Shown: positions 1-64,000 of the stretch, piece by piece
How the letters are laid out: each line of letters begins with the position of its first letter
Position numbering within the stretch: position 1 is the stretch's first letter
From: Aureimonas ureilytica DSM 18598 = NBRC 106430
Lineage (GTDB): Bacteria > Pseudomonadota > Alphaproteobacteria > Rhizobiales > Rhizobiaceae
Reading direction: 5' to 3'
Assembly (NCBI RefSeq): GCF_000382705.1
Contig: NZ_ARQE01000001.1
Span: forward strand, 601,551 to 665,550
Length of the DNA stretch: 64,000 nt
Notes under the pieces: model-generated
Databases searched by the model: none
Seen by the model: the letters and a program-made list of their open reading frames with translations, nothing else
Told to the model about the DNA's origin: nothing
Translations under genes and position numbers: made by a program

Positions 1-954
1 CGCGCGGCGGCGGGCGGCTTCCGGGGGCTCGGGGGGCGCGGCTTCGCTCGGCTCGTCGGCGCTCAGCGCGAGCAGCGACTGGAGGCGTTTGGCGAAGGCC
101 TTGGGCTTTTCCTGAAGCAGGCGTTCGCAGCGGCGCACGGCGCTGGCGCGCAGCTCGCTCTGATGCCGGTCGAGAAGCGCCAGCACCACGTCGAGATCGG
201 CCCGCGCGCCGAAGCTCTCGGGGTCGGCGGCCATCTCGGCGCGCAGAACCGAATAATCGTGGTCGCGGCCGAGTTCGTCGCCGGCCTGCTCGGCCTCCGC
301 GCGCAAGGGGGCGAGCGCCTCGGGCCAGGCCGGCTCCAGGAGCTTCAGATGCATGGAGAGATATTTGACGCGCTTGCGCAGGTCGTGAAAGGCGGCGGCC
401 TCGCCGCTCGCCTGGGCCAGTTCGAGATCGGCGACGGCGCGGGCGTAATTGGCGCGAAGGCTGCGGCGCAGAACCGTGTCCTGGCGCTTGGCGGGCAGGC
501 GGAAGCTTTCCACCGCCGCGCGGCCTTCCTCGAGCGCCGCGACGGTTTCGGCCGTGTGCGAGCCTTCGGCGTCGAGCGCGGCCTGGGCCGCCTCGCGCTT
601 CAGCTCCAAAGCCGTGCGCACCACGGCGAAGGACTCGGTGGCGACCTCGCCCTCGAAGCGCTGCTCCAGCCCGTCCAGCGCCTCGATCAGCGCGGTGCGG
701 TCGCGCACGCCCGACAGGAGCCGGGCTGCGTCGCGGAAGCGGACATTCTCGCGCGCCGTGAAGCCGGGCGCGCCCGAGCGCACGAGCCGCAGGAGGCCGC
801 GCAGCTTCTTCATGCGCTTGCGCGCCTCGTGGACGCCCTCGTGCCGGTCGCCCGCCTCGTCGGTCAGGTCGCGAATGGCCTTCTCGATCTGCTCGCCCGC
901 GATGCGGCGCAGATTGGCGTCGAGGGGCGAGCGAGGATGGAAGCGGTAGGCCAT
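1..954 (-). CDS. CHAD domain protein (partial, C-terminus beyond window)
   Basis: The minus-strand frame stays open from an ATG at 954 to base 1, giving at least 318 residues, so the C-terminal end lies outside the window. The protein is rich in Arg, Glu and Ala helices with the conserved histidines of CHAD domains: HEARKRMKKLRGLLRL near residue 43 and FHDLRKRVKYLSMHLKLL in the second half. CHAD helical bundles bind polyphosphate and often accompany CYTH enzymes. A CYTH gene lies directly upstream on the same strand with a gap of about 40 bp, so the two probably form one transcript. An AGGA ribosome-binding site sits just before the start. The last residues visible are a Pro/Ala/Glu-rich tail. 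Family assignment is firm; the substrate is inference. Confidence 0.85.
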   Translation of the reverse strand, partial: MAYRFHPRSPLDANLRRIAGEQIEKAIRDLTDEAGDRHEGVHEARKRMKKLRGLLRLVRSGAPGFTARENVRFRDAARLLSGVRDRTALIEALDGLEQRFEGEVATESFAVVRTALELKREAAQAALDAEGSHTAETVAALEEGRAAVESFRLPAKRQDTVLRRSLRANYARAVADLELAQASGEAAAFHDLRKRVKYLSMHLKLLEPAWPEALAPLRAEAEQAGDELGRDHDYSVLRAEMAADPESFGARADLDVVLALLDRHQSELRASAVRRCERLLQEKPKAFAKRLQSLLALSADEPSEAAPPEPPEAARRRA

Positions 955-993
955 GATCGTCCTGTGATCGTTGCGGTTCGTGAGGGCCGGCGG

Positions 994-1461
994 TCAGCCC
1001 GAGGGCGGGCGTCCGTGGAGCGCCATCGCGGCATTGGTGTAGCGGGCGTCCTCGCTGACCTCTTCGCCCAGCCAGTCCGGCCGCTCGAACGGATGGGCTT
1101 CGTCCGGCAATTCGATCTCGGCCAGAACCAAGGGGGCGAGATCGCCGGAAAACACGTCGACCTCGACGGTCAGCTCACTGAGCGGCACGCGAAACCGGCG
1201 CTTGGCAAGGACATGTCCGAGCCGGGCGGCTTCCATCTCGCGCGCATCTTCAAGCGGGATTTCGTATTCGTATTCGCCCCGGCTGAGGCCGACGCCGCTC
1301 TTCACGGTCAGGAGCGCCTTGGCCTCGTCCTTGATGCGAACGCGCACCGAGACGCCCTCGCGCGCCGCGAGGTAGAATTGCCGGATCTCGGTTCCCCGGT
1401 CCGCCGTCTCGCGCCAGCCATCGCCGCGCAGAAGGAACTTGCGTTCGATTTCGGTGCCCAT
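994..1461 (-). CDS. CYTH domain protein (triphosphate tunnel metalloenzyme)
   Basis: This is a 155-residue protein. It starts MGTEIERKF and so carries the N-terminal ExExK signature (E4, E6, K8) that defines CYTH/triphosphate tunnel enzymes. Alternating basic and acidic strands follow (VRVRIK, LTVKSG, YEYEIPLE, VEVDVFSG, LAEIELPDE), as expected for the eight-stranded tunnel that binds triphosphate and divalent metal. Members hydrolyse inorganic triphosphate or act as class IV-type adenylate cyclases or thiamine triphosphatases. The short single-domain form next to CHAD resembles tripolyphosphatase-type members, but activity cannot be read from sequence. The frame extends further upstream without a stop, but the family start at 1461 is clear. 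Its neighbour downstream is the CHAD gene, an example of the CYTH-CHAD pairing found elsewhere as a fusion. Confidence 0.88.
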   Translation of the reverse strand: MGTEIERKFLLRGDGWRETADRGTEIRQFYLAAREGVSVRVRIKDEAKALLTVKSGVGLSRGEYEYEIPLEDAREMEAARLGHVLAKRRFRVPLSELTVEVDVFSGDLAPLVLAEIELPDEAHPFERPDWLGEEVSEDARYTNAAMALHGRPPSG

Positions 1462-1746
1462 CGACCCAGAATGGCGTATCGCGGCGCGAAGAAAAGAGGG
1501 AAGAGGCGGGAAAAGCCGGCGGCGCAAGGCGAAATCGACACGTTCGACGCGTGCGCGCCGGGATGCGTCCGCGGGACGATCGCGCAGCAGCGGGGCGCGG
1601 GGCGCCGGAAAGTCAGCCGGCTGTGCATAGCCTGCCACTCTCATTTCCGGGAACGGGCCAGGGGCGCGGCGATTGCTGAAGCGATCGTAACGACGGGCCG
1701 GCGCCGCCGCGCGGGCCCCCCTCCACCGAAAGAGGACGCGACCACC

Positions 1747-2244
1747 ATGGCCAAGCCCAAGACCCTCGAAGACGCTTTCTACGAGACCCTCAAGGACGTG
1801 TACTACGCCGAGAAGCAGTCGGTTCGCGCGCTCAAGAAATCCGCCAAGGCAGCCCAGGCGGACGAACTGCGTCAGGCCTTCGAAGCCCATGCCGAGGAAA
1901 GCCAGGGGCAGGTGGAGCGGCTGCAGCAGGTCTTCGAGATGATCGGCCGCAGCGCCCGCGCCAAGACCTGCGAGGCCATGCAGGGCCTGACCTCCGAGAT
2001 GGAGGAGGATCTGGAGGATTTCGGCCAGACCGACGCCGCCGATCAGGTGCTGATCGGATGCGCCCAGGCGATCGAGCATTACGAGATCGCGCGCTACGGC
2101 CTCCTGAAGACCTGGGCGACGAAGCTCGGCTATGACGACGCGGCCAAGCTGCTCGACGAGACGCTTCAGGAGGAAAAGGCGACCGACGAGAAGCTGACGG
2201 CGATCGCCGACCAGCTCGACTACGCGCGCCCCGAAGCCGCCTGA
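1747..2244 (+). CDS. DUF892 (YciE-like) ferritin-like protein
   Basis: This 165-residue, all-helical protein begins MAKPKTLEDAFYETLKDVYYAEKQ. That opening, the central EHYEIARYGLLKTWA and the C-terminal LLDETLQEEKATDEKL are hallmarks of the DUF892/YciE ferritin-like family. Glu and His residues spaced through the four helices would make a di-metal site. The family is linked to general stress and oxidative stress, but its activity is not settled. The ATG follows a GAGGACGCGACCACC stretch with a usable purine-rich site. A strong intrinsic terminator follows at 2300-2333, so this is a monocistronic unit. A manganese catalase lies immediately beyond, which fits an oxidative-stress grouping. Confidence 0.9.
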   Translation: MAKPKTLEDAFYETLKDVYYAEKQSVRALKKSAKAAQADELRQAFEAHAEESQGQVERLQQVFEMIGRSARAKTCEAMQGLTSEMEEDLEDFGQTDAADQVLIGCAQAIEHYEIARYGLLKTWATKLGYDDAAKLLDETLQEEKATDEKLTAIADQLDYARPEAA

Positions 2245-2299
2245 TCCCCATGCCATGACGGTGGGGCGCTCTGGCGCCGCGAACTATGTCATAGTTTAA

Positions 2300-2333
2300 A
2301 ACCCCGTCCGGCTCCATGCCGGGCGGGGTTTTT
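2300..2333 (+). terminator. Intrinsic terminator after the DUF892 gene
   Basis: A 12-bp stem (AACCCCGTCCGG paired with CCGGGCGGGGTT, one G-U wobble) closes a 7-nt loop and runs into five T residues. This is a textbook rho-independent terminator 55 bp after the stop codon. It separates the DUF892 gene from the manganese catalase. Confidence 0.9.
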
Positions 2334-2460
2334 CGTGTCTGGCCAATAAACAAGCGACCGTTTCGTGGCTTCGTAAAAGTCGAACCGCAAAACCGGAACG
2401 CCGAGGTTAATAATTCCTTCCTTTGGGGACTTCCAAACCTGACCCGAAGGGCTGAAACCT

Positions 2461-3342
2461 ATGTTCTATACCGATGGAAAGCTGCAGTTTCCGGTGCGCG
2501 TCGAACGTCCCAACCCGGTCTTCGCCAAGGCGCTGCAACAGGCGATCGGCGGCGTCGAGGGCGAAATTCGCGTCGCCATGCAGTATATGTTCCAGGCGTT
2601 CGGCGCGCGCGGCCCGGCCAAGTATCGCGACATGCTCCTGAACACGGCGACCGAGGAACTCGGCCATATCGAGATGCTGGCGACGGCCGTGGCGCTCAAT
2701 CTCGAAAAGGCGCCGCTTTCGCTTCAGGAGGACATCTCGGCCGACACGGCGGCGGGCGCCGTCCTCAACGGCATGGACATGCGACACGTGCTGTCGGCGG
2801 GCCTCGCGGCCATGCCGGTCGACGCCAACGGCGTGCCCTTCGACATGTCCCACATCTATGCCTCCGGCAATATCGCGGCGGACATGTATTCCAATGTCTG
2901 CGCCGAATCGACCGGCCGGGCGCTCGCCGTGCGGCTTTACAACATGACGGACGATCCCGGCATGAAGGAGATGCTGGGCTTCATGATCGCGCGCGACACG
3001 ATGCACCAGCAGCAATGGCTGGCCGCGCTGGAAGACATGGGCGGTGACGAGATGAACCTTCCGATCCCCAATTCCTTCCCGCAGGAGAAGGAAAACCAGA
3101 AATATTCCTACGCCTATTTCGGCCACATGGTGGACGGCTCGATCCCGCAGGGACGCTGGACCTCCGGCCCCTCGATGGACGGCAAGGGCGAGTTCACGGC
3201 CATGCAGTCCGAGCCGATGGGCGGCAAGCCTTCGCTCGCCCCGGCGCGGCCGGACGGCGGCGCGCAGTCGGCGCAGACCTCGAAATCCGGCACCGAAGGC
3301 GTGCTTGGCCGGATCGAGGGCGCGATCGAGCGCAATATCTGA
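2461..3342 (+). CDS. Manganese (non-haem) catalase
   Basis: This 293-residue protein begins MFYTDGKLQFPVRVERPNP, typical of bacterial Mn catalases, which disproportionate hydrogen peroxide at a dinuclear manganese site. The expected ligands are present with the family spacing: E35 (GEIRVAMQY), E66 and H69 (ATEELGHIEM), E149 (CAESTGRALA) and H182 (ARDTMHQQQW). The last 70 residues are Gly/Pro/Ser-rich and probably flexible. A GAAGG site lies about 10 nt before the ATG. The gene sits alone between a terminator and the convergent hprK-chvG-chvI unit. In many relatives the position after hprK is taken by PTS genes, so this looks like an accessory insertion. Catalase identity is secure. Confidence 0.95.
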   Translation: MFYTDGKLQFPVRVERPNPVFAKALQQAIGGVEGEIRVAMQYMFQAFGARGPAKYRDMLLNTATEELGHIEMLATAVALNLEKAPLSLQEDISADTAAGAVLNGMDMRHVLSAGLAAMPVDANGVPFDMSHIYASGNIAADMYSNVCAESTGRALAVRLYNMTDDPGMKEMLGFMIARDTMHQQQWLAALEDMGGDEMNLPIPNSFPQEKENQKYSYAYFGHMVDGSIPQGRWTSGPSMDGKGEFTAMQSEPMGGKPSLAPARPDGGAQSAQTSKSGTEGVLGRIEGAIERNI

Positions 3343-3380
3343 CGGCGGTCTCGCGAAGACAACGCGGCGGGGAAGCGGGG

Positions 3381-3845
3381 TCAGCCCGCTTCCCCGCCGT
3401 CTTCGTTTACGGGGGAGGCGAGAAGCGTCAGGAGGACATCCGCCCCGAAGGCCGGGTCGCGCTCGGGAAGGGCGATGCGGCGAACCGCGATCCCGGCGAT
3501 CTCGGCGATGGCAGGTTCGGGCAGGCGCTCGATCTCCTCGCGGGCCGTGAGGTCCACCACGAGATCGATCCGCGCTTCGCTCGCGAAGGGCTGGCGCAGG
3601 AGGCCGACGCCGCGAATCTCGATCAGCCCGGCAATGGCCGGCGGGGGAGAGCCGAAGGCGGCGTCCCCTCGGGCTTCCACCAAAACCTGATCGTCGGCGA
3701 CGAGCCGCGCCGAACAGCCGGCGCCCTCGGCGCGGCGCAGGAGCGAGACCGCGAGCGAGGACTTGCCGGCCCCCGACGCGCCCCGGATCAGGACGCCGCG
3801 CCCGTCCACCACAACCAGCGTCGCGTGGAGATTGGGCGGGCTCAT
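3381..3845 (-). CDS. hprK: HPr kinase/phosphorylase, short alphaproteobacterial form
   Basis: At 154 residues this is only the C-terminal catalytic half of the Gram-positive enzyme, the usual size in alphaproteobacteria. It has HATLVVVDGRGVLI followed by the P-loop GASGAGKSS (about residues 22-30) and VADDQVLV. GLIEIRGVGLL is the region after the P-loop that carries the family signature. HPr kinase phosphorylates a serine of HPr and so links PTS state to carbon control. The gene overlaps the chvG stop by 4 bp (ATGA), so it is the last gene of a chvI-chvG-hprK operon with coupled translation. No HPr or EIIA-Man gene follows, unlike the arrangement common in related rhizobia. Its partner must be encoded elsewhere or be absent. 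Confidence 0.92.
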   Translation of the reverse strand: MSPPNLHATLVVVDGRGVLIRGASGAGKSSLAVSLLRRAEGAGCSARLVADDQVLVEARGDAAFGSPPPAIAGLIEIRGVGLLRQPFASEARIDLVVDLTAREEIERLPEPAIAEIAGIAVRRIALPERDPAFGADVLLTLLASPVNEDGGEAG

Positions 3846-5668
3846 TCGTCGGCCGGCAGCGAGACGGTGAAGCGCGCGCCGGCGAGCGTGCCGTCGGGTT
3901 TCAGGAGGTTCTCGGCCTCGATCGACCCGCCATGGGCTTCCACGATCTGGCGCGAGATGGAAAGGCCGAGGCCGGAATTCTGGCCGAAGCTTTCGGCGCC
4001 CGGCCGGTCGGTGTAGAAGCGCTCGAAGATGCGGTCGATCTTCTCGGCCTGGATGCCCGGCCCGTTGTCCTCGACGGTGGTCACGACGCGCCGGTTCTGC
4101 CGGCGCAGGCGCACCGTGATCGTGCCGCCGGTCTCGGGCACGAAGGAGCGGGCATTGTCGATCAGATTGGTGAAGACCTGGCTGAGGCGCAGGTCGTGCC
4201 CGGCCACGCGATAGGTCTTGCCTTGGGGCAGGGGGCCGAGCTGCAGCTCGATCTTCGTGTCGCGCCCTTCCTTCAGATGCGCCCGCGCCCCGTCCACCAC
4301 CGAGCCGATCAGGGCGGCGAGATCCACCGTGCCGGCGACTTCGCGCGCAAGCTCCGCGTCGAGCCGCGAGGCGTCGGCAATGTCGGTGATGAGCCGGTCG
4401 AGCCGCTTCACGTCGTGCTGGATCACCTCCAGAAGCCGCTCGCGCGAGCGCTCGTTGCGGGCGAGCGGCAGGGTCTCGACGGCCGAACGAAGCGAGGTGA
4501 GGGGGTTCTTCAGCTCGTGGCTGACATCGGCGGCGAAGCTCTCGATTGCGTCCATCCGGGCATAGAGCGCGTTGGTCATGTCGCGGATGGCGGAGGCGAG
4601 ATGGCCGACCTCGTCGGCGCGGTCGCCGAAATCGGGAATTTCCTCGCGCGCGTTGACGCCGCGCCGCACGCGGATCGCGGCCGCCGACAAGCGCCGCAAG
4701 GGGGTGGCGATGGTGGAGGCGAGAAGGATCGACAGAACCACGGTGACGAGGGCTGCGACCGCGAAGGTGCGCACGATCGCCATGCGCTCGGCCTGGACGA
4801 TCTTGTCGATGTCGCCGCCCTGCGTCGACAGGAGAAGCACGCCGAGAACGGCGCGGAAGCGCTGGATCGGCACGGCGACGGAGACGATCAGCTCGCCGTT
4901 TTCGGTGGAGCGCACCACGGTGGACGGACCGCCGGTCAGCGCGCTCATGACTTCGGGATAGATCGTTCCCGAGCCGCCCGGCGTTTCCTTGTAGACCGGC
5001 AGGTCGCCATGGCCGAACAGGCGGGCGAGCTTGTTGCCCATCCATTCCAGCGTCGTCTCGTCTTCCTTCTCCACCGGCGGCAGCGCGTAGCGCAGGATCT
5101 GGCCGCGCGAATAGAGATGGCGCGAATCGAGGATGAGATTGGCGTCGCGATCGTAGAGGCGGGCCCGCGTGCGCGTCGGCGAGATCAGGCGGCGCAGGAG
5201 CGGGGCGACGCGCTCGGGATTGATCGGGAAGTCGAGCGATTCCGACAGGTCGGGATTGGGCTGGAGCGTCGAGCCCGCCTGCATCTCCAGAAGTCGCTCG
5301 GGATCGAGCGTGATGGAATTGGTCTCGACCGTCGCCGAAGACGCGATCGCGCCGGCGATGATCTCGCCTTGCGTCAGCAGGCTTTCCACCCGCGCGTCGA
5401 TCAGGCCGGCACGGAACTGGTTGAGATAGAGGATGCCGGAGACGAGGACGATCAGCGCGACGAGATTGAGAAAGACGATGCGCCGCGTCAGCGAGGAGAA
5501 GATCGAATGGCCGAGCAGCCAGCGCAGCCGGATCAGGCTGCGCCGCACGAAGGGCACGCGGCGCCAGCGCGCGCGCGGGCTGCGTCGCGGGGAGGACGGC
5601 TGCGTGTCGCTGTCGGTCGAACCTGCGGACAAGTCGGCTCCCGCCTGCGTTGCGTCGCGCTCGCTCAC
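3842..5668 (-). CDS. chvG: Sensor histidine kinase ChvG (ExoS family)
   Basis: This is a 608-residue membrane sensor. A basic cytoplasmic N-terminus precedes a first membrane segment (about 64-83). A periplasmic sensor domain of roughly 215 residues follows, then a second membrane segment (about 298-320), HAMP, the H-box [15 protein letters not shown] with H384, and the N-, G1- and G2-boxes ([23 protein letters not shown]). In rhizobia, Agrobacterium and Brucella the ChvG/ExoS/BvrS kinases respond to acid and envelope conditions. They phosphorylate ChvI, and in several of these species are restrained by the periplasmic protein ExoR. The start overlaps the chvI stop by 4 bp and the stop overlaps hprK by 4 bp. 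Length and domain order are normal. Confidence 0.95.
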
Positions 5669-6378
5669 ACTTCGCGGAAGCGGTAGCCCACGCCGTAGAG
5701 CGTCTCGATCATGTCGAAGTCGTCGTCGATCGCCTTGAACTTCTTGCGCAGGCGCTTGATGTGGCTGTCGATCGTGCGGTCGTCCACATAGACCTGCTCG
5801 TCATAGGCGGCGTCCATCAGCGCGTCGCGGCTCTTCACGACGCCCGGACGCTGCGCCAGCGAATGCAGGATCAGGAACTCGGTCACGGTGAGCGTCACCG
5901 GCTGGCCCATCCAGGTGCAGGTGTGGCGCTCCTGGTCCATCACGAGCTGGCCGCGCTCCAGCGAGGATTCAGGCGACGGGCCGGTCTTGCCGCCGCCCGG
6001 CGCCGAGGCGTCGCGCGGCTGGCCGCGCCGCAGGATGGCGCGCACCCGCTCCACCAGAAGGCGCTGCGAGAAGGGTTTGCGGATATAGTCGTCGGCGCCC
6101 ATCTTGAGGCCGAACAACTCGTCGATCTCCTCGTCCTTGGAGGTGAGGAAGATCACCGGCAGGTCCGACTTCTGGCGCAGGCGGCGCAGAAGCTCCATGC
6201 CGTCCATGCGGGGCATCTTGATGTCGAAGATCGCCAGATGCGGCGGATGGGCGGACAGGCCCTCCAGCGCCGACGCGCCGTCCGTGTAGGTCTCGACCCG
6301 ATAGCCCTCGTTCTCGAGCGCGATCGAGACGGACGTCAGGATGTTCCGGTCGTCGTCCACCAGCGCAATCGTCGGCAT
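5665..6378 (-). CDS. chvI: Response regulator ChvI
   Basis: This 237-residue OmpR/PhoB-family regulator has a receiver domain beginning [20 protein letters not shown]. Acidic D8-D10, the phospho-acceptor D52 ([11 protein letters not shown]), a conserved T/S (FLTSKDE) and K (DDYIRKPF) are visible. A winged-helix DNA-binding domain follows and ends [24 protein letters not shown]. It is the cognate regulator of ChvG and controls envelope, exopolysaccharide and acid-response genes in related bacteria. It is first in the minus-strand chvI-chvG-hprK operon. An upstream TTGACA hexamer lies about 170 bp before the ATG. Confidence 0.95.
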
Positions 6379-6521
6379 GAAATCTCAACTCCATGTTCGT
6401 CATATCGACGGGAAAGCGCGCCGTCCGAACGGTTCGGCCGCGCCCGTCGCTTTGCCGCTTTTTCGAGGGCGCGCAAGCCCCCCCACCCATGACGGCAAGA
6501 CGGGCGGCCGGGGCGCGACCC

Positions 6522-6550
6522 TCGATTCGCGTCATGCCCTTGCCTGTCAA
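6522..6550 (-). promoter_or_regulatory. Possible sigma-70-type promoter for chvI
   Basis: Reading the minus strand, TTGACA (6550-6545) is a perfect -35 hexamer. Seventeen bases later comes AATCGA, a weak -10. It lies in the 356-bp gap between chvI and the PPOX gene, about 145 bp before the chvI start. The poor -10 keeps confidence low. Confidence 0.35.
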
Positions 6551-6663
6551 ATGTGGCGTTCGTGACACTTTTTCAAACGGTGCCGGCCGCACACCGGATT
6601 TTGAGCGCGCCCGCCGAGCCGCATCGCAGGCGAAAAGGGCGTCCCGAAAGACGACGTCACACG

Positions 6664-6692
6664 AAAAAGGCGATCGGCTCGCGCCGACCGCC
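6664..6692 (-). terminator. Intrinsic terminator of the PPOX-family gene
   Basis: On the minus strand a 10-bp stem (GGCGGTCGGC with GCCGATCGCC, one wobble) closes a GCGA tetraloop and is followed by five T residues. It ends the PPOX transcript 43 bp after its stop. This insulates chvI, so chvI needs its own promoter within 6379-6660. Confidence 0.9.
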
Positions 6693-6734
6693 TTCCCGGT
6701 TCAGGGGCTCCAGTTCAGCGGATGCGCGGCTCGC

Positions 6735-7214
6735 TCAGAGCTGCACCTTGACGTTCTCGGTCGTGTCCGGCTGGGGCTTGTCGCCGACATAGGCCTTGGC
6801 GAATTCCCAGGCCTGCTTGATCTTGTTGGAGGTCACGTCCCAGATCTCGGCCTGCGACGGCGAGACCACGAGAACGGCGACGTTGGGTCCGTCCTTGCCC
6901 TGGGGCATCCAGGCCTCGGCCTCGTCGTCCCAGATCTCGTCGATCAGCGCGCGGTCCTGCGAGACATGCGCGGTGCCCGACACGGCGACATATTCGTCGG
7001 TCTGCGTGAAGCTGCAGGCCACCTGCGAATCGGCCTCCACCTCGTCCACCTTGTGGGAGGTCGCGTCGGTCAGGAACAGGATCTGGCCGCGCTCGCGCGA
7101 GATGTAGGGCGCCATCGGACGCGAGCGCAGGCGGCCGCCGTCGCGCGTCGTCACCATGCAGGTGGAGAAGTCCTCGGCCATGTCCCAGAACTTGTCGGTC
7201 GCTTGCTCGGCCAT
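6735..7214 (-). CDS. Pyridoxamine 5'-phosphate oxidase-like general stress protein
   Basis: The 159-residue product matches the split-barrel, general stress protein 26-type branch of the PPOX family. It opens with FWDMAEDFSTCMVTTRDGG and SRPM, then has RGQILFLTD, SHKVDEVEADSQVACSF and YVAVSGTAHV, where flavin or F420-like cofactors usually bind. The C-terminus (AEIWDVTSNKIKQAWEFAKAYVG) is characteristic of the stress subgroup. The start at 7214 is set by AAGGAAAGGAACAG just upstream. It is a single-gene transcript closed by the terminator at 6664-6692. It sits between chvI and pckA, which are adjacent in many rhizobia. Function beyond a probable flavin-binding stress role is unknown. Confidence 0.85.
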   Translation of the reverse strand: MAEQATDKFWDMAEDFSTCMVTTRDGGRLRSRPMAPYISRERGQILFLTDATSHKVDEVEADSQVACSFTQTDEYVAVSGTAHVSQDRALIDEIWDDEAEAWMPQGKDGPNVAVLVVSPSQAEIWDVTSNKIKQAWEFAKAYVGDKPQPDTTENVKVQL

Positions 7215-7357
7215 GCGCTGTTCCTTTCCTTCGATCGCGAACCGGGCGCTTGCGCACCCTTGAACGTCTGCAACGCGGCTCGCCGGAAAAGGTGCCGGGG
7301 CCCTGGCCCGCCGGCGCGATAAAAAAACTTCGCGCCAAGGCGTCACGAAAACATGGG

Positions 7358-7401
7358 TTGAACCGATTTAGTCAGTCATCTCCCCGTCTTAAACCGATTA
7401 A
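7358..7401. promoter_or_regulatory. Paired operator-like repeats upstream of pckA
   Basis: TTGAACCGATTTA (7358-7370) and TTAAACCGATTAA (7389-7401) are near-identical 13-mers whose starts are 31 bp apart, about three helical turns. The second is almost palindromic. They lie in an unusually A+T-rich patch just before a TATATT element (7416-7421), which could be the -10 of pckA. The pattern resembles LacI/GalR-family operators. In Sinorhizobium a LacI-type regulator, PckR, is known to control pckA, but the match to that system is inference. Confidence 0.5.
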
Positions 7402-7518
7402 ACTACTGATTTTGCTATATTTTTATGTAGAACTCCGGTTGTCGGCGCGTCGGATCTGATTTATCTCGTTGCCGTGAAGCGGCGTTGCTTGCCGGTTCGT
7501 GACCAGGAGACGGACAGC

Positions 7519-9132
7519 ATGGAAGAGATCGGAATCCGCAATCCCCGCATCGGGCTCGAGTCGACGGGTCTTTCGGGCCTTGCTTCCGTGCGCTGGAACC
7601 AGGGCGAGGCCGAACTGGTCGAGACCGCGGTCCGCAACGGCGAGGGCCGGCTGACCGCGCATGGCGCGCTCGTCGTCACCACCGGGCAGCACACGGGCCG
7701 CAGCCCGAAGGACAAGTTCGTCCTGCGCGACGAGAACACCGACCCGCGCGTCTGGTGGGACAACAACAAGCCGATGGACCCGGCGGCCTTCGAGCGCCTC
7801 TACGAGGACTTCAAGGCCCATGCGGCGGGCCGCGACGTGTTCGTGCAGGATCTCGTGGGCGGCGCCGACGAGGCGAACGCCATCCGCGCCCGCGTCGTCA
7901 CCGAATTCGCCTGGCACTCGCTCTTCATCCGCAATCTTCTGATCCGCCCGTCGGCCGAAGAGCTCGAAAGCTTCGTGCCGGAGCTGACGATCATCGACCT
8001 GCCGTCCTTCAAGGCGGACCCCGAGCGCCATGGCTGCCGCACCGAAACGGTGATCGCCTGCGACTTCACGCGCAACATCATCCTCATCGGCGGCACGACC
8101 TATGCCGGCGAAATGAAGAAGTCGGTCTTCACCGTCCTCAACTACCGCCTGCCCGAGAAGGGCGTCATGCCCATGCACTGCTCTGCCAATATCGGCGCGA
8201 ACGGTGACACGGCGGTCTTCTTCGGCCTGTCGGGCACCGGCAAGACGACGCTCTCGGCCGACCCACGCCGCACGCTGATCGGCGACGACGAGCACGGCTG
8301 GGGCGAGGACGGCGTCTTCAACTTCGAAGGCGGCTGCTACGCCAAGACGATCCGCCTGTCGGCCGAGGCGGAGCCGGAAATCTTCGCGACGACGCGCATG
8401 TTCGGCACGGTGCTGGAAAACGTCGTGCTCGACGAGAAGCGCGTTCCCGACTTCGACGACGGCTCGCTGACCGAGAACACCCGCGCCGCCTATCCGCTGC
8501 ATTTCATCCCGAATGCCAGCGACACGGGCCGGGGCGCTCACCCGAAGAACATCATCATGCTGACGGCCGATGCCTTCGGCGTGATGCCGCCGATCGCCAA
8601 GCTGATCCCGGCCGAGGCCATGTACCACTTCCTGTCCGGCTACACCGCCAAGGTCGCCGGCACGGAAAAGGGCGTGACCGAGCCGGAAGCCACCTTCTCG
8701 ACCTGCTTCGGCGCGCCCTTCATGCCGCGTCACCCGGCCGAATACGGCAATCTCCTGCGCGATCTCATCGCGCGGCACGAGGTCGACTGCTGGCTGGTCT
8801 CGACCGGCTGGACGGGCGGCGCCTACGGCACGGGCCGTCGCATGCCGATCAAGGTGACGCGCACGCTTCTGAACGCCGCGCTCGACGGCTCGCTGAAGAA
8901 CGCCGAGTTCCGCACCGACGCCCATTTCGGCTTCCAGGTGCCTGTGGCGGTGCCGGGCGTCGACAGTGCCATTCTCGACCCGCGCTCGACCTGGAGCCAT
9001 GGGGCGGCCTACGACGCGCAGGCCAGCAAGCTCGCCGACATGTTCCGCCGCAACTTCGAGAAGTTCGAGGCGCATGTGGACGAGGCGGTGCTGGGCGCCG
9101 CCCCCGCCACGCTGCCGCTCGCGGCCGAGTGA
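7519..9132 (+). CDS. pckA: Phosphoenolpyruvate carboxykinase (ATP)
   Basis: This 537-residue enzyme converts oxaloacetate and ATP to phosphoenolpyruvate, the entry to gluconeogenesis from TCA-cycle carbon. The kinase-1a P-loop [14 protein letters not shown] lies at about residues 236-249. GRSPKDKF (substrate binding), [10 protein letters not shown], the metal site around [10 protein letters not shown] and [10 protein letters not shown] are all present. The ATG at 7519 is preceded by CAGGAG at good spacing; an in-frame upstream codon lacks such a site. It is transcribed away from the PPOX and chvI genes. A hairpin at 9182-9204 probably ends the transcript. In rhizobia pckA lies beside chvI, and here one gene separates them. 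Confidence 0.97.
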
Positions 9133-9181
9133 GCCTCTAGCGCACGAGACTTTCTCTGGGAGGAGAAGCGGGGCTCGCGTC

Positions 9182-9204
9182 CGAAAGGGCGCGGGCCCTT
9201 TTCG
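9182..9204 (+). terminator. Probable terminator of pckA
   Basis: AAAGGGC pairs with GCCCTTT across a 4-nt loop about 55 bp after the pckA stop. The right arm ends in four T residues. The stem is short, so efficiency is uncertain. Confidence 0.5.
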
Positions 9205-9360
9205 CTGTCGCTCTCGCGGCGGCTGGCTCCTCGGCTTGACAGGGGATCAGGCTTTGCCCGAACGAAGAGCCCGCGCGATGCTCCGCCCGGGCCTTTGTCA
9301 CGGCTCGGCGCGTTCGGGACTTGGCGGCCGACTTGAGGCCTAGCGCGAGAAGGGCGCGTC

Positions 9361-9798
9361 ATGGAACAGGAGATACGCGGGCTTCGGGTCAGCCATCGCA
9401 CGATCATTCCCGAAGACGAGATCGAGGAAGTGTTCATCCGCGCGGCCGGGCCGGGCGGGCAGAACGTCAACAAGGTCTCGACCGCCGTGCAGCTTCGCTT
9501 CTTCGCCAGCGCCTCGACGGTTCTCGGCGAGGACGTGAAGGAGCGGCTTTTGAAGCTCGCCGGCCAGCGCGCCACCAAGGCGGGCGAAGTCCTCATCGAA
9601 GCCTCGCGCCACCGCACGCAGGAGCGCAACCGCGAGGATGCGCGCGAGCGTCTGGTCGCCCTGATCCGCGAGGCGCTCGTGCCGCCCGCCCCGCCGCGCA
9701 AGAAGACGCGGCCGACGCGCGGCTCCGTGGAACGCCGGCTTCAGGCCAAGAAGGGCCGCTCCGACACCAAGCGGATGCGCGGGCGCGTGTCCGATTGA
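9361..9798 (+). CDS. arfB: Peptidyl-tRNA hydrolase ArfB (YaeJ), stalled-ribosome rescue
   Basis: The 145-residue protein has the release-factor-like catalytic domain with the GGQ motif (GPGGQNVNKVSTAVQLRF, Q34). A C-terminal tail dense in Lys and Arg (KKTRPTRGSVERRLQAKKGRS) enters the empty mRNA channel of stalled ribosomes. It releases nascent peptides without a stop codon, as ArfB does in other proteobacteria. Its short length and missing codon-recognition domain separate it from RF1/RF2. It stands alone between pckA and the fasciclin gene. No distinct promoter was recognised. Confidence 0.95.
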   Translation: MEQEIRGLRVSHRTIIPEDEIEEVFIRAAGPGGQNVNKVSTAVQLRFFASASTVLGEDVKERLLKLAGQRATKAGEVLIEASRHRTQERNREDARERLVALIREALVPPAPPRKKTRPTRGSVERRLQAKKGRSDTKRMRGRVSD

Positions 9799-9902
9799 CG
9801 TCGATTCACCCTTTCGTGATCGCTGGCCGTGAAGCCGAACGCGTCTTGCGTCCGTACCTCCCGCGACTTCCGCTTGGGAAGCTCCACCAGAGGAAACGCG
9901 AC

Positions 9903-10466
9903 ATGCTTCACTCCCTCATTCGCTCCGCCGCGCTCGGTCTCGTGCTCGCCGGCAGCGTCGTCGGTGCCAGCCATGCTCAGTCGGGCGCGTCGGTCGAAGT
10001 CGGCGGTGCGCCGATGTATGCCAACAAGACGATCGCCGAGAACGCGCCGAACGCCTCGAATCTGACGACGCTCGTCGCCGCCGTGAAGGCCGCCGGTCTC
10101 GTCGACACGCTGAACGGCGCGGGACCCTTCACGGTCTTCGCCCCCACCAACGCCGCCTTCGAGAAGCTGCCCGCCGGCACGGTGGAAACGCTGGTGAAGC
10201 CCGAGAACAAGGCCAAGCTGACCGAAATCCTGACCTATCACGTGGTCCCGGCCAAGGCGACGTCGGAAGCCGCGATGAAGATGATCAAGGACGACGGCGG
10301 CATGCACAAGGTGAAGACCGTACAGGGCGAGGAGCTGACGCTCGCCATGAAGGGCGACAAGCTCACCGTGACCGACGCCAAGGGCAATGTGGCGACCGTC
10401 ACGCAGGCCGACGTGATGCAGAAGAACGGCGTCGTCCATGTGATCGACACGGTTCTGATGCCCTGA
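9903..10466 (+). CDS. Secreted fasciclin (FAS1) domain protein
   Basis: This 187-residue protein starts with a signal peptide (MLHSLIRSAALGLVLAGSVV, probable cleavage after ASHA). A single FAS1 domain follows. Conserved blocks are visible: LTTLVAAVKAAGLVDTLNG, GPFTVFAPTNAAFEKLP, ILTYHVVP and GVVHVIDTVLMP. FAS1 proteins are surface or periplasmic adhesion-type modules of unclear bacterial role. An AGAGGAAA site supports the ATG. A strong hairpin terminator follows at 10526-10572, so it is its own transcription unit just before the exported msrB. Confidence 0.92.
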   Translation: MLHSLIRSAALGLVLAGSVVGASHAQSGASVEVGGAPMYANKTIAENAPNASNLTTLVAAVKAAGLVDTLNGAGPFTVFAPTNAAFEKLPAGTVETLVKPENKAKLTEILTYHVVPAKATSEAAMKMIKDDGGMHKVKTVQGEELTLAMKGDKLTVTDAKGNVATVTQADVMQKNGVVHVIDTVLMP

Positions 10467-10525
10467 TCGCGGCCACCGGTCGCATCGAGAAAGGGCCGGG
10501 CCGCTCGGGATCGGCCCTCCCAACG

Positions 10526-10572
10526 CGGCGCCCCTGCTCCCATGTGAGGAGCGGGGCGCCGCACCCGTTTTT
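10526..10572 (+). terminator. Intrinsic terminator after the fasciclin gene
   Basis: A 14-bp GC stem (CGGCGCCCC-T-GCTCC with GGAGC-GGGGCGCCG, one bulged T) encloses a 7-nt loop. A T-run follows after a short CACCCG spacer. It lies 60 bp after the fasciclin stop and 25 bp before the msrB start. Confidence 0.8.
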
Positions 10573-10596
10573 GCTCTGAGACCTCGGGAGGCCATC

Positions 10597-11091
10597 ATGA
10601 ATCGCCGCCGCTTTCTTCTTTCGGGTTCGCTCGCCGCGCTCGCGGTCGGCTCGGCCGGCGCCCTGTGGCGCGACGAGGCGGAAGCCGAGACCTTTTCCGT
10701 CACCTATAGCGAGCGCGAATGGCGCGCCCGGCTGAGCCAGGACGCCTTCGCGGTGCTGCGCCAGGAGGCGACGGAGCGGCCCTTCACCAGCCCGCTCCTC
10801 AACGTCCACGAGACCGGCCTCTTCCACTGCGCCGGCTGCGACAATTCTGTCTATTCGACCGAGGCGAAATACGATTCGGGCACGGGCTGGCCGAGCTTCT
10901 GGGAATCGGTCGCCGGCAGCGTCGGCACCAAGACCGACTACGTGCTCGTGTATCCGCGCACCGAGGTCCATTGCGCCCAGTGCGGCGGTCATCTCGGCCA
11001 TGTCTTCGACGACGGCCCGCCGCCCACGGGAAAGCGCCATTGCATCAACGGCGTCGCCCTGCGCTTCGAGCCGAGCGACAAGCAGAGCTGA
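10597..11091 (+). CDS. msrB: Peptide-methionine (R)-S-oxide reductase with Tat signal
   Basis: The 164-residue protein begins with a twin-arginine signal (MNRRRFLLSGSLAALAVGSA). A complete MsrB domain follows. C78/C81 (HCAGCDN) and C126/C129 (HCAQCGG) form the structural zinc site. C149 in KRHCINGVALRF is the catalytic cysteine. The SGTGWPSFW block is conserved. MsrB repairs methionine-R-sulfoxide in oxidised proteins. Most MsrB proteins are cytoplasmic, so the Tat leader implies that a folded, zinc-loaded enzyme goes to the periplasm and needs a periplasmic reductant. The fasciclin gene upstream is also exported. Confidence 0.94.
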   Translation: MNRRRFLLSGSLAALAVGSAGALWRDEAEAETFSVTYSEREWRARLSQDAFAVLRQEATERPFTSPLLNVHETGLFHCAGCDNSVYSTEAKYDSGTGWPSFWESVAGSVGTKTDYVLVYPRTEVHCAQCGGHLGHVFDDGPPPTGKRHCINGVALRFEPSDKQS

Positions 11092-11153
11092 CGCCCGCCC
11101 GTTAGCCCTCCGTCAAGCTTTCGGGTTCTTGATGGTGAGCGGAAAGGTCGCGC

Positions 11154-11182
11154 ATTGAAGCGGGCCGCTTCCGCAACCATAT
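11154..11182 (+). promoter_or_regulatory. RpoH (sigma-32) type heat-shock promoter for hsp20
   Basis: ATTGAA (11154-11159) and CCATAT (11177-11182) are separated by exactly 17 bases. This closely matches the alphaproteobacterial RpoH pattern CTTGAA-N17/18-CCATAT. Transcription would start about 70 bases before the hsp20 ATG, leaving a substantial leader. The downstream gene is a small heat-shock protein, which supports the call. Confidence 0.7.
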
Positions 11183-11260
11183 TCGGTACGGATCGGCCGC
11201 GATCGCCGCGAATGTGGGGTTGCTGCCGATAAGTCGCTTGAAACAAGGGCTTGCCGAGAC

Positions 11261-11698
11261 ATGAACAGGTTCACGCCATTTTCCAGCCCGTTGCTGCTCG
11301 GCTTCGACGGGGTGGAGCGGACGCTCGAGCGGTTGGGGAAGGGCAGCGATGGCTACCCGCCCTTCAATATCGAGCGGATCGGCATCGAGGCCAAGGACGG
11401 GGCGCCGGGCGGACATGGCATCCGCATTACGCTCGCCGTGGCCGGGTTCCGACCCGAGGACCTGGAGATCACGACCGAGGAAAACCAGTTGACCATCCGG
11501 GGCTCGCAGAGCGACCGGGCGGACCGTGAATTTCTGCACCGGGGCATTGCGTCGCGCCAGTTTCAGAAGAGCTTTCTCTTCGCCGACGGGATGCGCATCC
11601 TCGGCGCCCAGTTGAAGAACGGGTTGCTGATGGTGGACTTGGTGAAGCCTGAGCCAGAGCGAGTGGTGAGGAAGATCGACATCGCCGTGGAAGAATGA
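11261..11698 (+). CDS. Small heat-shock protein Hsp20 (alpha-crystallin family)
   Basis: This 145-residue holdase opens with the rhizobial N-terminus SSPLLLGFDGVERTLERL and YPPFNIER. The alpha-crystallin core has ITLAVAGFRPEDLEITTEENQLTIRG, FLHRGIASRQFQKSFLFADGM and the C-terminal GLLMVDLVKPEPE. Such proteins bind unfolding proteins as oligomers and pass them to DnaK. The gene has an RpoH-type promoter and is followed 4 bp before its stop by the reading region of the DUF1150 gene. This pairing is conserved in Hyphomicrobiales. The leader contains small hairpins, but an RNA thermometer could not be demonstrated. Confidence 0.95.
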   Translation: MNRFTPFSSPLLLGFDGVERTLERLGKGSDGYPPFNIERIGIEAKDGAPGGHGIRITLAVAGFRPEDLEITTEENQLTIRGSQSDRADREFLHRGIASRQFQKSFLFADGMRILGAQLKNGLLMVDLVKPEPERVVRKIDIAVEE

Positions 11699-11742
11699 AA
11701 CCCGTCGAGCCGATCGCCCGTTTGTTTTCGAAGGAGATGTTC

Positions 11743-12003
11743 ATGACCATCACGAACCACGTTTCGAACAGGCCGTCCCAGTCCGATCTCGCCGCGCTCG
11801 GCGAAGGCCATCTGGCCTATCTCCGCCGCATGTCGTCAGACGATATCCGGGCGCGCTTCCCGTCCGCGCAGTCCATCCGCCCCGGCCTGAAGCTCTGGGC
11901 GTTGTTCTCGGCCGACGGCACGCCGCTGGCGGTCTCCGACGACCGCGGCTCCATCCTGGCGAGCGCCACGGAAAACGAGCTGATGACGGTGAGCCTGCAC
12001 TGA
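11743..12003 (+). CDS. DUF1150 family protein
   Basis: This 86-residue protein carries the DUF1150 core: LAALGEGHLAYLRRM, LKLWALFSADGTPLAVSDDR and AFATENEL-like ASATENELMTVSLH. The start at 11743 is chosen because AAGGAG (11731-11736) lies exactly six bases upstream. An earlier ATG at 11737 abuts the site, and a further in-frame ATG at 11695 overlaps hsp20. Function is unknown, but it regularly follows hsp20 in this order, so a role in the heat response is likely. A terminator follows at 12047-12073. Confidence 0.88.
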   Translation: MTITNHVSNRPSQSDLAALGEGHLAYLRRMSSDDIRARFPSAQSIRPGLKLWALFSADGTPLAVSDDRGSILASATENELMTVSLH

Positions 12004-12046
12004 CAGGCAAGACCTTCGCGCCGAAAGGCGCTTCATGAACCGACCG

Positions 12047-12073
12047 AAGCCGGCTCCTGAGCCGGCTTTCGTT
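12047..12073 (+). terminator. Terminator of the hsp20-DUF1150 unit
   Basis: AAGCCGGCT pairs with AGCCGGCTT across a CCTG loop, with an interrupted T-run (TTTCGTTT). It lies 43 bp after the DUF1150 stop, between convergent genes, and could serve ptsN on the other strand as well. Confidence 0.75.
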
Positions 12074-12122
12074 TGTCCGGACCCTGCCGTCCGACGTTTT
12101 CTTGGAAGGGTCGCCTCGCCCC

Positions 12123-12581
12123 TCAAGGCGTGGGCTGGCTCTGCGTCATGACGTGATGAAGCGCGTGCGCGTCGCGCCCGGCGCGAAGGTCGGTCACGGT
12201 CTGCGGATTGCGCAGCATCCGCGCGATCTTGGACAGCGCCTTGAGGTGGTCCGCCCCGGCGGTTTCGGGCGCCACCAGCAGGAAGACGAGGTCCACCGGC
12301 TGGTCGTCCATCGCCTCGAACTCCACCGGCTTCACCAGCCGCGCGAAGACGCCGCGAATGCCGGGCAGGCCGTTCAGCTTGCCGTGCGGAATGGCGATGC
12401 CGTTGCCGATGCCCGTTGAGCCCAGGCGCTCGCGCTGGAGAATGGTCTCGAAGATGGTGCGCGCCGGAAGTCCGGTGAGCTCGCTCGCCTTTTCCGAGAT
12501 GTCCTGAAGCACCTGCTTCTTGGATTGGGAGCGAAGGGCGGGAAGGATGGCGTCTTCGGCGATCAGATCGGCTAGATCCAA
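12123..12581 (-). CDS. ptsN: Nitrogen-PTS EIIA protein PtsN
   Basis: The 152-residue EIIA-Ntr protein has the phospho-accepting histidine H66 in GIAIPHGKLNGL. The surrounding fold motifs are GLPARTIFETILQRERLGSTGIGNG, DLVFLLVAPE and HLKALSKIARMLRN. It receives phosphate from NPr in the PTS-Ntr relay and affects potassium transport, nitrogen and carbon balance. It follows hpf and rpoN on the same strand, the standard proteobacterial order. A stable hairpin lies in the 138-bp hpf-ptsN gap. Confidence 0.95.
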   Translation of the reverse strand: MDLADLIAEDAILPALRSQSKKQVLQDISEKASELTGLPARTIFETILQRERLGSTGIGNGIAIPHGKLNGLPGIRGVFARLVKPVEFEAMDDQPVDLVFLLVAPETAGADHLKALSKIARMLRNPQTVTDLRAGRDAHALHHVMTQSQPTP

Positions 12582-12666
12582 GATGAAAGGCCTTCCACTT
12601 CGCCCGGCCCCCCTAGAAGCCGGGAAGCCCGGCCGCGCATCGCCCGGCCGGGATCTGACAGATCGA

Positions 12667-12698
12667 GGCGCGGGAGGCCTCGCAAGACCTCCCGCGCC
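12667..12698 (-). other. Stable hairpin between hpf and ptsN
   Basis: An 11-bp perfect GC stem (GGCGCGGGAGG with CCTCCCGCGCC) closes a 10-nt loop. No T-run follows on either strand, so it is more likely an mRNA-stability or partial-termination element than a full terminator. Confidence 0.5.
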
Positions 12699-12719
12699 CG
12701 CTGGAGTTGCGCCCGATTA

Positions 12720-13295
12720 TCAGGCTTTGACCCGAACTGTCGAGGGGTCGATCCAGCCGACATTCCCGTCGGGCCGGCGGTAGACGATATTGACCGTGTC
12801 ATTGGCCCCGTTGCGGAAGATCACGAGCGGCCCGTCGCGGCGGTCGAGTTCCATCACCGCGCTGGCGACGCTCATCGTGCCGACGCGCAGCGAGGTCTCG
12901 GCGATCACCGCCGGCGCGAAATCCTCGGGGATCTCGTCTTCCTCGTCCGGCACCGCGCTCATGACGGTATAGGCCACTTCGCGCGAGCTGTTGGCGTTGG
13001 CCTTGTGGTCCTTCAAGCGGCGCTTGTAGCGGCGCAGACGCTTCTCGATCTTCTCCATGGCTTCGAGGAACGAGGATTCGGGATCGTGCGTGTCGGCGGT
13101 GGCCTGGAAATAGACGCCGCTGTCGAGATGCAGCGTGACGTCCGCGCAGTAGCGGGCGGAATCCTTGGAGATGACGACGGCGCCCGTGAAATTGCCGTCG
13201 AAATACTTGGCGACCTGCTCGTTCAGCCTTTCCTCGATTCGGGTGCGAAAGGCCTCTCCGACATCCATATGCCGGCCCGATACACGAACTGCCAT
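12720..13295 (-). CDS. hpf: Ribosome hibernation promoting factor, long form
   Basis: This is a 191-residue long-form HPF. The N-terminal S30AE domain (VSGRHMDVGEAFRTRIEERL, TLHLDSGVYFQATADTHDPESSF, EKIEKRLRRYKRRLKDH) binds the 30S subunit. The C-terminal domain (PLVIFRNGANDTVNIVYRRPDGNVGWIDP) dimerises ribosomes into 100S particles. The ATG at 13295 has a very strong AGGAAGGAG site. It lies between rpoN and ptsN, and sigma-54 neighbours commonly include this gene. Expected expression is in stationary phase. Confidence 0.95.
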   Translation of the reverse strand: MAVRVSGRHMDVGEAFRTRIEERLNEQVAKYFDGNFTGAVVISKDSARYCADVTLHLDSGVYFQATADTHDPESSFLEAMEKIEKRLRRYKRRLKDHKANANSSREVAYTVMSAVPDEEDEIPEDFAPAVIAETSLRVGTMSVASAVMELDRRDGPLVIFRNGANDTVNIVYRRPDGNVGWIDPSTVRVKA

Positions 13296-13525
13296 CTGTT
13301 TCTCCTTCCTAACGTCCGGCGGCCGGTTCTCCCTTGGTGAACCGAAGCCCGCCATCTCTTCCAAGACGCTGCGCGAGCTTTGGTTCCGGCCTTACGGAAC
13401 CGTCATATTCCAGCGCAAAACGAGGCCGGGCGAAAGACTTGATCTCGATGGCGAGTGGCGCGAAACTTCGCGCGCGAATGGGTGAGACAGGCCGCGCGAA
13501 CAGGATGCGCGGCGCGGACCCGGCC

Positions 13526-15049
13526 TTACTCGGCGGCCGCCCGGCGGGCGTTGCGCTCGCGGCGGCGCTGCACGGAGGAGGGGAGCCCGAGCGCCTCGCG
13601 ATATTTGGCGACCGTGCGGCGGGCAAGCTCCACCCCTTCGCCCTTCAGCCGCGCGGCGATGTCGTCGTCCGACAGAACCGAATCGGCGGTTTCCGCACCG
13701 ATCATCTGGCCGATCCGCAGCTTCACGCTTTCGGCCGAATGCGCCTCGCCCCCGCCCGAGGCCGCGATCGCCACGGTGAAGAAGAATTTCATTTCCAGGG
13801 TGCCGCGCGGCGTCGCCATGAACTTGCCCGAGGTCACGCGGCTGACGGTCGATTCGTGAAGGCCGAGGGTCTCGGCGATGTCCATCAGCGTCATGGGCTT
13901 CAGCCCGGCGACGCCCTTGCTGAAGAACCCATCCTGGCGGCGCACGATCTCGCCGGCGACGTTGAGGATGGTGCGGGCGCGCTGCTCCAGCGAGCGCTGG
14001 AGCCATTGGGCCGATTGCTGGCAGGTGTTGAGAAAGCCGTCCTCGCCGGCGCGAAGGCGCGCGGCGGGAGCAAGGGTCGCCGGCGCGTGGACCCGGAGAC
14101 GTGGAAAGGCCGCCGGGTTCAGCTCGGCCTGCCAGCCGGCGCCGGACGCATCCTCCCGCACCACGATGTCGGGCGTGACCGGCGTCGCCTCGTTGTCGGC
14201 AAGGCCGGAGCCGGGGCGCGGGTCGAGCGCGCGGATCTCGCGCAGCATGTCCGCGATCTCGGCCTCGCTCTCGCCCGTCAGCTTGGCGAGCGCGGCGAAG
14301 TCACGCCGCGCCAGAAGCGGCAAATGCGCGAGCACGCAGGCGATCACCGGATCGAATCGACCCTGGCGCCTGAGCTGGATCGCCAGGCACTCCGCAAGAT
14401 CCCGGGCAAAGAGACCCGCCGGCTCGGCTTCCGCCTGAATGCGCAGGAGAAGCGCCTCCGCCGCCTCGCGCGCGAGGCCGAGTTCGCCGATGCGATCGTC
14501 GAGGCCCTCGTTGAGATAGCCCGCGTCCGTGAGGTCGCAGAACAAGGCCTCCGCCAGCGCGCGCTCGCTCACGTCGCGGATGATCTCGGCGATCTCACCG
14601 AGCGCATGGTCGCGCAGCGAGCGCGGCGCTTCGCCGAGGCGATCCGTGCCGTCGTCCTCGAAGCCGCCTTGCGAGACGACCAGACCCTCGCCCGAAAAGG
14701 GCAGGTCGGGCGAGGCGCGATCCTCGCCGTCGCCCGTGCGCTCCGCCGCTTCCGCAAAGACCGCCGCGTCGTCGCTGACGCCGGTGAGGGGAAGCGGATC
14801 GACGGACAGGGGGTCGGCGAGGGGGGCGTCAGCGAGGGGAGATGGGTCGAAGGCCTCGCCGCCATCGGGACCACCCGCGCCGCCCGCGCCGGGCTCCAGC
14901 TCGATCAGCGGATTGCCCTCGGCCTCGCGCTCCAGAAAGGCCTGAAGCTCGGCATGTTGGAACTGAAGAAGCCGGATGGACTGGAGCAGCTGCGGCGTCA
15001 TCACCAGCGACTGGCTCTGACGCATCTGGAGGTTCACGGATAGATTCAC
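13526..15049 (-). CDS. rpoN: RNA polymerase sigma-54 factor
   Basis: This is a 507-residue sigma-54. The glutamine-rich region I (MNLSVNLQMRQSQSLVMTPQ, LLQSIRLLQF) interacts with enhancer-binding activators. An acidic variable region II follows, then the core-binding region and a helix-turn-helix (SVSRVTSGKFMATPRGT). The RpoN box ARRTVAKYREALGLPSS near the C-terminus reads the -24 element. Sigma-54 directs nitrogen, dicarboxylate and flagellar-type regulons. It lies downstream of lptB and upstream of hpf and ptsN, the conserved order. The 139-bp gap to lptB leaves room for its own promoter. Confidence 0.96.
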   Translation of the reverse strand: MNLSVNLQMRQSQSLVMTPQLLQSIRLLQFQHAELQAFLEREAEGNPLIELEPGAGGAGGPDGGEAFDPSPLADAPLADPLSVDPLPLTGVSDDAAVFAEAAERTGDGEDRASPDLPFSGEGLVVSQGGFEDDGTDRLGEAPRSLRDHALGEIAEIIRDVSERALAEALFCDLTDAGYLNEGLDDRIGELGLAREAAEALLLRIQAEAEPAGLFARDLAECLAIQLRRQGRFDPVIACVLAHLPLLARRDFAALAKLTGESEAEIADMLREIRALDPRPGSGLADNEATPVTPDIVVREDASGAGWQAELNPAAFPRLRVHAPATLAPAARLRAGEDGFLNTCQQSAQWLQRSLEQRARTILNVAGEIVRRQDGFFSKGVAGLKPMTLMDIAETLGLHESTVSRVTSGKFMATPRGTLEMKFFFTVAIAASGGGEAHSAESVKLRIGQMIGAETADSVLSDDDIAARLKGEGVELARRTVAKYREALGLPSSVQRRRERNARRAAAE

Positions 15050-15188
15050 GGTGCTCCCCTCCTGGCTCGAATCCCCGTTCGGACGCGGCGCGCGGGGCGG
15101 CGTTCAGGCCTCGTGCACGGCGTGTCGGATGGGCGTCAGGAAAATGGTCCGCAACTTGCTTGTCAAGGGGACGGAGCGGCGCGCCCGC

Positions 15189-15965
15189 TCAGTAGGTAAA
15201 CTGCTCGCCCAGATAGATGCGGCGCACGTCGGCGTCCTCGACGATCTCCTGCGGCGCGCCGTGGGTGAGAACGGCGCCGGCATGCATGATATAGGCGCGA
15301 TCGATGAGCCCCAGCGTTTCGCGCACATTGTGGTCGGTCACGAGAACGCCGATGCCGCGCCGCGTCAGGTGGCGCACGAGTTCCTGAATGTCGGCGACCG
15401 CGATCGGATCAACGCCCGCGAAAGGCTCGTCGAGCAGCATGAAGGTCGGGCGCGAGGCCAGCGCGCGGGCGATTTCGCAGCGCCGCCGCTCGCCGCCCGA
15501 GAGCGCCGTCGAGGGCTGCTTGCGCAGATGTCCGATATGGAACTCGTCGAGAAGGGCGGTCAGCTGGCGCTCGCGCTCGGCCTTGTCGGGCTCCACCATC
15601 TCCAGGACGGCGCGGATATTGTCTTCCACCGACAGGCCGCGAAAGATCGAGGCTTCCTGCGGCAGGTAGCCGATGCCGAGCCGCGCGCGGCGATACATCG
15701 GAACCTGCGTGATGTCGTGGCCGTCCAGCTCGATGCGCCCGCCATCGACAGGCACGAGGCCGGTGATCATGTAGAAGCAGGTCGTCTTGCCCGCCCCGTT
15801 CGGCCCGAGCAGGCCGACCGCCTCGCCGCGCCGCACGGCGACATCCACCGAATCCACGACGCGGCGGCCGCGATAGGTCTTGGTGATGCCGCGCGCCACC
15901 AGCGTGCCCTCGGACGGGTGACGAAGCTGGGCGGCGGAAGCGGTGGGGTCGTGGGAATCGAGCAA
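15189..15965 (-). CDS. lptB: LPS export ABC transporter ATP-binding protein
   Basis: The approximately 258-residue ATPase powers LPS transport by LptFG from the inner membrane. Walker A (GPNGAGKTT), signature LSGGERRRCEIARAL and Walker B (FMLLDEPFAGVDP) are intact, as are the switch histidine (VLVTDHNVRE) and LGYLPQEASIFRGLSV. The start is uncertain. A TTG at 15965 has AGGACGG upstream at suitable spacing, while the recognisable domain begins about 15 residues later (LVARGITKTYRGRRV). Just upstream lies a five-copy 17-bp tandem repeat that separates it from lptA. Confidence 0.94.
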   Translation of the reverse strand: MLDSHDPTASAAQLRHPSEGTLVARGITKTYRGRRVVDSVDVAVRRGEAVGLLGPNGAGKTTCFYMITGLVPVDGGRIELDGHDITQVPMYRRARLGIGYLPQEASIFRGLSVEDNIRAVLEMVEPDKAERERQLTALLDEFHIGHLRKQPSTALSGGERRRCEIARALASRPTFMLLDEPFAGVDPIAVADIQELVRHLTRRGIGVLVTDHNVRETLGLIDRAYIMHAGAVLTHGAPQEIVEDADVRRIYLGEQFTY

Positions 15966-15976
15966 GCGTTGTCCGT

Positions 15977-16061
15977 CCTGAGACAAGAAGGCCCTTGAGA
16001 CGAGAAGGGCCCTGAAACGAGAAGGACCCCTAGACGAATAGGGCCCCGAGACGAGAAGGGC
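15977..16061. repeat. Five-copy imperfect 17-bp tandem repeat upstream of lptB
   Basis: Five adjacent units start at 15977, 15993, 16011, 16028 and 16045. Their consensus is approximately CCCGAGACGAGAAGGGC, with unit lengths of 16, 18, 17, 17 and 17. Each unit begins with C-rich and ends with G-rich bases, so every unit can fold on itself (for example CCCTAGACGAATAGGGC). It lies 11 bp before the proposed lptB start. The repeat is in no recognisable gene. Confidence 0.85.
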
Positions 16062-16182
16062 TGTTGGCCTGGAGTGGCTCGGCGGGGCCGCGAAGAGCGG
16101 CCCGGCCGGAAATCCGAAAGGTCCGATCGGACCACCCGTCGCGCCCCGAGAGCGCGCTCCGAGAGCGCCCTTTGCGGGCGGC

Positions 16183-16815
16183 TCAGCGCCCGGCGGGCTG
16201 GTCGGCCCCCGGCGACAGGAGCATGCGCACGCGCCCGCCGCCCTGGCCGCCGCCCGGCGCGCCGCCGCAATCGCGGCTCTGAAGGCGCGCGACGCCGGTT
16301 TCCATCTGGATGCGCAGGACGCAGCCCGTGGCGACGTTCTTGCCCTGGCTGAGCACGACATTGCCGCGCAGGACGGCGACCTGCGTCGCCATGTCGAAAT
16401 CGGCCCGGTCGGCGGTCGCCACCTGATCGGCGGACTTGATTGTCACCTTGCCGGTGGCCTCGAGCTTCGAAATGTCGCCCGAGCCGCCCGGCATGTTGGA
16501 GCGCGCGGCGGCGGGCTGCGCGGTGGCGGCGCCGCCCTCCTGCTTGCGCACGTAATGCACGAGAAGCTTCTCGGCGGTCATCGAGGTCTGGCCCTGCTGG
16601 ACGCTGACATCGCCCGAGAAGGTGGCGAGCGCCTGGCCGTCATCGACGTCGAGCTGGTTGGATTCGATGGCGATCGGCTGGTCGCCCTGCACCTGGAGCC
16701 CGCCGAAGGAATTGCCGAAACCCTGCGACTGGGTCTGCGCGAGCGCCGCGCCGGACAGGGCGAGCGAGGCGGCCAGGCCCAGGAGCACGGCGCGGGAGCG
16801 AAGGGTCTGGATCAT
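16183..16815 (-). CDS. lptA: LPS transport periplasmic protein LptA
   Basis: This 210-residue protein has a signal peptide ending near GAALAQ. The OstA/LptA beta-jellyroll repeats follow (QPIAIESNQLDVDDGQALATFSGDV, TSMTAEKLLVHYV, KLEATGKVTIKSADQVATADRADFD, AVLRGNVVLSQGKN). LptA forms the periplasmic bridge carrying LPS from LptC to LptD. Its start overlaps the lptC stop by 4 bp. The C-terminus carries a Gly/Arg-rich extension (GGAPGGGQGGGRVRMLL) beyond the fold. A gap of about 215 bp with tandem repeats follows before lptB. Confidence 0.94.
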   Translation of the reverse strand: MIQTLRSRAVLLGLAASLALSGAALAQTQSQGFGNSFGGLQVQGDQPIAIESNQLDVDDGQALATFSGDVSVQQGQTSMTAEKLLVHYVRKQEGGAATAQPAAARSNMPGGSGDISKLEATGKVTIKSADQVATADRADFDMATQVAVLRGNVVLSQGKNVATGCVLRIQMETGVARLQSRDCGGAPGGGQGGGRVRMLLSPGADQPAGR

Positions 16816-17618
16816 GGTCGGGGCTCGCTGGAAGGGGCTTCGGCCCCGTTGGACGCGGTGGGTAGAAGGGTCAGCTTGACGCGGTCCCGGAAGGAAATGT
16901 GCTTGCCGCGATCGGAAATCACGACATTGCCCGCCTCGAGGCGTTGATTCGGGGTCGCGATCTCGACCGGGCCGGAGCCCGTCAGGGTTCCATTCTGAAG
17001 CGAAACGTCGGCGCTCGCCAGCTTGATGCGAATGCCGCTCGTGGTTTCCACGTTGATGTCGTCGTAAAGCCGCAGCACTTCGCTGCGCGTGTCGTAGCGC
17101 CCCTTGGCGGCGTCGAGCTGCGCCTTGGTCGTGTCGTCCACGGTCAGATTGGCGCGCACGCCTTCCAGATCGACGCCCGAGCCGCCGAGCGTCTGGATGG
17201 CGCGGTCCGCCAGCATGGAATAGGGCCGGTCGCGCCCGTCGACGCCCGACATGCGCGGGTCCGACATGACGAGGCGCCCGTCCTGAATGGAGGTCGAGGC
17301 GAAGGCGAGGTCGCCCGGCACGCGCCGCGCCGCCCAGGTGACGACGAGCGCCGCCGCCACGATCACGGTCGCGATCGCCGGCAGGCCGACCTTCAGCCAG
17401 CGCACGGTGCGCGAATGCCGGCTCGCCCGGCGGAACTCACGCTCCCGCTGCGCGTCGCGCGCCGTCTCGCCCGGCGTCGCCAGGGCCTGAAGACGCGGGT
17501 CGTCCGCCAGGGGGAGATGATCGGGAGGGGCCTGCAATGGGGTTCGATTCCTCGCGTGTCGCACGAAAACGCGCCCGGCTGTTCCAAGATCGGCCGGGCG
17601 CCCCGTGCGGTCAATCAA
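16812..17618 (-). CDS. lptC: LPS export protein LptC
   Basis: The roughly 268-residue protein has one N-terminal membrane segment (VGLPAIATVIVAAALVVTW) after a basic cytoplasmic stretch. The LptC beta-jellyroll then follows in the periplasm (GRLVMSDPRMSGVD, PYSMLADRAIQTL, DINVETTSGIRIKLASADVSL, GPVEIATPNQRLEAGNVVIS). It hands LPS from LptBFG to LptA. The start is unsure: a TTG at 17618 gives the longest frame and a GTG at 17564 is possible, and neither has a clear ribosome-binding site. A TATAGA element (about 17630) would place transcription very close to the TTG. It is divergent from sppA. Confidence 0.88.
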   Translation of the reverse strand: MIDRTGRPADLGTAGRVFVRHARNRTPLQAPPDHLPLADDPRLQALATPGETARDAQREREFRRASRHSRTVRWLKVGLPAIATVIVAAALVVTWAARRVPGDLAFASTSIQDGRLVMSDPRMSGVDGRDRPYSMLADRAIQTLGGSGVDLEGVRANLTVDDTTKAQLDAAKGRYDTRSEVLRLYDDINVETTSGIRIKLASADVSLQNGTLTGSGPVEIATPNQRLEAGNVVISDRGKHISFRDRVKLTLLPTASNGAEAPSSEPRP

Positions 17619-17797
17619 CGTATCGTGTCGTATCTATAAGTGATATGGGGTTTTTGCATGGTTAAGCGAAGGCTGCGTGATGGCGCGGGTGAGGCGTGCC
17701 CGCGCGGCGCGCGGCGCGCGGCCGCCGCGCCGTTCCGCCGCCGTGGCCTGACGAGGGCGAACCGGGGTTTCCCGGCATGAAGGGCGGAAGCAAACGC

Positions 17798-18760
17798 ATG
17801 GATGCGGACGGCATGATCGATCGGCGGCGCCTGCGGCGCAAGCTCGGCTTCTGGCGGGTTCTGGCCGTCCTCGTCGCGGGTCTGGCGGTGCTGGCCGTGA
17901 CCTATGCGAGCGGCTGGCGGCCCGGCGGCAAGGCTGGGGCGCTGCGCGAGGAGATCGCCCGTGTCGAGGTGACCGGCGTCATCACCGAGGATCGCGACCG
18001 GCTGGAGCTTCTCGAAGAGTTGAAGACCGATCCGCGCGTGCGCGCCGTGATCATCCGCGTCAACTCGCCGGGCGGCACCACGGTCGGCGGCGAAACCCTG
18101 TTCGAGGCGATTCGCCAGCTCGCGGCGGTGAAGCCCGTGGCGGCCGAGATCGGCACGCTCGCCGCTTCCGCCGGCTACATGGTCGCCATCGCGACCGACC
18201 GCGTCGTGGCGCACCGCTCCTCGATCGTCGGCTCGATCGGGGTGATCTTCCAGTATGTGGACGCTTCCGTCCTCCTCGGGCGCATCGGCGTCGAGGTGAA
18301 TGCCGTGAAGTCCTCGCCGCTGAAGGCCGAGCCCTCGCCCTTCGCCCCGGCCGCGCCCGGCGCGCGCGAGATGATCGGGCGTCTCGTGAACGACAGCTAC
18401 GAATGGTTCGTCGGGCTCGTGGCCGACCGGCGGGCGCTGCCCGAGGCCGAAGCGCGGCGTCTGGCCGACGGTTCGATCTTCACCGGCTCGCAGGGGCTCG
18501 ACAACAAGCTGGTGGATGCGCTCGGCGGCGAGGCGGAAATCCGGCGCTGGCTGGAAACCGAGCGCGGCGTGCCGGCGGGTCTGAAGATCGAGGAGCGCGA
18601 ACCCGAGAAGGACGGCTGGGGCCTGTTCGGCTCGGCCCGCTCGGCGCTGTTCGGTCTCCTCGGCCTCGATCCTTCGGCCGGCGATCTCGTGGAAGCGCTC
18701 GGGGGCTCGGGTGGGCACCTTGACGGCATGGTGTCGCTTTGGCAACCTCCGCGCCACTAG
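17798..18760 (+). CDS. sppA: Signal peptide peptidase SppA, S49 family
   Basis: This is a 320-residue, short single-domain SppA. A basic stretch (IDRRRLRRKLGFWR) precedes a membrane anchor (VLAVLVAGLAVLAVTYA). The nucleophile serine lies in GTLAASAGYMVA and the catalytic lysine in NAVKSSPLKAEPSPF. IIRVNSPGGT and SIVGSIGVIFQY are conserved. It degrades cleaved signal peptides in the membrane. ATG 17798 is preferred because GGCGGAAG lies at proper spacing; an earlier in-frame ATG at 17777 is weaker. The gene runs toward ihfB, the usual rhizobial order. Confidence 0.93.
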   Translation: MDADGMIDRRRLRRKLGFWRVLAVLVAGLAVLAVTYASGWRPGGKAGALREEIARVEVTGVITEDRDRLELLEELKTDPRVRAVIIRVNSPGGTTVGGETLFEAIRQLAAVKPVAAEIGTLAASAGYMVAIATDRVVAHRSSIVGSIGVIFQYVDASVLLGRIGVEVNAVKSSPLKAEPSPFAPAAPGAREMIGRLVNDSYEWFVGLVADRRALPEAEARRLADGSIFTGSQGLDNKLVDALGGEAEIRRWLETERGVPAGLKIEEREPEKDGWGLFGSARSALFGLLGLDPSAGDLVEALGGSGGHLDGMVSLWQPPRH

Positions 18761-18863
18761 AGCGAAGCGCCGGGAGGCTCCGCTTTGCGATTGGAAACAA
18801 GGGTTTGCGCGAGATGATCGCGTGCCTTCCCAACCTTGAGACAGCATCCCCGAGGAGCCCGCG

Positions 18864-19142
18864 TTGATCAAATCCGAACTCGTGCAGATCATCGCCAGCC
18901 GCAATCCGCATCTCTACCAGCGGGACGTGGAAACCATCGTGAACGCGATCTTCGACGAGATCACGCAGGCGCTGTGCGAGGGCAATCGCGTGGAGCTGCG
19001 CGGCTTCGGCGCCTTTTCGGTCAAGAACCGCCCGCCGCGCGCCGGCCGCAACCCGCGCACCGGCGAGTCGGTGGAGGTCGAGGAAAAGTGGGTGCCCTTC
19101 TTCAAGACCGGCAAGGAGCTGCGCGAGCGGCTGAACGGCTGA
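18864..19142 (+). CDS. ihfB: Integration host factor beta subunit
   Basis: The 92-residue HU/IHF-family protein starts with TTG ([17 protein letters not shown]) after a GAGGAG site. The DNA-bending beta-arm [30 protein letters not shown] marks it as IHF beta rather than HU. With IHF alpha it bends DNA sharply at promoters, including sigma-54 ones, and rpoN lies 4 kb away. Two small hairpins follow the stop. Confidence 0.95.
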
Positions 19143-19148
19143 CGGCCC

Positions 19149-19187
19149 GCCGGAGCTTGCCTCCGGCCCGTCGGAGCTGAAGCTCCG
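19149..19187 (+). other. Two adjacent hairpins after ihfB
   Basis: GCCGGAG/CTCCGGC and CGGAGCT/AGCTCCG are two 7-bp hairpins side by side immediately after the ihfB stop. No T-run follows, so they may stabilise the 3' end rather than terminate. Confidence 0.45.
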
Positions 19188-19379
19188 GGGCGGCGGGGCC
19201 GGTTCCCCCGAGGGTGTGCAGACCTCGCCGGCTCGGCGCGATTCGCTTCGGGGGATCGATTATCCCGGCGGATTGACCTGTCGGCCCGGATAGATCATTT
19301 CGGAGCGAGACGCTTGCTTGTCCGGCGCCGCGCCCCATGCTCTCTCAGGGCGTATTCCAAGGTTCGAAGTGGCCATAAG

Positions 19380-19784
19380 ATGATCCTGAAGATCGTTTCC
19401 TTCCTCATCCTCGCGCCGCTCGCGGTGCTGCTCGTGGTGTTCTGCGTCGCCAATCGCGAAGCGATCACGGTGTCCTTCGACCCGATCGGCACGCTGCCGC
19501 AATTCGCCTTCCAGGCGCCGCTCTTCGTGCTGCTCGTGTCCTCGCTGATCGTCGGCCTCCTGCTCGGCGGCTTCGGCACCTGGATGACGCAGGGCCATTA
19601 CCGCGCCAAGGCCGCCAACCGCCGCCGCGAGATCGAGAACCTGCGCCACGAGGTCGACCTGTCGAACGAGCGCCTGCGCCGCCTGCGCGAGGAGCGCGAG
19701 CGCGATCTGGCCGCCCAGGGCCCCGCGCTTCCCGCGCCCGCCAATACTGCCCGCGCCCTGGCGAGCCCCTCGGTCGCGGCCTGA
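19380..19784 (+). CDS. LapA-domain (DUF1049) membrane protein
   Basis: The 134-residue protein has two membrane segments: MILKIVSFLILAPLAVLLVV and APLFVLLVSSLIVGLLLGGF. The motif CVANREAITVSFDP between them is typical of the LapA/DUF1049 family. A cytoplasmic charged helix (RRREIENLRHEVDLSNERLRRLREERERD) follows, probably a coiled coil, then an Ala/Pro tail. In enterobacteria the homologue LapA works with LapB in regulating LPS synthesis through LpxC turnover. Whether this holds here is inference. It follows ihfB, as in other alphaproteobacteria. Confidence 0.9.
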   Translation: MILKIVSFLILAPLAVLLVVFCVANREAITVSFDPIGTLPQFAFQAPLFVLLVSSLIVGLLLGGFGTWMTQGHYRAKAANRRREIENLRHEVDLSNERLRRLREERERDLAAQGPALPAPANTARALASPSVAA

Positions 19785-19884
19785 TCTGATCTCATGAGCG
19801 GGAAGGGCGGAGCGATCCGCCTTTACCTTTTTGCGTTGGCAGGGCCGCCGACGGAACGCCGCCGGCCTTTCTCCCGCCTCGCGC

Positions 19885-20361
19885 TCAGGCCTCGGCCGGC
19901 TGCGCCGCGTCGGCGTCCGCGTCGCCCCGGACATGGGCGGCGAAACAGTCGAAGAACTGGTTGGCGAATTTCTTGGCCGTGGAATCCACGAGCCGCCCGC
20001 CGAGCTGGGCGATCTTGCCGCCGACCTTGGCGTCCACCTCGTAACGCAGCACCGTGTCCTCGCCGTCTTCCTCGAGCTCGACATTCGCGCCGCCCGAGGC
20101 GAAGCCGGCAATGCCGCCCTTGCCCTCGCCGACGATGGAATAGCGCCGGGGCGCGTCCACGTTCTCGATGCGCACCGCGCCCGTGAAGGTCGCCTTGACC
20201 GGCCCGACCTTGGCCACCACCGTCGCCGCCATCTCGTTCTCGCCGACCATTTCCAGGCTCTGGCAGCCCGGAATGCAGCTCTTGAGAACGGCGGGGTCGT
20301 TCAGCATCGCCCAGACGGTGTCTCGCGGCGCGGCGAGCCGATATTCGCCCTTCAGGTCCAT
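19885..20361 (-). CDS. CoxG/SRPBCC family protein (carbon monoxide dehydrogenase subunit G-like)
   Basis: This 158-residue START-like domain has the CoxG signature: MDLKGEYRLAAPRDTVWAML, DPAVLKSCIPGC, KATFTGAVRIENV and the glycine-rich YSIVGEGKGGIAGFASGGANVEL. The start at 20361 is six bases after GGGAGG; an ATG at 20367 directly abuts that site. CoxG helps mature molybdenum hydroxylases, but no CO-dehydrogenase subunits lie nearby, so this is a stand-alone lipid- or ligand-binding member. It is divergent from the RNA methyltransferase gene. Confidence 0.9.
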   Translation of the reverse strand: MDLKGEYRLAAPRDTVWAMLNDPAVLKSCIPGCQSLEMVGENEMAATVVAKVGPVKATFTGAVRIENVDAPRRYSIVGEGKGGIAGFASGGANVELEEDGEDTVLRYEVDAKVGGKIAQLGGRLVDSTAKKFANQFFDCFAAHVRGDADADAAQPAEA

Positions 20362-20519
20362 CGTCATCCTCCCAGACGCCGCTCTCTGTCCCGAACACGG
20401 ACGGCGGCGGTCGTTGATCCCAGAATACGCCCGATCCCTCGCTTGCCAAGCGCCGGAGCGCGCACCACCCTTTGCAGCAGCGTTTGCGAAAAAACGCCTC
20501 CATGCGCTATGAGCCGGCG

Positions 20520-21719
20520 ATGACGAAGAACAGGACCACCCGGCCCGGCGCCCCCAAGCGCCCCGGTCGGCCGGCCGGCGGGGACAGGCCCGGCGGCTTT
20601 CAATCCAAGCGCCCGCCCAAGCGCGCCGAGGCGCAAGGCGGCTCCGAGCGCGAGCCCGCGCGCGAGCGCCGCCCCGCGCGGCCGGCGCCGGACGCCTTCG
20701 CACGCACCGCCGAGGATGCCGCGCCCGCGCCGCGCCTGTCGACCGACGAACTCGGCCGCGAGAACCGGCGCGACCGCCCGGCGGTGGAATGGCCCGCCGG
20801 CGATCGCCCGGCCTTCCGCGCGCCGGTGATCCTGACGGTCGAGCCCGGCGCGGACTATGCGCTTCTCGATTCGGGCGACGGCGAGAAGCTGGAGCGCTAC
20901 GGCCCGCTCACCATCCGCCGGCCCGAGAACCAGGCGATCTGGCCGCGCCGCACGCAGGCCGCCGACTGGGACGGGGCCGACGCGGTCTTCACCGGCGACA
21001 CGGACGAAGAGGGCACCGGCCGCTGGCGCTTCCCGCGCGAGGCGCTCGGCGAAACCTGGCCGATGCGCCAGGACGGGCTCGCCTATCTCGGCCGCTTCAC
21101 CTCGTTCCGCCATGTCGGCGTGTTTCCCGAACAGGCCGTCCACTGGCGCTTCATGACCGACCGGATCGAGGCGAGCCTCCGGGACGACGCCGCGCGCCCG
21201 GTGCGGGTCCTGAACCTCTTCGGCTATACGGGTCTCGCCTCGCTTCTCGCCGCCCGCGCCGGGGCTGAAGTGACGCATGTCGACGCCTCCAAGCGCGCCA
21301 TCGGCTGGGCGCGCGAGAATGCCGAACTGGCGGGCCTATCGACCAAGCCGGTCCGCTGGATCTGCGAGGACGCCGTGCGCTATGCCGAGCGCGAGGTGAA
21401 GCGCGGCACGCGCTACGACATCGTTCTTCTCGACCCGCCGAAATTCGGCCGGGGGCCGAAGGGCGAGGTCTGGCAGATCTTCGAGGACCTGCCCTATCTT
21501 CTCATGCTGATGCGCCAGCTCCTGTCGGAGCGCCCGCTCGCCCTCGTTCTCACCGCCTATTCGATCCGCTCCTCCTTCTACTCGCTCGCCGCCCTGATGG
21601 GCGAGCAGTGCCGGGGTCTGGGCGGCGCCATCGAATCGGGCGAACTCGTCATCCGCGAGGCGGGCGAGGATGCCCGCCTTCTCTCCACCTCGCTCTTTTC
21701 CAGATGGGTGTCCGCTTGA
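20520..21719 (+). CDS. Class I SAM-dependent RNA methyltransferase
   Basis: This 399-residue protein has a 90-residue Arg/Pro/Ala-rich disordered N-terminus. A domain with AIWPRRTQ and the Rossmann methyltransferase core follow. The SAM motif is LNLFGYTGLASLLAARAGAEVTHVDASKRAIGWARENA and the catalytic-region motif is LLDPPKFGRGP, as in rRNA cytosine-methyltransferase-like RlmI/RlmK relatives. The ATG at 20520 is one of two possible starts (the other is 20502). The 3' end overlaps the next gene, another RNA methyltransferase, by 16 bp. Target RNA is unknown. Confidence 0.85.
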   Translation: MTKNRTTRPGAPKRPGRPAGGDRPGGFQSKRPPKRAEAQGGSEREPARERRPARPAPDAFARTAEDAAPAPRLSTDELGRENRRDRPAVEWPAGDRPAFRAPVILTVEPGADYALLDSGDGEKLERYGPLTIRRPENQAIWPRRTQAADWDGADAVFTGDTDEEGTGRWRFPREALGETWPMRQDGLAYLGRFTSFRHVGVFPEQAVHWRFMTDRIEASLRDDAARPVRVLNLFGYTGLASLLAARAGAEVTHVDASKRAIGWARENAELAGLSTKPVRWICEDAVRYAEREVKRGTRYDIVLLDPPKFGRGPKGEVWQIFEDLPYLLMLMRQLLSERPLALVLTAYSIRSSFYSLAALMGEQCRGLGGAIESGELVIREAGEDARLLSTSLFSRWVSA

Positions 21720-22591
21720 GCCGTGACCGCGACGCAGCCTCCTCCGCCCCCGCGACGCGCCGGCCCGACACGGTCGCGCCCGGCCGCGTGAAGGAGGTGA
21801 CGAGCGTTTCCAACCCGATCGTGAAGGACATCCGCAACCTCGCGCTGAAGAAGCATCGCGAGGAAACGGGTCTCTTTCTGGCCGAGGGGCTGAAGCTCGT
21901 TCTCGACGCGCTGGACGCCGGCTGGCGCATCGAAACGCTGGTGGCCGCCAAGACGCAGCTTCACACCGAGCTTCTCCAGAAGGCCGCCGCGCGCACCGTG
22001 GCGCTCGGGGCCGACGTTCTGGAAGCCAGCGACAAGGTGCTCGCCGCCATCGCGCGGCGCGACAACCCCCAGAGCGCCATCGGCATCTTCCGCCAGCGCC
22101 TGCATCGCACGGACGAGATCGATCTCGGCAAGGACGGGCTTCTCGTCGCGCTCGACCGGGTGCGCGATCCCGGCAATCTCGGGACCATCCTGCGCACGGC
22201 GGACGCCGCCGGCGCCAAGGGCGTCGTCCTGATCGGCGAAAGCGTCGATCCCTTCTCGCTGGAAGCGGTGCGCGCCACGATGGGCTCGATCTTCGCCGTG
22301 CCCGTCGTCAGGCTCAGCGAGAACGAGTTCCTGCGCTGGCGCGCCGGCTTCAAGGGCCTCGTCGTCGGCACCCATATGAAGGGCGCGGTGGACTATCGCG
22401 CGCCCGCCTATGGCAAGCGCCCCGCCGTGCTCCTCATGGGCAACGAGCAGAGCGGCCTGTCGGAGGCGCTCGCCGGCGCCTGCGAGACGCTGGTGCGCAT
22501 TCCCCAGGTCGGCCGGGCCGACAGCCTCAATCTCGCCGTCGCCACCGGCCTGATGATCTTCGAAGCGCGGCGCGGGAACCTCGCGCTGTGA
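21704..22591 (+). CDS. TrmH/SpoU family RNA 2'-O-methyltransferase
   Basis: The approximately 295-residue SPOUT enzyme has an N-terminal substrate-binding domain ([28 protein letters not shown]). Three knot motifs follow: [32 protein letters not shown] and [22 protein letters not shown]. It methylates the 2'-OH of a ribose in rRNA or tRNA, with TrmH, RlmB or TsnR as relatives. The start may be ATG 21704 or the TTG at 21716 that overlaps the preceding stop. The end overlaps lspA by 4 bp. The gene joins an RNA-modification pair in front of lspA. Confidence 0.9.
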
Positions 22592-23109
22592 CGCGGCTCG
22601 TCAACAATCTGGCGCTCGTCGCCTTCTTCGCCGCCGCCGACCAGATCGTGAAGCTTCTCGTGGTGCGCACCATGGCGCTCGGCGAGGCGATCGAGATCCT
22701 GCCCTTCCTGGCGCTTCTCCATGCCCGCAACGAGGGCATCGCCTTTTCCATGCTGGACGGGTTCCACGACACGGGACTCGCCGTCATCTCGGGCCTCGTG
22801 CTCGCCTTCGTGGTCTGGCTCTGGTGGAACACCGCGCCCGAGCGCAAGCTGACGCATGTCGGCTTCGCGCTCATCGCGGGCGGGGCGATCGGAAATCTGA
22901 TCGACCGGGTCAATCTCGGCTATGTCGTGGACTATATCCTCTTCCACACGCCGGTCTGGAGCTTCGCGGTCTTCAATCTGGCCGACAGTTTCATCACGAT
23001 CGGCGCGGCGCTGATCCTGATCGACGAGTTCCTGGTCGCGCGCCGGCCCAAGGGCGCGGGCCGGGGCGAGACGGGACGCGACGAGACGGGCGCGCCCGAC
23101 AAGGTCTGA
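22588..23109 (+). CDS. lspA: Lipoprotein signal peptidase (signal peptidase II)
   Basis: The 173-residue aspartic protease has four membrane segments. The catalytic aspartates are D106 in [10 protein letters not shown] and D133 in [11 protein letters not shown]. The conserved [14 protein letters not shown] loop is present. It cleaves prolipoproteins after diacylglyceryl transfer. The start is GTG, overlapping the previous stop (GTGA). The C-terminus has a Gly/Arg/Glu tail. lnt, the last enzyme of the same pathway, is in this window at 45.9 kb. Confidence 0.95.
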
Positions 23110-23132
23110 TCCCGGCCGAGGAGGCTTCCAGC

Positions 23133-24143
23133 ATGGTGGACGAATTCCGGGCGATCCGGCTCCAGAAGGGCGAGGCTGGCGCGCCGCGCGTCGAAGAGGC
23201 CGTGCTCACGCCGGACGACCTGATGGAGGGCGATGTCGACGTCGCCGTCGAGGCCACCACGATCAACTACAAGGACGCGCTGGCGCTCACCGGCCGCGCG
23301 CCCGTGGTGCGCCGCTGGCCCATGGTGCCGGGCATCGATCTCGCCGGCACGGTCGCGGCCTCGCGCTCGGCGCTCTGGCGCGAGGGCGACAAGGTGATTC
23401 TCAACGGCCATGGCCTCGGCGAAACCCATTGGGGCGCCTATGCGGGCCTGGGGCGCGTCAAGGCCGAATGGCTGGTGCCGCTGCCCGCCCGCTTCTCGGC
23501 CGCTGAGGCCATGGGCATCGGCACGGCCGGCTACACGGCGGCGCTCTGCGTGCTCGCGCTGGAGCGCCACGGCCTGTCGCCCGAGCGCGGGCCGGCGCTC
23601 GTCACCGGCGCGTCGGGCGGAGTCGGCTCGATCGCGGTCGCGCTTCTGGCGCGGCGCGGCTGGCATGTGACGGCCTCCACCGGCCGCCCGGAGGGCGCCG
23701 ACTGGCTGCGGGGGCTCGGCGCGTCCGACATCCTGGATCGCGCCGACCTCGCCGGCCCCGGAAAGGCGCTCGGGTCGGAGCGCTGGGCGGCGGGGGTCGA
23801 CAGCGTCGGCTCGCACACGCTCGCCAATCTCCTGTCCATGACGAAGCGCGACGGCGCGGTGGCCGCCTGCGGCCTTGCCGGCGGCCTGGACCTGCCCGCC
23901 AGCGTCGCGCCCTTCATCCTGCGGGGCGTCGCGCTTCTCGGCGTCGATTCCGTTTATGCCGCACAGGCCGAGCGGCTTCGGGCGTGGGAGCGTCTGGCGG
24001 AGGATCTCGATCCCGCCGTTCTGGCGAGCCTCGTCACGGAAATCGGCTTTGCCGACATCGTGCCCACCGCGACCGCTCTTCTGGAGGGCAAGGTGCGCGG
24101 ACGGGTCGTGGTGACGGATGTCGGTGCTGCAACACGCATATGA
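23133..24143 (+). CDS. acuI: Acrylyl-CoA reductase / YhdH-type zinc-free quinone oxidoreductase
   Basis: The 336-residue medium-chain reductase is of the AcuI/YhdH family. It has a GroES-like N-terminus (VEATTINYKDALALTG, PMVPGIDLAGTV), the EAMGIGTAGYTAALCV stretch, the NADPH-binding TGASGGVGSIAVALLARRGW and a C-terminal GKVRGRVVV. No structural zinc cysteines are seen. AcuI reduces acryloyl-CoA to propionyl-CoA with NADPH in some bacteria, but the exact substrate is not proven here. A GAGGAGG site precedes the ATG. Confidence 0.9.
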   Translation: MVDEFRAIRLQKGEAGAPRVEEAVLTPDDLMEGDVDVAVEATTINYKDALALTGRAPVVRRWPMVPGIDLAGTVAASRSALWREGDKVILNGHGLGETHWGAYAGLGRVKAEWLVPLPARFSAAEAMGIGTAGYTAALCVLALERHGLSPERGPALVTGASGGVGSIAVALLARRGWHVTASTGRPEGADWLRGLGASDILDRADLAGPGKALGSERWAAGVDSVGSHTLANLLSMTKRDGAVAACGLAGGLDLPASVAPFILRGVALLGVDSVYAAQAERLRAWERLAEDLDPAVLASLVTEIGFADIVPTATALLEGKVRGRVVVTDVGAATRI

Positions 24144-24182
24144 CCCTTTGCGATCCATCATGGTTTACGTCATGAAAGGGTC
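24142..24182 (+). other. Inverted repeat between acuI and olsB
   Basis: GACCCTTT (24142-24149) and AAAGGGTC (24175-24182) are perfect 8-bp inverted arms around a 25-nt loop. The left arm includes the acuI stop codon. It may be a weak terminator or a regulator-binding site for olsB. No T-run follows. Confidence 0.45.
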
Positions 24183-24235
24183 GCGAGCACGGCTTATGTC
24201 GGTATGAGCCATAAGCAAGGGCCGGAGGCAGTGAC

Positions 24236-25135
24236 ATGGGTGCTTTCAAGCATATCGACGTGACGCAGGCCCAACCCGTTCGGCTCAAGCAGCCGTTCGG
24301 TGTGCGCATCAAGCTGGGCCGGCCCGCGCCCTTCGATCCGCTGGCTCCGGTCCTCGGCCGGCTCTGCGAGCTGGAGGTTCGGCTGGCGCGCTCGCGCGCC
24401 GAGCTGCGCGAGGCCCAGCAGCTGCGCTACCATGTCTTCTACGAGGAGATGAGCGCCAAGCCCTCGGCCTTCCAGCGCATGACGCGCCGGGACCGCGACG
24501 GGTTCGACAAGTTCTGCGATCATCTGCTCGTCATCGACACGACCCGGCCCGCCGGCTCGCGGATCGTCGGCACCTATCGCCTGCTTCGCCAGGAAAAGGC
24601 CGAACTCGCCGGCAGCTTCTACACGGCCGGCGAATTCGAGATCGAAAGCCTGCTCGCGCGCCACCCCGGCGCCCGCTTCCTGGAACTCGGCCGCTCCTGC
24701 GTGCTGAAGTCCTATCGCGGCAAGCGGACGGTGGAGCTTCTGTGGCAGGGCATCTGGGCCTATGTGAAGCAGCATCGCATCGACGTGCTCTTCGGCTGCG
24801 CCTCGCTCAGCGGCACGGATCTCACCAGCCTCGAAGCCCCGCTCGCCTTCCTGCGCGACCATGCACCGGCGCCGGAAGCCTGGCGCGTGTCGGCCGTGGC
24901 CGGGCGGCGCGCCCGTGTCGGCGGCGAAATTGCCTGCCTCGATCCCAAGCGCGCGCTGGCCAGCCTGCCGCCGCTTCTCAAAGGCTATCTGCGCCTTGGC
25001 GGCTATGTCGGCGAGGATGCGGTGGTGGACCACCAGTTCGGCACGACGGACGTCTTCGTCGTGGTGCCCGTCAAGAACATCAATCCGCGCTATATCCAGC
25101 ATTTCGGCGCCGAAGGCACCCGCTTCGCCGCTTGA
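24236..25135 (+). CDS. olsB: L-ornithine N-alpha-acyltransferase OlsB
   Basis: The 299-residue GNAT-fold protein matches OlsB, which puts a 3-hydroxyacyl chain from ACP onto ornithine to make lyso-ornithine lipid. Signature blocks are LREAQQLRYHVFYEEM, FCDHLLVID, IVGTYRLLRQEKAE, FLELGRSCV, YRGKRTVELLWQGIWAYV and LFGCASLSGTD. The second enzyme, OlsA, could be the acyltransferase at 40.8 kb. Ornithine lipids replace phospholipids under phosphate limitation, but I found no convincing Pho box in the 92-bp upstream gap. A lipid A oxidase-like gene follows on the same strand. Confidence 0.93.
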   Translation: MGAFKHIDVTQAQPVRLKQPFGVRIKLGRPAPFDPLAPVLGRLCELEVRLARSRAELREAQQLRYHVFYEEMSAKPSAFQRMTRRDRDGFDKFCDHLLVIDTTRPAGSRIVGTYRLLRQEKAELAGSFYTAGEFEIESLLARHPGARFLELGRSCVLKSYRGKRTVELLWQGIWAYVKQHRIDVLFGCASLSGTDLTSLEAPLAFLRDHAPAPEAWRVSAVAGRRARVGGEIACLDPKRALASLPPLLKGYLRLGGYVGEDAVVDHQFGTTDVFVVVPVKNINPRYIQHFGAEGTRFAA

Positions 25136-25305
25136 CGGCGCGGCGAGGTTCCATGGCCCCGCGCGGGCCTTGCCGAGCGTCGCACGCCCGCAACACCGCG
25201 TAACATCCCTGTCATCGACGCCCGTTAACCAGAGGGTCGGACGCGGCGAGCCGCGCCCGGGCGCGGCGGTTCGCGCCCGTCTCCGACATGGACGGGATCG
25301 ATCCG

Positions 25306-25995
25306 ATGCGCCTTCCGCTGGCCTGCCTCGCCCCTGCCGCGCTGACCGGTGCGGCGCTGACTCTCGTCGCGATGACGGGCATGGCGCGCGCCGACTACGT
25401 CATCTCGGCCTATGGCGGCTACAATTTCTCCTTCGACGGCACGGTGGACGTCGCGAACGGCCCGTCCACCCATACGCTCGACATGTCCTGGGACGGGCGC
25501 AGCTTCGAGAGCGGCGCGCCTTATTACGGGCTGCGCGGCACGGCCTGGCTAAACCGCTTCGGGCAGCCGAACTGGGGTCTCGCACTCGATTACGCCCATG
25601 CCAAGGTTGCGGCCGACCCGCTGCCGCCGGGCGTCACCACGCTGGAATTCACCGACGGGCTGAATCTGCTGACCGTCAACGCGCTCTACCGAACCCGGCC
25701 GATGGGCCGGGTGACGCCCTATCTCGGGCTCGGCGCCGGCCTCGCCATTCCCCATGTCGAATATCAGGAAGCGGGCGGCCCGCGCACCTTCGAGTATCAG
25801 GTCGCCGGGCCGGCCGTGCAGGCGCTGGCCGGCGCCGACATGGCGCTGACGGATTTTCTCTCGGTCTTCGGGGAATACAAGCTCGCCTATAGCCACAACG
25901 CCGCGCGGCTGGTGAACGGCGGCTCGCTCACCACCGATATCGTCACCAACCAGATCGTGCTCGGCGCGAGCCTTCGCTTCGGCGAGGGCCGGTAG
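25306..25995 (+). CDS. Outer-membrane beta-barrel, lipid A oxidase (LpxQ)-like
   Basis: The 229-residue protein has a signal peptide (cleavage after MARA) and alternating amphipathic strands. Conserved blocks are ISAYGGYNFS, APYYGLRGTAWL, GLALDYAHAKV, LEFTDGLNLLTVNAL, TPYLGLGAGLAIPHVEYQ and the end SLRFGEGR. From memory this set matches proteins annotated as lipid A oxidase in rhizobia, which convert glucosamine of lipid A to 2-aminogluconate in the outer membrane. That activity is inference; the safe statement is an eight-stranded OmpW/OmpX-size barrel. ATG 25306 fits the signal peptide better than 25288. Confidence 0.75.
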   Translation: MRLPLACLAPAALTGAALTLVAMTGMARADYVISAYGGYNFSFDGTVDVANGPSTHTLDMSWDGRSFESGAPYYGLRGTAWLNRFGQPNWGLALDYAHAKVAADPLPPGVTTLEFTDGLNLLTVNALYRTRPMGRVTPYLGLGAGLAIPHVEYQEAGGPRTFEYQVAGPAVQALAGADMALTDFLSVFGEYKLAYSHNAARLVNGGSLTTDIVTNQIVLGASLRFGEGR

Positions 25996-26058
25996 GCGCG
26001 GCGGGGGAGGGGCGGGAAGCGGCGAGCCGGCCTCGCGCCGGCCCGCCAAGGGCGATGC

Positions 26059-26355
26059 TCAGTCGACGCGCACCACCGAGCGCGTCGCCATGTCGACGAT
26101 CACCGGACGACCGTCATAATAGAAATAGCCGAAATCCTTCGTGCCCTCGACCGCGGCGAGCTGCACCTGGGCGGGAACCGAGGCGCCGAGCGTCGGGGCG
26201 AGCCGCATCTTCACGTCCGGCACCGGATGGTCCACGGCATATTGGTGGACGTTCACCGGCGCGGCACCCTGCGCTGAGGCGGCGAGCGGCGCAATGGCGA
26301 GGCCGAGAGCCAGCGCCAGTCCCTGAAGCCGAAACGCGTTCCGTGTCGTGATCAT
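26059..26355 (-). CDS. DUF1236 domain secreted protein
   Basis: The 98-residue protein has a signal peptide (LALALGLAIAPLAASAQG). A short DUF1236 module follows (VPDVKMRLAPTLGASVPAQVQL) and ends FGYFYYDGRPVIVDMATRSVVRVD. Such proteins are periplasmic, common in rhizobia and of unknown role. An AAGGACGAAG site precedes the ATG at 26355. It is divergent from mutS. Confidence 0.85.
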   Translation of the reverse strand: MITTRNAFRLQGLALALGLAIAPLAASAQGAAPVNVHQYAVDHPVPDVKMRLAPTLGASVPAQVQLAAVEGTKDFGYFYYDGRPVIVDMATRSVVRVD

Positions 26356-26688
26356 CTTCGTCCTTCGGTATCTCACGCGGGCGTGAACCCGAGCATCTGT
26401 TTCGCATCGCATCATAAGGGGCCAAACCTTCCCTGCCAACGCGGCGGCGCGCGGAGCGGCCCTTCGATGGATCGAAAAGCGCCTCCGAACCCGTTCGGGA
26501 TCGAGCGGACGCTTTTCCTCGGGCTCCCTTATCGGCCCTGCGCGCTGAACGGCGACTGAACGGGCGGGTTCCCCCATCCCGCGCCCGCGCCCCAGAACGA
26601 GGAGGCGCATTGTGGATTTCGGGCGCAACCCCGCCATCCGAGCCGCCGCGCCTTTCCCTGGCCCGCCGAAAGCCGCTAGTTTGCCGGG
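26356..26688. other. 333-bp divergent intergenic region with a branched hairpin
   Basis: No gene is evident. The region must hold the promoters of DUF1236 and mutS. It contains TTCGAT/ATCGAA (26463-26476). A larger structure at 26475-26516 follows: AAAAGCG pairs with CGCTTTT around an inner CCGAAC/GTTCGG stem. The outer stem ends in four T residues, so it could act as a terminator-like leader on the plus strand. Confidence 0.45.
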
Positions 26689-29466
26689 ATGCTGGACATG
26701 ATCCGACCCGACCCCGCCGCCCGTTCCGCCGACGCCGCCTCCGCCGAGGCCAAGTCGGGGGGCTCCGCCGCGCCCGACGCGAGGGGCGAGGGGGCGGCCG
26801 GCGCGCCGACGCCGATGATGGCTCAGTTCCTGGAGATCAAGTCGCGCCATGCCGACTGCCTCCTTTTCTATCGCATGGGCGATTTCTACGAGCTTTTCTT
26901 CGACGACGCGGTGGAAGCCTCGCGCGCGCTCGGCATCACGCTGACCCGTCGCGGCAAGCACGAGGGCGCCGATATTCCGATGGCGGGCGTGCCGGTCGTC
27001 TCGTCGGACGATTATCTGGAGAAGCTGATCGCGCAAGGCTATCGCGTCGCCGTCTGCGAGCAGGTGGAAGACCCGGCCGAGGCCAAGAAGCGCGGCGCGA
27101 AATCCGTCGTCAAGCGCGAGGTCGTGCGCCTCGTCACACCCGGCACGATCACCGAGGAAACGCTGCTGGAGCCCGGCCGGCCGAACTTCCTCGCAGCGCT
27201 CGCGCGCCTCGGCGGCGAGGGCGGCTCCTTCGCGCTCGGCTGGACCGATCTGTCGACGGGGCAGTTCCGCATCGCGCCCTCGGCCGCGGATCGCATCTTC
27301 GCCGATGTCGTGGCGCTGGAGCCGGCCGAACTCGTCGTGCCCGACACCTTGCGCGAGGACGAGGCCCTGCAGCCGCTTCTACGCCGCCTCGGCCGGCGCG
27401 TGCGCTTCGAGCCGGCCAGCCTCTTCGACGCGGCGACCGCTGCCGAGCGTCTGCAGAGCTTCTTCGAGGTCTCGACGCTGGACGGGTTCGGCGCCTTCGG
27501 CCGGGCCGAACTCTCGGCCGGCGCGGCGCTTCTCTCCTATCTCGAACGCACGCAGCTGAAAGCCCGCCCGCCGCTGGAGCGGCCGGAGCGGGTCGAAGCC
27601 GGCTCCTTCATGGTGATCGACCCCGCGACGCGCGCGAGCCTCGAACTCTCGCGCACCGTGTCGGGCAAGCGGCAGGGCTCGCTTCTCGCCACGATCGACC
27701 GCTGCGTGACGGGCGCGGGCTCGCGGCTTCTGGCGAGCCGCCTCGCCTGGCCGCTGACCGACCCGCAGGCGATCGCCCGCCGGCAGGACAGCGTCGCCGC
27801 GCTTCTGGACGACCCCGAGCTACGCGCCGAACTGCGCGCCGCCCTCAAGGGCATGCCCGACACCGAGCGCGCCCTGTCGCGCCTCGCGCTCGACCGGGGC
27901 GGGCCGCGCGATCTCGGCGCCGTGTCCGAAGGGCTGGAGCGCGCGAGCCTGATCGGCGAGCTTCTCGCCGAGGGCGAGTTCAGCTGGGAGCTGATGGAGG
28001 CGGCCCGCGCCATCTCGGCCCTGCCGCAGGACCTGCGCTTCGCCTTGCGCGCCACGCTGCGCGACGAGCTGCCCTTGCAGCGGCGGGACGGCGGCTTCGT
28101 GCGAGAGGGGGCGAACGCCCAGTTGGACGAGGCGCTGGCGCTGCGCGATCATTCGAGGCAGGTCGTGGCCGATCTCCAGGGGCGCTATTGCTCGGAAACC
28201 GGCGTTCGCTCGCTGAAGATTCGGCACAACAACGTGCTCGGCTATTTCGTGGAAGTGCCCGAAGCCCATGGCGCGGCGCTGCTGGAACAGGGCAGCGGCT
28301 TTTCCCATCGCCAGACGCTCGCCTCCGCCATGCGCTTCACCACGGTGGAACTCTGCGATCTCGAAACGCGCATCGCCCAGAGCGCGGCCGAGGCGCTGCG
28401 CATCGAACTGACCCTGTTCGATCGGATGCGCGGGGAGGTTCTGGCCGCGACGGATGCGCTTCGCGCCGCCTCCGCCGCCCTGGCGCTGATCGACGTGACG
28501 GCTGGGCTCGCCGAACTCGCGCTGTCGGGAAACTGGGTGCGGCCGCTGGTGGATTCCAGCCTCGCCTTCCGCGTCGAATGCGGGCGCCATCCCGTCGTGG
28601 AAGCGGCGCTGAAGGCGTCGGGCGGCGGGCAGTTCGTGGCGAACGACTGCGATCTCTCGCCGCCGGCCGGCACGGGAGCCAAGCGCGAGGCGGGCGTGAT
28701 CTGGCTGATCACCGGGCCGAACATGGGCGGCAAGTCCACCTTCCTGCGCCAGAACGCGCTTGTGGCGGTGCTCGCGCAGATCGGCTCCTTCGTGCCGGCG
28801 ACAAAGGCGCATATCGGCGTGGTGGACCGCCTGTTCAGCCGCGTCGGCGCGTCCGACGATCTGGCCGAGGGGCGCTCGACCTTCATGGTCGAGATGGTGG
28901 AAACCGCCGCGATCCTCAATCAGGCGAGCGAGCGCACGCTGGTGGTGCTCGACGAGATCGGACGCGGCACCGCGACCTATGACGGGCTCTCCATCGCCTT
29001 TGCCGCCGTGGAGCATCTGCATGAGGTGAACCGCTGCCGCGCGCTCTTCGCCACGCATTTCCACGAGATGACGGCGCTCGCCGCGCGGCTGAAGCGCCTC
29101 GCCAACGTCACCGTGCGCGTCAAGGAATGGGAAGGCGAGGTCATCTTCCTGCATGAGGTGACGGCGGGCGTCGCCGACCGCTCCTACGGCATTCAGGTGG
29201 CGCGGCTCGCCGGCCTGCCCCCGGCCGTGTTGGAGCGGGCGCGGCAGGTTCTGACGCAGCTCGAGAAGAGCGAGCAGGGAGAGAAGCGCACGGCCTTCAT
29301 CGACGACCTCCCGCTCTTCGCCGCGCTGAACCGCAAACCGGCCGAGCCGGAAGCGCCTGCCGCCCTGAAGGCGCTCAGCGAAGTGGACCCGGACGCGATG
29401 AGCCCGCGCGAGGCGCTGGACGCGCTCTACCGGCTGAAATCGCTCCTGCCGCGCGCGAAGGCTTAG
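26689..29466 (+). CDS. mutS: DNA mismatch repair protein MutS
   Basis: The 925-residue protein has the mismatch-binding motif [11 protein letters not shown], core lever and clamp domains, Walker [17 protein letters not shown] motif region [20 protein letters not shown] and Walker [16 protein letters not shown]. The C-terminal dimer helix-turn-helix is present ([17 protein letters not shown]). It recognises mismatches after replication and recruits MutL. A roughly 30-residue low-complexity extension precedes the domain, and ATG 26698 is an alternative start without a better site. It heads the rhizobial mutS-glnD-murJ-trpS neighbourhood, here with an SDR gene inserted. Confidence 0.97.
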
Positions 29467-29624
29467 AGTCGGGCTTCGCGGGTCACCCGTAGCCGGCTGA
29501 TCGAACCGATGGCCCGGGCGGCAGCCATGCGGGAACGCATGGGCTTTCGCTTGGCTTCCTTGCGCATGCGCCGTCCCGGCCGGCATCCGCCGCCCCGGCC
29601 GGCAGATGAGAAGGAACAGCCATC

Positions 29625-30470
29625 ATGTCGAACTTCCCCGCCCAGCATCAGACGGAAGAGCCCGGTCGCGAGCACGAGATGAACCCGAGGCCCGATTACG
29701 CGCCGCGCTTTCCCGGCTCCGGCCGCCTGAAGGACAAGGCCGCGATCATCACGGGCGGCGATTCCGGCATCGGCCGCGCCACCGCCGTTCTCTTCGCGCG
29801 CGAGGGCGCCGATGTCGCCATCGTCTATCTGGAAGAGGACCGGGACGCCGAGGAAACCAAGCGCCTGATCGAGGCCGAGGGCCGCAAGGCGCTCTTGATC
29901 CGGGGCGATGTTCGCTCCAAGGGCTTCTGCAAACAGGCCGTCGATAAAGCCGCTGCCGAGTTCGGCAAGCTCGACATTCTCGTCAACAACGCCGCCCATC
30001 AGGAAGAAGCCGAAGACGTCAGGGACATCTCGGAAGAGCAGCTCGCCAAGACCTTCGAGACCAATATCTACGGCTATTTCTACATGACGCAGGCCGCGCT
30101 CGACCATCTGAAGGCGGGCTCGGCGATCGTCAACGTGACCTCGGTCAATTCCTACAAGGGCAACACGACGCTGATCGACTATTCCTCGACCAAGGGCGCC
30201 ATCACCGCCTTCACGCGGTCCATGGCCTCCAACCTCGTGGAAAAGGGCATCCGCGTGAACGGCGTCGCGCCGGGCCCGATCTGGACGCCCTTCATTCCCA
30301 TGTCGATGGACGCCGAGAAGGTCGCGAATTTCGGCAGCCAAGTGCCGATGAAGCGTGCCGGCCAGCCGAACGAAGTGGCCTCCGCGCTTCTCTTCCTCGC
30401 TTCCGAGGACGGGTCCTATTTCACCGGACAGGTCATGCATCCGAACGGCGGCACGATCGTGGGAGCCTGA
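29625..30470 (+). CDS. Short-chain dehydrogenase/reductase, general-stress type
   Basis: The 281-residue SDR is of the YhdF/YgfF-like extended N-terminus group. It starts with about 35 residues before the Rossmann fold (MNPRPDYAPRFPGSGRLKDKAAIITGGDSGIGRATA). It has the dinucleotide motif TGGDSGIG, NNAA, a catalytic serine in NVTSVNSYKG and the YxxxK pair in YSSTKGAITAF. The family is often induced by general stress in Bacillus and rhizobia, with unknown substrate. The coding sequence lies between mutS and glnD and probably has its own promoter in the 158-bp gap, but none is convincing. Confidence 0.92.
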   Translation: MSNFPAQHQTEEPGREHEMNPRPDYAPRFPGSGRLKDKAAIITGGDSGIGRATAVLFAREGADVAIVYLEEDRDAEETKRLIEAEGRKALLIRGDVRSKGFCKQAVDKAAAEFGKLDILVNNAAHQEEAEDVRDISEEQLAKTFETNIYGYFYMTQAALDHLKAGSAIVNVTSVNSYKGNTTLIDYSSTKGAITAFTRSMASNLVEKGIRVNGVAPGPIWTPFIPMSMDAEKVANFGSQVPMKRAGQPNEVASALLFLASEDGSYFTGQVMHPNGGTIVGA

Positions 30471-30538
30471 GGGCATCGGAGCCTGACACGGTCCCGCTCG
30501 CGGCGGGACGGGAGGGGGCGCGGTCTGGCCTTAAGCTT

Positions 30539-30565
30539 TTGACATGTCGGGAAATGCACTATAGC
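30539..30565 (+). promoter_or_regulatory. Possible promoter for glnD
   Basis: TTGACA (30539-30544) is a perfect -35. TATAGC (30560-30565) is a plausible -10, but the spacer of 15 is short. It ends 28 bases before the glnD ATG. Confidence 0.4.
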
Positions 30566-30593
30566 GCGAACCACCCGACGAGAAGGCAGAAGC

Positions 30594-33476
30594 ATGACCG
30601 CGCATCCGATCCTGTCCAGTCGCGACCGGCCGAGCCGGTCGGCCTCCGCCCGGCAGGTCGCCTCGTCCGCCGATGACCTTCGCCTCGACGAGATCGTGGA
30701 TGTCGCGGGCTTGCGCGCCGCGCTCGCCCGGATCGGCTCCAGCGAGAGCGGGCCGGGCAGTCTCGAGGCGCGGGCCGAGGTTCTCACCGTTCTGAAGCGC
30801 GTCAATGCCGAAGGGCGCAAGGCCGCCGAGCGCCTCCTGTTCGAGGATGGCGGCGGCCTCCTGTGCGCCGCGCGCATCTCGCATCTGCAGGACGAGCTGA
30901 TCCGCGCCGTCCACGATTTCGCCCACCATTACATCTTCGGCACGCCCAACCCGTCCTCGGGCGAGCGCATGGCGATCTGCGCCGTCGGCGGCTACGGGCG
31001 CGGCACGCTGGGACCGGGCTCCGACATCGATCTCCTGTTTCTCCTGCCCTACAAGCAGACCGCGCTTTGCGAGCAGGTCGCCGAATATCTCCTTTATCTC
31101 CTGTGGGACCTCGGCCTGAAGGTCGGCCACGCGACGCGCTCGGTCGAGGATTGCGTGCGTCTCTCGGCCGAGGATTTCACGATCCGCACGGCGCTTCTGG
31201 AGCGCCGCCTCGTCTGCGGCGACACGGCCTTGTTCGAGGATCTCGGCCGGCGGTTCGACACGGAGGTGACGGAAGGCAACGGGCGCGCCTTCATCGCCGC
31301 CAAGCTCGCCGAGCGCGACGCGCGCCACCGCAAGACCGGCGACACGCGCTATCTGGTCGAGCCCAACGTGAAGGAAGGCAAGGGCGGGCTTCGCGACCTT
31401 CACACGCTGTTCTGGATCGCCAAGGATCATTACCGCGTCAACACGCGCGAGGAACTCGTGGCGGTCGGCATCTTCTCGCGGCGCGAGGCGCGCCTGTTCG
31501 AGAAGGCCGAGGATTTCCTCTGGGCCGTGCGCTGCCACATGCATTTCATGACCGGCAAGCCGGAAGAGCGCCTGTCCTTCGACCTCCAGCGCGAGATCGC
31601 CGCGCGCCTCGGCTACAACACCCATCCGGGCCTCACGGATGTCGAGCGCTTCATGAAGCACTACTTCCTGATCGCGAAGGACGTGGGCGATCTCACCGGC
31701 ATTTTCTGCGCCGCGCTGGAAGAGGAAAACGCCAAGGACGCGCCGGGCCTGCGCGGTCTCATGCGCTCGTTCCGCCGCCGCTCGCGCCAGATTCCCGGCA
31801 CGCTCGCCTTCCGCGCCGACAATGGCCGCATCACCGTGTCGGACCGCAACGTCTTCACCGACGACCCGTTGAACCTCCTGCGCCTGTTCAAGCTCGCCGC
31901 CGTCCACCAGCTGGAATACCACCCGGACGCCTTAAAGCTCGTGCGCCGCTCCCTGCGCCTCGTGGACGCCGCGCTTCGCGCCAATCCGGAGGCCAACAGC
32001 CTTTTTCTCGACGTCCTGACGGATCGCAACAATCCCGAACTGCATCTGCGGCGGATGAACGAGGCGGGCCTTCTCGGCCGCTTCATCCCCGACTTCGGCA
32101 AGATCGTGTCGATGATGCAGTTCAACATGTACCATTCCTACACGGTGGACGAGCACCTGCTTCGCACCGTCGCCTGCATGTCGCGGCTCGAACATGGCGA
32201 GCTCGCGAGCGAACTGCCGATGACGAGCGGCTTCGTGGAGACGATCCGCGACCGCGTGCCGCTCTATGTGGCGCTGCTCCTGCACGACATCGCCAAGGGC
32301 CGGCCGGAGGACCATTCGGTCGCCGGCGCCGCGATCGCCGAGGAGCTGTGCCCGCGCTTCGGCCTCGACGAGCGCGAGACCGAACTCGTCGCCTGGCTGG
32401 TGCATGAGCATCTCGTGCTCTCGATGACCGCGCAGCAGCGCGACCTGACCGACCGCAAGACGATCCGCGACTTCGCCGAGCGGGTGCAGACGCTGGACCG
32501 GCTGAAGCTCCTCACCATCCTCACCGTCTGCGACATCCGCGCCGTCGGCCCCGGCGTCTGGAACAACTGGAAGGGCCAGCTCATCCGCACGCTCTACGCG
32601 GAAACCGAGCTGCTTCTGACGGGCGGCTATTCCGAATCCTCGCGCCGCCAGCGCGCCGACTTCGCCCGGCGCGAACTGTCCGAGCGCCTGAAGTCCTGGC
32701 CGGAGGGGCGCCGCGCGGCCCGCGTCGACCAGCACTACGACAATTACATGCTGACCGTGCCGCTGGACGATCAGGTGCGCCATGCCGAGTTCATCGACGC
32801 GGCCGACGAAAAGGGCCAGAGCCTCGCGACCGTCGCGCGCACCGACAAGTTCCGGGGCGTCACCGAGATCACGGTTCTGGCGCCCGACCATCCGCGCCTC
32901 CTGTCCTTGATCGCGGGCTCGTGCGCTGCGGCCGGCGCCAATATCGCCGACGCGCAGATCTTCACCATGACCGATGGGCGGGCGCTCGACATCGTCACCA
33001 TTACCCGCGACTTCGCTGAGGATGCCGACGAGCTGCGCCGCGCCGAGCGCATCGCCAGGACGGTGGAGGCGCTGCTCGGTGGGCGCGAGGCGATCCCGGC
33101 GCTGCTCGCGCGCCGCCGCCCGACGCGCTCCACCCAGTCCTTCGCGGTCGCGCCCCGCGTCGAGGTGCGCAACGACCTGTCGAACCGCCTCACCGTCGTC
33201 GAGGTCGAGGGGCTGGACCGGCCGGGGCTTCTCGCCGATCTCACCGGCGCGATCTCCGATCTCTCGCTCGACATCCGCTCCGCCCACATCACCACGTTCG
33301 GCGAAAAGGTGGTGGACGTCTTCTACGTCTCCGACCTCCTCGGCCTGAAGATCATCGGCGAGGGCCGGGCCGAGCGCATCCGCCGCCGGCTTCTCGCCGT
33401 CTTCGACAGCCCGGAGGGCGAACTCTCCTCCGCCACCGCCAAACCCTCGCCGGTCGCCTTCGGAATCGTCTCTTGA
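30594..33476 (+). CDS. glnD: Protein-PII uridylyltransferase/uridylyl-removing enzyme
   Basis: The 960-residue bifunctional nitrogen sensor has four parts: a nucleotidyltransferase domain (VGGYGRGTLGPGSDIDLLFLL), the GlnD linker, an HD domain for de-uridylylation (LLLHDIAKGRPEDHSVAG), and two C-terminal ACT domains that bind glutamine (TEITVLAPDHPRLLSLIAG and VEVEGLDRPGLLADLTGAIS). It uridylylates PII under nitrogen limitation and removes UMP when glutamine is high. AGAAGGCAG precedes the ATG. The end overlaps murJ by 4 bp (TTGA). rpoN and ptsN lie in the same window. Confidence 0.97.
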   Translation: MTAHPILSSRDRPSRSASARQVASSADDLRLDEIVDVAGLRAALARIGSSESGPGSLEARAEVLTVLKRVNAEGRKAAERLLFEDGGGLLCAARISHLQDELIRAVHDFAHHYIFGTPNPSSGERMAICAVGGYGRGTLGPGSDIDLLFLLPYKQTALCEQVAEYLLYLLWDLGLKVGHATRSVEDCVRLSAEDFTIRTALLERRLVCGDTALFEDLGRRFDTEVTEGNGRAFIAAKLAERDARHRKTGDTRYLVEPNVKEGKGGLRDLHTLFWIAKDHYRVNTREELVAVGIFSRREARLFEKAEDFLWAVRCHMHFMTGKPEERLSFDLQREIAARLGYNTHPGLTDVERFMKHYFLIAKDVGDLTGIFCAALEEENAKDAPGLRGLMRSFRRRSRQIPGTLAFRADNGRITVSDRNVFTDDPLNLLRLFKLAAVHQLEYHPDALKLVRRSLRLVDAALRANPEANSLFLDVLTDRNNPELHLRRMNEAGLLGRFIPDFGKIVSMMQFNMYHSYTVDEHLLRTVACMSRLEHGELASELPMTSGFVETIRDRVPLYVALLLHDIAKGRPEDHSVAGAAIAEELCPRFGLDERETELVAWLVHEHLVLSMTAQQRDLTDRKTIRDFAERVQTLDRLKLLTILTVCDIRAVGPGVWNNWKGQLIRTLYAETELLLTGGYSESSRRQRADFARRELSERLKSWPEGRRAARVDQHYDNYMLTVPLDDQVRHAEFIDAADEKGQSLATVARTDKFRGVTEITVLAPDHPRLLSLIAGSCAAAGANIADAQIFTMTDGRALDIVTITRDFAEDADELRRAERIARTVEALLGGREAIPALLARRRPTRSTQSFAVAPRVEVRNDLSNRLTVVEVEGLDRPGLLADLTGAISDLSLDIRSAHITTFGEKVVDVFYVSDLLGLKIIGEGRAERIRRRLLAVFDSPEGELSSATAKPSPVAFGIVS

Positions 33477-35086
33477 GCCTTTTGAAGAAGTTCGCCACGG
33501 TCGGTGGCGCGACGCTGGTTTCCCGCGTCTTCGGTTTCACGCGCGAGATGATGATGGCCTCGGCGCTCGGCGTCGGGCCGGTCGCGGATGCGTTCAATCT
33601 CGCCTTCCGCTTTCCCAACCTGTTCCGCCGCCTGTTTGCGGAAGGGGCCTTCAACGCCGCCTTCATTCCGCTCTTCGCCCGCTCGCTGGAGGAGGAGGGC
33701 GAGGACGGCGCCAAGCGCTTCGCGACCGAGATCTTCTCGACGCTCTTCATCGTGCTCCTCGTCGTCACCGTCGCGGCCATGGTCTTCATGCCCGCGCTGG
33801 TGAAGACGATCATCGCGCCGGGTCTCGCCGCCTGCATCGACGATCCGCAGACGCTCGGCCAGCAGCTCTCCTGCGAGGATCGCTACGCGATCACGGTCGC
33901 CTTCTCGCGCATCATGTTCCCCTATCTCGCCTGCATGTCGCTGATGGCGATGGTATCGGGCATTCTGAACGCCTTCCGTCGCTTCTTCGCCGCCGCCGCC
34001 GCGCCGACCCTCCTCAACTTCGTGCTGATCGGCGTTCTCGCCTGGTGCTGGTGGGAAGGGGCAAGCCAGCAGACGATCGGCTTCCTGATGAGCTGGGGCG
34101 TCCTGCTTGCCGGCGTCGCGCAGCTTCTGATGGTGACGATCGCCATGCGCATGGCCGGCTTTTCCGTGGCGCTGCAGCGCCCGCGCTGGACGCCCGCGCT
34201 CAAGCGCCTTCTGATCCTCGCCGGCCCGGCCGCGCTGATCGGCGGCATCACCCAGATCAACCTCTTCGTCGGCCAGGCCATCGCCTCCTACCAGCCGGGC
34301 GCGGTGTCGATCCTGACCTATGCCGACCGGCCCTATCAGCTGCCGCTCGGCATGGTGGGCGTCGCCATCGGCGTCGTGCTCCTGCCCGAACTCGCCCGCG
34401 CGCTGAAGGCGGGCCGCATCGAGGAAGCCCAGCACACGCAGAACCGCTCGCTGGAATTCGCGCTCTTCCTCACCGTTCCGGCGGCGGTCGCGCTCTTCAT
34501 CATGCCCGAGCCGATCATCCGCCTGATCTATGAGCGCGGCGCCTTCCTGCCCGAGACGACCCATCAGGTCGCCGCCGTGCTCGGCCTCTACGCCCTCGGC
34601 CTGCCGGCCTTCGTGCTGATCAAGGTCTTCTCGCCCGGCTATTTCGCGCGCGAGAACACGCGCGTTCCGATGATCGTGACGGGCGTTTCGGCGCTCGCCA
34701 ACACGATCCTCTCCTTCGGGCTCTTCTGGTTCTATGCCGAACAGGGGATCGCGCTCGCCACCACGCTGGCCGGCTGGCTCAACGCCTGGCTCCTGTTCGA
34801 GGGCCTGCGCCGCCAGGGCCTCTGGCAGGTCGACATGGCGCTGGTGAAGCGCTCCGCGCTCGTCGTCCTGTCGGCCGGCGCGATGGGCGCCGTGGTCTGG
34901 TTCCTGATGAACCGCCTCTCGCCCTATCTCGCGAGCGGCGTCGGCGCGCATGTCCAGGGTCTCGCGATCCTCGCGATCGTGGCCGCCGCCATGGCCGTTT
35001 ATTTCGGTCTCGCGCTCGCCACGGGCGCGGCGGACCGCTCCATGGTGCGCAATCTCCTGAAGGGCCGGCGCTCCAAGCGAGGCTGA
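33473..35086 (+). CDS. murJ: Lipid II flippase MurJ (MviN)
   Basis: The 537-residue protein has about 14 membrane segments. The MATE-like MviN motifs are present: VSRVFGFTREMMMASALG, ADAFNLAFRFPNLFRRLFAEGAFNAAFIPLF, PYLACMSLMAMVSGILNAF and YADRPYQLPLGMVGVAIG. It flips lipid II for peptidoglycan assembly. The start is TTG, overlapping the glnD stop, which suggests coupled translation. The C-terminus is strongly basic (KGRRSKRG). Its order after glnD and before trpS is typical. Confidence 0.96.
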   Translation: MSLLKKFATVGGATLVSRVFGFTREMMMASALGVGPVADAFNLAFRFPNLFRRLFAEGAFNAAFIPLFARSLEEEGEDGAKRFATEIFSTLFIVLLVVTVAAMVFMPALVKTIIAPGLAACIDDPQTLGQQLSCEDRYAITVAFSRIMFPYLACMSLMAMVSGILNAFRRFFAAAAAPTLLNFVLIGVLAWCWWEGASQQTIGFLMSWGVLLAGVAQLLMVTIAMRMAGFSVALQRPRWTPALKRLLILAGPAALIGGITQINLFVGQAIASYQPGAVSILTYADRPYQLPLGMVGVAIGVVLLPELARALKAGRIEEAQHTQNRSLEFALFLTVPAAVALFIMPEPIIRLIYERGAFLPETTHQVAAVLGLYALGLPAFVLIKVFSPGYFARENTRVPMIVTGVSALANTILSFGLFWFYAEQGIALATTLAGWLNAWLLFEGLRRQGLWQVDMALVKRSALVVLSAGAMGAVVWFLMNRLSPYLASGVGAHVQGLAILAIVAAAMAVYFGLALATGAADRSMVRNLLKGRRSKRG

Positions 35087-35102
35087 GCGCCGGCGCCTTT
35101 CC

Positions 35103-35636
35103 TCAATCGCGCAGGTCGGCGGGGACCTGCCCGCCATTCTCGGCGAGCTTCCGCATGACCGCCTTGTGCAGCCACGTGTTCATGGTCGCCGAGTCGCCTG
35201 TGTCGCCCGTGTAGTGCAGCTCTTCGGCCAGTTCCTTGCGGGCCGACAGGCTCGAGTCGAGATCGAGCAGCTTCAGGAGATCGACGATCGAGCGGCGCCA
35301 GTCGAGCGGCTGGCCGGCGCTCCTGGCCTTGGCCTCCAGAATGGCCGCGACATCGACCGGCTGGCTCGGCTGGGCCGGCGCGCTCGCCCCCGCTCCGCCC
35401 GCGGGCGCGGCGGCGGAAGCGTTGGGCGCGGCGGGAGCCGGCGCCGGCGCCTGAGGCGCGGCGGGTGCGGCGGCCGGCGCGCCACCGGCCGAGGCCGAGG
35501 CGCCGCCCGCCGGAGCACCACCAGCCGGAGCGCCGCCAGCGGAGCCGGGCGCGGGTGCCTGAGCGGTCTGCGGCGCGGGCTCGGCCGCCTCGGCGCTGCC
35601 GAAGATCTTGTCCCGGATTCGGTCGAAAAAGCCCAT
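35103..35636 (-). CDS. DUF3597 domain protein
   Basis: The 177-residue protein starts [14 protein letters not shown] 60-residue low-complexity Ala/Pro/Gly linker with repeated GGAPAGG-like units follows. The C-terminal DUF3597 domain carries [47 protein letters not shown] and [21 protein letters not shown]. The function of DUF3597 is unknown. It lies between murJ and trpS, on the opposite strand, and is convergent with murJ. The linker is typical of proteins that place a small domain away from an anchor; no membrane segment is seen. Confidence 0.85.
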
Positions 35637-35865
35637 CTCGTCTCTCCTTCTGGCGGCGCCAAGCGCGCTGTCCCGGCGCGGTCCCTTCGAAAGACGATCT
35701 GGCAGCCTTAGGTTCCGAGGCGCGAGGGCGGGGAAGCCGTGGGAGCGAGGCGGGGGAAGCGGGGCGGGCTCGCCGCCAAGCCCGCTTGCGGCGCGGGCTC
35801 GGCTTCGCCATAAGCGCGCCAACCGGCGTTCGTCTCCGGGCCCGCCGCTTTCGGAGTTTCCCCCC

Positions 35866-36930
35866 ATGGCCGATTTCAAGCCTCTCGTCTTTTCCGGCAT
35901 CCAGCCGACCGGCAATCTCCATCTCGGGAACTATCTCGGCGCCATCCAGAAGTTCGTCGCCCTTCAGGCCACGCAGGACTGCATCTTCTGCGTCGTGGAC
36001 CTCCACGCCCTGACCGCGCAGCTCGTGCAGGACGACCTCGCCCAGCAGACGCGCGAGATCGCCGCCGCCTATCTCGCCGCCGGCATCGACCCCAAGCGCC
36101 ATATCGTCTTCAACCAGTCCGCCGTGTCCGGCCATGCCGAACTCGCCTGGGTCTTCAACTGCGTCGCCCGCATCGGCTGGATGGAGCGCATGACCCAGTT
36201 CAAGGACAAGGCCGGCAAGGACCGCGAGCGCGCCTCGCTCGGCCTTCTCGCCTATCCGAGCCTCATGGCCGCCGACATCCTTCTCTACCGCGCGACGCAC
36301 GTGCCCGTCGGCGACGACCAGAAGCAGCATCTCGAACTCACCCGCGACATCGCGACCAAGTTCAACCACGACTTCTCCGCCCGCATCGAGGCCAAGGGTC
36401 TCGGCGTGCCCATGGCCATGGGCGAGGAAACCGTGAACGGCTACTTCCCGCTCGCCGAACCCCTGATCGAAGGGCCGGCGACGCGCGTCATGAGCCTCAA
36501 GGACGGCTCCAAGAAAATGTCGAAGTCGGACCCGTCCGACCTCTCGCGCATCAACCTCACCGACGACGACGAGACCATCGCCAAGAAAATCCGCAAGGCC
36601 AAGACCGACCCGGACGCGCTGCCCTCCGAACCCGCCGGCCTCACTGGGCGGCCCGAGGCCGACAATCTCGTTGGCATCTACGCCGCCCTCTCCGAGCGCT
36701 CCAAGGCCGATATCCTGACCGAATTCGGCGGGCGGCCCTTCTCGGAGTTCAAGCCGGCCCTCGCCGACCTCGCCGTCGAAAAGCTCGCGCCCATCGCCGG
36801 CGAAATGCGCCGCGTCCTCTCGGACCCCGCCGAAATCGACCGCACCCTCCAGGACGGCGCCGAGCGCGCCCGCGCCCTCGCGGACCGGACGCTCGCCGAC
36901 GTCAAGTCCATCCTCGGTCTCATGGGCTGA
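35866..36930 (+). CDS. trpS: Tryptophan--tRNA ligase
   Basis: The 354-residue class I synthetase charges tRNA-Trp. It has the HIGH-equivalent [11 protein letters not shown], the KMSKS motif KKMSKSD and [28 protein letters not shown] is typical of TrpRS. The C-terminal tRNA-binding helix region is complete. ATG 35866 is right for the family. It is followed within 25 bp by a dense cluster of palindromes, which probably ends its transcript. Confidence 0.97.
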
Positions 36931-36950
36931 GGGTGGACGCGGGGGTTCGG

Positions 36951-37129
36951 CGGGGCTACCGCCCCGGACCCCGTCCGGGAAGGACTTCCCGGGCCCTTCG
37001 CTTCTTTTGGGACTTTTCCGAGATCGGGGAGGGCCGCCGGCCCTCCCCGATCTCGGACACATCGCCCAAGAGAAGAGGGGTCCAGGGGAAATCATTTCCC
37101 CTGGCGGGGTGAAGGGGCCGAGCCCCTTC
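36951..37129. repeat. Cluster of palindromes between trpS and the usp gene
   Basis: Six inverted repeats occur within 180 bp. They are CGGGGC/GCCCCG (36951-36966), CCCGGAC/GTCCGGG (36963-36979) and CCGGGAA/TTCCCGG (36975-36992). Then comes a 41-nt perfect palindrome with 20-bp arms and a single central C (37017-37057). It is flanked by CTTCTTTTGGG (37001-37011) and CCCAAGAGAAG (37065-37075), which extend the same stem with one wobble. A 23-nt palindrome with 11-bp arms and a central C follows (37082-37104), then GAAGGGGC/GCCCCTTC (37111-37129). Such arrays look like a mosaic intergenic repetitive element. It may also terminate trpS. Confidence 0.85.
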
Positions 37130-37185
37130 GTGCCCAAGCGTCTCACCCGCTTGCCGCCCGCCGGACGGGCTGGCATGGTCCGGCC

Positions 37186-37677
37186 ATGGTATCCAAGCGA
37201 CTCGGGCGTGACGCGGGCGGGCGGCGCAAATTTCTGGCCATCGTGGACGAGACGCCCGAATGCGGGCGGGCGGCGGCCTATGCGGCGCGGCGCGCCAAGG
37301 CGAGCGGCGGCGCGGTCGTGTTTCTCTATGTGATCGACGCGGCGGATTTCACGCAATGGCTCGGCGTCGGCGACATCATGCGCGCCGAAGCGCAGGAAGA
37401 GGCGCAGACGCGCCTGTCGCGCCTGGCCGAGGACATCCGCACGGCGGTCGGCATCGAGGCCGAGACGATCCTGATCGAGGGCAAGACGGCCGACGAAATC
37501 CGCACGCTGATCGAGGCGGACCGCGAGATCGCGATCCTGGTTCTGGCGGCGAGCGATGCGTCGGACGGGCCGGGGCCGCTGGTGTCGGCCGTGGCGGGCT
37601 CCGGTTCGGCCTTCCCGATCCCGGTGACGATCGTGCCGGCGACCTTGAGCGACGAGGAAATCGAAAGCCTCTGCTGA
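37186..37677 (+). CDS. Universal stress protein (UspA family)
   Basis: The 163-residue single USP domain shows FLAIVDETPECGRAAAYAARRAKAS, VVFLYVIDAADF and ILIEGKTADEIRTLIEADREIAILVLAASD. The C-terminal GSGSAFPIPVTIVPA is near the ATP-binding loop, though the GxxG motif is modified. USPs respond to growth arrest, but the role here is unknown. It follows the palindrome cluster and precedes a convergent CDF transporter. Confidence 0.88.
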   Translation: MVSKRLGRDAGGRRKFLAIVDETPECGRAAAYAARRAKASGGAVVFLYVIDAADFTQWLGVGDIMRAEAQEEAQTRLSRLAEDIRTAVGIEAETILIEGKTADEIRTLIEADREIAILVLAASDASDGPGPLVSAVAGSGSAFPIPVTIVPATLSDEEIESLC

Positions 37678-37720
37678 CGAGCCGGCCGGAGCGGGGCCGC
37701 TTCGGCCCCTCGGACGCTGC

Positions 37721-38689
37721 TTATTCGCTCTGCTCTTCGATGCGCCGGGCGCGCTCGGCGAAGGTGCGGTGCGTCTGCGGCTTGACGAAGAGCGTCGTGA
37801 TCTCGGGATGCGCCTCGCGGATGGCGGCCTCGATGCGGCCGACGCTCGCCTCGATCTCGGGCGCGGTCATGGCGTCCTCGAACTCGGCGCTGAGCGCCGC
37901 GACGATCTGCGTCGGGCCGAGATGCACGGTGACGACGCCGTTGGCGCTCTGCACGCCGGGATCGCTTTCCGCGATCGCCAGGATCGAGGCCTGCGTGGCG
38001 GGCGCGGCGGCCTCGCCGATCAGGAGGCCCTTGCTTTCGCGCGCGAGGAGGATGGCGGTGGCGGCGAGAACCAGGCCGATGCCGATCGAAGCCGCGCCGT
38101 CGAGCTCCGGCCTATCCAGCGCCTGTGCCAGGAAGATGCCGACGAAGGCGATGGCGAGGCCGATCAGGGCGGCGCTGTCCTCGAACAGGACGGTGAAGGT
38201 CGTCGGGTCCTTGGAGCGCTTCACCGCCTCGATATAGCCGAGCCGGCCCTTGGTGACGCGAAACTCCTTGAGCGCCACGACCCAGGAAAAGCCCTCGAAC
38301 AGGAAGGACAGGCCGAGTACGACATAGGTGAGGGTCGGGTCCTCGATCGGCTCGGGGGCCAGCATGTGCGAGATGCCCTCGTAGATCGAGACGCCGGCGC
38401 CGAGCGCGAAGACGAGAAGCGCGACGATGAAGGTCCAGAAATACAGCTCGCGCCCATGCCCGAGCGGATGCGACCGGTCGGCCGGGCGGGCGGCGCGGCG
38501 GGTGCCGTAGAGAAGCAGGACCTCGTTGCCGGTGTCCACGAGGGAATGGACGCCCTCGCTCAGCATGGCGGAGGAACCGGACAGGGCGGCGGCGATGAAC
38601 TTGGTGATGGCGATCAGAAGATTGCCGGCGAGCGCGGCATAGATGACCTTTTTCGAGCCGCTGGCCTGCGCCCCGGAATGCGATGCCAT
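37721..38689 (-). CDS. Cation diffusion facilitator (CDF) transporter
   Basis: The 322-residue protein has six membrane segments. SGSSAMLSEGVHSLVDTGNEVLLLYG carries the first HxxxD metal site. VLFEDSAALIGLAIAFVGIF is the second, with ED in place of the usual HD as in ZnT9-like members. SHPLGHGRELYFW is also conserved. A cytoplasmic dimerisation domain follows (ESDPGVQSANGVVTVHLGP). It would export Zn, Co or similar divalent ions by proton exchange. ATG 38689 follows AGGGGA. It is divergent from nfuA, and the 211-bp gap must hold both promoters. Confidence 0.9.
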   Translation of the reverse strand: MASHSGAQASGSKKVIYAALAGNLLIAITKFIAAALSGSSAMLSEGVHSLVDTGNEVLLLYGTRRAARPADRSHPLGHGRELYFWTFIVALLVFALGAGVSIYEGISHMLAPEPIEDPTLTYVVLGLSFLFEGFSWVVALKEFRVTKGRLGYIEAVKRSKDPTTFTVLFEDSAALIGLAIAFVGIFLAQALDRPELDGAASIGIGLVLAATAILLARESKGLLIGEAAAPATQASILAIAESDPGVQSANGVVTVHLGPTQIVAALSAEFEDAMTAPEIEASVGRIEAAIREAHPEITTLFVKPQTHRTFAERARRIEEQSE

Positions 38690-38900
38690 GACCTGTCCCC
38701 TCACATGATCGTGCAGGGCGGAAATGGCGGGGCGGCGTCATCGTTGCGTGGGGTCGGGGCCTTTTGGCCGGTGGCGGCCGGTGAGGGGTGGACGGAGCGG
38801 ACACCGCTCTTGTGCTTGCGAGCGGGGGCGCGGGGGCTTATCTCGGGGGAAAGCCTTGTCCCCGAGGACAAAGCGTCAATCCTCTTGGCGGACGCAGCTC

Positions 38901-39479
38901 ATGTTCATCCAGACCGAATCCACCCCCAATCCGCAGACCCTCAAGTTCCTGCCCGGCCGGGTGGTTCTGGAAAACGGCACGGCCGAGTTCCTGGAGCCGA
39001 ACGAGGCGGGCGCGCGCTCGCGCCTCGCCGGCAAGCTCATGGCGATCGACGGCGTCACCGGCATCTTCTTCGGCTACGACTTCATCACCGTGACCAAGGA
39101 CGAGACGAACTGGGCGCATCTGAAGCCCGCCATTCTCGCCGCGATCATGGAGCATTTCCTGTCGGGCGAGCCGGTCATGGCCCCCCATGCCGCCGGCGCG
39201 GCGCCGTCCGATTCGGGCGAGGAGTTCTTCGAGGAAGGCGACGAGGCCGTCGTGTCCACGATCAAGGAACTGCTCGACACGCGCGTTCGCCCGGCCGTGG
39301 CGCAGGATGGCGGCGACATCACTTTCCGCGGCTTCCGCGACGGTGTCGTCTTCCTGAACATGCGCGGCTCCTGCGCCGGCTGCCCGTCCTCCACCGCGAC
39401 GCTGAAGCACGGCATCGAGAACCTGCTGCGCCATTTCGTGCCCGAGGTCGAGGCCGTCGAGGCGATGGAAGCGGCCTGA
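38901..39479 (+). CDS. Iron-sulfur cluster carrier NfuA-like (NifU family)
   Basis: The 192-residue protein combines an N-terminal scaffold domain (MFIQTESTPNPQTLKFLPG, GIFFGYDFITVTK) and a C-terminal NifU/Nfu domain (RPAVAQDGGDITFRGF). CxxC in RGSCAGCPSSTATL holds a 4Fe-4S cluster for delivery to target proteins. The acidic linker EEFFEEGDE lies between the domains. The ATG is preceded by GACGCAGCTC without a strong site. It heads a run with tsaB and rimI; tsaB begins 12 bp after its stop. Confidence 0.94.
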   Translation: MFIQTESTPNPQTLKFLPGRVVLENGTAEFLEPNEAGARSRLAGKLMAIDGVTGIFFGYDFITVTKDETNWAHLKPAILAAIMEHFLSGEPVMAPHAAGAAPSDSGEEFFEEGDEAVVSTIKELLDTRVRPAVAQDGGDITFRGFRDGVVFLNMRGSCAGCPSSTATLKHGIENLLRHFVPEVEAVEAMEAA

Positions 39480-39491
39480 CGGGCAGCGCGC

Positions 39492-40175
39492 GTGGCGGAC
39501 CTGCTTCTGGCGATCGACACGGCCAACGAGCGCTGCTCGGCGGCGCTCTATTCGCTGCGTGAGGAACGGCTTCTCGCTTTGCACGAGGAGGAGATCGGGC
39601 GCGGCCATGCCGAGCGGCTGATGGGCGTGATCGCGGATGTGCTGGCGGAGGCCGGCGCGCCCTGGCGCGCGATCGCCAAGCTCGGCGTGTGCATCGGCCC
39701 CGGCTCCTTCACCGGCATTCGCGTCGGCGTCGCCTGCGTGCGGGGTCTGGAGCTTTCGCTAAAAGTGCCGGCGGTCGGCATCTCCTCGCTCGAGGCCTTG
39801 GCCGCACCGGACTGGACGGAGGGCCCGGTGCTCGCCGTCCACGACGCCAAGCGCGGCGAGGTCTATGCCGCTTTGTTCGCGCAGGGCGGCGAGACGCTGT
39901 GGGAGCCGCAGGCGCTGGCGCCAAGCGATCTCAGCGGCTTCGTGGCCCAGGCGGGTGCGGGTTTGCGCGTGGTCGGAACGGGCGTCGAGATCGCACGCGA
40001 GGTTTTGGGCGATGGCGCGGCGCTGTTTCGGCCGGAGACGCGGCTCGTGTCGATCGAGGCTCTCGCGCGGCTCGCCGCCGGGCGCGCGCCCGCCGGCCCG
40101 CCGCTGCCGCTCTATCTGCGCGGGGCGGACGCCAAGGCGCAGGTTCCGCTCGGGCTGCGCGCCGCCGCGCATTGA
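39492..40175 (+). CDS. tsaB: tRNA threonylcarbamoyladenosine synthesis protein TsaB
   Basis: The 227-residue protein is an ASKHA-fold partner of TsaD. It has LLAIDTANERCSAAL, HAERLMGVIADVL, GVCIGPGSFTGIRVGVACVRGL and AVHDAKRGEVYAALF. It helps form t6A37 in tRNAs reading ANN codons. The start is GTG, 12 bp after nfuA. It adjoins rimI, the usual partner. Confidence 0.93.
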   Translation: MADLLLAIDTANERCSAALYSLREERLLALHEEEIGRGHAERLMGVIADVLAEAGAPWRAIAKLGVCIGPGSFTGIRVGVACVRGLELSLKVPAVGISSLEALAAPDWTEGPVLAVHDAKRGEVYAALFAQGGETLWEPQALAPSDLSGFVAQAGAGLRVVGTGVEIAREVLGDGAALFRPETRLVSIEALARLAAGRAPAGPPLPLYLRGADAKAQVPLGLRAAAH

Positions 40176-40273
40176 AGGAAGTCGGACTAGCGAAACCGCC
40201 TCTTTAGGCAGCATAATGATGCGGAAAGGGGCGAGGCGCAGAATGGGCGTCCGACCTCTTTGCGGAGAGTAGC

Positions 40274-40795
40274 ATGTACTGGTATCTCCCCCTTGCCTGG
40301 ACCCTGTCCTTCTGGGACGGCCTGCTCGGTCCCTCCGGCTATGTCGCCATGCCGCTCGGCCTGGACGATCTCGACGAGGCGGCCGAAATTCATTCCGACG
40401 CCTTCACCCAGTCCTGGTCGGGCGACGAGTTCGCCTCGCTTCTGGGCCAGGGCGGCACGTTCGGCTTCGTGGTACGCGCCGAAAACAACCACAAGGCCGT
40501 GGGCGTGGTTCTGGCGCGCCTCACCGTGGACGAGGCCGAAATCCTCACCATCGCGGTGGACAAGGCTGCGCGCGGCAAGGGTATCGGGCGTCTCCTGATG
40601 GACAACACGCTGCAATATCTCCACGCCGAGCGCGCCGCCTCGCTGTTTCTGGAAGTCGAGGAAACCAACGCGCCCGCGCTCGCGCTCTACCGCCGGCTGC
40701 GCTTCGAGGAGGTCGGCCGCCGTCCCGCCTATTATGCCGGGCCGGACGGAACGCGCACCAGCGCGCTGATCTTGAAGCGCTCCTTGCGTGACTGA
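40274..40795 (+). CDS. rimI: Ribosomal-protein-alanine N-acetyltransferase RimI
   Basis: The 173-residue GNAT protein has VVLARLTVDEAEILTIAVDKAARGKGIGRLLM (acetyl-CoA pyrophosphate loop), LFLEVEETNAPALALYRRLRFEEVGRRPAYY and DALILKR-like SALILKRSL. It acetylates the N-terminus of ribosomal protein S18. The first 25 residues (MYWYLPLAWTLSFWDGLLGP) are hydrophobic and beyond the usual GNAT start, so an internal start near YVAMPLGLDDLDEA is possible. It overlaps the acyltransferase by 8 bp. Confidence 0.9.
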   Translation: MYWYLPLAWTLSFWDGLLGPSGYVAMPLGLDDLDEAAEIHSDAFTQSWSGDEFASLLGQGGTFGFVVRAENNHKAVGVVLARLTVDEAEILTIAVDKAARGKGIGRLLMDNTLQYLHAERAASLFLEVEETNAPALALYRRLRFEEVGRRPAYYAGPDGTRTSALILKRSLRD

Positions 40796-41639
40796 TCTGC
40801 CGGTCGTGGAAGGGGAGGCGGCGCGGCGGCGCGACCCGATGGGCACGCTGCGCCTCCTCGTCATCGCCCTCACGCTGGCGGCCATGACGGCGCTTCTGGC
40901 GCCGCTCCAGATCCTCGCGATCCGGCGTGGCTGGCCGCTCGCCCGGCGGCTGCCCTTCCTGTGGCACCGCGTCGCGGCGCGGCTGATCGGCCTTCGGCTT
41001 CACCTGTCCGGCGCGCCGGCCGAGGGGCGGCCTCTGCTTCTCGTCGCCAACCACCAGTCCTGGGCCGATATCGTGGCGCTCGGGGCCGTCATGCCGCTCT
41101 CCTTCATCGCCAAGAGCGAGGTCGCCGGCTGGCCCGTCTTCGGTCTCCTCGCCAAGCTCCAGCGCACCACCTTCGTGGCGCGCGAGGCGCGCGGGCGCAC
41201 CGGCGAGCAGGCCGACGCGATCGGCGAGCGCCTGAGCGCGGGCGACGCGATGGTGCTGTTCGCCGAAGGCACGACCTCGGACGGAAACCGCGTCCTGCCC
41301 TTCAAGACGGCGCTGTTCGGCGCCGCGCAGGCCTCGCTCAAGCGCTCGGGAACCGACGCCGTTCTCGTTCAGCCCGTATCGATCGCCTATACCAAGGTGA
41401 ACGGCATCGCGATGGGCCGCTACGATCGCCCGCTCGCTGCCTGGCCGGGCGACGTGGAGCTTGCGCCCCATCTTCTCGCCTTCCTGCGCGAAGGGGCGGT
41501 GGATGCCGAAATCCGCTTCGGCGAGCCGATCCGCTTCGACGCCGCCAGCGATCGCAAGGCGGTGGCGCGGCGCTGCGAAAGCGTCGTCTCGGCGCTTTTG
41601 TCGCGCAGCCTGCGCGGGGGCGAGGAGGCCGCTCCGTAG
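40788..41639 (+). CDS. Lysophospholipid (or lyso-ornithine lipid) acyltransferase, PlsC/OlsA family
   Basis: The 283-residue protein has an N-terminal membrane segment and the acyltransferase HX4D motif in NHQSWADIVALG. FAEGTTSDGNRVLPFKTALF is the second substrate motif. PlsC makes phosphatidic acid; OlsA, a close relative, acylates lyso-ornithine lipid. olsB is present 16 kb away and rhizobial olsA can lie in this miaB neighbourhood, so either role is possible. The start is GTG, overlapping the rimI stop by 8 bp. Sequence alone does not decide between PlsC and OlsA. Confidence 0.85.
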   Translation: MTDLPVVEGEAARRRDPMGTLRLLVIALTLAAMTALLAPLQILAIRRGWPLARRLPFLWHRVAARLIGLRLHLSGAPAEGRPLLLVANHQSWADIVALGAVMPLSFIAKSEVAGWPVFGLLAKLQRTTFVAREARGRTGEQADAIGERLSAGDAMVLFAEGTTSDGNRVLPFKTALFGAAQASLKRSGTDAVLVQPVSIAYTKVNGIAMGRYDRPLAAWPGDVELAPHLLAFLREGAVDAEIRFGEPIRFDAASDRKAVARRCESVVSALLSRSLRGGEEAAP

Positions 41640-41842
41640 CGGGGCAAGCGCGTTTACCGACAAACCCGGCTTGCGCGTTCCCCTTTCGCGGCTGATATAG
41701 AAGGGAAGGCACAACGACAGCCGCGCCGCGCCTCGCGCTCGGCATGGTTTCGCGGGCGCCATGTCGGACCCCGTCGGGATCGGCGGGGCCGCGATGGAAG
41801 CCGGCCGGGGCGGCTTGCTCCCGGCGGCATCACGAAGGACGC

Positions 41843-43273
41843 ATGAGCGAGACGATCGACGAACGAGGCATCGAGCGGGCCGACAACAGGCGCAAGGTCT
41901 TCATCAAGACCTATGGCTGCCAGATGAACGTCTACGACAGCCAGCGCATGGGCGACGCCCTCGCCAAGGACGGATACCGGCCGACCGAGAATGTCGAGGA
42001 GGCCGATCTCGTGCTCCTCAACACCTGCCATATCCGCGAGCGCGCCGCCGAGAAGATCTATTCCGAACTCGGGCGTCTGCGCGTTCTCAAGGCCGAGCGC
42101 GCCGCGCAAGGCCAGGAGATGCGCATCGGCGTCACCGGCTGCGTCGCGCAGGCCGAAGGGCCGGAGATCATCGCCCGCGCGCCCGTGGTCGATCTCGTGG
42201 TCGGGCCGCAGACCTATCATCGCCTGCCGGAGGTTCTCTCGCGCGTCGCCAAGGGCGAGCGCGTGGTGGAGACCGAGTATGCGGTGGAGGACAAGTTCGA
42301 GCATCTGCCGAACCCGTCCACCCAGGAAATCCGCCAGCGGGGCGTTGCCGCCTTTCTCACCGTGCAGGAAGGCTGCGACAAGTTCTGCACCTTCTGCGTC
42401 GTGCCCTATACGCGCGGCGCCGAGGTGTCGCGCCCGCGCGCGGCGATCCTCGAGGAGGCCCGGCGTCTGGCGGAAGCGGGCGTGCGCGAGCTGACGCTGC
42501 TCGGCCAGAACGTCAACGCCTGGGGGCCCTCGGACGGCGGTCTCGCCTCGCTCCTGCGCGATCTCGCCGAGATTCCCGGCATCGCGCGCCTGCGCTACAC
42601 GACCTCGCATCCGCGCGACATGGACGAGGCCTTGATCGAGGCGCATCGCGATCTGCGCGCGCTGATGCCCTATCTGCACCTCCCGGTTCAGTCGGGCTCG
42701 GACCGCATCCTGAAGGCGATGAACCGGCGCCACAAGGCGGCCGACTACTTGCGGCTTCTGGAGCGCATTCGCGAGGCGCGGCCCGATATCGCCCTGTCCG
42801 GCGACTTCATCGTCGGCTTTCCCGGCGAGACGGACGCGGATTTCGAGGCGACGCTCGCGCTCGTGCGCGAGGTCGGCTACGCCGCCGCCTACACGTTCAA
42901 ATATTCGCCGCGCCCCGGCACGCCCGGCGCGACGATGGACGGCCACGTGCCCGAGGACGTGAAGACCGAGCGGCTCGACCGGCTTCAGGCCTTGATCCGC
43001 GAGCAGCAGGTCGCTTTCCAGGAAAGCTTCGTCGGGCGGGACACCGAGGTCCTGATCGAGAAGCCCGGCCGCCATCCCGGCCAGATGATCGGCCGCTCGC
43101 CCTTCCTCCTGCCGGTCGTGGTGCCCGCCTCGGCGGGCCGGGTCGGCGACATCGTTTCGGTTCGCGTCTCCGCGAGCATGACCAATTCTCTCATGGCCGC
43201 CGGCGCCGAGCCGGCTGAGGCTTCCGTGCCCGCCCGAGCGGCGGCCGAGCCCGTTTCGAGGAAGATCGCATGA
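41843..43273 (+). CDS. miaB: tRNA-2-methylthio-N6-dimethylallyladenosine synthase MiaB
   Basis: The 476-residue radical-SAM methylthiotransferase has three auxiliary-cluster cysteines (TYGCQMN, NTCHIRE, VTGCVAQ) and the radical SAM motif [16 protein letters not shown]. The C-terminal TRAM domain is complete. It adds the methylthio group to A37 of tRNAs reading UNN codons. ATG 41843 with GAAGGAC upstream is preferred; the frame is open about 100 bp further up. The stop overlaps phoH (ATGA). Confidence 0.95.
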
Positions 43274-44310
43274 AGGCAGCGCGCGGCGTGTCACCGGCTT
43301 CCGGCGCTTCGGACATGGCCCATCTCGTTCTGACCTTCGACGACAACCGGCTGGCCGGGGCCCTGTTCGGGCAGTTCGACGAGCATCTGGCGCTGATCGA
43401 GCAGAAGCTGCATGTCGACGCGCGCGCGCGCGGCAACAAGGTGGAGCTGCGCGGCGACCCGGCCGCCAGCGAGCAGGCGCGGCGCGCGCTCGACTTCCTC
43501 TACGGTCGCCTTCAGGGCGGCGCCGAGATCGGCCCGTCCGATGTCGAGGGCGCCATCCGCATGGCCGTGGCGCAGGACGACCAGCTCGTGCTCCCGACCC
43601 TGGAAAAGAAGGGCCGCATCTCGCTCGCCCAGATTTCCACCCGCAAGAAGACGATCCACGCCCGCACGCCGACGCAGGACGCCTATATGCGCGCGATGGA
43701 CCGGGCCGAGCTCGTCTTCGGCGTCGGCCCGGCCGGCACCGGCAAGACCTATCTCGCCGTCGCCCACGCCGCGCAGCTTCTGGAGCGCGGTCAGGTCGAG
43801 CGCATCATCCTGTCGCGACCCGCCGTGGAAGCGGGCGAGCGCCTCGGCTTCCTGCCGGGCGACATGAAGGACAAGGTCGATCCCTATCTGCGCCCGCTCT
43901 ACGACGCGCTCTACGACATGATCCCGGCCGAGAAGGTGGAGCGCGCGCTCGCCGCCGGCGCCATCGAGATCGCGCCGCTCGCCTTCATGCGCGGGCGCAC
44001 GCTCGCCAACGCGGCCGTGATCCTCGACGAGGCGCAGAACACGACCTCGATGCAGATGAAGATGTTCCTGACCCGCCTTGGCGAGAACGCGCGCATGGTG
44101 GTGACGGGCGACCCTTCGCAGATCGATCTTCCGCCCGGCCAGACCTCCGGCCTCGTGGAGGCGCTGCGCATTCTGGACGGCGTGTCCAACATCGTCTCGG
44201 TGCGCTTCGAGGCCAAGGACGTCGTGCGCCACCGCCTCGTCCAGTCCATCGTGGAAGCCTACGAGGGCGACGCGACGGAGAAGCGTCAGCAGCAGGCCAA
44301 GCGCGTATGA
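43270..44310 (+). CDS. phoH: PhoH-like ATPase
   Basis: The 346-residue ATPase has a small N-terminal KH-like domain ([24 protein letters not shown]). The PhoH core follows with P-loop [22 protein letters not shown], Walker [24 protein letters not shown] and [19 protein letters not shown]. In this conserved neighbourhood it is linked to RNA metabolism with YbeY. Start and stop both overlap neighbours by 4 bp, so it is part of a coupled miaB-phoH-ybeY-corC operon. Confidence 0.94.
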
Positions 44311-44870
44311 CGGACGGGCGACAACGCGCCGCGCCGCGCATCCTCCTGTCGGAGGACAGCGATCTCTGGCGCGACCTTCTGAAGGGCGATCCGGAACCGC
44401 TCGTGCGCGAGGCGGTTTTCGCCGTGGCGGACGATCAGGGCTTTGCCGCCGATCTCGACACCGAAGTCTCCGTCACGCTGACTGACGATGCCGAGGTGCG
44501 CGAAGTGAACAAGGAATGGCGCGGAAAGGACAAGCCGACCAACGTCCTGTCCTTTCCCATGGCCGAGCTGGAGCCGGGCGACGCGCCCGGACCGCTTCTC
44601 GGCGACCTCGTTCTGGCGGCCGAGACCTGCGCCCGCGAGGCGGCCGAGGAGAACAAGACATCGGCCGACCATGTGCGTCATCTGATTGTCCACGGAATGC
44701 TGCATCTTCTGGGCTTCGACCACGAAACGGACGAGGACGCCGAGGAGATGGAATCCACGGAAATCCGCATCCTGGCGGGCCTCGGCATCGCAGACCCCTA
44801 TGGCGACGATCCCGTCGCCGGCGACGAGCCCGTCGCCGACTTGAACCAAAACGAAAGACCGATCCCATGA
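44307..44870 (+). CDS. ybeY: Endoribonuclease YbeY
   Basis: The 187-residue metalloprotein carries the H3xH5xGFDH zinc motif HLIVHGMLHLLGFDH with H129, H133 and H139. The ribosome-interaction strand KPTNVLSFPMAE is also present. YbeY takes part in 16S rRNA 3' maturation and ribosome quality control. It lies between phoH and the CBS protein with 4-bp overlaps on both sides. A roughly 30-residue acidic/Asn C-terminal tail extends beyond the usual fold. Confidence 0.95.
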   Translation: MTDGRQRAAPRILLSEDSDLWRDLLKGDPEPLVREAVFAVADDQGFAADLDTEVSVTLTDDAEVREVNKEWRGKDKPTNVLSFPMAELEPGDAPGPLLGDLVLAAETCAREAAEENKTSADHVRHLIVHGMLHLLGFDHETDEDAEEMESTEIRILAGLGIADPYGDDPVAGDEPVADLNQNERPIP

Positions 44871-45895
44871 GCATCATCCGCCACCAGGACGAGACGCCTT
44901 CGGGCGACCGCCTGTCGCCGGAATCGCCGGACGCCCGAAGTCGGCGGCGGCCGCGGGAAGAGGAGCCGGGCTTCTTCGAGCAGCTCGTCACCTTCCTGAA
45001 GCCCCGCGTTCCCCCTTCGCTGCGCGAGGAACTGGTGGAGGCCCTGACGGGCGAAGGCGACGAGAGCACGGGCTTCTCGCCCGGCGAGCGCCTGATGCTC
45101 ACCAACATCCTGCAGCTCCACGACATGCGCGTGGAAGACGTCATGGTGTCGCGCACCGAGATCGACGCCGTGCCGATCAGCGCGACGCTCGCCGAACTCA
45201 TGGCCCGGTTCGAGGAAACCGGCCGCTCGCGGATGCCCGTCTATGGCGAAGGGCTCGATGATCCGATGGGCATGGTCCATATCCGCGACATGGTCGGCCA
45301 TATCACCCGCTCGGCGCTGTGCTTCGCGCACGATCAGGCGATCGAAGGCGCGCCGGTGCGCTCCACGCTCGATCTCGGCCGCGTCGATCTCGACCACACG
45401 ATCTCCGATCTCGGCCTCCTGCGCGAAGTGCTCTTCGTGCCGCCCTCCATGCACGCGGCCGAGCTCATGGCGCGGATGCAGGCGAGCCATATCCAGATGG
45501 CCCTCGTGATCGACGAATATGGCGGCACGGACGGGCTCGTCTCGCTGGAAGACATCCTGGAAATGGTGGTCGGCGACATCGAGGACGAGCATGACGACGA
45601 GGAAGTGCTCGTCACCCATGCGGGCGACGGCGTCTACTATGCCGATGCGCGCGCCGATCTCGACGATATCAAGAAGATCGTCGGCGCCGATTTCGACGTC
45701 AGCCGCTACGAGGACGAGGCCGACACGATCGGCGGGCTCGTGGTCCATGCCCATGGCGGCCTGCCGGAGATCGGCGCCGTGATCGAGGCGGTGCCCGGTT
45801 TCGAGATCGAAGTGCTCGATGCCGACCCGCGCCGGGTGAAGCGCCTGCGCATCGTCCGGTTCCCCGAAGGCCCGGCGGCCGAACTCGCGCAATAG
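44867..45895 (+). CDS. CBS-domain protein of the HlyC/CorC (TlyC) family
   Basis: The 342-residue protein has a charged N-terminus. Two CBS domains follow (MRVEDVMVSRTEIDAVPISATLAELMARFEETGRSRMPVY and LREVLFVPPSMHAAELMARMQASHIQMALVIDEYGGTDGLVSLEDILEMVVGD), then the CorC/HlyC transporter-associated domain (YADARADLDDIKKIVGADF). It lacks the transmembrane DUF21 part, as soluble CorC does. The role proposed elsewhere is magnesium or cobalt efflux regulation. It overlaps ybeY by 4 bp and precedes lnt, the conserved order. Confidence 0.92.
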   Translation: MSIIRHQDETPSGDRLSPESPDARSRRRPREEEPGFFEQLVTFLKPRVPPSLREELVEALTGEGDESTGFSPGERLMLTNILQLHDMRVEDVMVSRTEIDAVPISATLAELMARFEETGRSRMPVYGEGLDDPMGMVHIRDMVGHITRSALCFAHDQAIEGAPVRSTLDLGRVDLDHTISDLGLLREVLFVPPSMHAAELMARMQASHIQMALVIDEYGGTDGLVSLEDILEMVVGDIEDEHDDEEVLVTHAGDGVYYADARADLDDIKKIVGADFDVSRYEDEADTIGGLVVHAHGGLPEIGAVIEAVPGFEIEVLDADPRRVKRLRIVRFPEGPAAELAQ

Positions 45896-45936
45896 GCGGG
45901 AGGGCCGGCCCTGCGAAAGCTTGCCCTTCTAGACGG

Positions 45937-47652
45937 ATGGGTCTGACACCGCTATCGGCGCGGCGGGAAACCGCGCCGATAACGGCGCGCGGGCCGGAAG
46001 GGGGAAGCGCTTTGCAAACGGGACTTCAGCGTCTGTCGGGGCGCGTCATCTTGAGCGAGGGCTGGACGCGGGCGGCGATCGCCGTGCTTGCCGGTGCGCT
46101 TCTGGTCCTCGGGCTCGCTCCCTTCAACGTTCCGGCCGTCGGCTTCCTGTCCTTTCCGCTTCTGGTCTGGCTCGTGGATGGCGCGAGCGGCACGCCCGGC
46201 GCCGGCCTCCTTCGCCGCTCCTGGCCGGCCTTCTGCGTCGGCTGGCTCTTCGGCTTCGGCTATTTCGTCGCCGGCCTCTGGTGGCTCGGCTCGGCCATTC
46301 TGGTGGATGCCGGCGAATTCTGGTGGGCGCTGCCGCTCGCCATCCTGGCGCTGCCGGCCGCGCTCGCCGTCTACTGGGGTCTCGCCGCCGCGCTGGCGCG
46401 CCTGTTCTGGAGCGACGGGCCGCTGCGGCTCGTGGCGCTCGCCGCCAGCCTGTCGCTGTTCGAGCTGCTGCGCGGCGTTCTTCTCACCGGCTTCACCTGG
46501 AACACGGTCGGCGACATCGCCGCCCCCGTGCCGCTTCTCATGGGCTCGGTCTCGGTGATCGGCCTGAACGGGCTGACGCTCCTCTCCGTCTTCGTCTTCT
46601 CGCTGCCGGCGCTCGTGGCCACGCCCCTGCGCGGGCGCGGCGCGGCCCTCGGGATCGGCCTCGTGCTTCTCGCCGCCCATGTCGGCTACGGCGCGTGGCA
46701 CCTGTCGCAGGCGCCGAGCGGCCATGTGCCCGGCGTTTCGCTGCGCCTCGTGCAGCCCAACATCCTCCAGGGCCAGAAATGGGACCCGGCCGAGGCCGAG
46801 CGCATCTTCGCCCGTCAGCTGGAGCTGACAGAGGCGCCCAAGTCTCCCGAGCCGATCCTCCAGAGCGAGCCGGCGGGCACGGCGTCCGACGCGCCGGGAC
46901 GCCGGCTGGTGATCTGGCCGGAATCCTCCTTCCCCTTCATCCTGACCCAGCGCCCGGATGCCGTGGCGAGCCTTGCCGACGCGCTCGCGCCCGGCGACAC
47001 GCTGATCGCCGGGGCGACGCGCATGGAAGGCGAGGGAGCGGCGGCCCGCTTCTTCAATTCGATCTACGTGATCGGCGAGGACGGCACGATCCTCGACGCG
47101 CAGGACAAGCTGCATCTCGTGCCCTTCGGCGAATATCTGCCGTTTCAGACGCTTCTGGAGAGCTGGGGCGTCAACCAGCTGACCAACCTGCCGGGCGGCT
47201 TCTCGGCCGGGGCCTCGCGCCGCGTCCTGCCGGCGGGGGAGGGCGGGCCGCGCTTCCTGCCGTTGATCTGCTACGAGGCGATCTTTCCCGGCGAGATCGG
47301 CCGGGGCGGCGAGCGGCCGGACTTCATCCTGAACGTCACCAACGACGCCTGGTACGGGCGCACGCCCGGCCCCTACCAGCATCTGCGACAGGCACAGCTC
47401 ACCGCCGTCGCCTTCGGCCTGCCTCTGGTGCGCGCGGCCAACACGGGCATCTCGATCGTCACCGATTCGGTCGGTCGGCCCGTCGCGGGTCTGGCGCTGG
47501 GCGAAGGCGGCACGGTGGACGCCGCGCTGCCGCTCGCCTCCGCCCCGACGATCTACGCCCGGTGGGGCGAGCGCCCCTTCTATGCGCTCTGGGCCATTTC
47601 CGCCCTTCTCGCCCTCGTCGGCGCCGTGCGTTTTCGCCGCACGGTTGATTGA
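45937..47652 (+). CDS. lnt: Apolipoprotein N-acyltransferase
   Basis: The 571-residue inner-membrane enzyme has about six N-terminal membrane segments and a nitrilase-fold periplasmic domain. The catalytic triad is E about 328 (VIWPESSFPF), K about 391 (KLHLVPFGEYLP) and C about 445 (LICYEAIFPGE). A final membrane segment is near the C-terminus. It adds the third acyl chain to lipoproteins processed by LspA, present at 22.6 kb. The first 40 residues before the first membrane segment are unusually long, so a later start is possible. It begins 41 bp after the CorC-like gene. Confidence 0.94.
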   Translation: MGLTPLSARRETAPITARGPEGGSALQTGLQRLSGRVILSEGWTRAAIAVLAGALLVLGLAPFNVPAVGFLSFPLLVWLVDGASGTPGAGLLRRSWPAFCVGWLFGFGYFVAGLWWLGSAILVDAGEFWWALPLAILALPAALAVYWGLAAALARLFWSDGPLRLVALAASLSLFELLRGVLLTGFTWNTVGDIAAPVPLLMGSVSVIGLNGLTLLSVFVFSLPALVATPLRGRGAALGIGLVLLAAHVGYGAWHLSQAPSGHVPGVSLRLVQPNILQGQKWDPAEAERIFARQLELTEAPKSPEPILQSEPAGTASDAPGRRLVIWPESSFPFILTQRPDAVASLADALAPGDTLIAGATRMEGEGAAARFFNSIYVIGEDGTILDAQDKLHLVPFGEYLPFQTLLESWGVNQLTNLPGGFSAGASRRVLPAGEGGPRFLPLICYEAIFPGEIGRGGERPDFILNVTNDAWYGRTPGPYQHLRQAQLTAVAFGLPLVRAANTGISIVTDSVGRPVAGLALGEGGTVDAALPLASAPTIYARWGERPFYALWAISALLALVGAVRFRRTVD

Positions 47653-47779
47653 CCTCCGCCAAGACCCCGCCTAACGAAGTCATCTGAAGGAATACCTCTA
47701 TCCTACGAAGCGCTGCGCCGGGCCGCGCTTGAAGGCGGGCCGAGCCATCGGCCCCGGTGGGGCGGTGGGGAAGGTGACG

Positions 47780-48208
47780 ATGACCGAGACCACGATGAAG
47801 AAGACGCCGAATCCGGTCGACGTCCAGGTCGGCGCCCGGCTTCGGCTTCGGCGCACCAGCGTCGGCATGAGCCAGGAAAAGCTCGGCGAGCATCTCGGCA
47901 TCACCTTCCAGCAGATCCAGAAATACGAGAAGGGCACGAACCGAATCGGCGCGAGCCGGCTCAAGCACATCTGCGATGTCCTCTCGGTTCCCGCTTCCTA
48001 CTTCCTGGACAATCTCGACGATCTCTCCGGCACGCCGGGCGGGATGCAGGAGCCGGGAAGCGAGTTCGTCCACGACGGCCAGAACTCCACCGAAACGATG
48101 CAGCTCACCCGCGCCTTCTCGCGCATCGCCGATCCCAAGGTGCGCCGCCGCGTGCTCGATCTCGTGCGCTCGCTCGGCGCCAGCGAGACCGAGGCCGAAA
48201 AGGGCTGA
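47780..48208 (+). CDS. XRE-family transcriptional regulator
   Basis: The 142-residue protein has an N-terminal HTH (VGARLRLRRTSVGMSQEKLGEHLGITFQQIQKYEKGTNRIGASRLKHICDVLSV). A C-terminal helix follows (QLTRAFSRIADPKVRRRVLDLVRSLGAS). ATG 47780 is preferred with GGGGAAGG upstream. This regulator between lnt and metK is conserved in rhizobia. Its targets are unknown; control of metK or of its own transcript would be the simplest model. It is much shorter than phage-type repressors. Confidence 0.9.
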   Translation: MTETTMKKTPNPVDVQVGARLRLRRTSVGMSQEKLGEHLGITFQQIQKYEKGTNRIGASRLKHICDVLSVPASYFLDNLDDLSGTPGGMQEPGSEFVHDGQNSTETMQLTRAFSRIADPKVRRRVLDLVRSLGASETEAEKG

Positions 48209-48211
48209 AAC

Positions 48212-48341
48212 GGTCCGAAATCAGCGGTTTTCGGACGGATGGGCCGGAGATTTCGCTTGCGCGAAGAGCGCTCATTTCCTAACCCCGGCCAGCCCGCGGC
48301 TTCGCGCGGGATCACAGCGGCAGGTCGGATCGGCGTCCGAC
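48212..48341 (+). other. Structured leader region before metK
   Basis: The 155-bp gap before metK can fold into three hairpins: GTCCGAAA/TTTCGGAC (48212-48236), CCCGCG/CGCGGG (about 48294-48310) and GTCGGA/TCCGAC (48324-48341). No T-run follows any of them, and I recognise no SAM-I, SAM-II or SAM/SAH riboswitch pattern. It is recorded because metK is often SAM-regulated. Confidence 0.4.
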
Positions 48342-48363
48342 GGCACGGGAGATTTCCAGGCAG

Positions 48364-49575
48364 ATGGCTCGCAGCGATTATCTCTTCACCTCGGAAAGCG
48401 TCTCGGAAGGTCATCCCGACAAGGTGTGCGACCGCATCTCCGACGAGATCGTGGATCTGCTCTACAAGGAAGCGCGCAAGAGCGGCATGGACGCCTCGCA
48501 GCTGCGCGTCGCCTGCGAAACGCTCGCCACCACCAACCGCATCGTGATCGCGGGCGAGGTGCGCTGCTCGGTGGAGCCGGGCCGTCTGAAGTCGAAGGTG
48601 CGCTCGGCCGCGCGCAAGGCCGTGAAGGCCATCGGCTACGAGCAGGACGGCTTCCACTGGAAAACCGCCAAGATCGACGTTCTCCTGCACGAGCAGTCCG
48701 CCGACATCGCGCAGGGCGTCGACGTGGGCGGCGAGAAGAACACCGAGGGCGCGGGCGACCAGGGCATCATGTTCGGCTATGCCTGCCGCGAAACGGCCGA
48801 GCTCATGCCGGCCCCGATCTTCTACGCCCAGAAGATTCTCGAGCGTCTGGCCACCGCCCGCAAGACCAACGAAGGCGACGCCGGCAAGCTCGGCCCCGAC
48901 GCCAAGACGCAGGTCACCGTGCGCTACAAGGACGGGAAGCCCTCCGAGATCGTCTCGATCGTGCTCTCGACCCAGCATCTCGACGAGAGCCTGAACTCCA
49001 AGGACGTGCGCGCCATCGTCGAGCCCTTCGTGCGCGAGGCCGTGGCCGAGCTGCCGATCGCCAAGGATTGCGTCTGGCACGTCAACCCGACCGGCAAGTT
49101 CGTGATCGGCGGACCGGACGGCGACGCCGGCCTCACCGGCCGCAAGATCATCGTGGACACCTATGGCGGCGCGGCGCCCCATGGCGGCGGCGCCTTCTCG
49201 GGCAAGGACCCGACCAAGGTCGATCGCTCGGCCGCCTATGCCGCGCGCTACCTCGCCAAGAACGTGGTCGCCGCCAAGCTCGCCGACCGCTGCACGATCC
49301 AGCTTTCCTACGCGATCGGCGTCGCCGAGCCCTTGTCGGTCTATGTCGATCTGCACGGCACCGGCACGGTGGACGAGGCGGCCGTCGAAACGGCGCTGCG
49401 CGAGGTCATGGACCTGACGCCGCGCGGCATCCGCGAGCATCTCCAGCTCACGCGCCCGATCTACGCCAAGACCGCCGCCTACGGCCATTTCGGCCGCAAG
49501 CCCGGCCGCGACGGCTCCTTCTCCTGGGAGCGCACCGACCTGACCTCCAAGCTGAAGAGCGCCCTTGGCCGCTGA
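48364..49575 (+). CDS. metK: S-adenosylmethionine synthase
   Basis: The 403-residue enzyme makes SAM from ATP and methionine. It has [38 protein letters not shown], the P-loop-like [27 protein letters not shown] and the metal-binding [10 protein letters not shown]. Length and motifs are normal for the rhizobial form. It overlaps trmB by 11 bp. The gene feeds the several SAM-dependent methyltransferases in this window. Confidence 0.97.
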
Positions 49576-50278
49576 ACGACGCATCAACGGCCCCAAGGCC
49601 CGCACCCGCGAAAACTTCTTCGGTCGCTCTCGCGGCAAGACCCTGCGCCCGCTCCAGGCCGATCTCCTGGCCGAGCGGATGCCGACGCTCGGGCTCGACC
49701 TGTCGAGCCCGGCGCCCGCCGATCTGACCGCGCTGTTCGAGGCGGAGGTTTCTGCCGTCCGGCTCGAAATCGGCTTCGGCGGCGGCGAGCATCTGCATTG
49801 GGAATCGGGGCGGCATCCCGGCACCGGCTTCATCGGCGTCGAGCCCTTCCGCAATTCCATGGCGAAGATGCTGGTGGCGCTGGAAGCCGAGCCGCGCGCC
49901 AATCTGCGCCTGTTCGACGACGACGCGACGCTGCTTCTCGACTGGCTGCCGGACGCCTCGCTCTCCGGGATCGACCTGTTCTATCCCGACCCCTGGCCGA
50001 AGAAGAAGCACTGGAAGCGCCGCTTCGTGAACGAGCGCACGCTCAGGCGTTTCGCCCGCGTCCTGAAGCCCGGCGCGCCTTTCCGCTTCGCTTCCGACAT
50101 CGAGACCTATGTCGACTGGACGCTGCAGCATCTGCGCGACCACGAGGCCTTCGAATGGCTGGCGCAGTCGCCTTCCGACTGGCACACGCCCTATGAGGGC
50201 TGGCCCGGCACGCGCTACGAGGCCAAGGCCCATCGCGAAGGCCGCAAGGGCGCCTATCTCACCTTCCGCCGCGTTTAG
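49565..50278 (+). CDS. trmB: tRNA (guanine-N7-)-methyltransferase TrmB
   Basis: The 237-residue protein makes m7G46 in tRNA. It has the TrmB motifs [55 protein letters not shown] and [18 protein letters not shown]. The start is TTG, inside the metK stop region, overlapping by 11 bp. It ends about 40 bp before a convergent DUF2147 gene. Confidence 0.95.
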
Positions 50279-50284
50279 GCGAGC

Positions 50285-50308
50285 CGCGCGACCTCAAGGG
50301 ATCGCGCG
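50285..50308. terminator. Possible bidirectional hairpin between trmB and DUF2147
   Basis: CGCGCGA and TCGCGCG form a perfect 7-bp stem with a 10-nt loop in the 41-bp convergent gap. No T-run, so the termination role is uncertain. Confidence 0.35.
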
Positions 50309-50319
50309 GGTCGGCGCGC

Positions 50320-50670
50320 TCAGCGCTTGGTCCAGGTCTGCGACTTGCAGAAGATCTTGAGCGCACAGCCCGTGAGCTTCATCGAGGCGCCCGAGACTTC
50401 CGCGCTGCCGGAATAGGTGCGGTCGGCTTCCGGGTCGGTGATCTCGCCCTTGTAGCTTGCGCCCGAGCCGTTCATGCGGCCGATCTGCCGGCCCTTGAAC
50501 TTGCCGGTGGTGAGGCTGATGCAGAAGGCGCCGCCGCAGGGCGCGATGGTCGCCATCTCGCCCGACGCGGTGCGCCAGTTGCCGACCACGGGCTCCGCCG
50601 CGCTGGCGGGAACGAGCGCGGCGGCGATGAGGCCGGCCGCGACGACGAGCGGTTTCACGAAATGGGTCAT
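50320..50670 (-). CDS. DUF2147 family secreted protein
   Basis: The 116-residue protein has a signal peptide (LVVAAGLIAAALVPASAAEP). The short DUF2147 barrel follows (VGNWRTASGEMATIAPCGGAFCISLTTGKFKGRQIGRM) and ends SGASMKLTGCALKIFCKSQTWTKR. Four cysteines (in CGGAFC and CALKIFC) may form disulfides. GGAGGAGAAG precedes the ATG. Role unknown, periplasmic. It is divergent from the rimP operon, whose promoter lies about 150 bp upstream. Confidence 0.88.
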   Translation of the reverse strand: MTHFVKPLVVAAGLIAAALVPASAAEPVVGNWRTASGEMATIAPCGGAFCISLTTGKFKGRQIGRMNGSGASYKGEITDPEADRTYSGSAEVSGASMKLTGCALKIFCKSQTWTKR

Positions 50671-50812
50671 GGGCTTCTCCTCCCTGGAGCCGAACGCCGG
50701 AGGATTGCGCGTTCCGCGCGTTCTGTCGAATCGCGGCGCGCGGAGATCAACAGGTTTGCTCGGACCACCCGCTTGGGCCCCCCGCGCCCGATGACCTCCG
50801 CTGGCGCAAGGC

Positions 50813-50841
50813 TTGCCAGACGGGCTGTCGGGGCGTATATG
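50813..50841 (+). promoter_or_regulatory. Promoter of the rimP-nusA-infB operon
   Basis: TTGCCA (50813-50818) and TATATG (50836-50841) have an ideal 17-bp spacer. Transcription should start near 50848, roughly 25 bases before the attenuator-like hairpin. Confidence 0.7.
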
Positions 50842-50872
50842 GGGCGCAAATCCTCTGCGATACGGTCGTTGA

Positions 50873-50902
50873 GAGTGGGTCCACCCGGTCCCGCTCTTTT
50901 TT
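50873..50902 (+). terminator. Attenuator-like intrinsic terminator in the rimP leader
   Basis: GAGTGGG pairs with CCCGCTC (one G-U wobble) around a 10-nt loop and runs into six T residues. It lies after the promoter and just 16 bp before rimP. ACGGTC (50862-50867) can also pair with GACCGT (50911-50916) at the edge of the start region, enclosing the terminator. No upstream gene needs a terminator here, so it probably controls readthrough into rimP-nusA. Confidence 0.65.
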
Positions 50903-50917
50903 GTTAGGAAGACCGTG

Positions 50918-51589
50918 ATGGCAGTGGCGGGCGGAGGCCGGACGAAACCGGCGCCGTTCGGCGGGACTGAATCATTCGGAGACTTCGTGACGGATCGCAT
51001 CATCACCGAACAGGGCCTCGAGGCGCGCATCGCCGCGATCGTGGAGCCCGCCATCGAACAGGTCGGCTACCGGCTCGTGCGCGTTCGCGTATCGGCCATG
51101 AACGGCGCGACCTTGCAGATCATGGCCGAGCGGGCCGATGGCACGATGACGGTCGAGGATTGCGAAGCCGTCAGCCGCGCCGTTTCGCCGGTGCTGGACG
51201 TCGACGATCCGATGGATCGCGCCTACCACCTCGAAGTGTCCTCGCCCGGCATCGACCGGCCGATGGTGCGCAAGAGCGATTTCGAGACCTGGTCGGGCCA
51301 GCTCCTGAAGCTGGAGACGACCCGTCTCGTGTCCGGGCGCAAGCGCTTTCGCGGCCGCGTCACCAAGGTCGACGCCGAGGGCATCACCCTCGAGCGCGAC
51401 GGCGTCGCCTCCGAGGGCGGCGAGGCGATCGTCGAGATTCCCTTCGACGCCATCGCCGAAGCGCGCCTTATCCTGACCGACGAGCTTCTGGCCGCCTCCT
51501 TGAAGGCCGATAAGGACGCGCGCCGGGCGCGCGGCCAGCCGGTGGACGAGGACGACGCGGACGACGCGGACGAGACCACGGCCGGCTGA
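50918..51589 (+). CDS. rimP: Ribosome maturation factor RimP
   Basis: The roughly 223-residue protein has a 30-residue extension before the RimP core. The core has [71 protein letters not shown] and the SH3-like C-terminal part. An acidic Asp-rich tail follows. It assists 30S assembly. ATG 50918 has AGGAAG six bases upstream; a GTG at 50915 is too close to that site. It heads the rimP-nusA-ylxR-infB operon. Confidence 0.95.
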
Positions 51590-51725
51590 GGCCGGCCTTT
51601 CGCAGATCGAGCCGGGTGGCCGCTTTCCAAGCCGCCCGGACTGGCAAGAGGCCCGCGCGAGCGCGGGCAGGAACCGCGAAGCGAAGGGTCCATTTTCCCT
51701 TCTGGCTTTCGACGAGGAGAGACAC

Positions 51726-53321
51726 ATGGCAGTCAGTGCGAACAGGCTCGAGCTTCTGCAGATCGCGGATGCCGTCGCGCGCGAAAAGTCGATCGATCGC
51801 GAGATCGTCATCGCCGCCATGGCCGACGCCATCCAGAAGGCGGCGCGTTCGCGTTACGGCCAGGAAACCAACATCCGCGTCGACATTAACACCAAGACCG
51901 GCGAGATGAAGCTCCAGCGCCTGCTGGAAGTGGTCGAGCATGTCGAGGACCCGGCGACCCAGATCTATCTGGAGCTGGCGCGCGACAAGAACCCCGACGC
52001 CGAGCCCGGCGACTTCATCGCCGAGCAGCTGCCGCCGATGGAGTTCGGCCGCATCGCCGCCCAGTCGGCCAAGCAGGTCATCGTGCAGAAGGTGCGCGAG
52101 GCCGAGCGCGACAAGCAGTATGAAGAGTTCATCGGCCGCGTCGGCGAGATCATCAACGGCACGGTGAAGCGCGTCGAATACGGCAACGTCATCGTCGATC
52201 TCGGCAAGGGCGAAGGCATCATCCGCCGCGACGAGCAGATCCCGCGCGAGCTGTTCCGCTACGGCGACCGCGTGCGCGCCTTCGTCTACGACGTGCGCCG
52301 CGAGCCGCGCGGTCCGCAGATCTTCCTGTCGCGCACCCATCCGCAGTTCATGGCGAAGCTCTTCACCATGGAAGTGCCGGAGATCTACGACGGCGTGATC
52401 GAGATCAAGGCGGTCGCCCGCGATCCCGGCTCGCGCGCCAAGATCGCGGTCGTCAGCCGCGATTCCTCGGTCGATCCGGTCGGCGCCTGCGTCGGTATGC
52501 GCGGCTCGCGCGTTCAGGCCGTCGTGGCCGAACTGCAGGGCGAGAAGATCGACATCATCCCCTGGTCGCCGGAAGCGGCGAGCTTCCTCGTCAACGCGCT
52601 GCAGCCGGCCAAGGTCGCCAAGGTGGTGCTGGACGAGGACGCCGAGCGTATTGAAGTCGTCGTCCCCGATGACCAATTGTCTCTTGCGATCGGTCGTCGT
52701 GGCCAGAACGTGCGCCTCGCCTCGCAGCTGACGGGCTGGGACATCGACATCCTCACCGAGCAGGAAGAGTCCGAGCGCCGCCAGAAGGAATTCGCGGAGC
52801 GCTCCGCCCTGTTCATGGACGCGCTGAACGTCGACGAGATGGTCGGCCAGCTCCTCGCCTCCGAAGGCTTCGCCTCGGTCGAGGAAGTGGCCTATGTCGA
52901 CGTGGACGACGTCGCCTCGATCGAAGGCTTCGACGAGGACACGGCGGCGGAAATCCAGAACCGCGCCAAGGACTATCTCGATCGCCGCGAGGCCGAGCTC
53001 GACGAGAAGCGCAAGGCGCTCGGCGTCGCAGACGAGCTTCGCGAGATCGACGGGCTGACCACGCCCATGCTGGTCGCGCTCGGCGAGGACGGCGTAAAGA
53101 GCGTCGAGGACTTCGCGGGCTGCGCCGCCGACGATCTGGTCGGCTGGAGCGAGCGCAAGGATGGCGAGACCAAGCGCTTCAGCGGCGCGCTCTCGGCCTT
53201 CGACGTGAGCCGCCAGGACGCCGAGGCGATGATCATGCAGGCCCGCGTCAAGGCCGGCTGGGTCGAGGAGGCCTCCCAGGAGGAGGCCGAGTTCGACGCG
53301 GCCGAGGACGAGCAGGCCTGA
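51726..53321 (+). CDS. nusA: Transcription elongation/termination factor NusA
   Basis: The 531-residue protein has an N-terminal RNA-polymerase-binding domain, an S1 domain ([25 protein letters not shown]) and KH domains ([54 protein letters not shown]). C-terminal acidic repeats ([32 protein letters not shown] and its weaker copy) follow. It controls pausing and intrinsic termination, so the terminator in its own operon leader is notable. Confidence 0.97.
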
Positions 53322-53341
53322 GACCGGAAGGAAGCGAACGA

Positions 53342-54010
53342 GTGCCGATGGACGAAGCGATCGACGACGGGCTGGAGGAGGCGGTGATGAACGGGCGCAT
53401 GTGCATCGTGTCGCGCCGCTCGCTCGCGCCCGAATCGCTCGTGCGCTTCGTCGCCGCGCCCGACGGCCGTCTGGTGCCCGATCTGAAGCGCCGCCTGCCC
53501 GGGCGGGGCGCCCATGTGGAAGCGCGCCGCGAGACGGTGGAGCTCGCGGTCAAGCGCCGGCTCTTCTCACGCGCCCTGAAGCGCGACGTCTCCGGGCTGG
53601 AAACGCTGGCCGACGATCTCGATGCGGTTCTGGTGCGCTCGGCGCTCGGCTCGCTGGGTCTGGCCCGCAAGGCGGGGCAGATCGTCACCGGCTCGGCCAA
53701 GGTGGACGCGGCGCTACGCACCGGCAAGGCCGCGGCCAGCCTTCACGCCACCGACGCCGCGCCCGACGGCGTGCGCAAGCTCGACGGCGCCCGCCATGCC
53801 GGCGAGACCTCCGGACGGGCCGGAGCGACGCCGATGTTTCGTCTGTTCGAAACCGACGAAATGAGCTTGGCCTTGGGCGGCGAAAATGTGGTACACGCGG
53901 CTATCTTGCCCGGCCCTGCCGGGATGGCCCTCGTCAAACGCCTCGAAGCGCTGCGCGCTTACCGGGGCGCAGAGCCCGTTCGGGACGGTGAAAGCCCGGC
54001 GGACCCATGA
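53342..54010 (+). CDS. YlxR (DUF448) RNA-binding protein with L7Ae-like domain
   Basis: The 222-residue protein has an N-terminal YlxR domain (CIVSRRSLAPESLVRFVAAPDGRLVPDLKRRLPGRGAHVEA). A longer C-terminal part resembling the L7Ae/YlxQ fold follows (SALGSLGLARKAGQIVTGSAKVDAALRTGKAAASLHATDAA). The fusion of the two is standard in alphaproteobacteria. The start is GTG 53342, 7 bp after AAGGAAG. It lies between nusA and infB, and its function in ribosome or transcription metabolism is not settled. Confidence 0.9.
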   Translation: MPMDEAIDDGLEEAVMNGRMCIVSRRSLAPESLVRFVAAPDGRLVPDLKRRLPGRGAHVEARRETVELAVKRRLFSRALKRDVSGLETLADDLDAVLVRSALGSLGLARKAGQIVTGSAKVDAALRTGKAAASLHATDAAPDGVRKLDGARHAGETSGRAGATPMFRLFETDEMSLALGGENVVHAAILPGPAGMALVKRLEALRAYRGAEPVRDGESPADP

Positions 54011-54109
54011 GGCCGCATCGATGTTCAACAACAAAGCTTGGTTGCGAAATGCTCTAGGCACGGATAATGGGCGCGAGGACACGATCCCGCGCAGGAAGCG
54101 GAAATATAG

Positions 54110-57100
54110 ATGAGCGACTCGAAATCCGGCGACGACAAGACGCTGAGCGTCACCCCGAAGAAGACCCTGAGCCTGAAGCCCAGCGGCACGGGCGCGCCGT
54201 CCACCGTTCGGCAGAGCTTCTCGCATGGGCGCACGAACAACGTCGTCGTGGAAACCAAGAAGCGCAAGTTCTCCAAGCCCGAGGACGCGGCCAAGGCCGC
54301 GACGCCCGCGCCGAGCACCGCATCCGCTGGCGCGCCGCGCCCGACGCTGACGCCCGCCCAGCAGGCGGCGCTCGCCCGCGCGGCTGAGAACCCGCAGGCG
54401 CCGGTTCCGCCCGATCGCCCCGTCGCGGCCGCTCCCGCCGCCGAGCCCGTTGCCGCGCCGGTCGCCGCTGCCGCTCCGGAGGCTCCGGCCGCCGCTGCTC
54501 CCGCGCCGGCCGCAGCTGCGGCCGAGGCGCCGGCTCCCGCCGCGCCCGTGGCGGAAGCCGCACCCGCTGCCGCTCCCAAGGTCGAGGCGCCCGCCAGCGC
54601 GCCCGCCGCTCCTGTTTCCGAACCGGCGGCCGCTGCCGCCGCTCCGGCGCCGGCCGTCACGCCGGACGCCTCTGCCCCCGTTTCCGTGACCGAACCCCCA
54701 CGAGCCGACACCCTGAAGCCGACCGCCCCCGAATCCGCCAAGCCCGTCCAGGCGTCCGCCGCCACGACGGCCGCCCCCGCCGCCACCGGCGCCGCCCGCC
54801 CCGCCACGGGTGCGCCGCAGCGCCCCGGCGCCCCGGCCGGCCGCACCGACGGCCATCGCCCCGCCGGCGCCCCGGGCGCCCGTCCGGGTGCGCCCGCCGG
54901 CGCCCGCCCCGGCTCGGCCGGCGGCAACTACAACAATGCTTCGCGCACGGGCTCCGGCCCGGGCCAGCGTCCGGGTCAGCCCGGCCGCCCCGGCCAGCCG
55001 CCGCAGGGCAACCGTCCGGGTGCGCCCGCGCAGAACGCCGCGCCCGGCGCGCGCCAGCCGCGCGGCGCGGTCCTGTCGGACCTGTCCTCGAAGGAAATGG
55101 ACGCGCGTCGCCGCGCCCTGATCCTCGCACAGCAGCGCGAGGTCGAGGACCGTCGCCTGTTCCAGCTCGAGGAAGCACGCCGCATCGCCGAAGACGAGCG
55201 TCGCCGCGCCGAGCGTGAGGAATCCGAGCGCCGTCAGGCCGAGGAAGCCGCGCGCGTCGAGATGGAAGCCGCGGCCCGCAAGAAGGCCGAGGAAGACGCC
55301 GCTCGCCGCGCCGCCGCCCGGCCGCAGACGACGGGCCGCGCCAAGCCGGCCGACGTCATCCCCGGCCCGCCGCCGGTGGACGACGGTCTGGGCCTGCGCC
55401 CGGCCGGTCGCACCGACCTCACCAAGAAGACCCGTGCGGACGACGAGGACGATCGTCGCGGCCCCGCCGGCGCGCGTCGCGGACCTCCGGGTCGCACGCC
55501 CGTCGTGGAAGCGCCCAAGCCGACGCGTTCGCGCACTGGCGACGACCGTCGCGGCGCCGGCCGCGTCAATGTCGAGCGCGCCCTGTCGGACGACGACGCG
55601 CGCGGCCGTTCGCTCTCCTCGATGCGTCGCCGTCAGGAGAAGTTCAAGCGTTCGCAGCAGAACCAAGCCCGTGAGAAGATTTCGCGCGAAGTGATCATTC
55701 CCGAGACCATCACCATCCAGGAACTCGCCAACCGCATGTCCGAGCGGGCGGTGGACGTCATCAAGTATCTGATGGCGCAGGGTCAGATGATGAAGCCCGG
55801 CGACGTGATCGACGCCGATCTGGCTGAGATCATCGCGACCGAGTTCGGCCACACGCCCCGCCGCGTGGCGGAGTCGGACGTCGAGACCGGCATTTTCGAC
55901 GTCGCCAGCAACCCCGAGAAGCTGGTGTCGCGTCCCCCGGTCGTCACGATCATGGGTCACGTCGACCACGGCAAGACCTCGCTGCTCGACGCGATCCGCA
56001 AGACCAGCGTCGTGTCCGGCGAGGCCGGCGGCATCACGCAGCATATCGGCGCCTATCAGGTCGAGCGGGACGGTCACCTGATCTCCTTCATCGACACGCC
56101 GGGCCACGAAGCCTTCACGGCGATGCGCGCCCGCGGCGCCCAGGCGACCGACATCGCGATCCTCGTGGTGGCGGCCGACGACAGCGTCATGCCGCAGACG
56201 ATCGAGTCCATCAGCCACGCCAAGGCGGCCGGTGTTCCGATCATCGTGGCGATCAACAAGATCGACAAGCCGGGCGCCGACCCGCAGAAGGTGCGCACGA
56301 ACCTCCTCCAGCATGAGGTGTTCGTGGAAACCATGGGCGGTGAAGTGCTCGACGTCGAAGTGTCCGCCAAGGCCGGCACCAATCTCGACAAGCTGCTCGA
56401 GGCGATCATCCTTCAGGCCGAAATCCTCGACCTCAAGGCCGATCCGGACCGCACCGCCGAAGGCGTCGTCATCGAAGCGCAGCTCGATCGTGGCCGTGGC
56501 CCGGTCGCGACCGCGCTGGTCCAGGCCGGCACGCTGCGCCAGGGCGACATCGTGGTGGCCGGCGACCAGTGGGGCCGCGTGCGCGCCCTGGTCGACGACA
56601 AGGGCCGCCAGCTGAAGACGGCGGGTCCCTCGACCCCGGTCGAGATCCTGGGCATGCAGGGCACGCCGCTCGCCGGCGACCGCTTCGCCGTGGTCAAGGA
56701 CGAGGCGCAGGCCCGCGAGATCACCGAGTACCGCCAGCGTCTGACGCGCGACAAGGCCGTGGCCAAGTCGGCCGGCCAGCGCGGCTCGCTCGAGCAGATG
56801 ATGATGACGCTGCAGGACACGGGTCTGAAGACCTTCCCGCTGCTCATCAAGGGCGACGTGCAGGGTTCGGTCGAGGCCATCAACGTGGCGCTCGAGAAGC
56901 TCGGCACGGACGAGGTGCAGGCGCGCATCGTCCATTCGGGCGCCGGTGCCATCACCGAGTCCGACGTGCAGCTCGCCGCGACCTCCAAGGCCGCCATCAT
57001 CGGCTTCAACGTCCGCGCCAACGCGCAGGCCCGTCAGGCCGCCGAGCGCGAGGGCATCGAGATCCGCTACTACAACATCATCTACGACCTGGTGGATGAC

Positions 57101-57439
57101 GTGAAGCAGGCGATGTCGGGCCTTCTCTCGCCGGAGCGCCGCGAGACGTTCCTCGGCAATGCCGAAATCCTCGAGGTCTTCCAGATCACGAAGGTCGGCA
57201 AGGTCGCGGGCTGCCGCGTCACGGAAGGCAAGGTCGAGCGTGGTGCGGGCGTCCGCCTCATCCGCGACGGCGTGGTCATCCACGAAGGCACGCTCAAGAC
57301 GCTCAAGCGCTTCAAGGACGAAGTCGCCGAAGTGCCGGGCGGTCAGGAATGCGGTATGGCGTTCCAGAACTACGACGATATCCGCGTCGGCGATATCATC
57401 GAAAACTTCCGCGTGGAGCACATCGCCCGCTCGCTCTGA
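54110..57439 (+). CDS. infB: Translation initiation factor IF-2
   Basis: The 1109-residue protein is long for IF-2. Residues roughly 50-325 are an Ala/Pro-rich stretch followed by a Gly/Pro/Arg/Gln-rich stretch. A charged coiled coil follows (about 327-404, ending [15 protein letters not shown]), then the IF2_N module ([21 protein letters not shown]), the G-domain ([15 protein letters not shown] about 615, [14 protein letters not shown]) and domains II-IV. The C-terminus ([17 protein letters not shown]) is complete. It positions initiator tRNA on the 30S subunit. Confidence 0.97.
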
Positions 57440-57454
57440 GGCGAGGGCGACAAG

Positions 57455-57474
57455 GGGGCCGGTTCGCCGGCCCC
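57455..57474 (+). terminator. Hairpin after infB, partial terminator
   Basis: GGGGCCGG pairs with CCGGCCCC around a TTCG tetraloop 15 bp after the infB stop. It is very stable but has no T-run. It may protect the infB 3' end or lower readthrough to rbfA. Confidence 0.5.
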
Positions 57475-57587
57475 GTCTCCCGACGGATCGGCCGCATCCC
57501 GCTCAAGGTGCGCGGCGCGATCGTGAGGGACCGATACGGAAACGGGCGCGCCCAAGCGCGGCCACAGTTTCCGGCGAAGACTGACAG

Positions 57588-57609
57588 GGCCCGGCGGCGA
57601 CGCCGGGCC
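57588..57609 (+). terminator. Second hairpin between infB and rbfA
   Basis: GGCCCGGCG pairs with CGCCGGGCC around a GCGA tetraloop and is followed by the T/C-rich GTTCTCTTCG. Together with the first hairpin, it makes the 312-bp infB-rbfA gap likely to uncouple rbfA and truB from the upstream operon. No other gene is evident in the gap. Confidence 0.5.
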
Positions 57610-57751
57610 GTTCTCTTCGTGTGTGGATCGAAACGACCTCGCTTCCCTTCGAGAAGACGAGGACGTCGCTGAGCTCGACATTTCTCCGTTCGAACCGGTG
57701 CGGTCGCTCCCCTTGGGCGCGGCCGACGGCGCAGCGTTGCAAGAGGCAAAC

Positions 57752-58180
57752 ATGGCCAAACAAGCCAACACCCCCAAGGGGCCGTCGCAGCGTCAGCTGT
57801 CGGTCGGCGAAAAGGTCCGCCACGCGCTGACCGAAGCGCTCCAGCGCGGCGACCTGCGCGATCCGCTCCTCGAGCGCGCGGTCGTCACCGTGTCGGAAGT
57901 GCGCATGTCGCCCGACCTGAAACTCGCCACCGCCTACATCACGGTGCTCGGCCAGAGCGAGTTGCAGCCCTTCGTGAATGCTCTCAACGCGCACGCGAAA
58001 TATCTGAGGGGGCGGCTTTCGCCGGCCCTTCGGCAGATGAAGTACATGCCCGAGGTCCGCTTCCGCAAGGATGACAGCTTCGACAACTACGCCCGGATCG
58101 ACGCGCTCCTGCGCTCGCCCGACGTGTTGCGCGATCTGGAGGAGACCGAGGGCGACGACGACAACAAGGAAGAACGCTGA
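57752..58180 (+). CDS. rbfA: 30S ribosome-binding factor RbfA
   Basis: The 142-residue protein has the KH-like fold: [76 protein letters not shown]. It binds immature 30S subunits and helps 16S processing. ATG 57752 follows AAGAGG. The frame is open upstream to a GTG at 57623, but that extension lacks a site and is outside the family. It shares one base with truB (TGATG). Confidence 0.95.
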
Positions 58181-59163
58181 TGGCACGGCGCGGCAAGAAG
58201 CCGAAGGGGCGCCCGATTTCGGGCTGGGTGATCTTCGACAAGCCGGTGGGCATGGGCTCCACCGAGGCGGTCGCCAAGATCAAGTGGCTGTATTTCGCGC
58301 AGAAGGCGGGCCATGCCGGCACGCTTGATCCGCTGGCGTCCGGCATGCTGCCGATCGCGCTCGGCGACGCGACCAAGACCGTTCCCTTCGTCATGGACGG
58401 GCGCAAGACCTATCGCTTCGCGGTGAGCTGGGGCGCGGAAACCACGACCGACGACACCGAAGGCCCGGTGACGCGCTCCTCGGACCTGCGCCCGACGCGG
58501 GCCGAGGTCGAGGCGCAGCTTCCCGCCTTCGTCGGCGAGATCTCGCAGGTTCCCCCCGCCTTCTCCGCGATCAAGATCGACGGCGAGCGCGCCTATGATC
58601 TCGCTCGCGCCGGCGAGACCGTGGAGATCGCGGCCCGTACCGTGACGGTCCACAAGCTCGAGATCGTCTCGATGGACGAGGGCGTCACCGTGTTCGAGGC
58701 CGATTGCGGCAAGGGCACCTATGTGCGCTCCATCGCTCGCGATCTCGGCCGCGCGCTCGGCTGTTTCGGCCATGTCACGGAGCTTCGCCGCATTCGCGTC
58801 GGCGCGTTCGACGAGGACGATCTGATCACGCTGGACGACCTGATGGACGCGGCGGAAGAAGGGCTCGAAGAGCTCGATCAGGAAGCGATCGACGCGGGCG
58901 CGCGTCCGCGCGTCGTGCGTTTCGAGGCGCTGGACGAATTCGTTCTGGATGCCGCGACCGCTCTGTCCGACCTCTACGAGGTCGCGCTCAGCGACGATCA
59001 GGCGGGCCGCGTCCTGTCGGGCAATCCGGTGCTCCTGCGCGGGCGCGACGCGCCGGCCTTCTGCGAGGAAGCCTATGCGACCGGCCATGGCCGCCTCGTC
59101 GCGCTCGGCTCGATCGATCAGGGCGCGTTCCACCCCAAGCGCGTCTTCGGCGGGCGGGGCTGA
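58180..59163 (+). CDS. truB: tRNA pseudouridine(55) synthase TruB
   Basis: The 327-residue enzyme makes pseudouridine 55 of the T-arm. It has the catalytic aspartate D50 in [19 protein letters not shown] and [17 protein letters not shown]. Other conserved blocks are [23 protein letters not shown] and [16 protein letters not shown], and a C-terminal PUA-like segment follows. Its start overlaps the rbfA stop. In most alphaproteobacteria rpsO and pnp follow; here a strong terminator follows. Confidence 0.96.
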
Positions 59164-59247
59164 TCCGCCATCGCGGCATCACGCCCATGTGAAGGCGGCT
59201 GCCGCCTTCCGGGACCGGTGCCTTGCCGAACACGGAAACCTTATCGA

Positions 59248-59279
59248 GCCCGGCCGCTTTAGGAAGCGGTCGGGCTTTT
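59248..59279 (+). terminator. Strong intrinsic terminator after truB
   Basis: A 12-bp stem (GCCCGGCCGCTT with AAGCGGTCGGGC, one wobble) has a TAGG loop and four Ts. It ends the rimP-to-truB transcription unit 85 bp after truB. An additional GAAGGCGG/CCGCCTTC hairpin lies at 59191-59209. Confidence 0.88.
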
Positions 59280-59310
59280 CCTGTTCGGCGCAGCGTGAGG
59301 GACGTGAGCC

Positions 59311-60246
59311 ATGAGGATCGACGCCGAGGCCGAGGCTGTGCTGCGCGAGGTCGAGGCCTCCTCGAAGGGGCGCCCCGCGCCGCGCAACGCCGCCGAAACG
59401 CTGGCGCAGGCCCGCTCCGACACGGCCTCGCTCAAGCGCTTCTCGGCCCCGCCGCCGAGTTCGGTTCGCACGGAAAGCGGCGAGGCGCCGGGGCGAGGCG
59501 GGCATTCGATCCCCTTGCGCCTTTACCGTGCGCCGGATGCCAGACACGTCCTTCTCTGGCTGCATGGCGGAGGCGCGATCGCCGGCTCGCTCGACACGCA
59601 CGAAGCGCCGCTCATGGCGCTCGCCGAGCGCACCGGTCGCGTCGTCGTCTCGGTCGGCTACCGTCTGGCGCCGGAAGCGCGCTACCCGGCGCAGCACGAG
59701 GATTGTCTGGAGGCCGCCCGCTTCGTGGCGGGCACTCTCGTCGCGAGCGGCGAGACGTGGGCGATCGGCGGCGACTCGATCGGCGGGCTCTACGCCACCG
59801 CAACGGCTCGGCGCCTGCGCGACGAAGGCTTCGCCGCGCCGCCCGAAGCGCAGGTGCTTCTCTATCCCAACACGGATCTGCGCGATCACAGGACCTATCC
59901 CTCGCTCACCGAAAACGAGGGACGGATCATGACGCGCCGCTCGCTCGGCTACGAGGCGGACCAGTCCGTGCCGCGCCACGCCGACCGGATTTCCCCAGAC
60001 GCCTCGCCCGTTCTGGCCGCCGATCTCGCCGGCCTGCCGCGCTGCTTTCTCGCCACCTGCGAGGCCGATCCGCTGCGCGACGAAGGCGAGGCCTATGTCG
60101 CGCGGCTGCGCGAGGCCGGTGTCGCGCTGGACCATCGCCGCTATGACGGGATGATCCATGCCTTTCTCCAGATGAACGGACGCATCGCCCGGGCCGATGC
60201 TTTGATGGACGACATCGCCGCGTTTCTGCGCCCCGGTGCGAGGTGA
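59311..60246 (+). CDS. Alpha/beta hydrolase, HSL family
   Basis: The 311-residue esterase-like protein has the oxyanion-hole motif LLWLHGGGAIAGSLDTH, the nucleophile elbow GGDSIGGLYATA, an acidic residue in EADPLRDEGEAY and a histidine in DGMIHAFLQM. These are the features of hormone-sensitive-lipase-type hydrolases (fold 3). It acts on short-chain esters, with no predictable substrate. It follows the terminator of the rimP-truB operon, a place usually held by rpsO. GAGGGACGTGAGCC precedes the ATG. Confidence 0.9.
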   Translation: MRIDAEAEAVLREVEASSKGRPAPRNAAETLAQARSDTASLKRFSAPPPSSVRTESGEAPGRGGHSIPLRLYRAPDARHVLLWLHGGGAIAGSLDTHEAPLMALAERTGRVVVSVGYRLAPEARYPAQHEDCLEAARFVAGTLVASGETWAIGGDSIGGLYATATARRLRDEGFAAPPEAQVLLYPNTDLRDHRTYPSLTENEGRIMTRRSLGYEADQSVPRHADRISPDASPVLAADLAGLPRCFLATCEADPLRDEGEAYVARLREAGVALDHRRYDGMIHAFLQMNGRIARADALMDDIAAFLRPGAR

Positions 60247-60668
60247 TGCGCCGGCCCCGCGCCGCGCCGCCCGCCCGATTCATCTCCATGCGCCGGCCGC
60301 TCGGCCGGGTTCTCGAAGGGGCGGTCGGCGCCAGCGCGTTCCACTTCGCGCGCGACCTCCCCGCCGCCCGGACGGTCGATACCGAGCGCGCGCCGGCGCT
60401 GCGCTGCCCTCCTGTCCCGCATGGACTCCTCCCGTCCCACCAAGCGGTCGATCGGCGCGCTTGGGCGCTCCCGGCGGATGGTGGATTCGGCGGCGCGCGG
60501 CGGGTGCGGGAACAGGCCGTCGCCCCTGCCGATCCGTCGATGAAGGCGCCGCGTCGAAAGCACCGGAACATCAGCCTCGGTCGCCTCTTGCCAGACCCCG
60601 ACGGGATGGTAGACCCTGTCCACCAGGGATGCTTCGAGGTCGATGGGGATGGCGGGTTCGATGCACAT
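60141..60668 (-). CDS. Hypothetical protein, tail antisense to the hydrolase
   Basis: This is a 175-residue frame starting MCIEPAIPIDLEASLVDRVY. GGGAGG sits 8 bases upstream, a good ribosome-binding site. The first 120 residues have high third-position G+C and a normal composition (VYHPVGVWQEATEADVPVLS), but no known motif was recognised. The final 35 codons lie antisense to the hydrolase end (106-bp overlap), which argues for a shorter real coding region or a false frame. The remaining sequence between the hydrolase and the kinase shows no better gene. Treat as tentative. Confidence 0.35.
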   Translation of the reverse strand: MCIEPAIPIDLEASLVDRVYHPVGVWQEATEADVPVLSTRRLHRRIGRGDGLFPHPPRAAESTIRRERPSAPIDRLVGREESMRDRRAAQRRRALGIDRPGGGEVAREVERAGADRPFENPAERPAHGDESGGRRGAGPAHHLAPGRRNAAMSSIKASARAMRPFIWRKAWIIPS

Positions 60669-60845
60669 GGCCGGAGCCTCCCGCCGTTTCCCGGGCCGTT
60701 CTCGCGCTCATGCGCCGCCCCGTTCTCTCGACCCAAGCGCGCCTTGCGGGAACACGAGGGGCGCTTGGCTCGCAAACGACTTTTCATCGCGCGAAAAGCA
60801 TTCTACGAAGCGGCATCCACGATCGGGGAGCACGGGAAGTCCGCT

Positions 60846-63800
60846 GTGATAGACGAGCCAGAGGATTCCCCGAAGACGCGGCCGGACCGCGAAGCGGAGC
60901 GGCTGGCGGCGCTGGCGGCTTACGGCATTCTCGACACGCCGCCCGAACAGGCTTTCGACGACATCGTGCTTCTGGCGCGCGCCCTGTGCCGCGCGCCGGT
61001 GGCGCTGGTCAGCCTTGTCGATCGCGACCGGCAATGGTTCAAGGCGCGCTCGGGCTTCGAGCCCTGCCAGACGCCGCTCGAACAATCCGTGTGTTCCCAC
61101 GCGCTCGGCCAGACCGATCTTCTGATCATCCCCGATCTGACGCTCGATGCGCGCACGCGCGCCAACACGCTCGTCACGGGTGAGCCGTTCCTGCGCTTCT
61201 ATGCCGGCGCGCCGCTCGTCACGCCCGCCGGCGAGGTGCTCGGCACGCTCTGCGTTCTCGACCATGTGCCCCGGCCGGACGGGCTCACCAAACCCGAAGG
61301 CGAGGCGCTGTCGGCCCTGTCGCGGCAGGTCGTCACCCAGCTGGAACTGCGTCTGGCGCTTGCCGCCCGGGACCGCGCGCTTCTGGAAAAGCGCGAAGGC
61401 GACCGCCATCACCGCATGATCCTCGACAGTGCGGTGGATCACGCGATCTTCTCGCTCGACGCCTCGGGCCGGGTGACGGCCTGGAGCCGAGGCGCCGAGG
61501 CGCTTCTCGGCTGGCGCGAGGAGGAGATGCTCGGCGTGTCCGTCGAGCGGCTGTTCTCGGCCGAAGATCAGGCGATCTGGCTTCTGGAGAGCGATCTGCC
61601 GCTGGCGCGGGCTGAGGGCCGCGCGCTCAGCGAGGGCTGGCGCCCGCGCAAGGACGGATCGCGCTTTCTGGCCTCCAGCGAGACCCGGCCGCTCGTGTCC
61701 GAAACCGGCGCGCCGATCGGCTGGCTGGTGATCCTGCGCGACCTGACGATCGAGCGGCGGCGCGAGCATCGCCTGACGATCCTCGCCGAAGCCTCCGCCG
61801 CGCTTCTCTCGGCCTCCGGCGCGGGCGACGTTCTGAAGCCCATTCTGGAGGAAGGGGCCGAGCTGATCGGCTTCGACCAGTGCTGCATGTTCGACATCGC
61901 GGCCGATGGGTGCCACCTGCATCTGACGCACGGGATCGGCCTCGATCCGCAAACGCAGGAGCAGCTCGGGCGAACGGCGATGGAATGGCCGCTCTGCGGC
62001 ATCGTCGCCGAGACGGCCGAGCCCATGGTCCTCTCGGGCCTGCTCGACAGCACCGAGCCGCGCCACGCCATCGCCCATGCCATGCGCTTCGACGGCTATG
62101 CCGGGTTCCCGATCCTCAGCCAGGGCCGTGCCAAGGGGGTGATCTCCTTCACGCGGGTCGGGCCGGGCGCGTTCGATGGCGAGACCGTGGCCTTCTTCGC
62201 CACGATCGCCCGCTTCATGTCGGCGACGCGCGAGCGCCTCGACGCCGAGGAGGACCTGCGCGCCAGCGAGCGCAAATGGCGCGAACTCTTCGAGGAACTG
62301 CAGGAAGCCTTCGTTCTCGGGCGTCTCGTTCGCAATGTCGAAGGGCGCGCCGTGGATTGGCGCTACGAGGCGGTGAACCGCGCCTGGACCACGCTGACGG
62401 GACTGTCGTCCGAGGTGGTGGTCGGGCGCACGGTGCGAGAACTCTTCCCCGATCTCGGGACGGAATGGGTGCGGGGCGCGGCGGCTTCCGTCGGCGCCAA
62501 CAAGCCGATGCGCTTCCTGCGCACGGTGGAACCCTTGAAGCGCTCCTTCGAGGGCGTGATCCAGCCGACCGGCGCCGACGGGTTCAGCGCCTTGTTCGTG
62601 GAGGTGACGGACCGCGCCAAGGCCGACGCCCGGCGCGACGCCCTCGCCATGCTCGGCGAGCGCCTGCTGCGCGGCGACGACGAAGCGACCATGCTGCACG
62701 ATGTCGCCGAAGCGATCGGCCGGGCGCTGCAGGCCTCGGCCGTCGCCTATCGAAGCGTCACGTCCGAGGGCCGCTCGGCGGGCGCCACGATGGGCTGGCG
62801 CGAGGACGGCGCGCCGATGGGCGACCTCGTGGACGGCGAGGAACTCGCCCGCCTCTGGCCGGCGCTCGGCAAGGGCCGCGTGGTGACGAAGGGCCGGGGG
62901 AGCGAAGAGCCCTCGCACTCCGCCTCTCGGCCTGCCGCGATCCACCAGCCGATTCTGGAGGGAGGCCAGCTCGTGGCGCTTCTTCAGGTGACGGCCGACA
63001 CGCCCCGGCGCTGGAGCGCGGAGGAACTCAGCTTCGTCGCGGAAGCGGCGACGCGCATCCGCGCGGCGGTGGAGCGTCGCCGCATGGAAACGCTGCTACG
63101 CGACAACGAGCGGCGCCTTCTGACGCTGGTTCAGGCCTTGCCGGTGGGCGTTCTCCTGGCCGAAGCGCGCACGGGGCGCGTGATCGCCGGCAACCGACGC
63201 ATGGACGCCATTCTCGGGCGGCCGGCCGACAGCGTCATGGCGCCCGGCGGCGACGCGCAGTTCATCGCCTTCGACGGCGAGGGGCAGTCGATCCCCGCCT
63301 CGGCCTGCCCGCTGCCGCGCATCCTGAAGGGCGAGACCGAGCGCGCCACCCTGGAAATGCATCTGGAGCGGCCGGACGGAAGCCGGATCTGGATCGAGGT
63401 CGTGGGCGAGGCGATCCGCGACGTGACGGGCCGCCTGCGCGGCGCCGTGCTCTGCGCCAGCGAGATCGAGGATCGCAAGCGGGCCGAGGCGCATCAGCGC
63501 ATCCTGGCGCGCGAGCTTTCGCACCGCTTGAAGAACACGCTGGCCGTCGTCCAGTCCATCGCCACCCAGACCCTGCGCTCCACCACCGATATCGAGACCG
63601 CGCGCGGCACCCTGTCCCAGCGCATCCAGGCCCTGTCGCACGCGCACGAGATCCTGCTCACCGGCCAGCACGATGCCGGCTCGGTGGAGGCCATCGTGGC
63701 GGGAGCGGTGCGCGTCCACGACACGGGCGGGCGCGTCGCGCTCACCGGGCCTCAGGTGCTGATCGGCCCGCGCGCCGCGCTGGCGCTGGCGCTCATCGCC

Positions 63801-64000
63801 AACGAATTGTCCACCAACGCCGTGAAATACGGCGCGCTCTCGGTGCCGGACGGGCGGATCGCGGTCGACTGGTCGCTGCGCCGCGAAGCGCCCGGCGGCC
63901 CGCAGCTCCTCGACTTCCGATGGACCGAGACGGGCGGCCCGCCCGTCGTCGCGCCGAGCCGCAAGGGGTTCGGAACGCGCCTCGTCGGCATGGGCCTCAC
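60846..64000 (+). CDS. Multi-sensor HWE-family histidine kinase (partial, 3' end beyond window)
   Basis: The plus-strand frame is open from GTG 60846 (GGGAAG six bases upstream) to the window end, at least 1051 residues. Domains in order: GAF (about 20-165), PAS (190-305), GAF (310-470), PAS (475-590), GAF (600-735), PAS (755-885) and the HWE kinase core. The core has the phospho-His in RELSHRLKNTLAVVQSIATQTL (about residue 893). The ATPase N-box is ALALIANELSTNAVKYGALS, followed by the W-E motif in FRWTETGG. It is cut inside the last ATPase motifs. No membrane segment is seen, so it is probably a cytoplasmic sensor. In this order HWE/HisKA_2 kinases often feed the general stress response (PhyR) or light/redox sensing. 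The partner is outside the window. Confidence 0.92.
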   Translation, partial: MIDEPEDSPKTRPDREAERLAALAAYGILDTPPEQAFDDIVLLARALCRAPVALVSLVDRDRQWFKARSGFEPCQTPLEQSVCSHALGQTDLLIIPDLTLDARTRANTLVTGEPFLRFYAGAPLVTPAGEVLGTLCVLDHVPRPDGLTKPEGEALSALSRQVVTQLELRLALAARDRALLEKREGDRHHRMILDSAVDHAIFSLDASGRVTAWSRGAEALLGWREEEMLGVSVERLFSAEDQAIWLLESDLPLARAEGRALSEGWRPRKDGSRFLASSETRPLVSETGAPIGWLVILRDLTIERRREHRLTILAEASAALLSASGAGDVLKPILEEGAELIGFDQCCMFDIAADGCHLHLTHGIGLDPQTQEQLGRTAMEWPLCGIVAETAEPMVLSGLLDSTEPRHAIAHAMRFDGYAGFPILSQGRAKGVISFTRVGPGAFDGETVAFFATIARFMSATRERLDAEEDLRASERKWRELFEELQEAFVLGRLVRNVEGRAVDWRYEAVNRAWTTLTGLSSEVVVGRTVRELFPDLGTEWVRGAAASVGANKPMRFLRTVEPLKRSFEGVIQPTGADGFSALFVEVTDRAKADARRDALAMLGERLLRGDDEATMLHDVAEAIGRALQASAVAYRSVTSEGRSAGATMGWREDGAPMGDLVDGEELARLWPALGKGRVVTKGRGSEEPSHSASRPAAIHQPILEGGQLVALLQVTADTPRRWSAEELSFVAEAATRIRAAVERRRMETLLRDNERRLLTLVQALPVGVLLAEARTGRVIAGNRRMDAILGRPADSVMAPGGDAQFIAFDGEGQSIPASACPLPRILKGETERATLEMHLERPDGSRIWIEVVGEAIRDVTGRLRGAVLCASEIEDRKRAEAHQRILARELSHRLKNTLAVVQSIATQTLRSTTDIETARGTLSQRIQALSHAHEILLTGQHDAGSVEAIVAGAVRVHDTGGRVALTGPQVLIGPRAALALALIANELSTNAVKYGALSVPDGRIAVDWSLRREAPGGPQLLDFRWTETGGPPVVAPSRKGFGTRLVGMGL

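Follow-up and report, generated by a model that had tools for sequence, protein, structure and literature searches.

The locus examined here lies in Aureimonas ureilytica DSM 18598 (contig NZ_ARQE01000001.1), within a stretch of 64,000 nucleotides that is called the window below. In this window trpS (tRNA-synt_1b; 35866-36930, forward strand) is followed by a co-directional gene for a universal stress protein (Usp, here usp; 37186-37677, forward strand), and between them is the core of a repeat (36950-37129, forward strand) that begins 19 bases from the trpS stop codon. The core corresponds to positions 1-178 of a covariance model, R1, that was built from 31 copies (G000:C1:638500-638679, G000 being this genome; E = 7.3e-40). 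An earlier note on this DNA had described six inverted repeats between the two genes, and all of the arms that it named are present in position.

From 5' to 3' the parts of the core follow the order H1-S1-H2-S2/S3-H3-S3'/S2'-H4-S1'-H5. H1 (36951-36966) is a 6-bp hairpin, CGGGGC/GCCCCG (36951-36956/36961-36966), with a 4-base loop and a stem that is invariant across the 31 aligned copies. It precedes the 5' strand of stem S1 (CCCCG, 36969-36973; partner 37105-37109) and H2 (36975-36992), for which an inverted-repeat search gives the 8-bp arms CCGGGAAG/CTTCCCGG (36975-36982/36985-36992). The pyrimidine-rich 5' strand of S2 and S3 (GCCCTTC and CTTCTTTTGGG, 36993-37011; partner 37065-37081) leads into H3 (37017-37057), a central palindrome of 41 nt with 20-bp arms (37017-37036/37038-37057) and a 1-base loop. 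The arm length and single central base had been recorded correctly in the earlier note, but its term 'near-perfect' was wrong, as the arms are perfect. Elsewhere H3 is mostly a 19-bp stem, variable in sequence with its pairing kept. The purine-rich 3' strand of the stem beneath H3 (S3' and S2', 37065-37081) comes next, followed by H4 (37082-37104), the second odd palindrome of the note, for which a perfect pair of 11-bp arms was found (37082-37092/37094-37104; loop TCA, AAATCATTT). The 3' strand of S1 (S1', CGGGG, 37105-37109) and a terminal hairpin, H5 (37111-37129; arms GAAGGGGC/GCCCCTTC at 37111-37118/37122-37129), complete the core.

The long-range stems S1 and S2/S3 are seen both in the sequence and in the predicted fold, including the outer stem 37001-37011/37065-37075 on which the note had remarked. 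Folded as single-stranded DNA, 36940-37140 (201 bp) reaches -76.3 kcal/mol, compared with a mean of -46.5 (sd 3.6) for shuffled sequences (z = -8.33; 0 of 200 shuffles as low), which bears out the observation. H1 comes first in this fold; the S1 stem then closes around H2, the S2/S3 stem bearing H3, and H4; and H5 comes last. A search of 36800-37300 against the curated RNA families of Rfam produced 16 matches, all below the gathering score, and a known Rfam RNA was rejected as a candidate.

A dispersed intergenic mosaic repeat

The earlier note had made its interpretation depend on how many copies exist. In the organism's own genome (5.09 Mb, 44 contigs), a DNA search places the repeat at seven positions: one is the window copy itself (100%), and the remaining six have 78-88% identity, five of these six matching nearly the whole of the 201-base query. 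The R1 model returns the same seven places (E ≤ 1.3e-24), the next candidate having E = 0.11, and the idea of a single-copy terminator is rejected by both searches. The opposite strand is matched as well by five of the seven copies, at 71-82% identity (the window copy at 75%), which makes the whole element a quasi-palindrome.

The repeat family is present in 14 of 21 Aureimonas genomes by covariance-model search, with 4-19 copies per genome among the matches listed. Among named genomes, an exact core pattern has matches in A. ureilytica NS365 and A. pseudogalii DSM 102238. Under stricter filters, a family-wide search was positive in five of 199 genomes, two of them in Aureimonas itself, two strongly in one other genus (g102) and one weakly in a third (g23). 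An order-wide search, again with stricter filters, was positive in 11 of 397 genomes including this one, the other ten having weak and mostly shorter matches (best E 8e-11 to 4e-5). The order-wide loci L186-L192, from other families of the order, are compact multi-hairpin matches over 88-125 bp with a similar scaffold, and the three that were displayed (L186, L187 and L189) are without H3; these are possibly an ancestral or a convergent form, and homology with the repeat is not claimed. Among the papers listed by literature searches, mostly beyond subscription journals, none describes such a repeat in Aureimonas.

From the matches listed, in which one place can appear on both strands, 140 distinct copies with flanks were compared (135 from the 14 Aureimonas genomes and five from outside), so that the family numbers at least 140. 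Genes around them were called by codon scores trained on the window, and 139 of the 140 copies overlap no called gene by more than 15 bp. The feature in the window is thus a member of a dispersed family of intergenic mosaic repeats, BIME/RIME-like in character, in which a sequence-conserved scaffold of hairpins (H1, H2 and H4, and less strictly H5) encloses a central stem, H3, that is largely free in sequence while its arms match.

The mosaic includes a second palindrome, GGGCGAGCCNCNGGTCTCGCCCGTCC, which at up to two mismatches has 29 matches in 12 of the 21 genomes. All 12 are carriers of the repeat; there were no matches in the carriers G009 and G011 or in the seven non-carriers, and a reversed control pattern gave 0 matches. 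Coordinates put 16 of the 29 within the repeat or at its edge. When the 140 copies were scanned separately, at up to three mismatches, the palindrome was found in 16: five at the 5' end, all forward (L024, L124, L138, L146 and L168), seven at the 3' end, all reverse (L026, L143, L157, L172, L173, L174 and L177), and four internal (L112, L128 and L132, inside H2, and L176). It points inward at both ends of the repeat, and it appears to resemble the CGTC-tagged REPs. With seven places in one genome, carriers throughout much of the genus and a palindrome nested within copies, the mosaic repetitive element proposed in the earlier note is supported.

Shared sites, gains and flips in place

When copies were grouped into sites by the match of both flanks, a procedure that may split or miss sites, 40 sites were obtained, of which eight are singletons and 32 are common to at least two genomes. 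One of the 32 is common only to two genomes of the other genus, and the remaining 31 are each shared by two or more of the 14 Aureimonas carriers. In all, 132 of the 140 copies stand at a site common to at least one other genome, which fits inheritance combined with concerted evolution and in-place inversion. Every one of the 14 carriers has a copy at hisB-hslV, and in the seven other genomes of the genus the same junction is a short intergenic region with no such element (by eye; no model match). For this and other sites, the names hisB, hslV, acnA, ccmA, binding protein and permease were given by eye from translations, those of trpS and usp otherwise. The window's own site, trpS-usp, is filled in nine of 14 carriers. 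Among the unfilled ones, inspected by eye, G007 and G016 look clean, G015 has an apparent remnant, and short stretches rich in GC are seen in G017 and G004. In G011 (L048, L147) and G014 (L053, L143), trpS is flanked by repeat copies on both sides (sites 30 and 4).

A tree of hslV with 900 bp, in which long branches are flagged and synteny may break, resolves little, and the same is true of hslV alone. The grouping of G007 with G016 is firm in both trees. G000 and G020 are starred in the hslV + 900 bp tree, where the flag marks long branches meeting, and join at 94/88 with hslV alone; G011 and G014 join at 85/84 with hslV alone and are not joined in the longer alignment.

Orientation changes at sites that otherwise stay in place. 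At nine sites with at least five copies each, site 1 being left out, the minority orientation accounts for 26 of 72 copies. Across nine chosen pairs of close genomes, 31 flipped cases were compared, and in 26 of them neither end of the best inverted interval lies more than 4 bp inside or 12 bp outside the core; in the other five an end lies at least 20 bp from the core end. An inversion is favoured here by construction, because orientation was called beforehand, and the informative part is that the flanks are collinear. At hisB-hslV, for example, the flips between G000 and G020 and between G007 and G016 have interval ends 4-8 bp outside the core, with an outer inverted repeat that stays collinear, and the flip between G013 and G020 reaches 42-44 bp.

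These data bear on whether the repeat is a non-autonomous mobile element (MITE/REPIN-like) served by a transposase in trans, with the orientation differences reflecting repeated insertion at preferred sites. Its dispersal in the own genome and the nested second palindrome are what such an element would show, as is the near-identical H3 arm that recurs at five sites in G018. The region upstream of acnA also speaks for it: this is filled in only two of 21 genomes (G011 and G014), and by eye a promoter-like sequence is conserved in the others, which indicates a lineage-specific gain. However, no target-site duplication was seen by eye at the acnA gain, where the flanks have diverged, and flanks whose collinearity, in most flipped pairs (26 of 31), ends only a few bases from the core, the 132 copies at shared sites and one site filled in every carrier all argue against repeated insertion. 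Nor was a RAYT transposase found: the Y1/RAYT family (PF01797) is absent from all 21 genomes of the genus, with the control positive in five of 14 named genomes, and the explanation of mobility by a RAYT gene, raised in the earlier note, was rejected. A mobile element in this sense is unlikely, although some other enzyme may move the repeat. What survives of the note's comparison with REP/BIME or MITE-like units is a dispersed, intergenic mosaic without the RAYT/Y1 link and with at least one lineage-specific gain, upstream of acnA; that fresh mobile insertions predominate is not supported.

Rewriting of the central stem

Covariation was assessed in 31 of the 140 copies, chosen among the 34 loci that the DNA search had given, three of which were left out. 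Both sides have changed at 13 of the 19 pairs of H3, and 98.5% of cells are paired; for the whole structure, covariation is 0.233, compared with 0.087 after shuffling and at most 0.076 after sliding. The stem varies widely: of the 140 copies, 123 entered the H3 comparisons, and 103 different 5' arms occur in them. A copy had to keep 15 or more of the 19 pairs to be included, and the rate of pairing in this set is therefore no independent support. Three copies of 134-136 bp (L134, L142 and L155, in G017 and G018) have no central palindrome that could be found, so that H3 looks like an optional module.

Two further features relate to how H3 is rewritten. The first is that its loops occur in both directions (for example AGC in 31 copies vs GCT in 13; GCC in 13 vs GGC in 10). 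In the scaffold, 114 of the 140 copies have an H1 loop of a single forward pattern, and the reversed form is absent among the classes listed; for H4, a strict pattern identifies TCA as the loop of 85 copies and never TGA, with 55 copies off pattern. Since H4 loops are never found reversed, template switching alone is insufficient to explain the scaffold. The second is that single-sided departures from H3 pairing, read in the transcript sense of 67 tandem copies, comprise 18 G-U and 21 A-C. There is no excess of G-U over A-C, which, with small numbers, argues against selection on H3 at the RNA level and fits a DNA-level process better.

Copies also resemble others in the same genome. In 128 copies, mean identity is 0.712 within a genome at different sites (612 pairs), 0.696 at the same site in different genomes (323 pairs) and 0.626 for pairs that share neither (7193 pairs). 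Between the distant genomes G014 and G017, same-site identity is 0.519 and different-site identity 0.544, with within-genome values of 0.72 and 0.71. Between the close genomes G009 and G012, the same site gives 0.823 vs 0.683 for different sites; orthologous copies are still more alike here, which implies that homogenisation is slow.

Placement relative to genes

The repeat tends to lie just past the ends of genes. For 160 of 276 resolved flanks the nearest gene end is a stop codon, at a median of 15 bp from the core, and for the other 116 it is a start codon, at a median of 77 bp. The 138 copies with two resolved neighbours divide into 74 tandem, 43 convergent and 21 divergent contexts. Convergent contexts are enriched, at 43 of 138 copies vs seven of 101 other gene pairs separated by 40 bp or more (Fisher 2e-6) and vs 23 of 207 of all other pairs at the same loci (Fisher 4e-6), copies and loci from the same site being non-independent in both tests; counted by site, the figures are 14 of 39 vs five of 43 window gene pairs (p 0.009). 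The distal H3 stem has an A+T content of 0.456 at convergent (n = 34), 0.322 at tandem (n = 67) and 0.329 at divergent sites (n = 20), an excess that reaches significance by copy (p 0.0003) and falls short of it by site (p 0.08) in a comparison that was chosen after looking. Convergent sites in several genomes have H3 forms consisting of an A-tract, a GC stem and a T-tract, for example the G018 arms AAAAAGGGGGCC/GGCCCCCTTTTT.

These observations suggest, with roughly equal odds for and against, a 3'-end hairpin, largely indifferent to direction, that would end or attenuate transcription arriving from either side and protect transcript ends, a role that would fit best between convergent genes and at junctions between solute-binding-protein and permease genes. 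At the 21 copies between divergent genes it is not applicable. Against it also counts the window copy, where the consensus of an intrinsic terminator, a GC hairpin followed directly by a T run, has 0 sites in 36850-37250. The same evidence weighs on the simplest form of the idea, namely that the repeat is no more than an intrinsic terminator working in both directions, strongly selected and never dispersed as a unit. Placement past stop codons, the convergent enrichment and the A+T-flanked GC hairpins at several convergent sites are what it would predict, yet the six other copies in the own genome share the scaffold at 78-88% identity and are hence homologous, divergent sites exist, and the window copy is without the consensus. 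A plain terminator is for these reasons very improbable.

Three sites (L018 with its site 1 orthologues, L007 and L037) lie at solute-binding-protein/permease junctions of ABC transporter operons, and 11 carriers have a copy at site 1, as does one genome of the other genus. These junctions recall the REP between malE and malF. The element is here always opposed to transcription (18:0), vs 28:28 for tandem orientation outside the three junctions; the contrast, which comprises three sites, was picked after seeing the data, and this counts against the reading. Over 133 copies, RNA stability averages -120.0 in the element sense and -118.8 for the other strand (paired p 0.03), the sense being stronger in only 55% of them.

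It may instead be asked whether transcripts matter at all, as the repeat might act purely as DNA, for instance as a nucleoid-protein or gyrase site or as a replication barrier. The lack of G-U bias among H3 mismatches (18 G-U, 21 A-C), the near self-complementarity of the whole (75% for the window copy against its reverse strand) and the divergent sites would all be compatible with this. Its position is nevertheless tied to stop codons, and its orientation is fixed at the three intercistronic junctions, and a role solely in DNA would seem distinctly improbable.

Relation to known repeats

Among described elements, the closest in kind are the BIME/REP of E. coli and the GTAG- and CGTC-tagged REPs, which are likewise extragenic palindromic mosaics (PMC3733652, PMC2267715). 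Roles in termination, mRNA stabilisation and supercoiling have been proposed for REP/BIME (PMC3733652, PMC2267715). The REP/BIME unit measures 20-40 bp, whereas that of Aureimonas extends over some 180 bp and contains five or more hairpins. The two are alike in dispersed intergenic copies and mosaic modules; the Aureimonas repeat differs in having no RAYT-type gene in 21 genomes, 4-19 copies per genome among those listed, and a central stem of free sequence. With RIME, the Rhizobium-specific intergenic mosaic element, the likeness is by name, as a rhizobial intergenic mosaic (PMC2873474). Bru-RS of Brucella and CIR of Caulobacter and Brucella are also small structured intergenic repeats of Alphaproteobacteria, and are set apart from the Aureimonas repeat by description, Bru-RS by its shorter length of 103-105 bp and CIR by its two-armed form with a GANTC motif (PMC2267715, PMC2229807). 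The enterobacterial ERIC, a 127-bp intergenic hairpin repeat, acts on mRNA stability in a manner for which orientation is crucial, and differs by description in its host, its terminal inverted repeats and its target-site duplication (PMC2229807). The published signatures of template switching are arms of inverted repeats that have become homogenised and spacers or loops that have been inverted; in the descriptions consulted, the inverted spacers are of a few bases (PMC8604942, PMC8794818). In Aureimonas, by comparison, the inverted unit is a core of some 180 bp, and 19-bp stems are replaced at bacterial sites that are themselves conserved.

Collectively, the reading that we favour, with a probability a little under 0.6, is that of an intergenic mosaic repeat with a role at 3' ends, whose inherited sites are reshaped by conversion and template switching. 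Lying just past stop codons, the hairpin block would end or attenuate transcription and shield transcript ends, and inside operons it would be held in one orientation. Most sites are passed on by inheritance, with an occasional gain; copies in one genome are homogenised, probably by ectopic conversion, and template switching between inverted arms would probably rewrite H3 and invert the core in place. A bolder variant, which we hold only tentatively, is a repeat that rewrites itself, where the scaffold would be a hotspot for template switching such that the stem is replaced again and again, the core inverted and the scaffold homogenised, with transcription through operons halting the flips by selection.

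The origin, spread and upkeep of bacterial intergenic palindromes is a question of long standing, in a field where compensatory change is generally taken as a sign of RNA selection. In this family, the 31 sites common to at least two of the 14 genomes make stem rewriting, inversion, homogenisation and gains traceable site by site, and free flipping at other tandem sites, set against none at the three binding-protein/permease junctions, supplies an internal contrast for testing.
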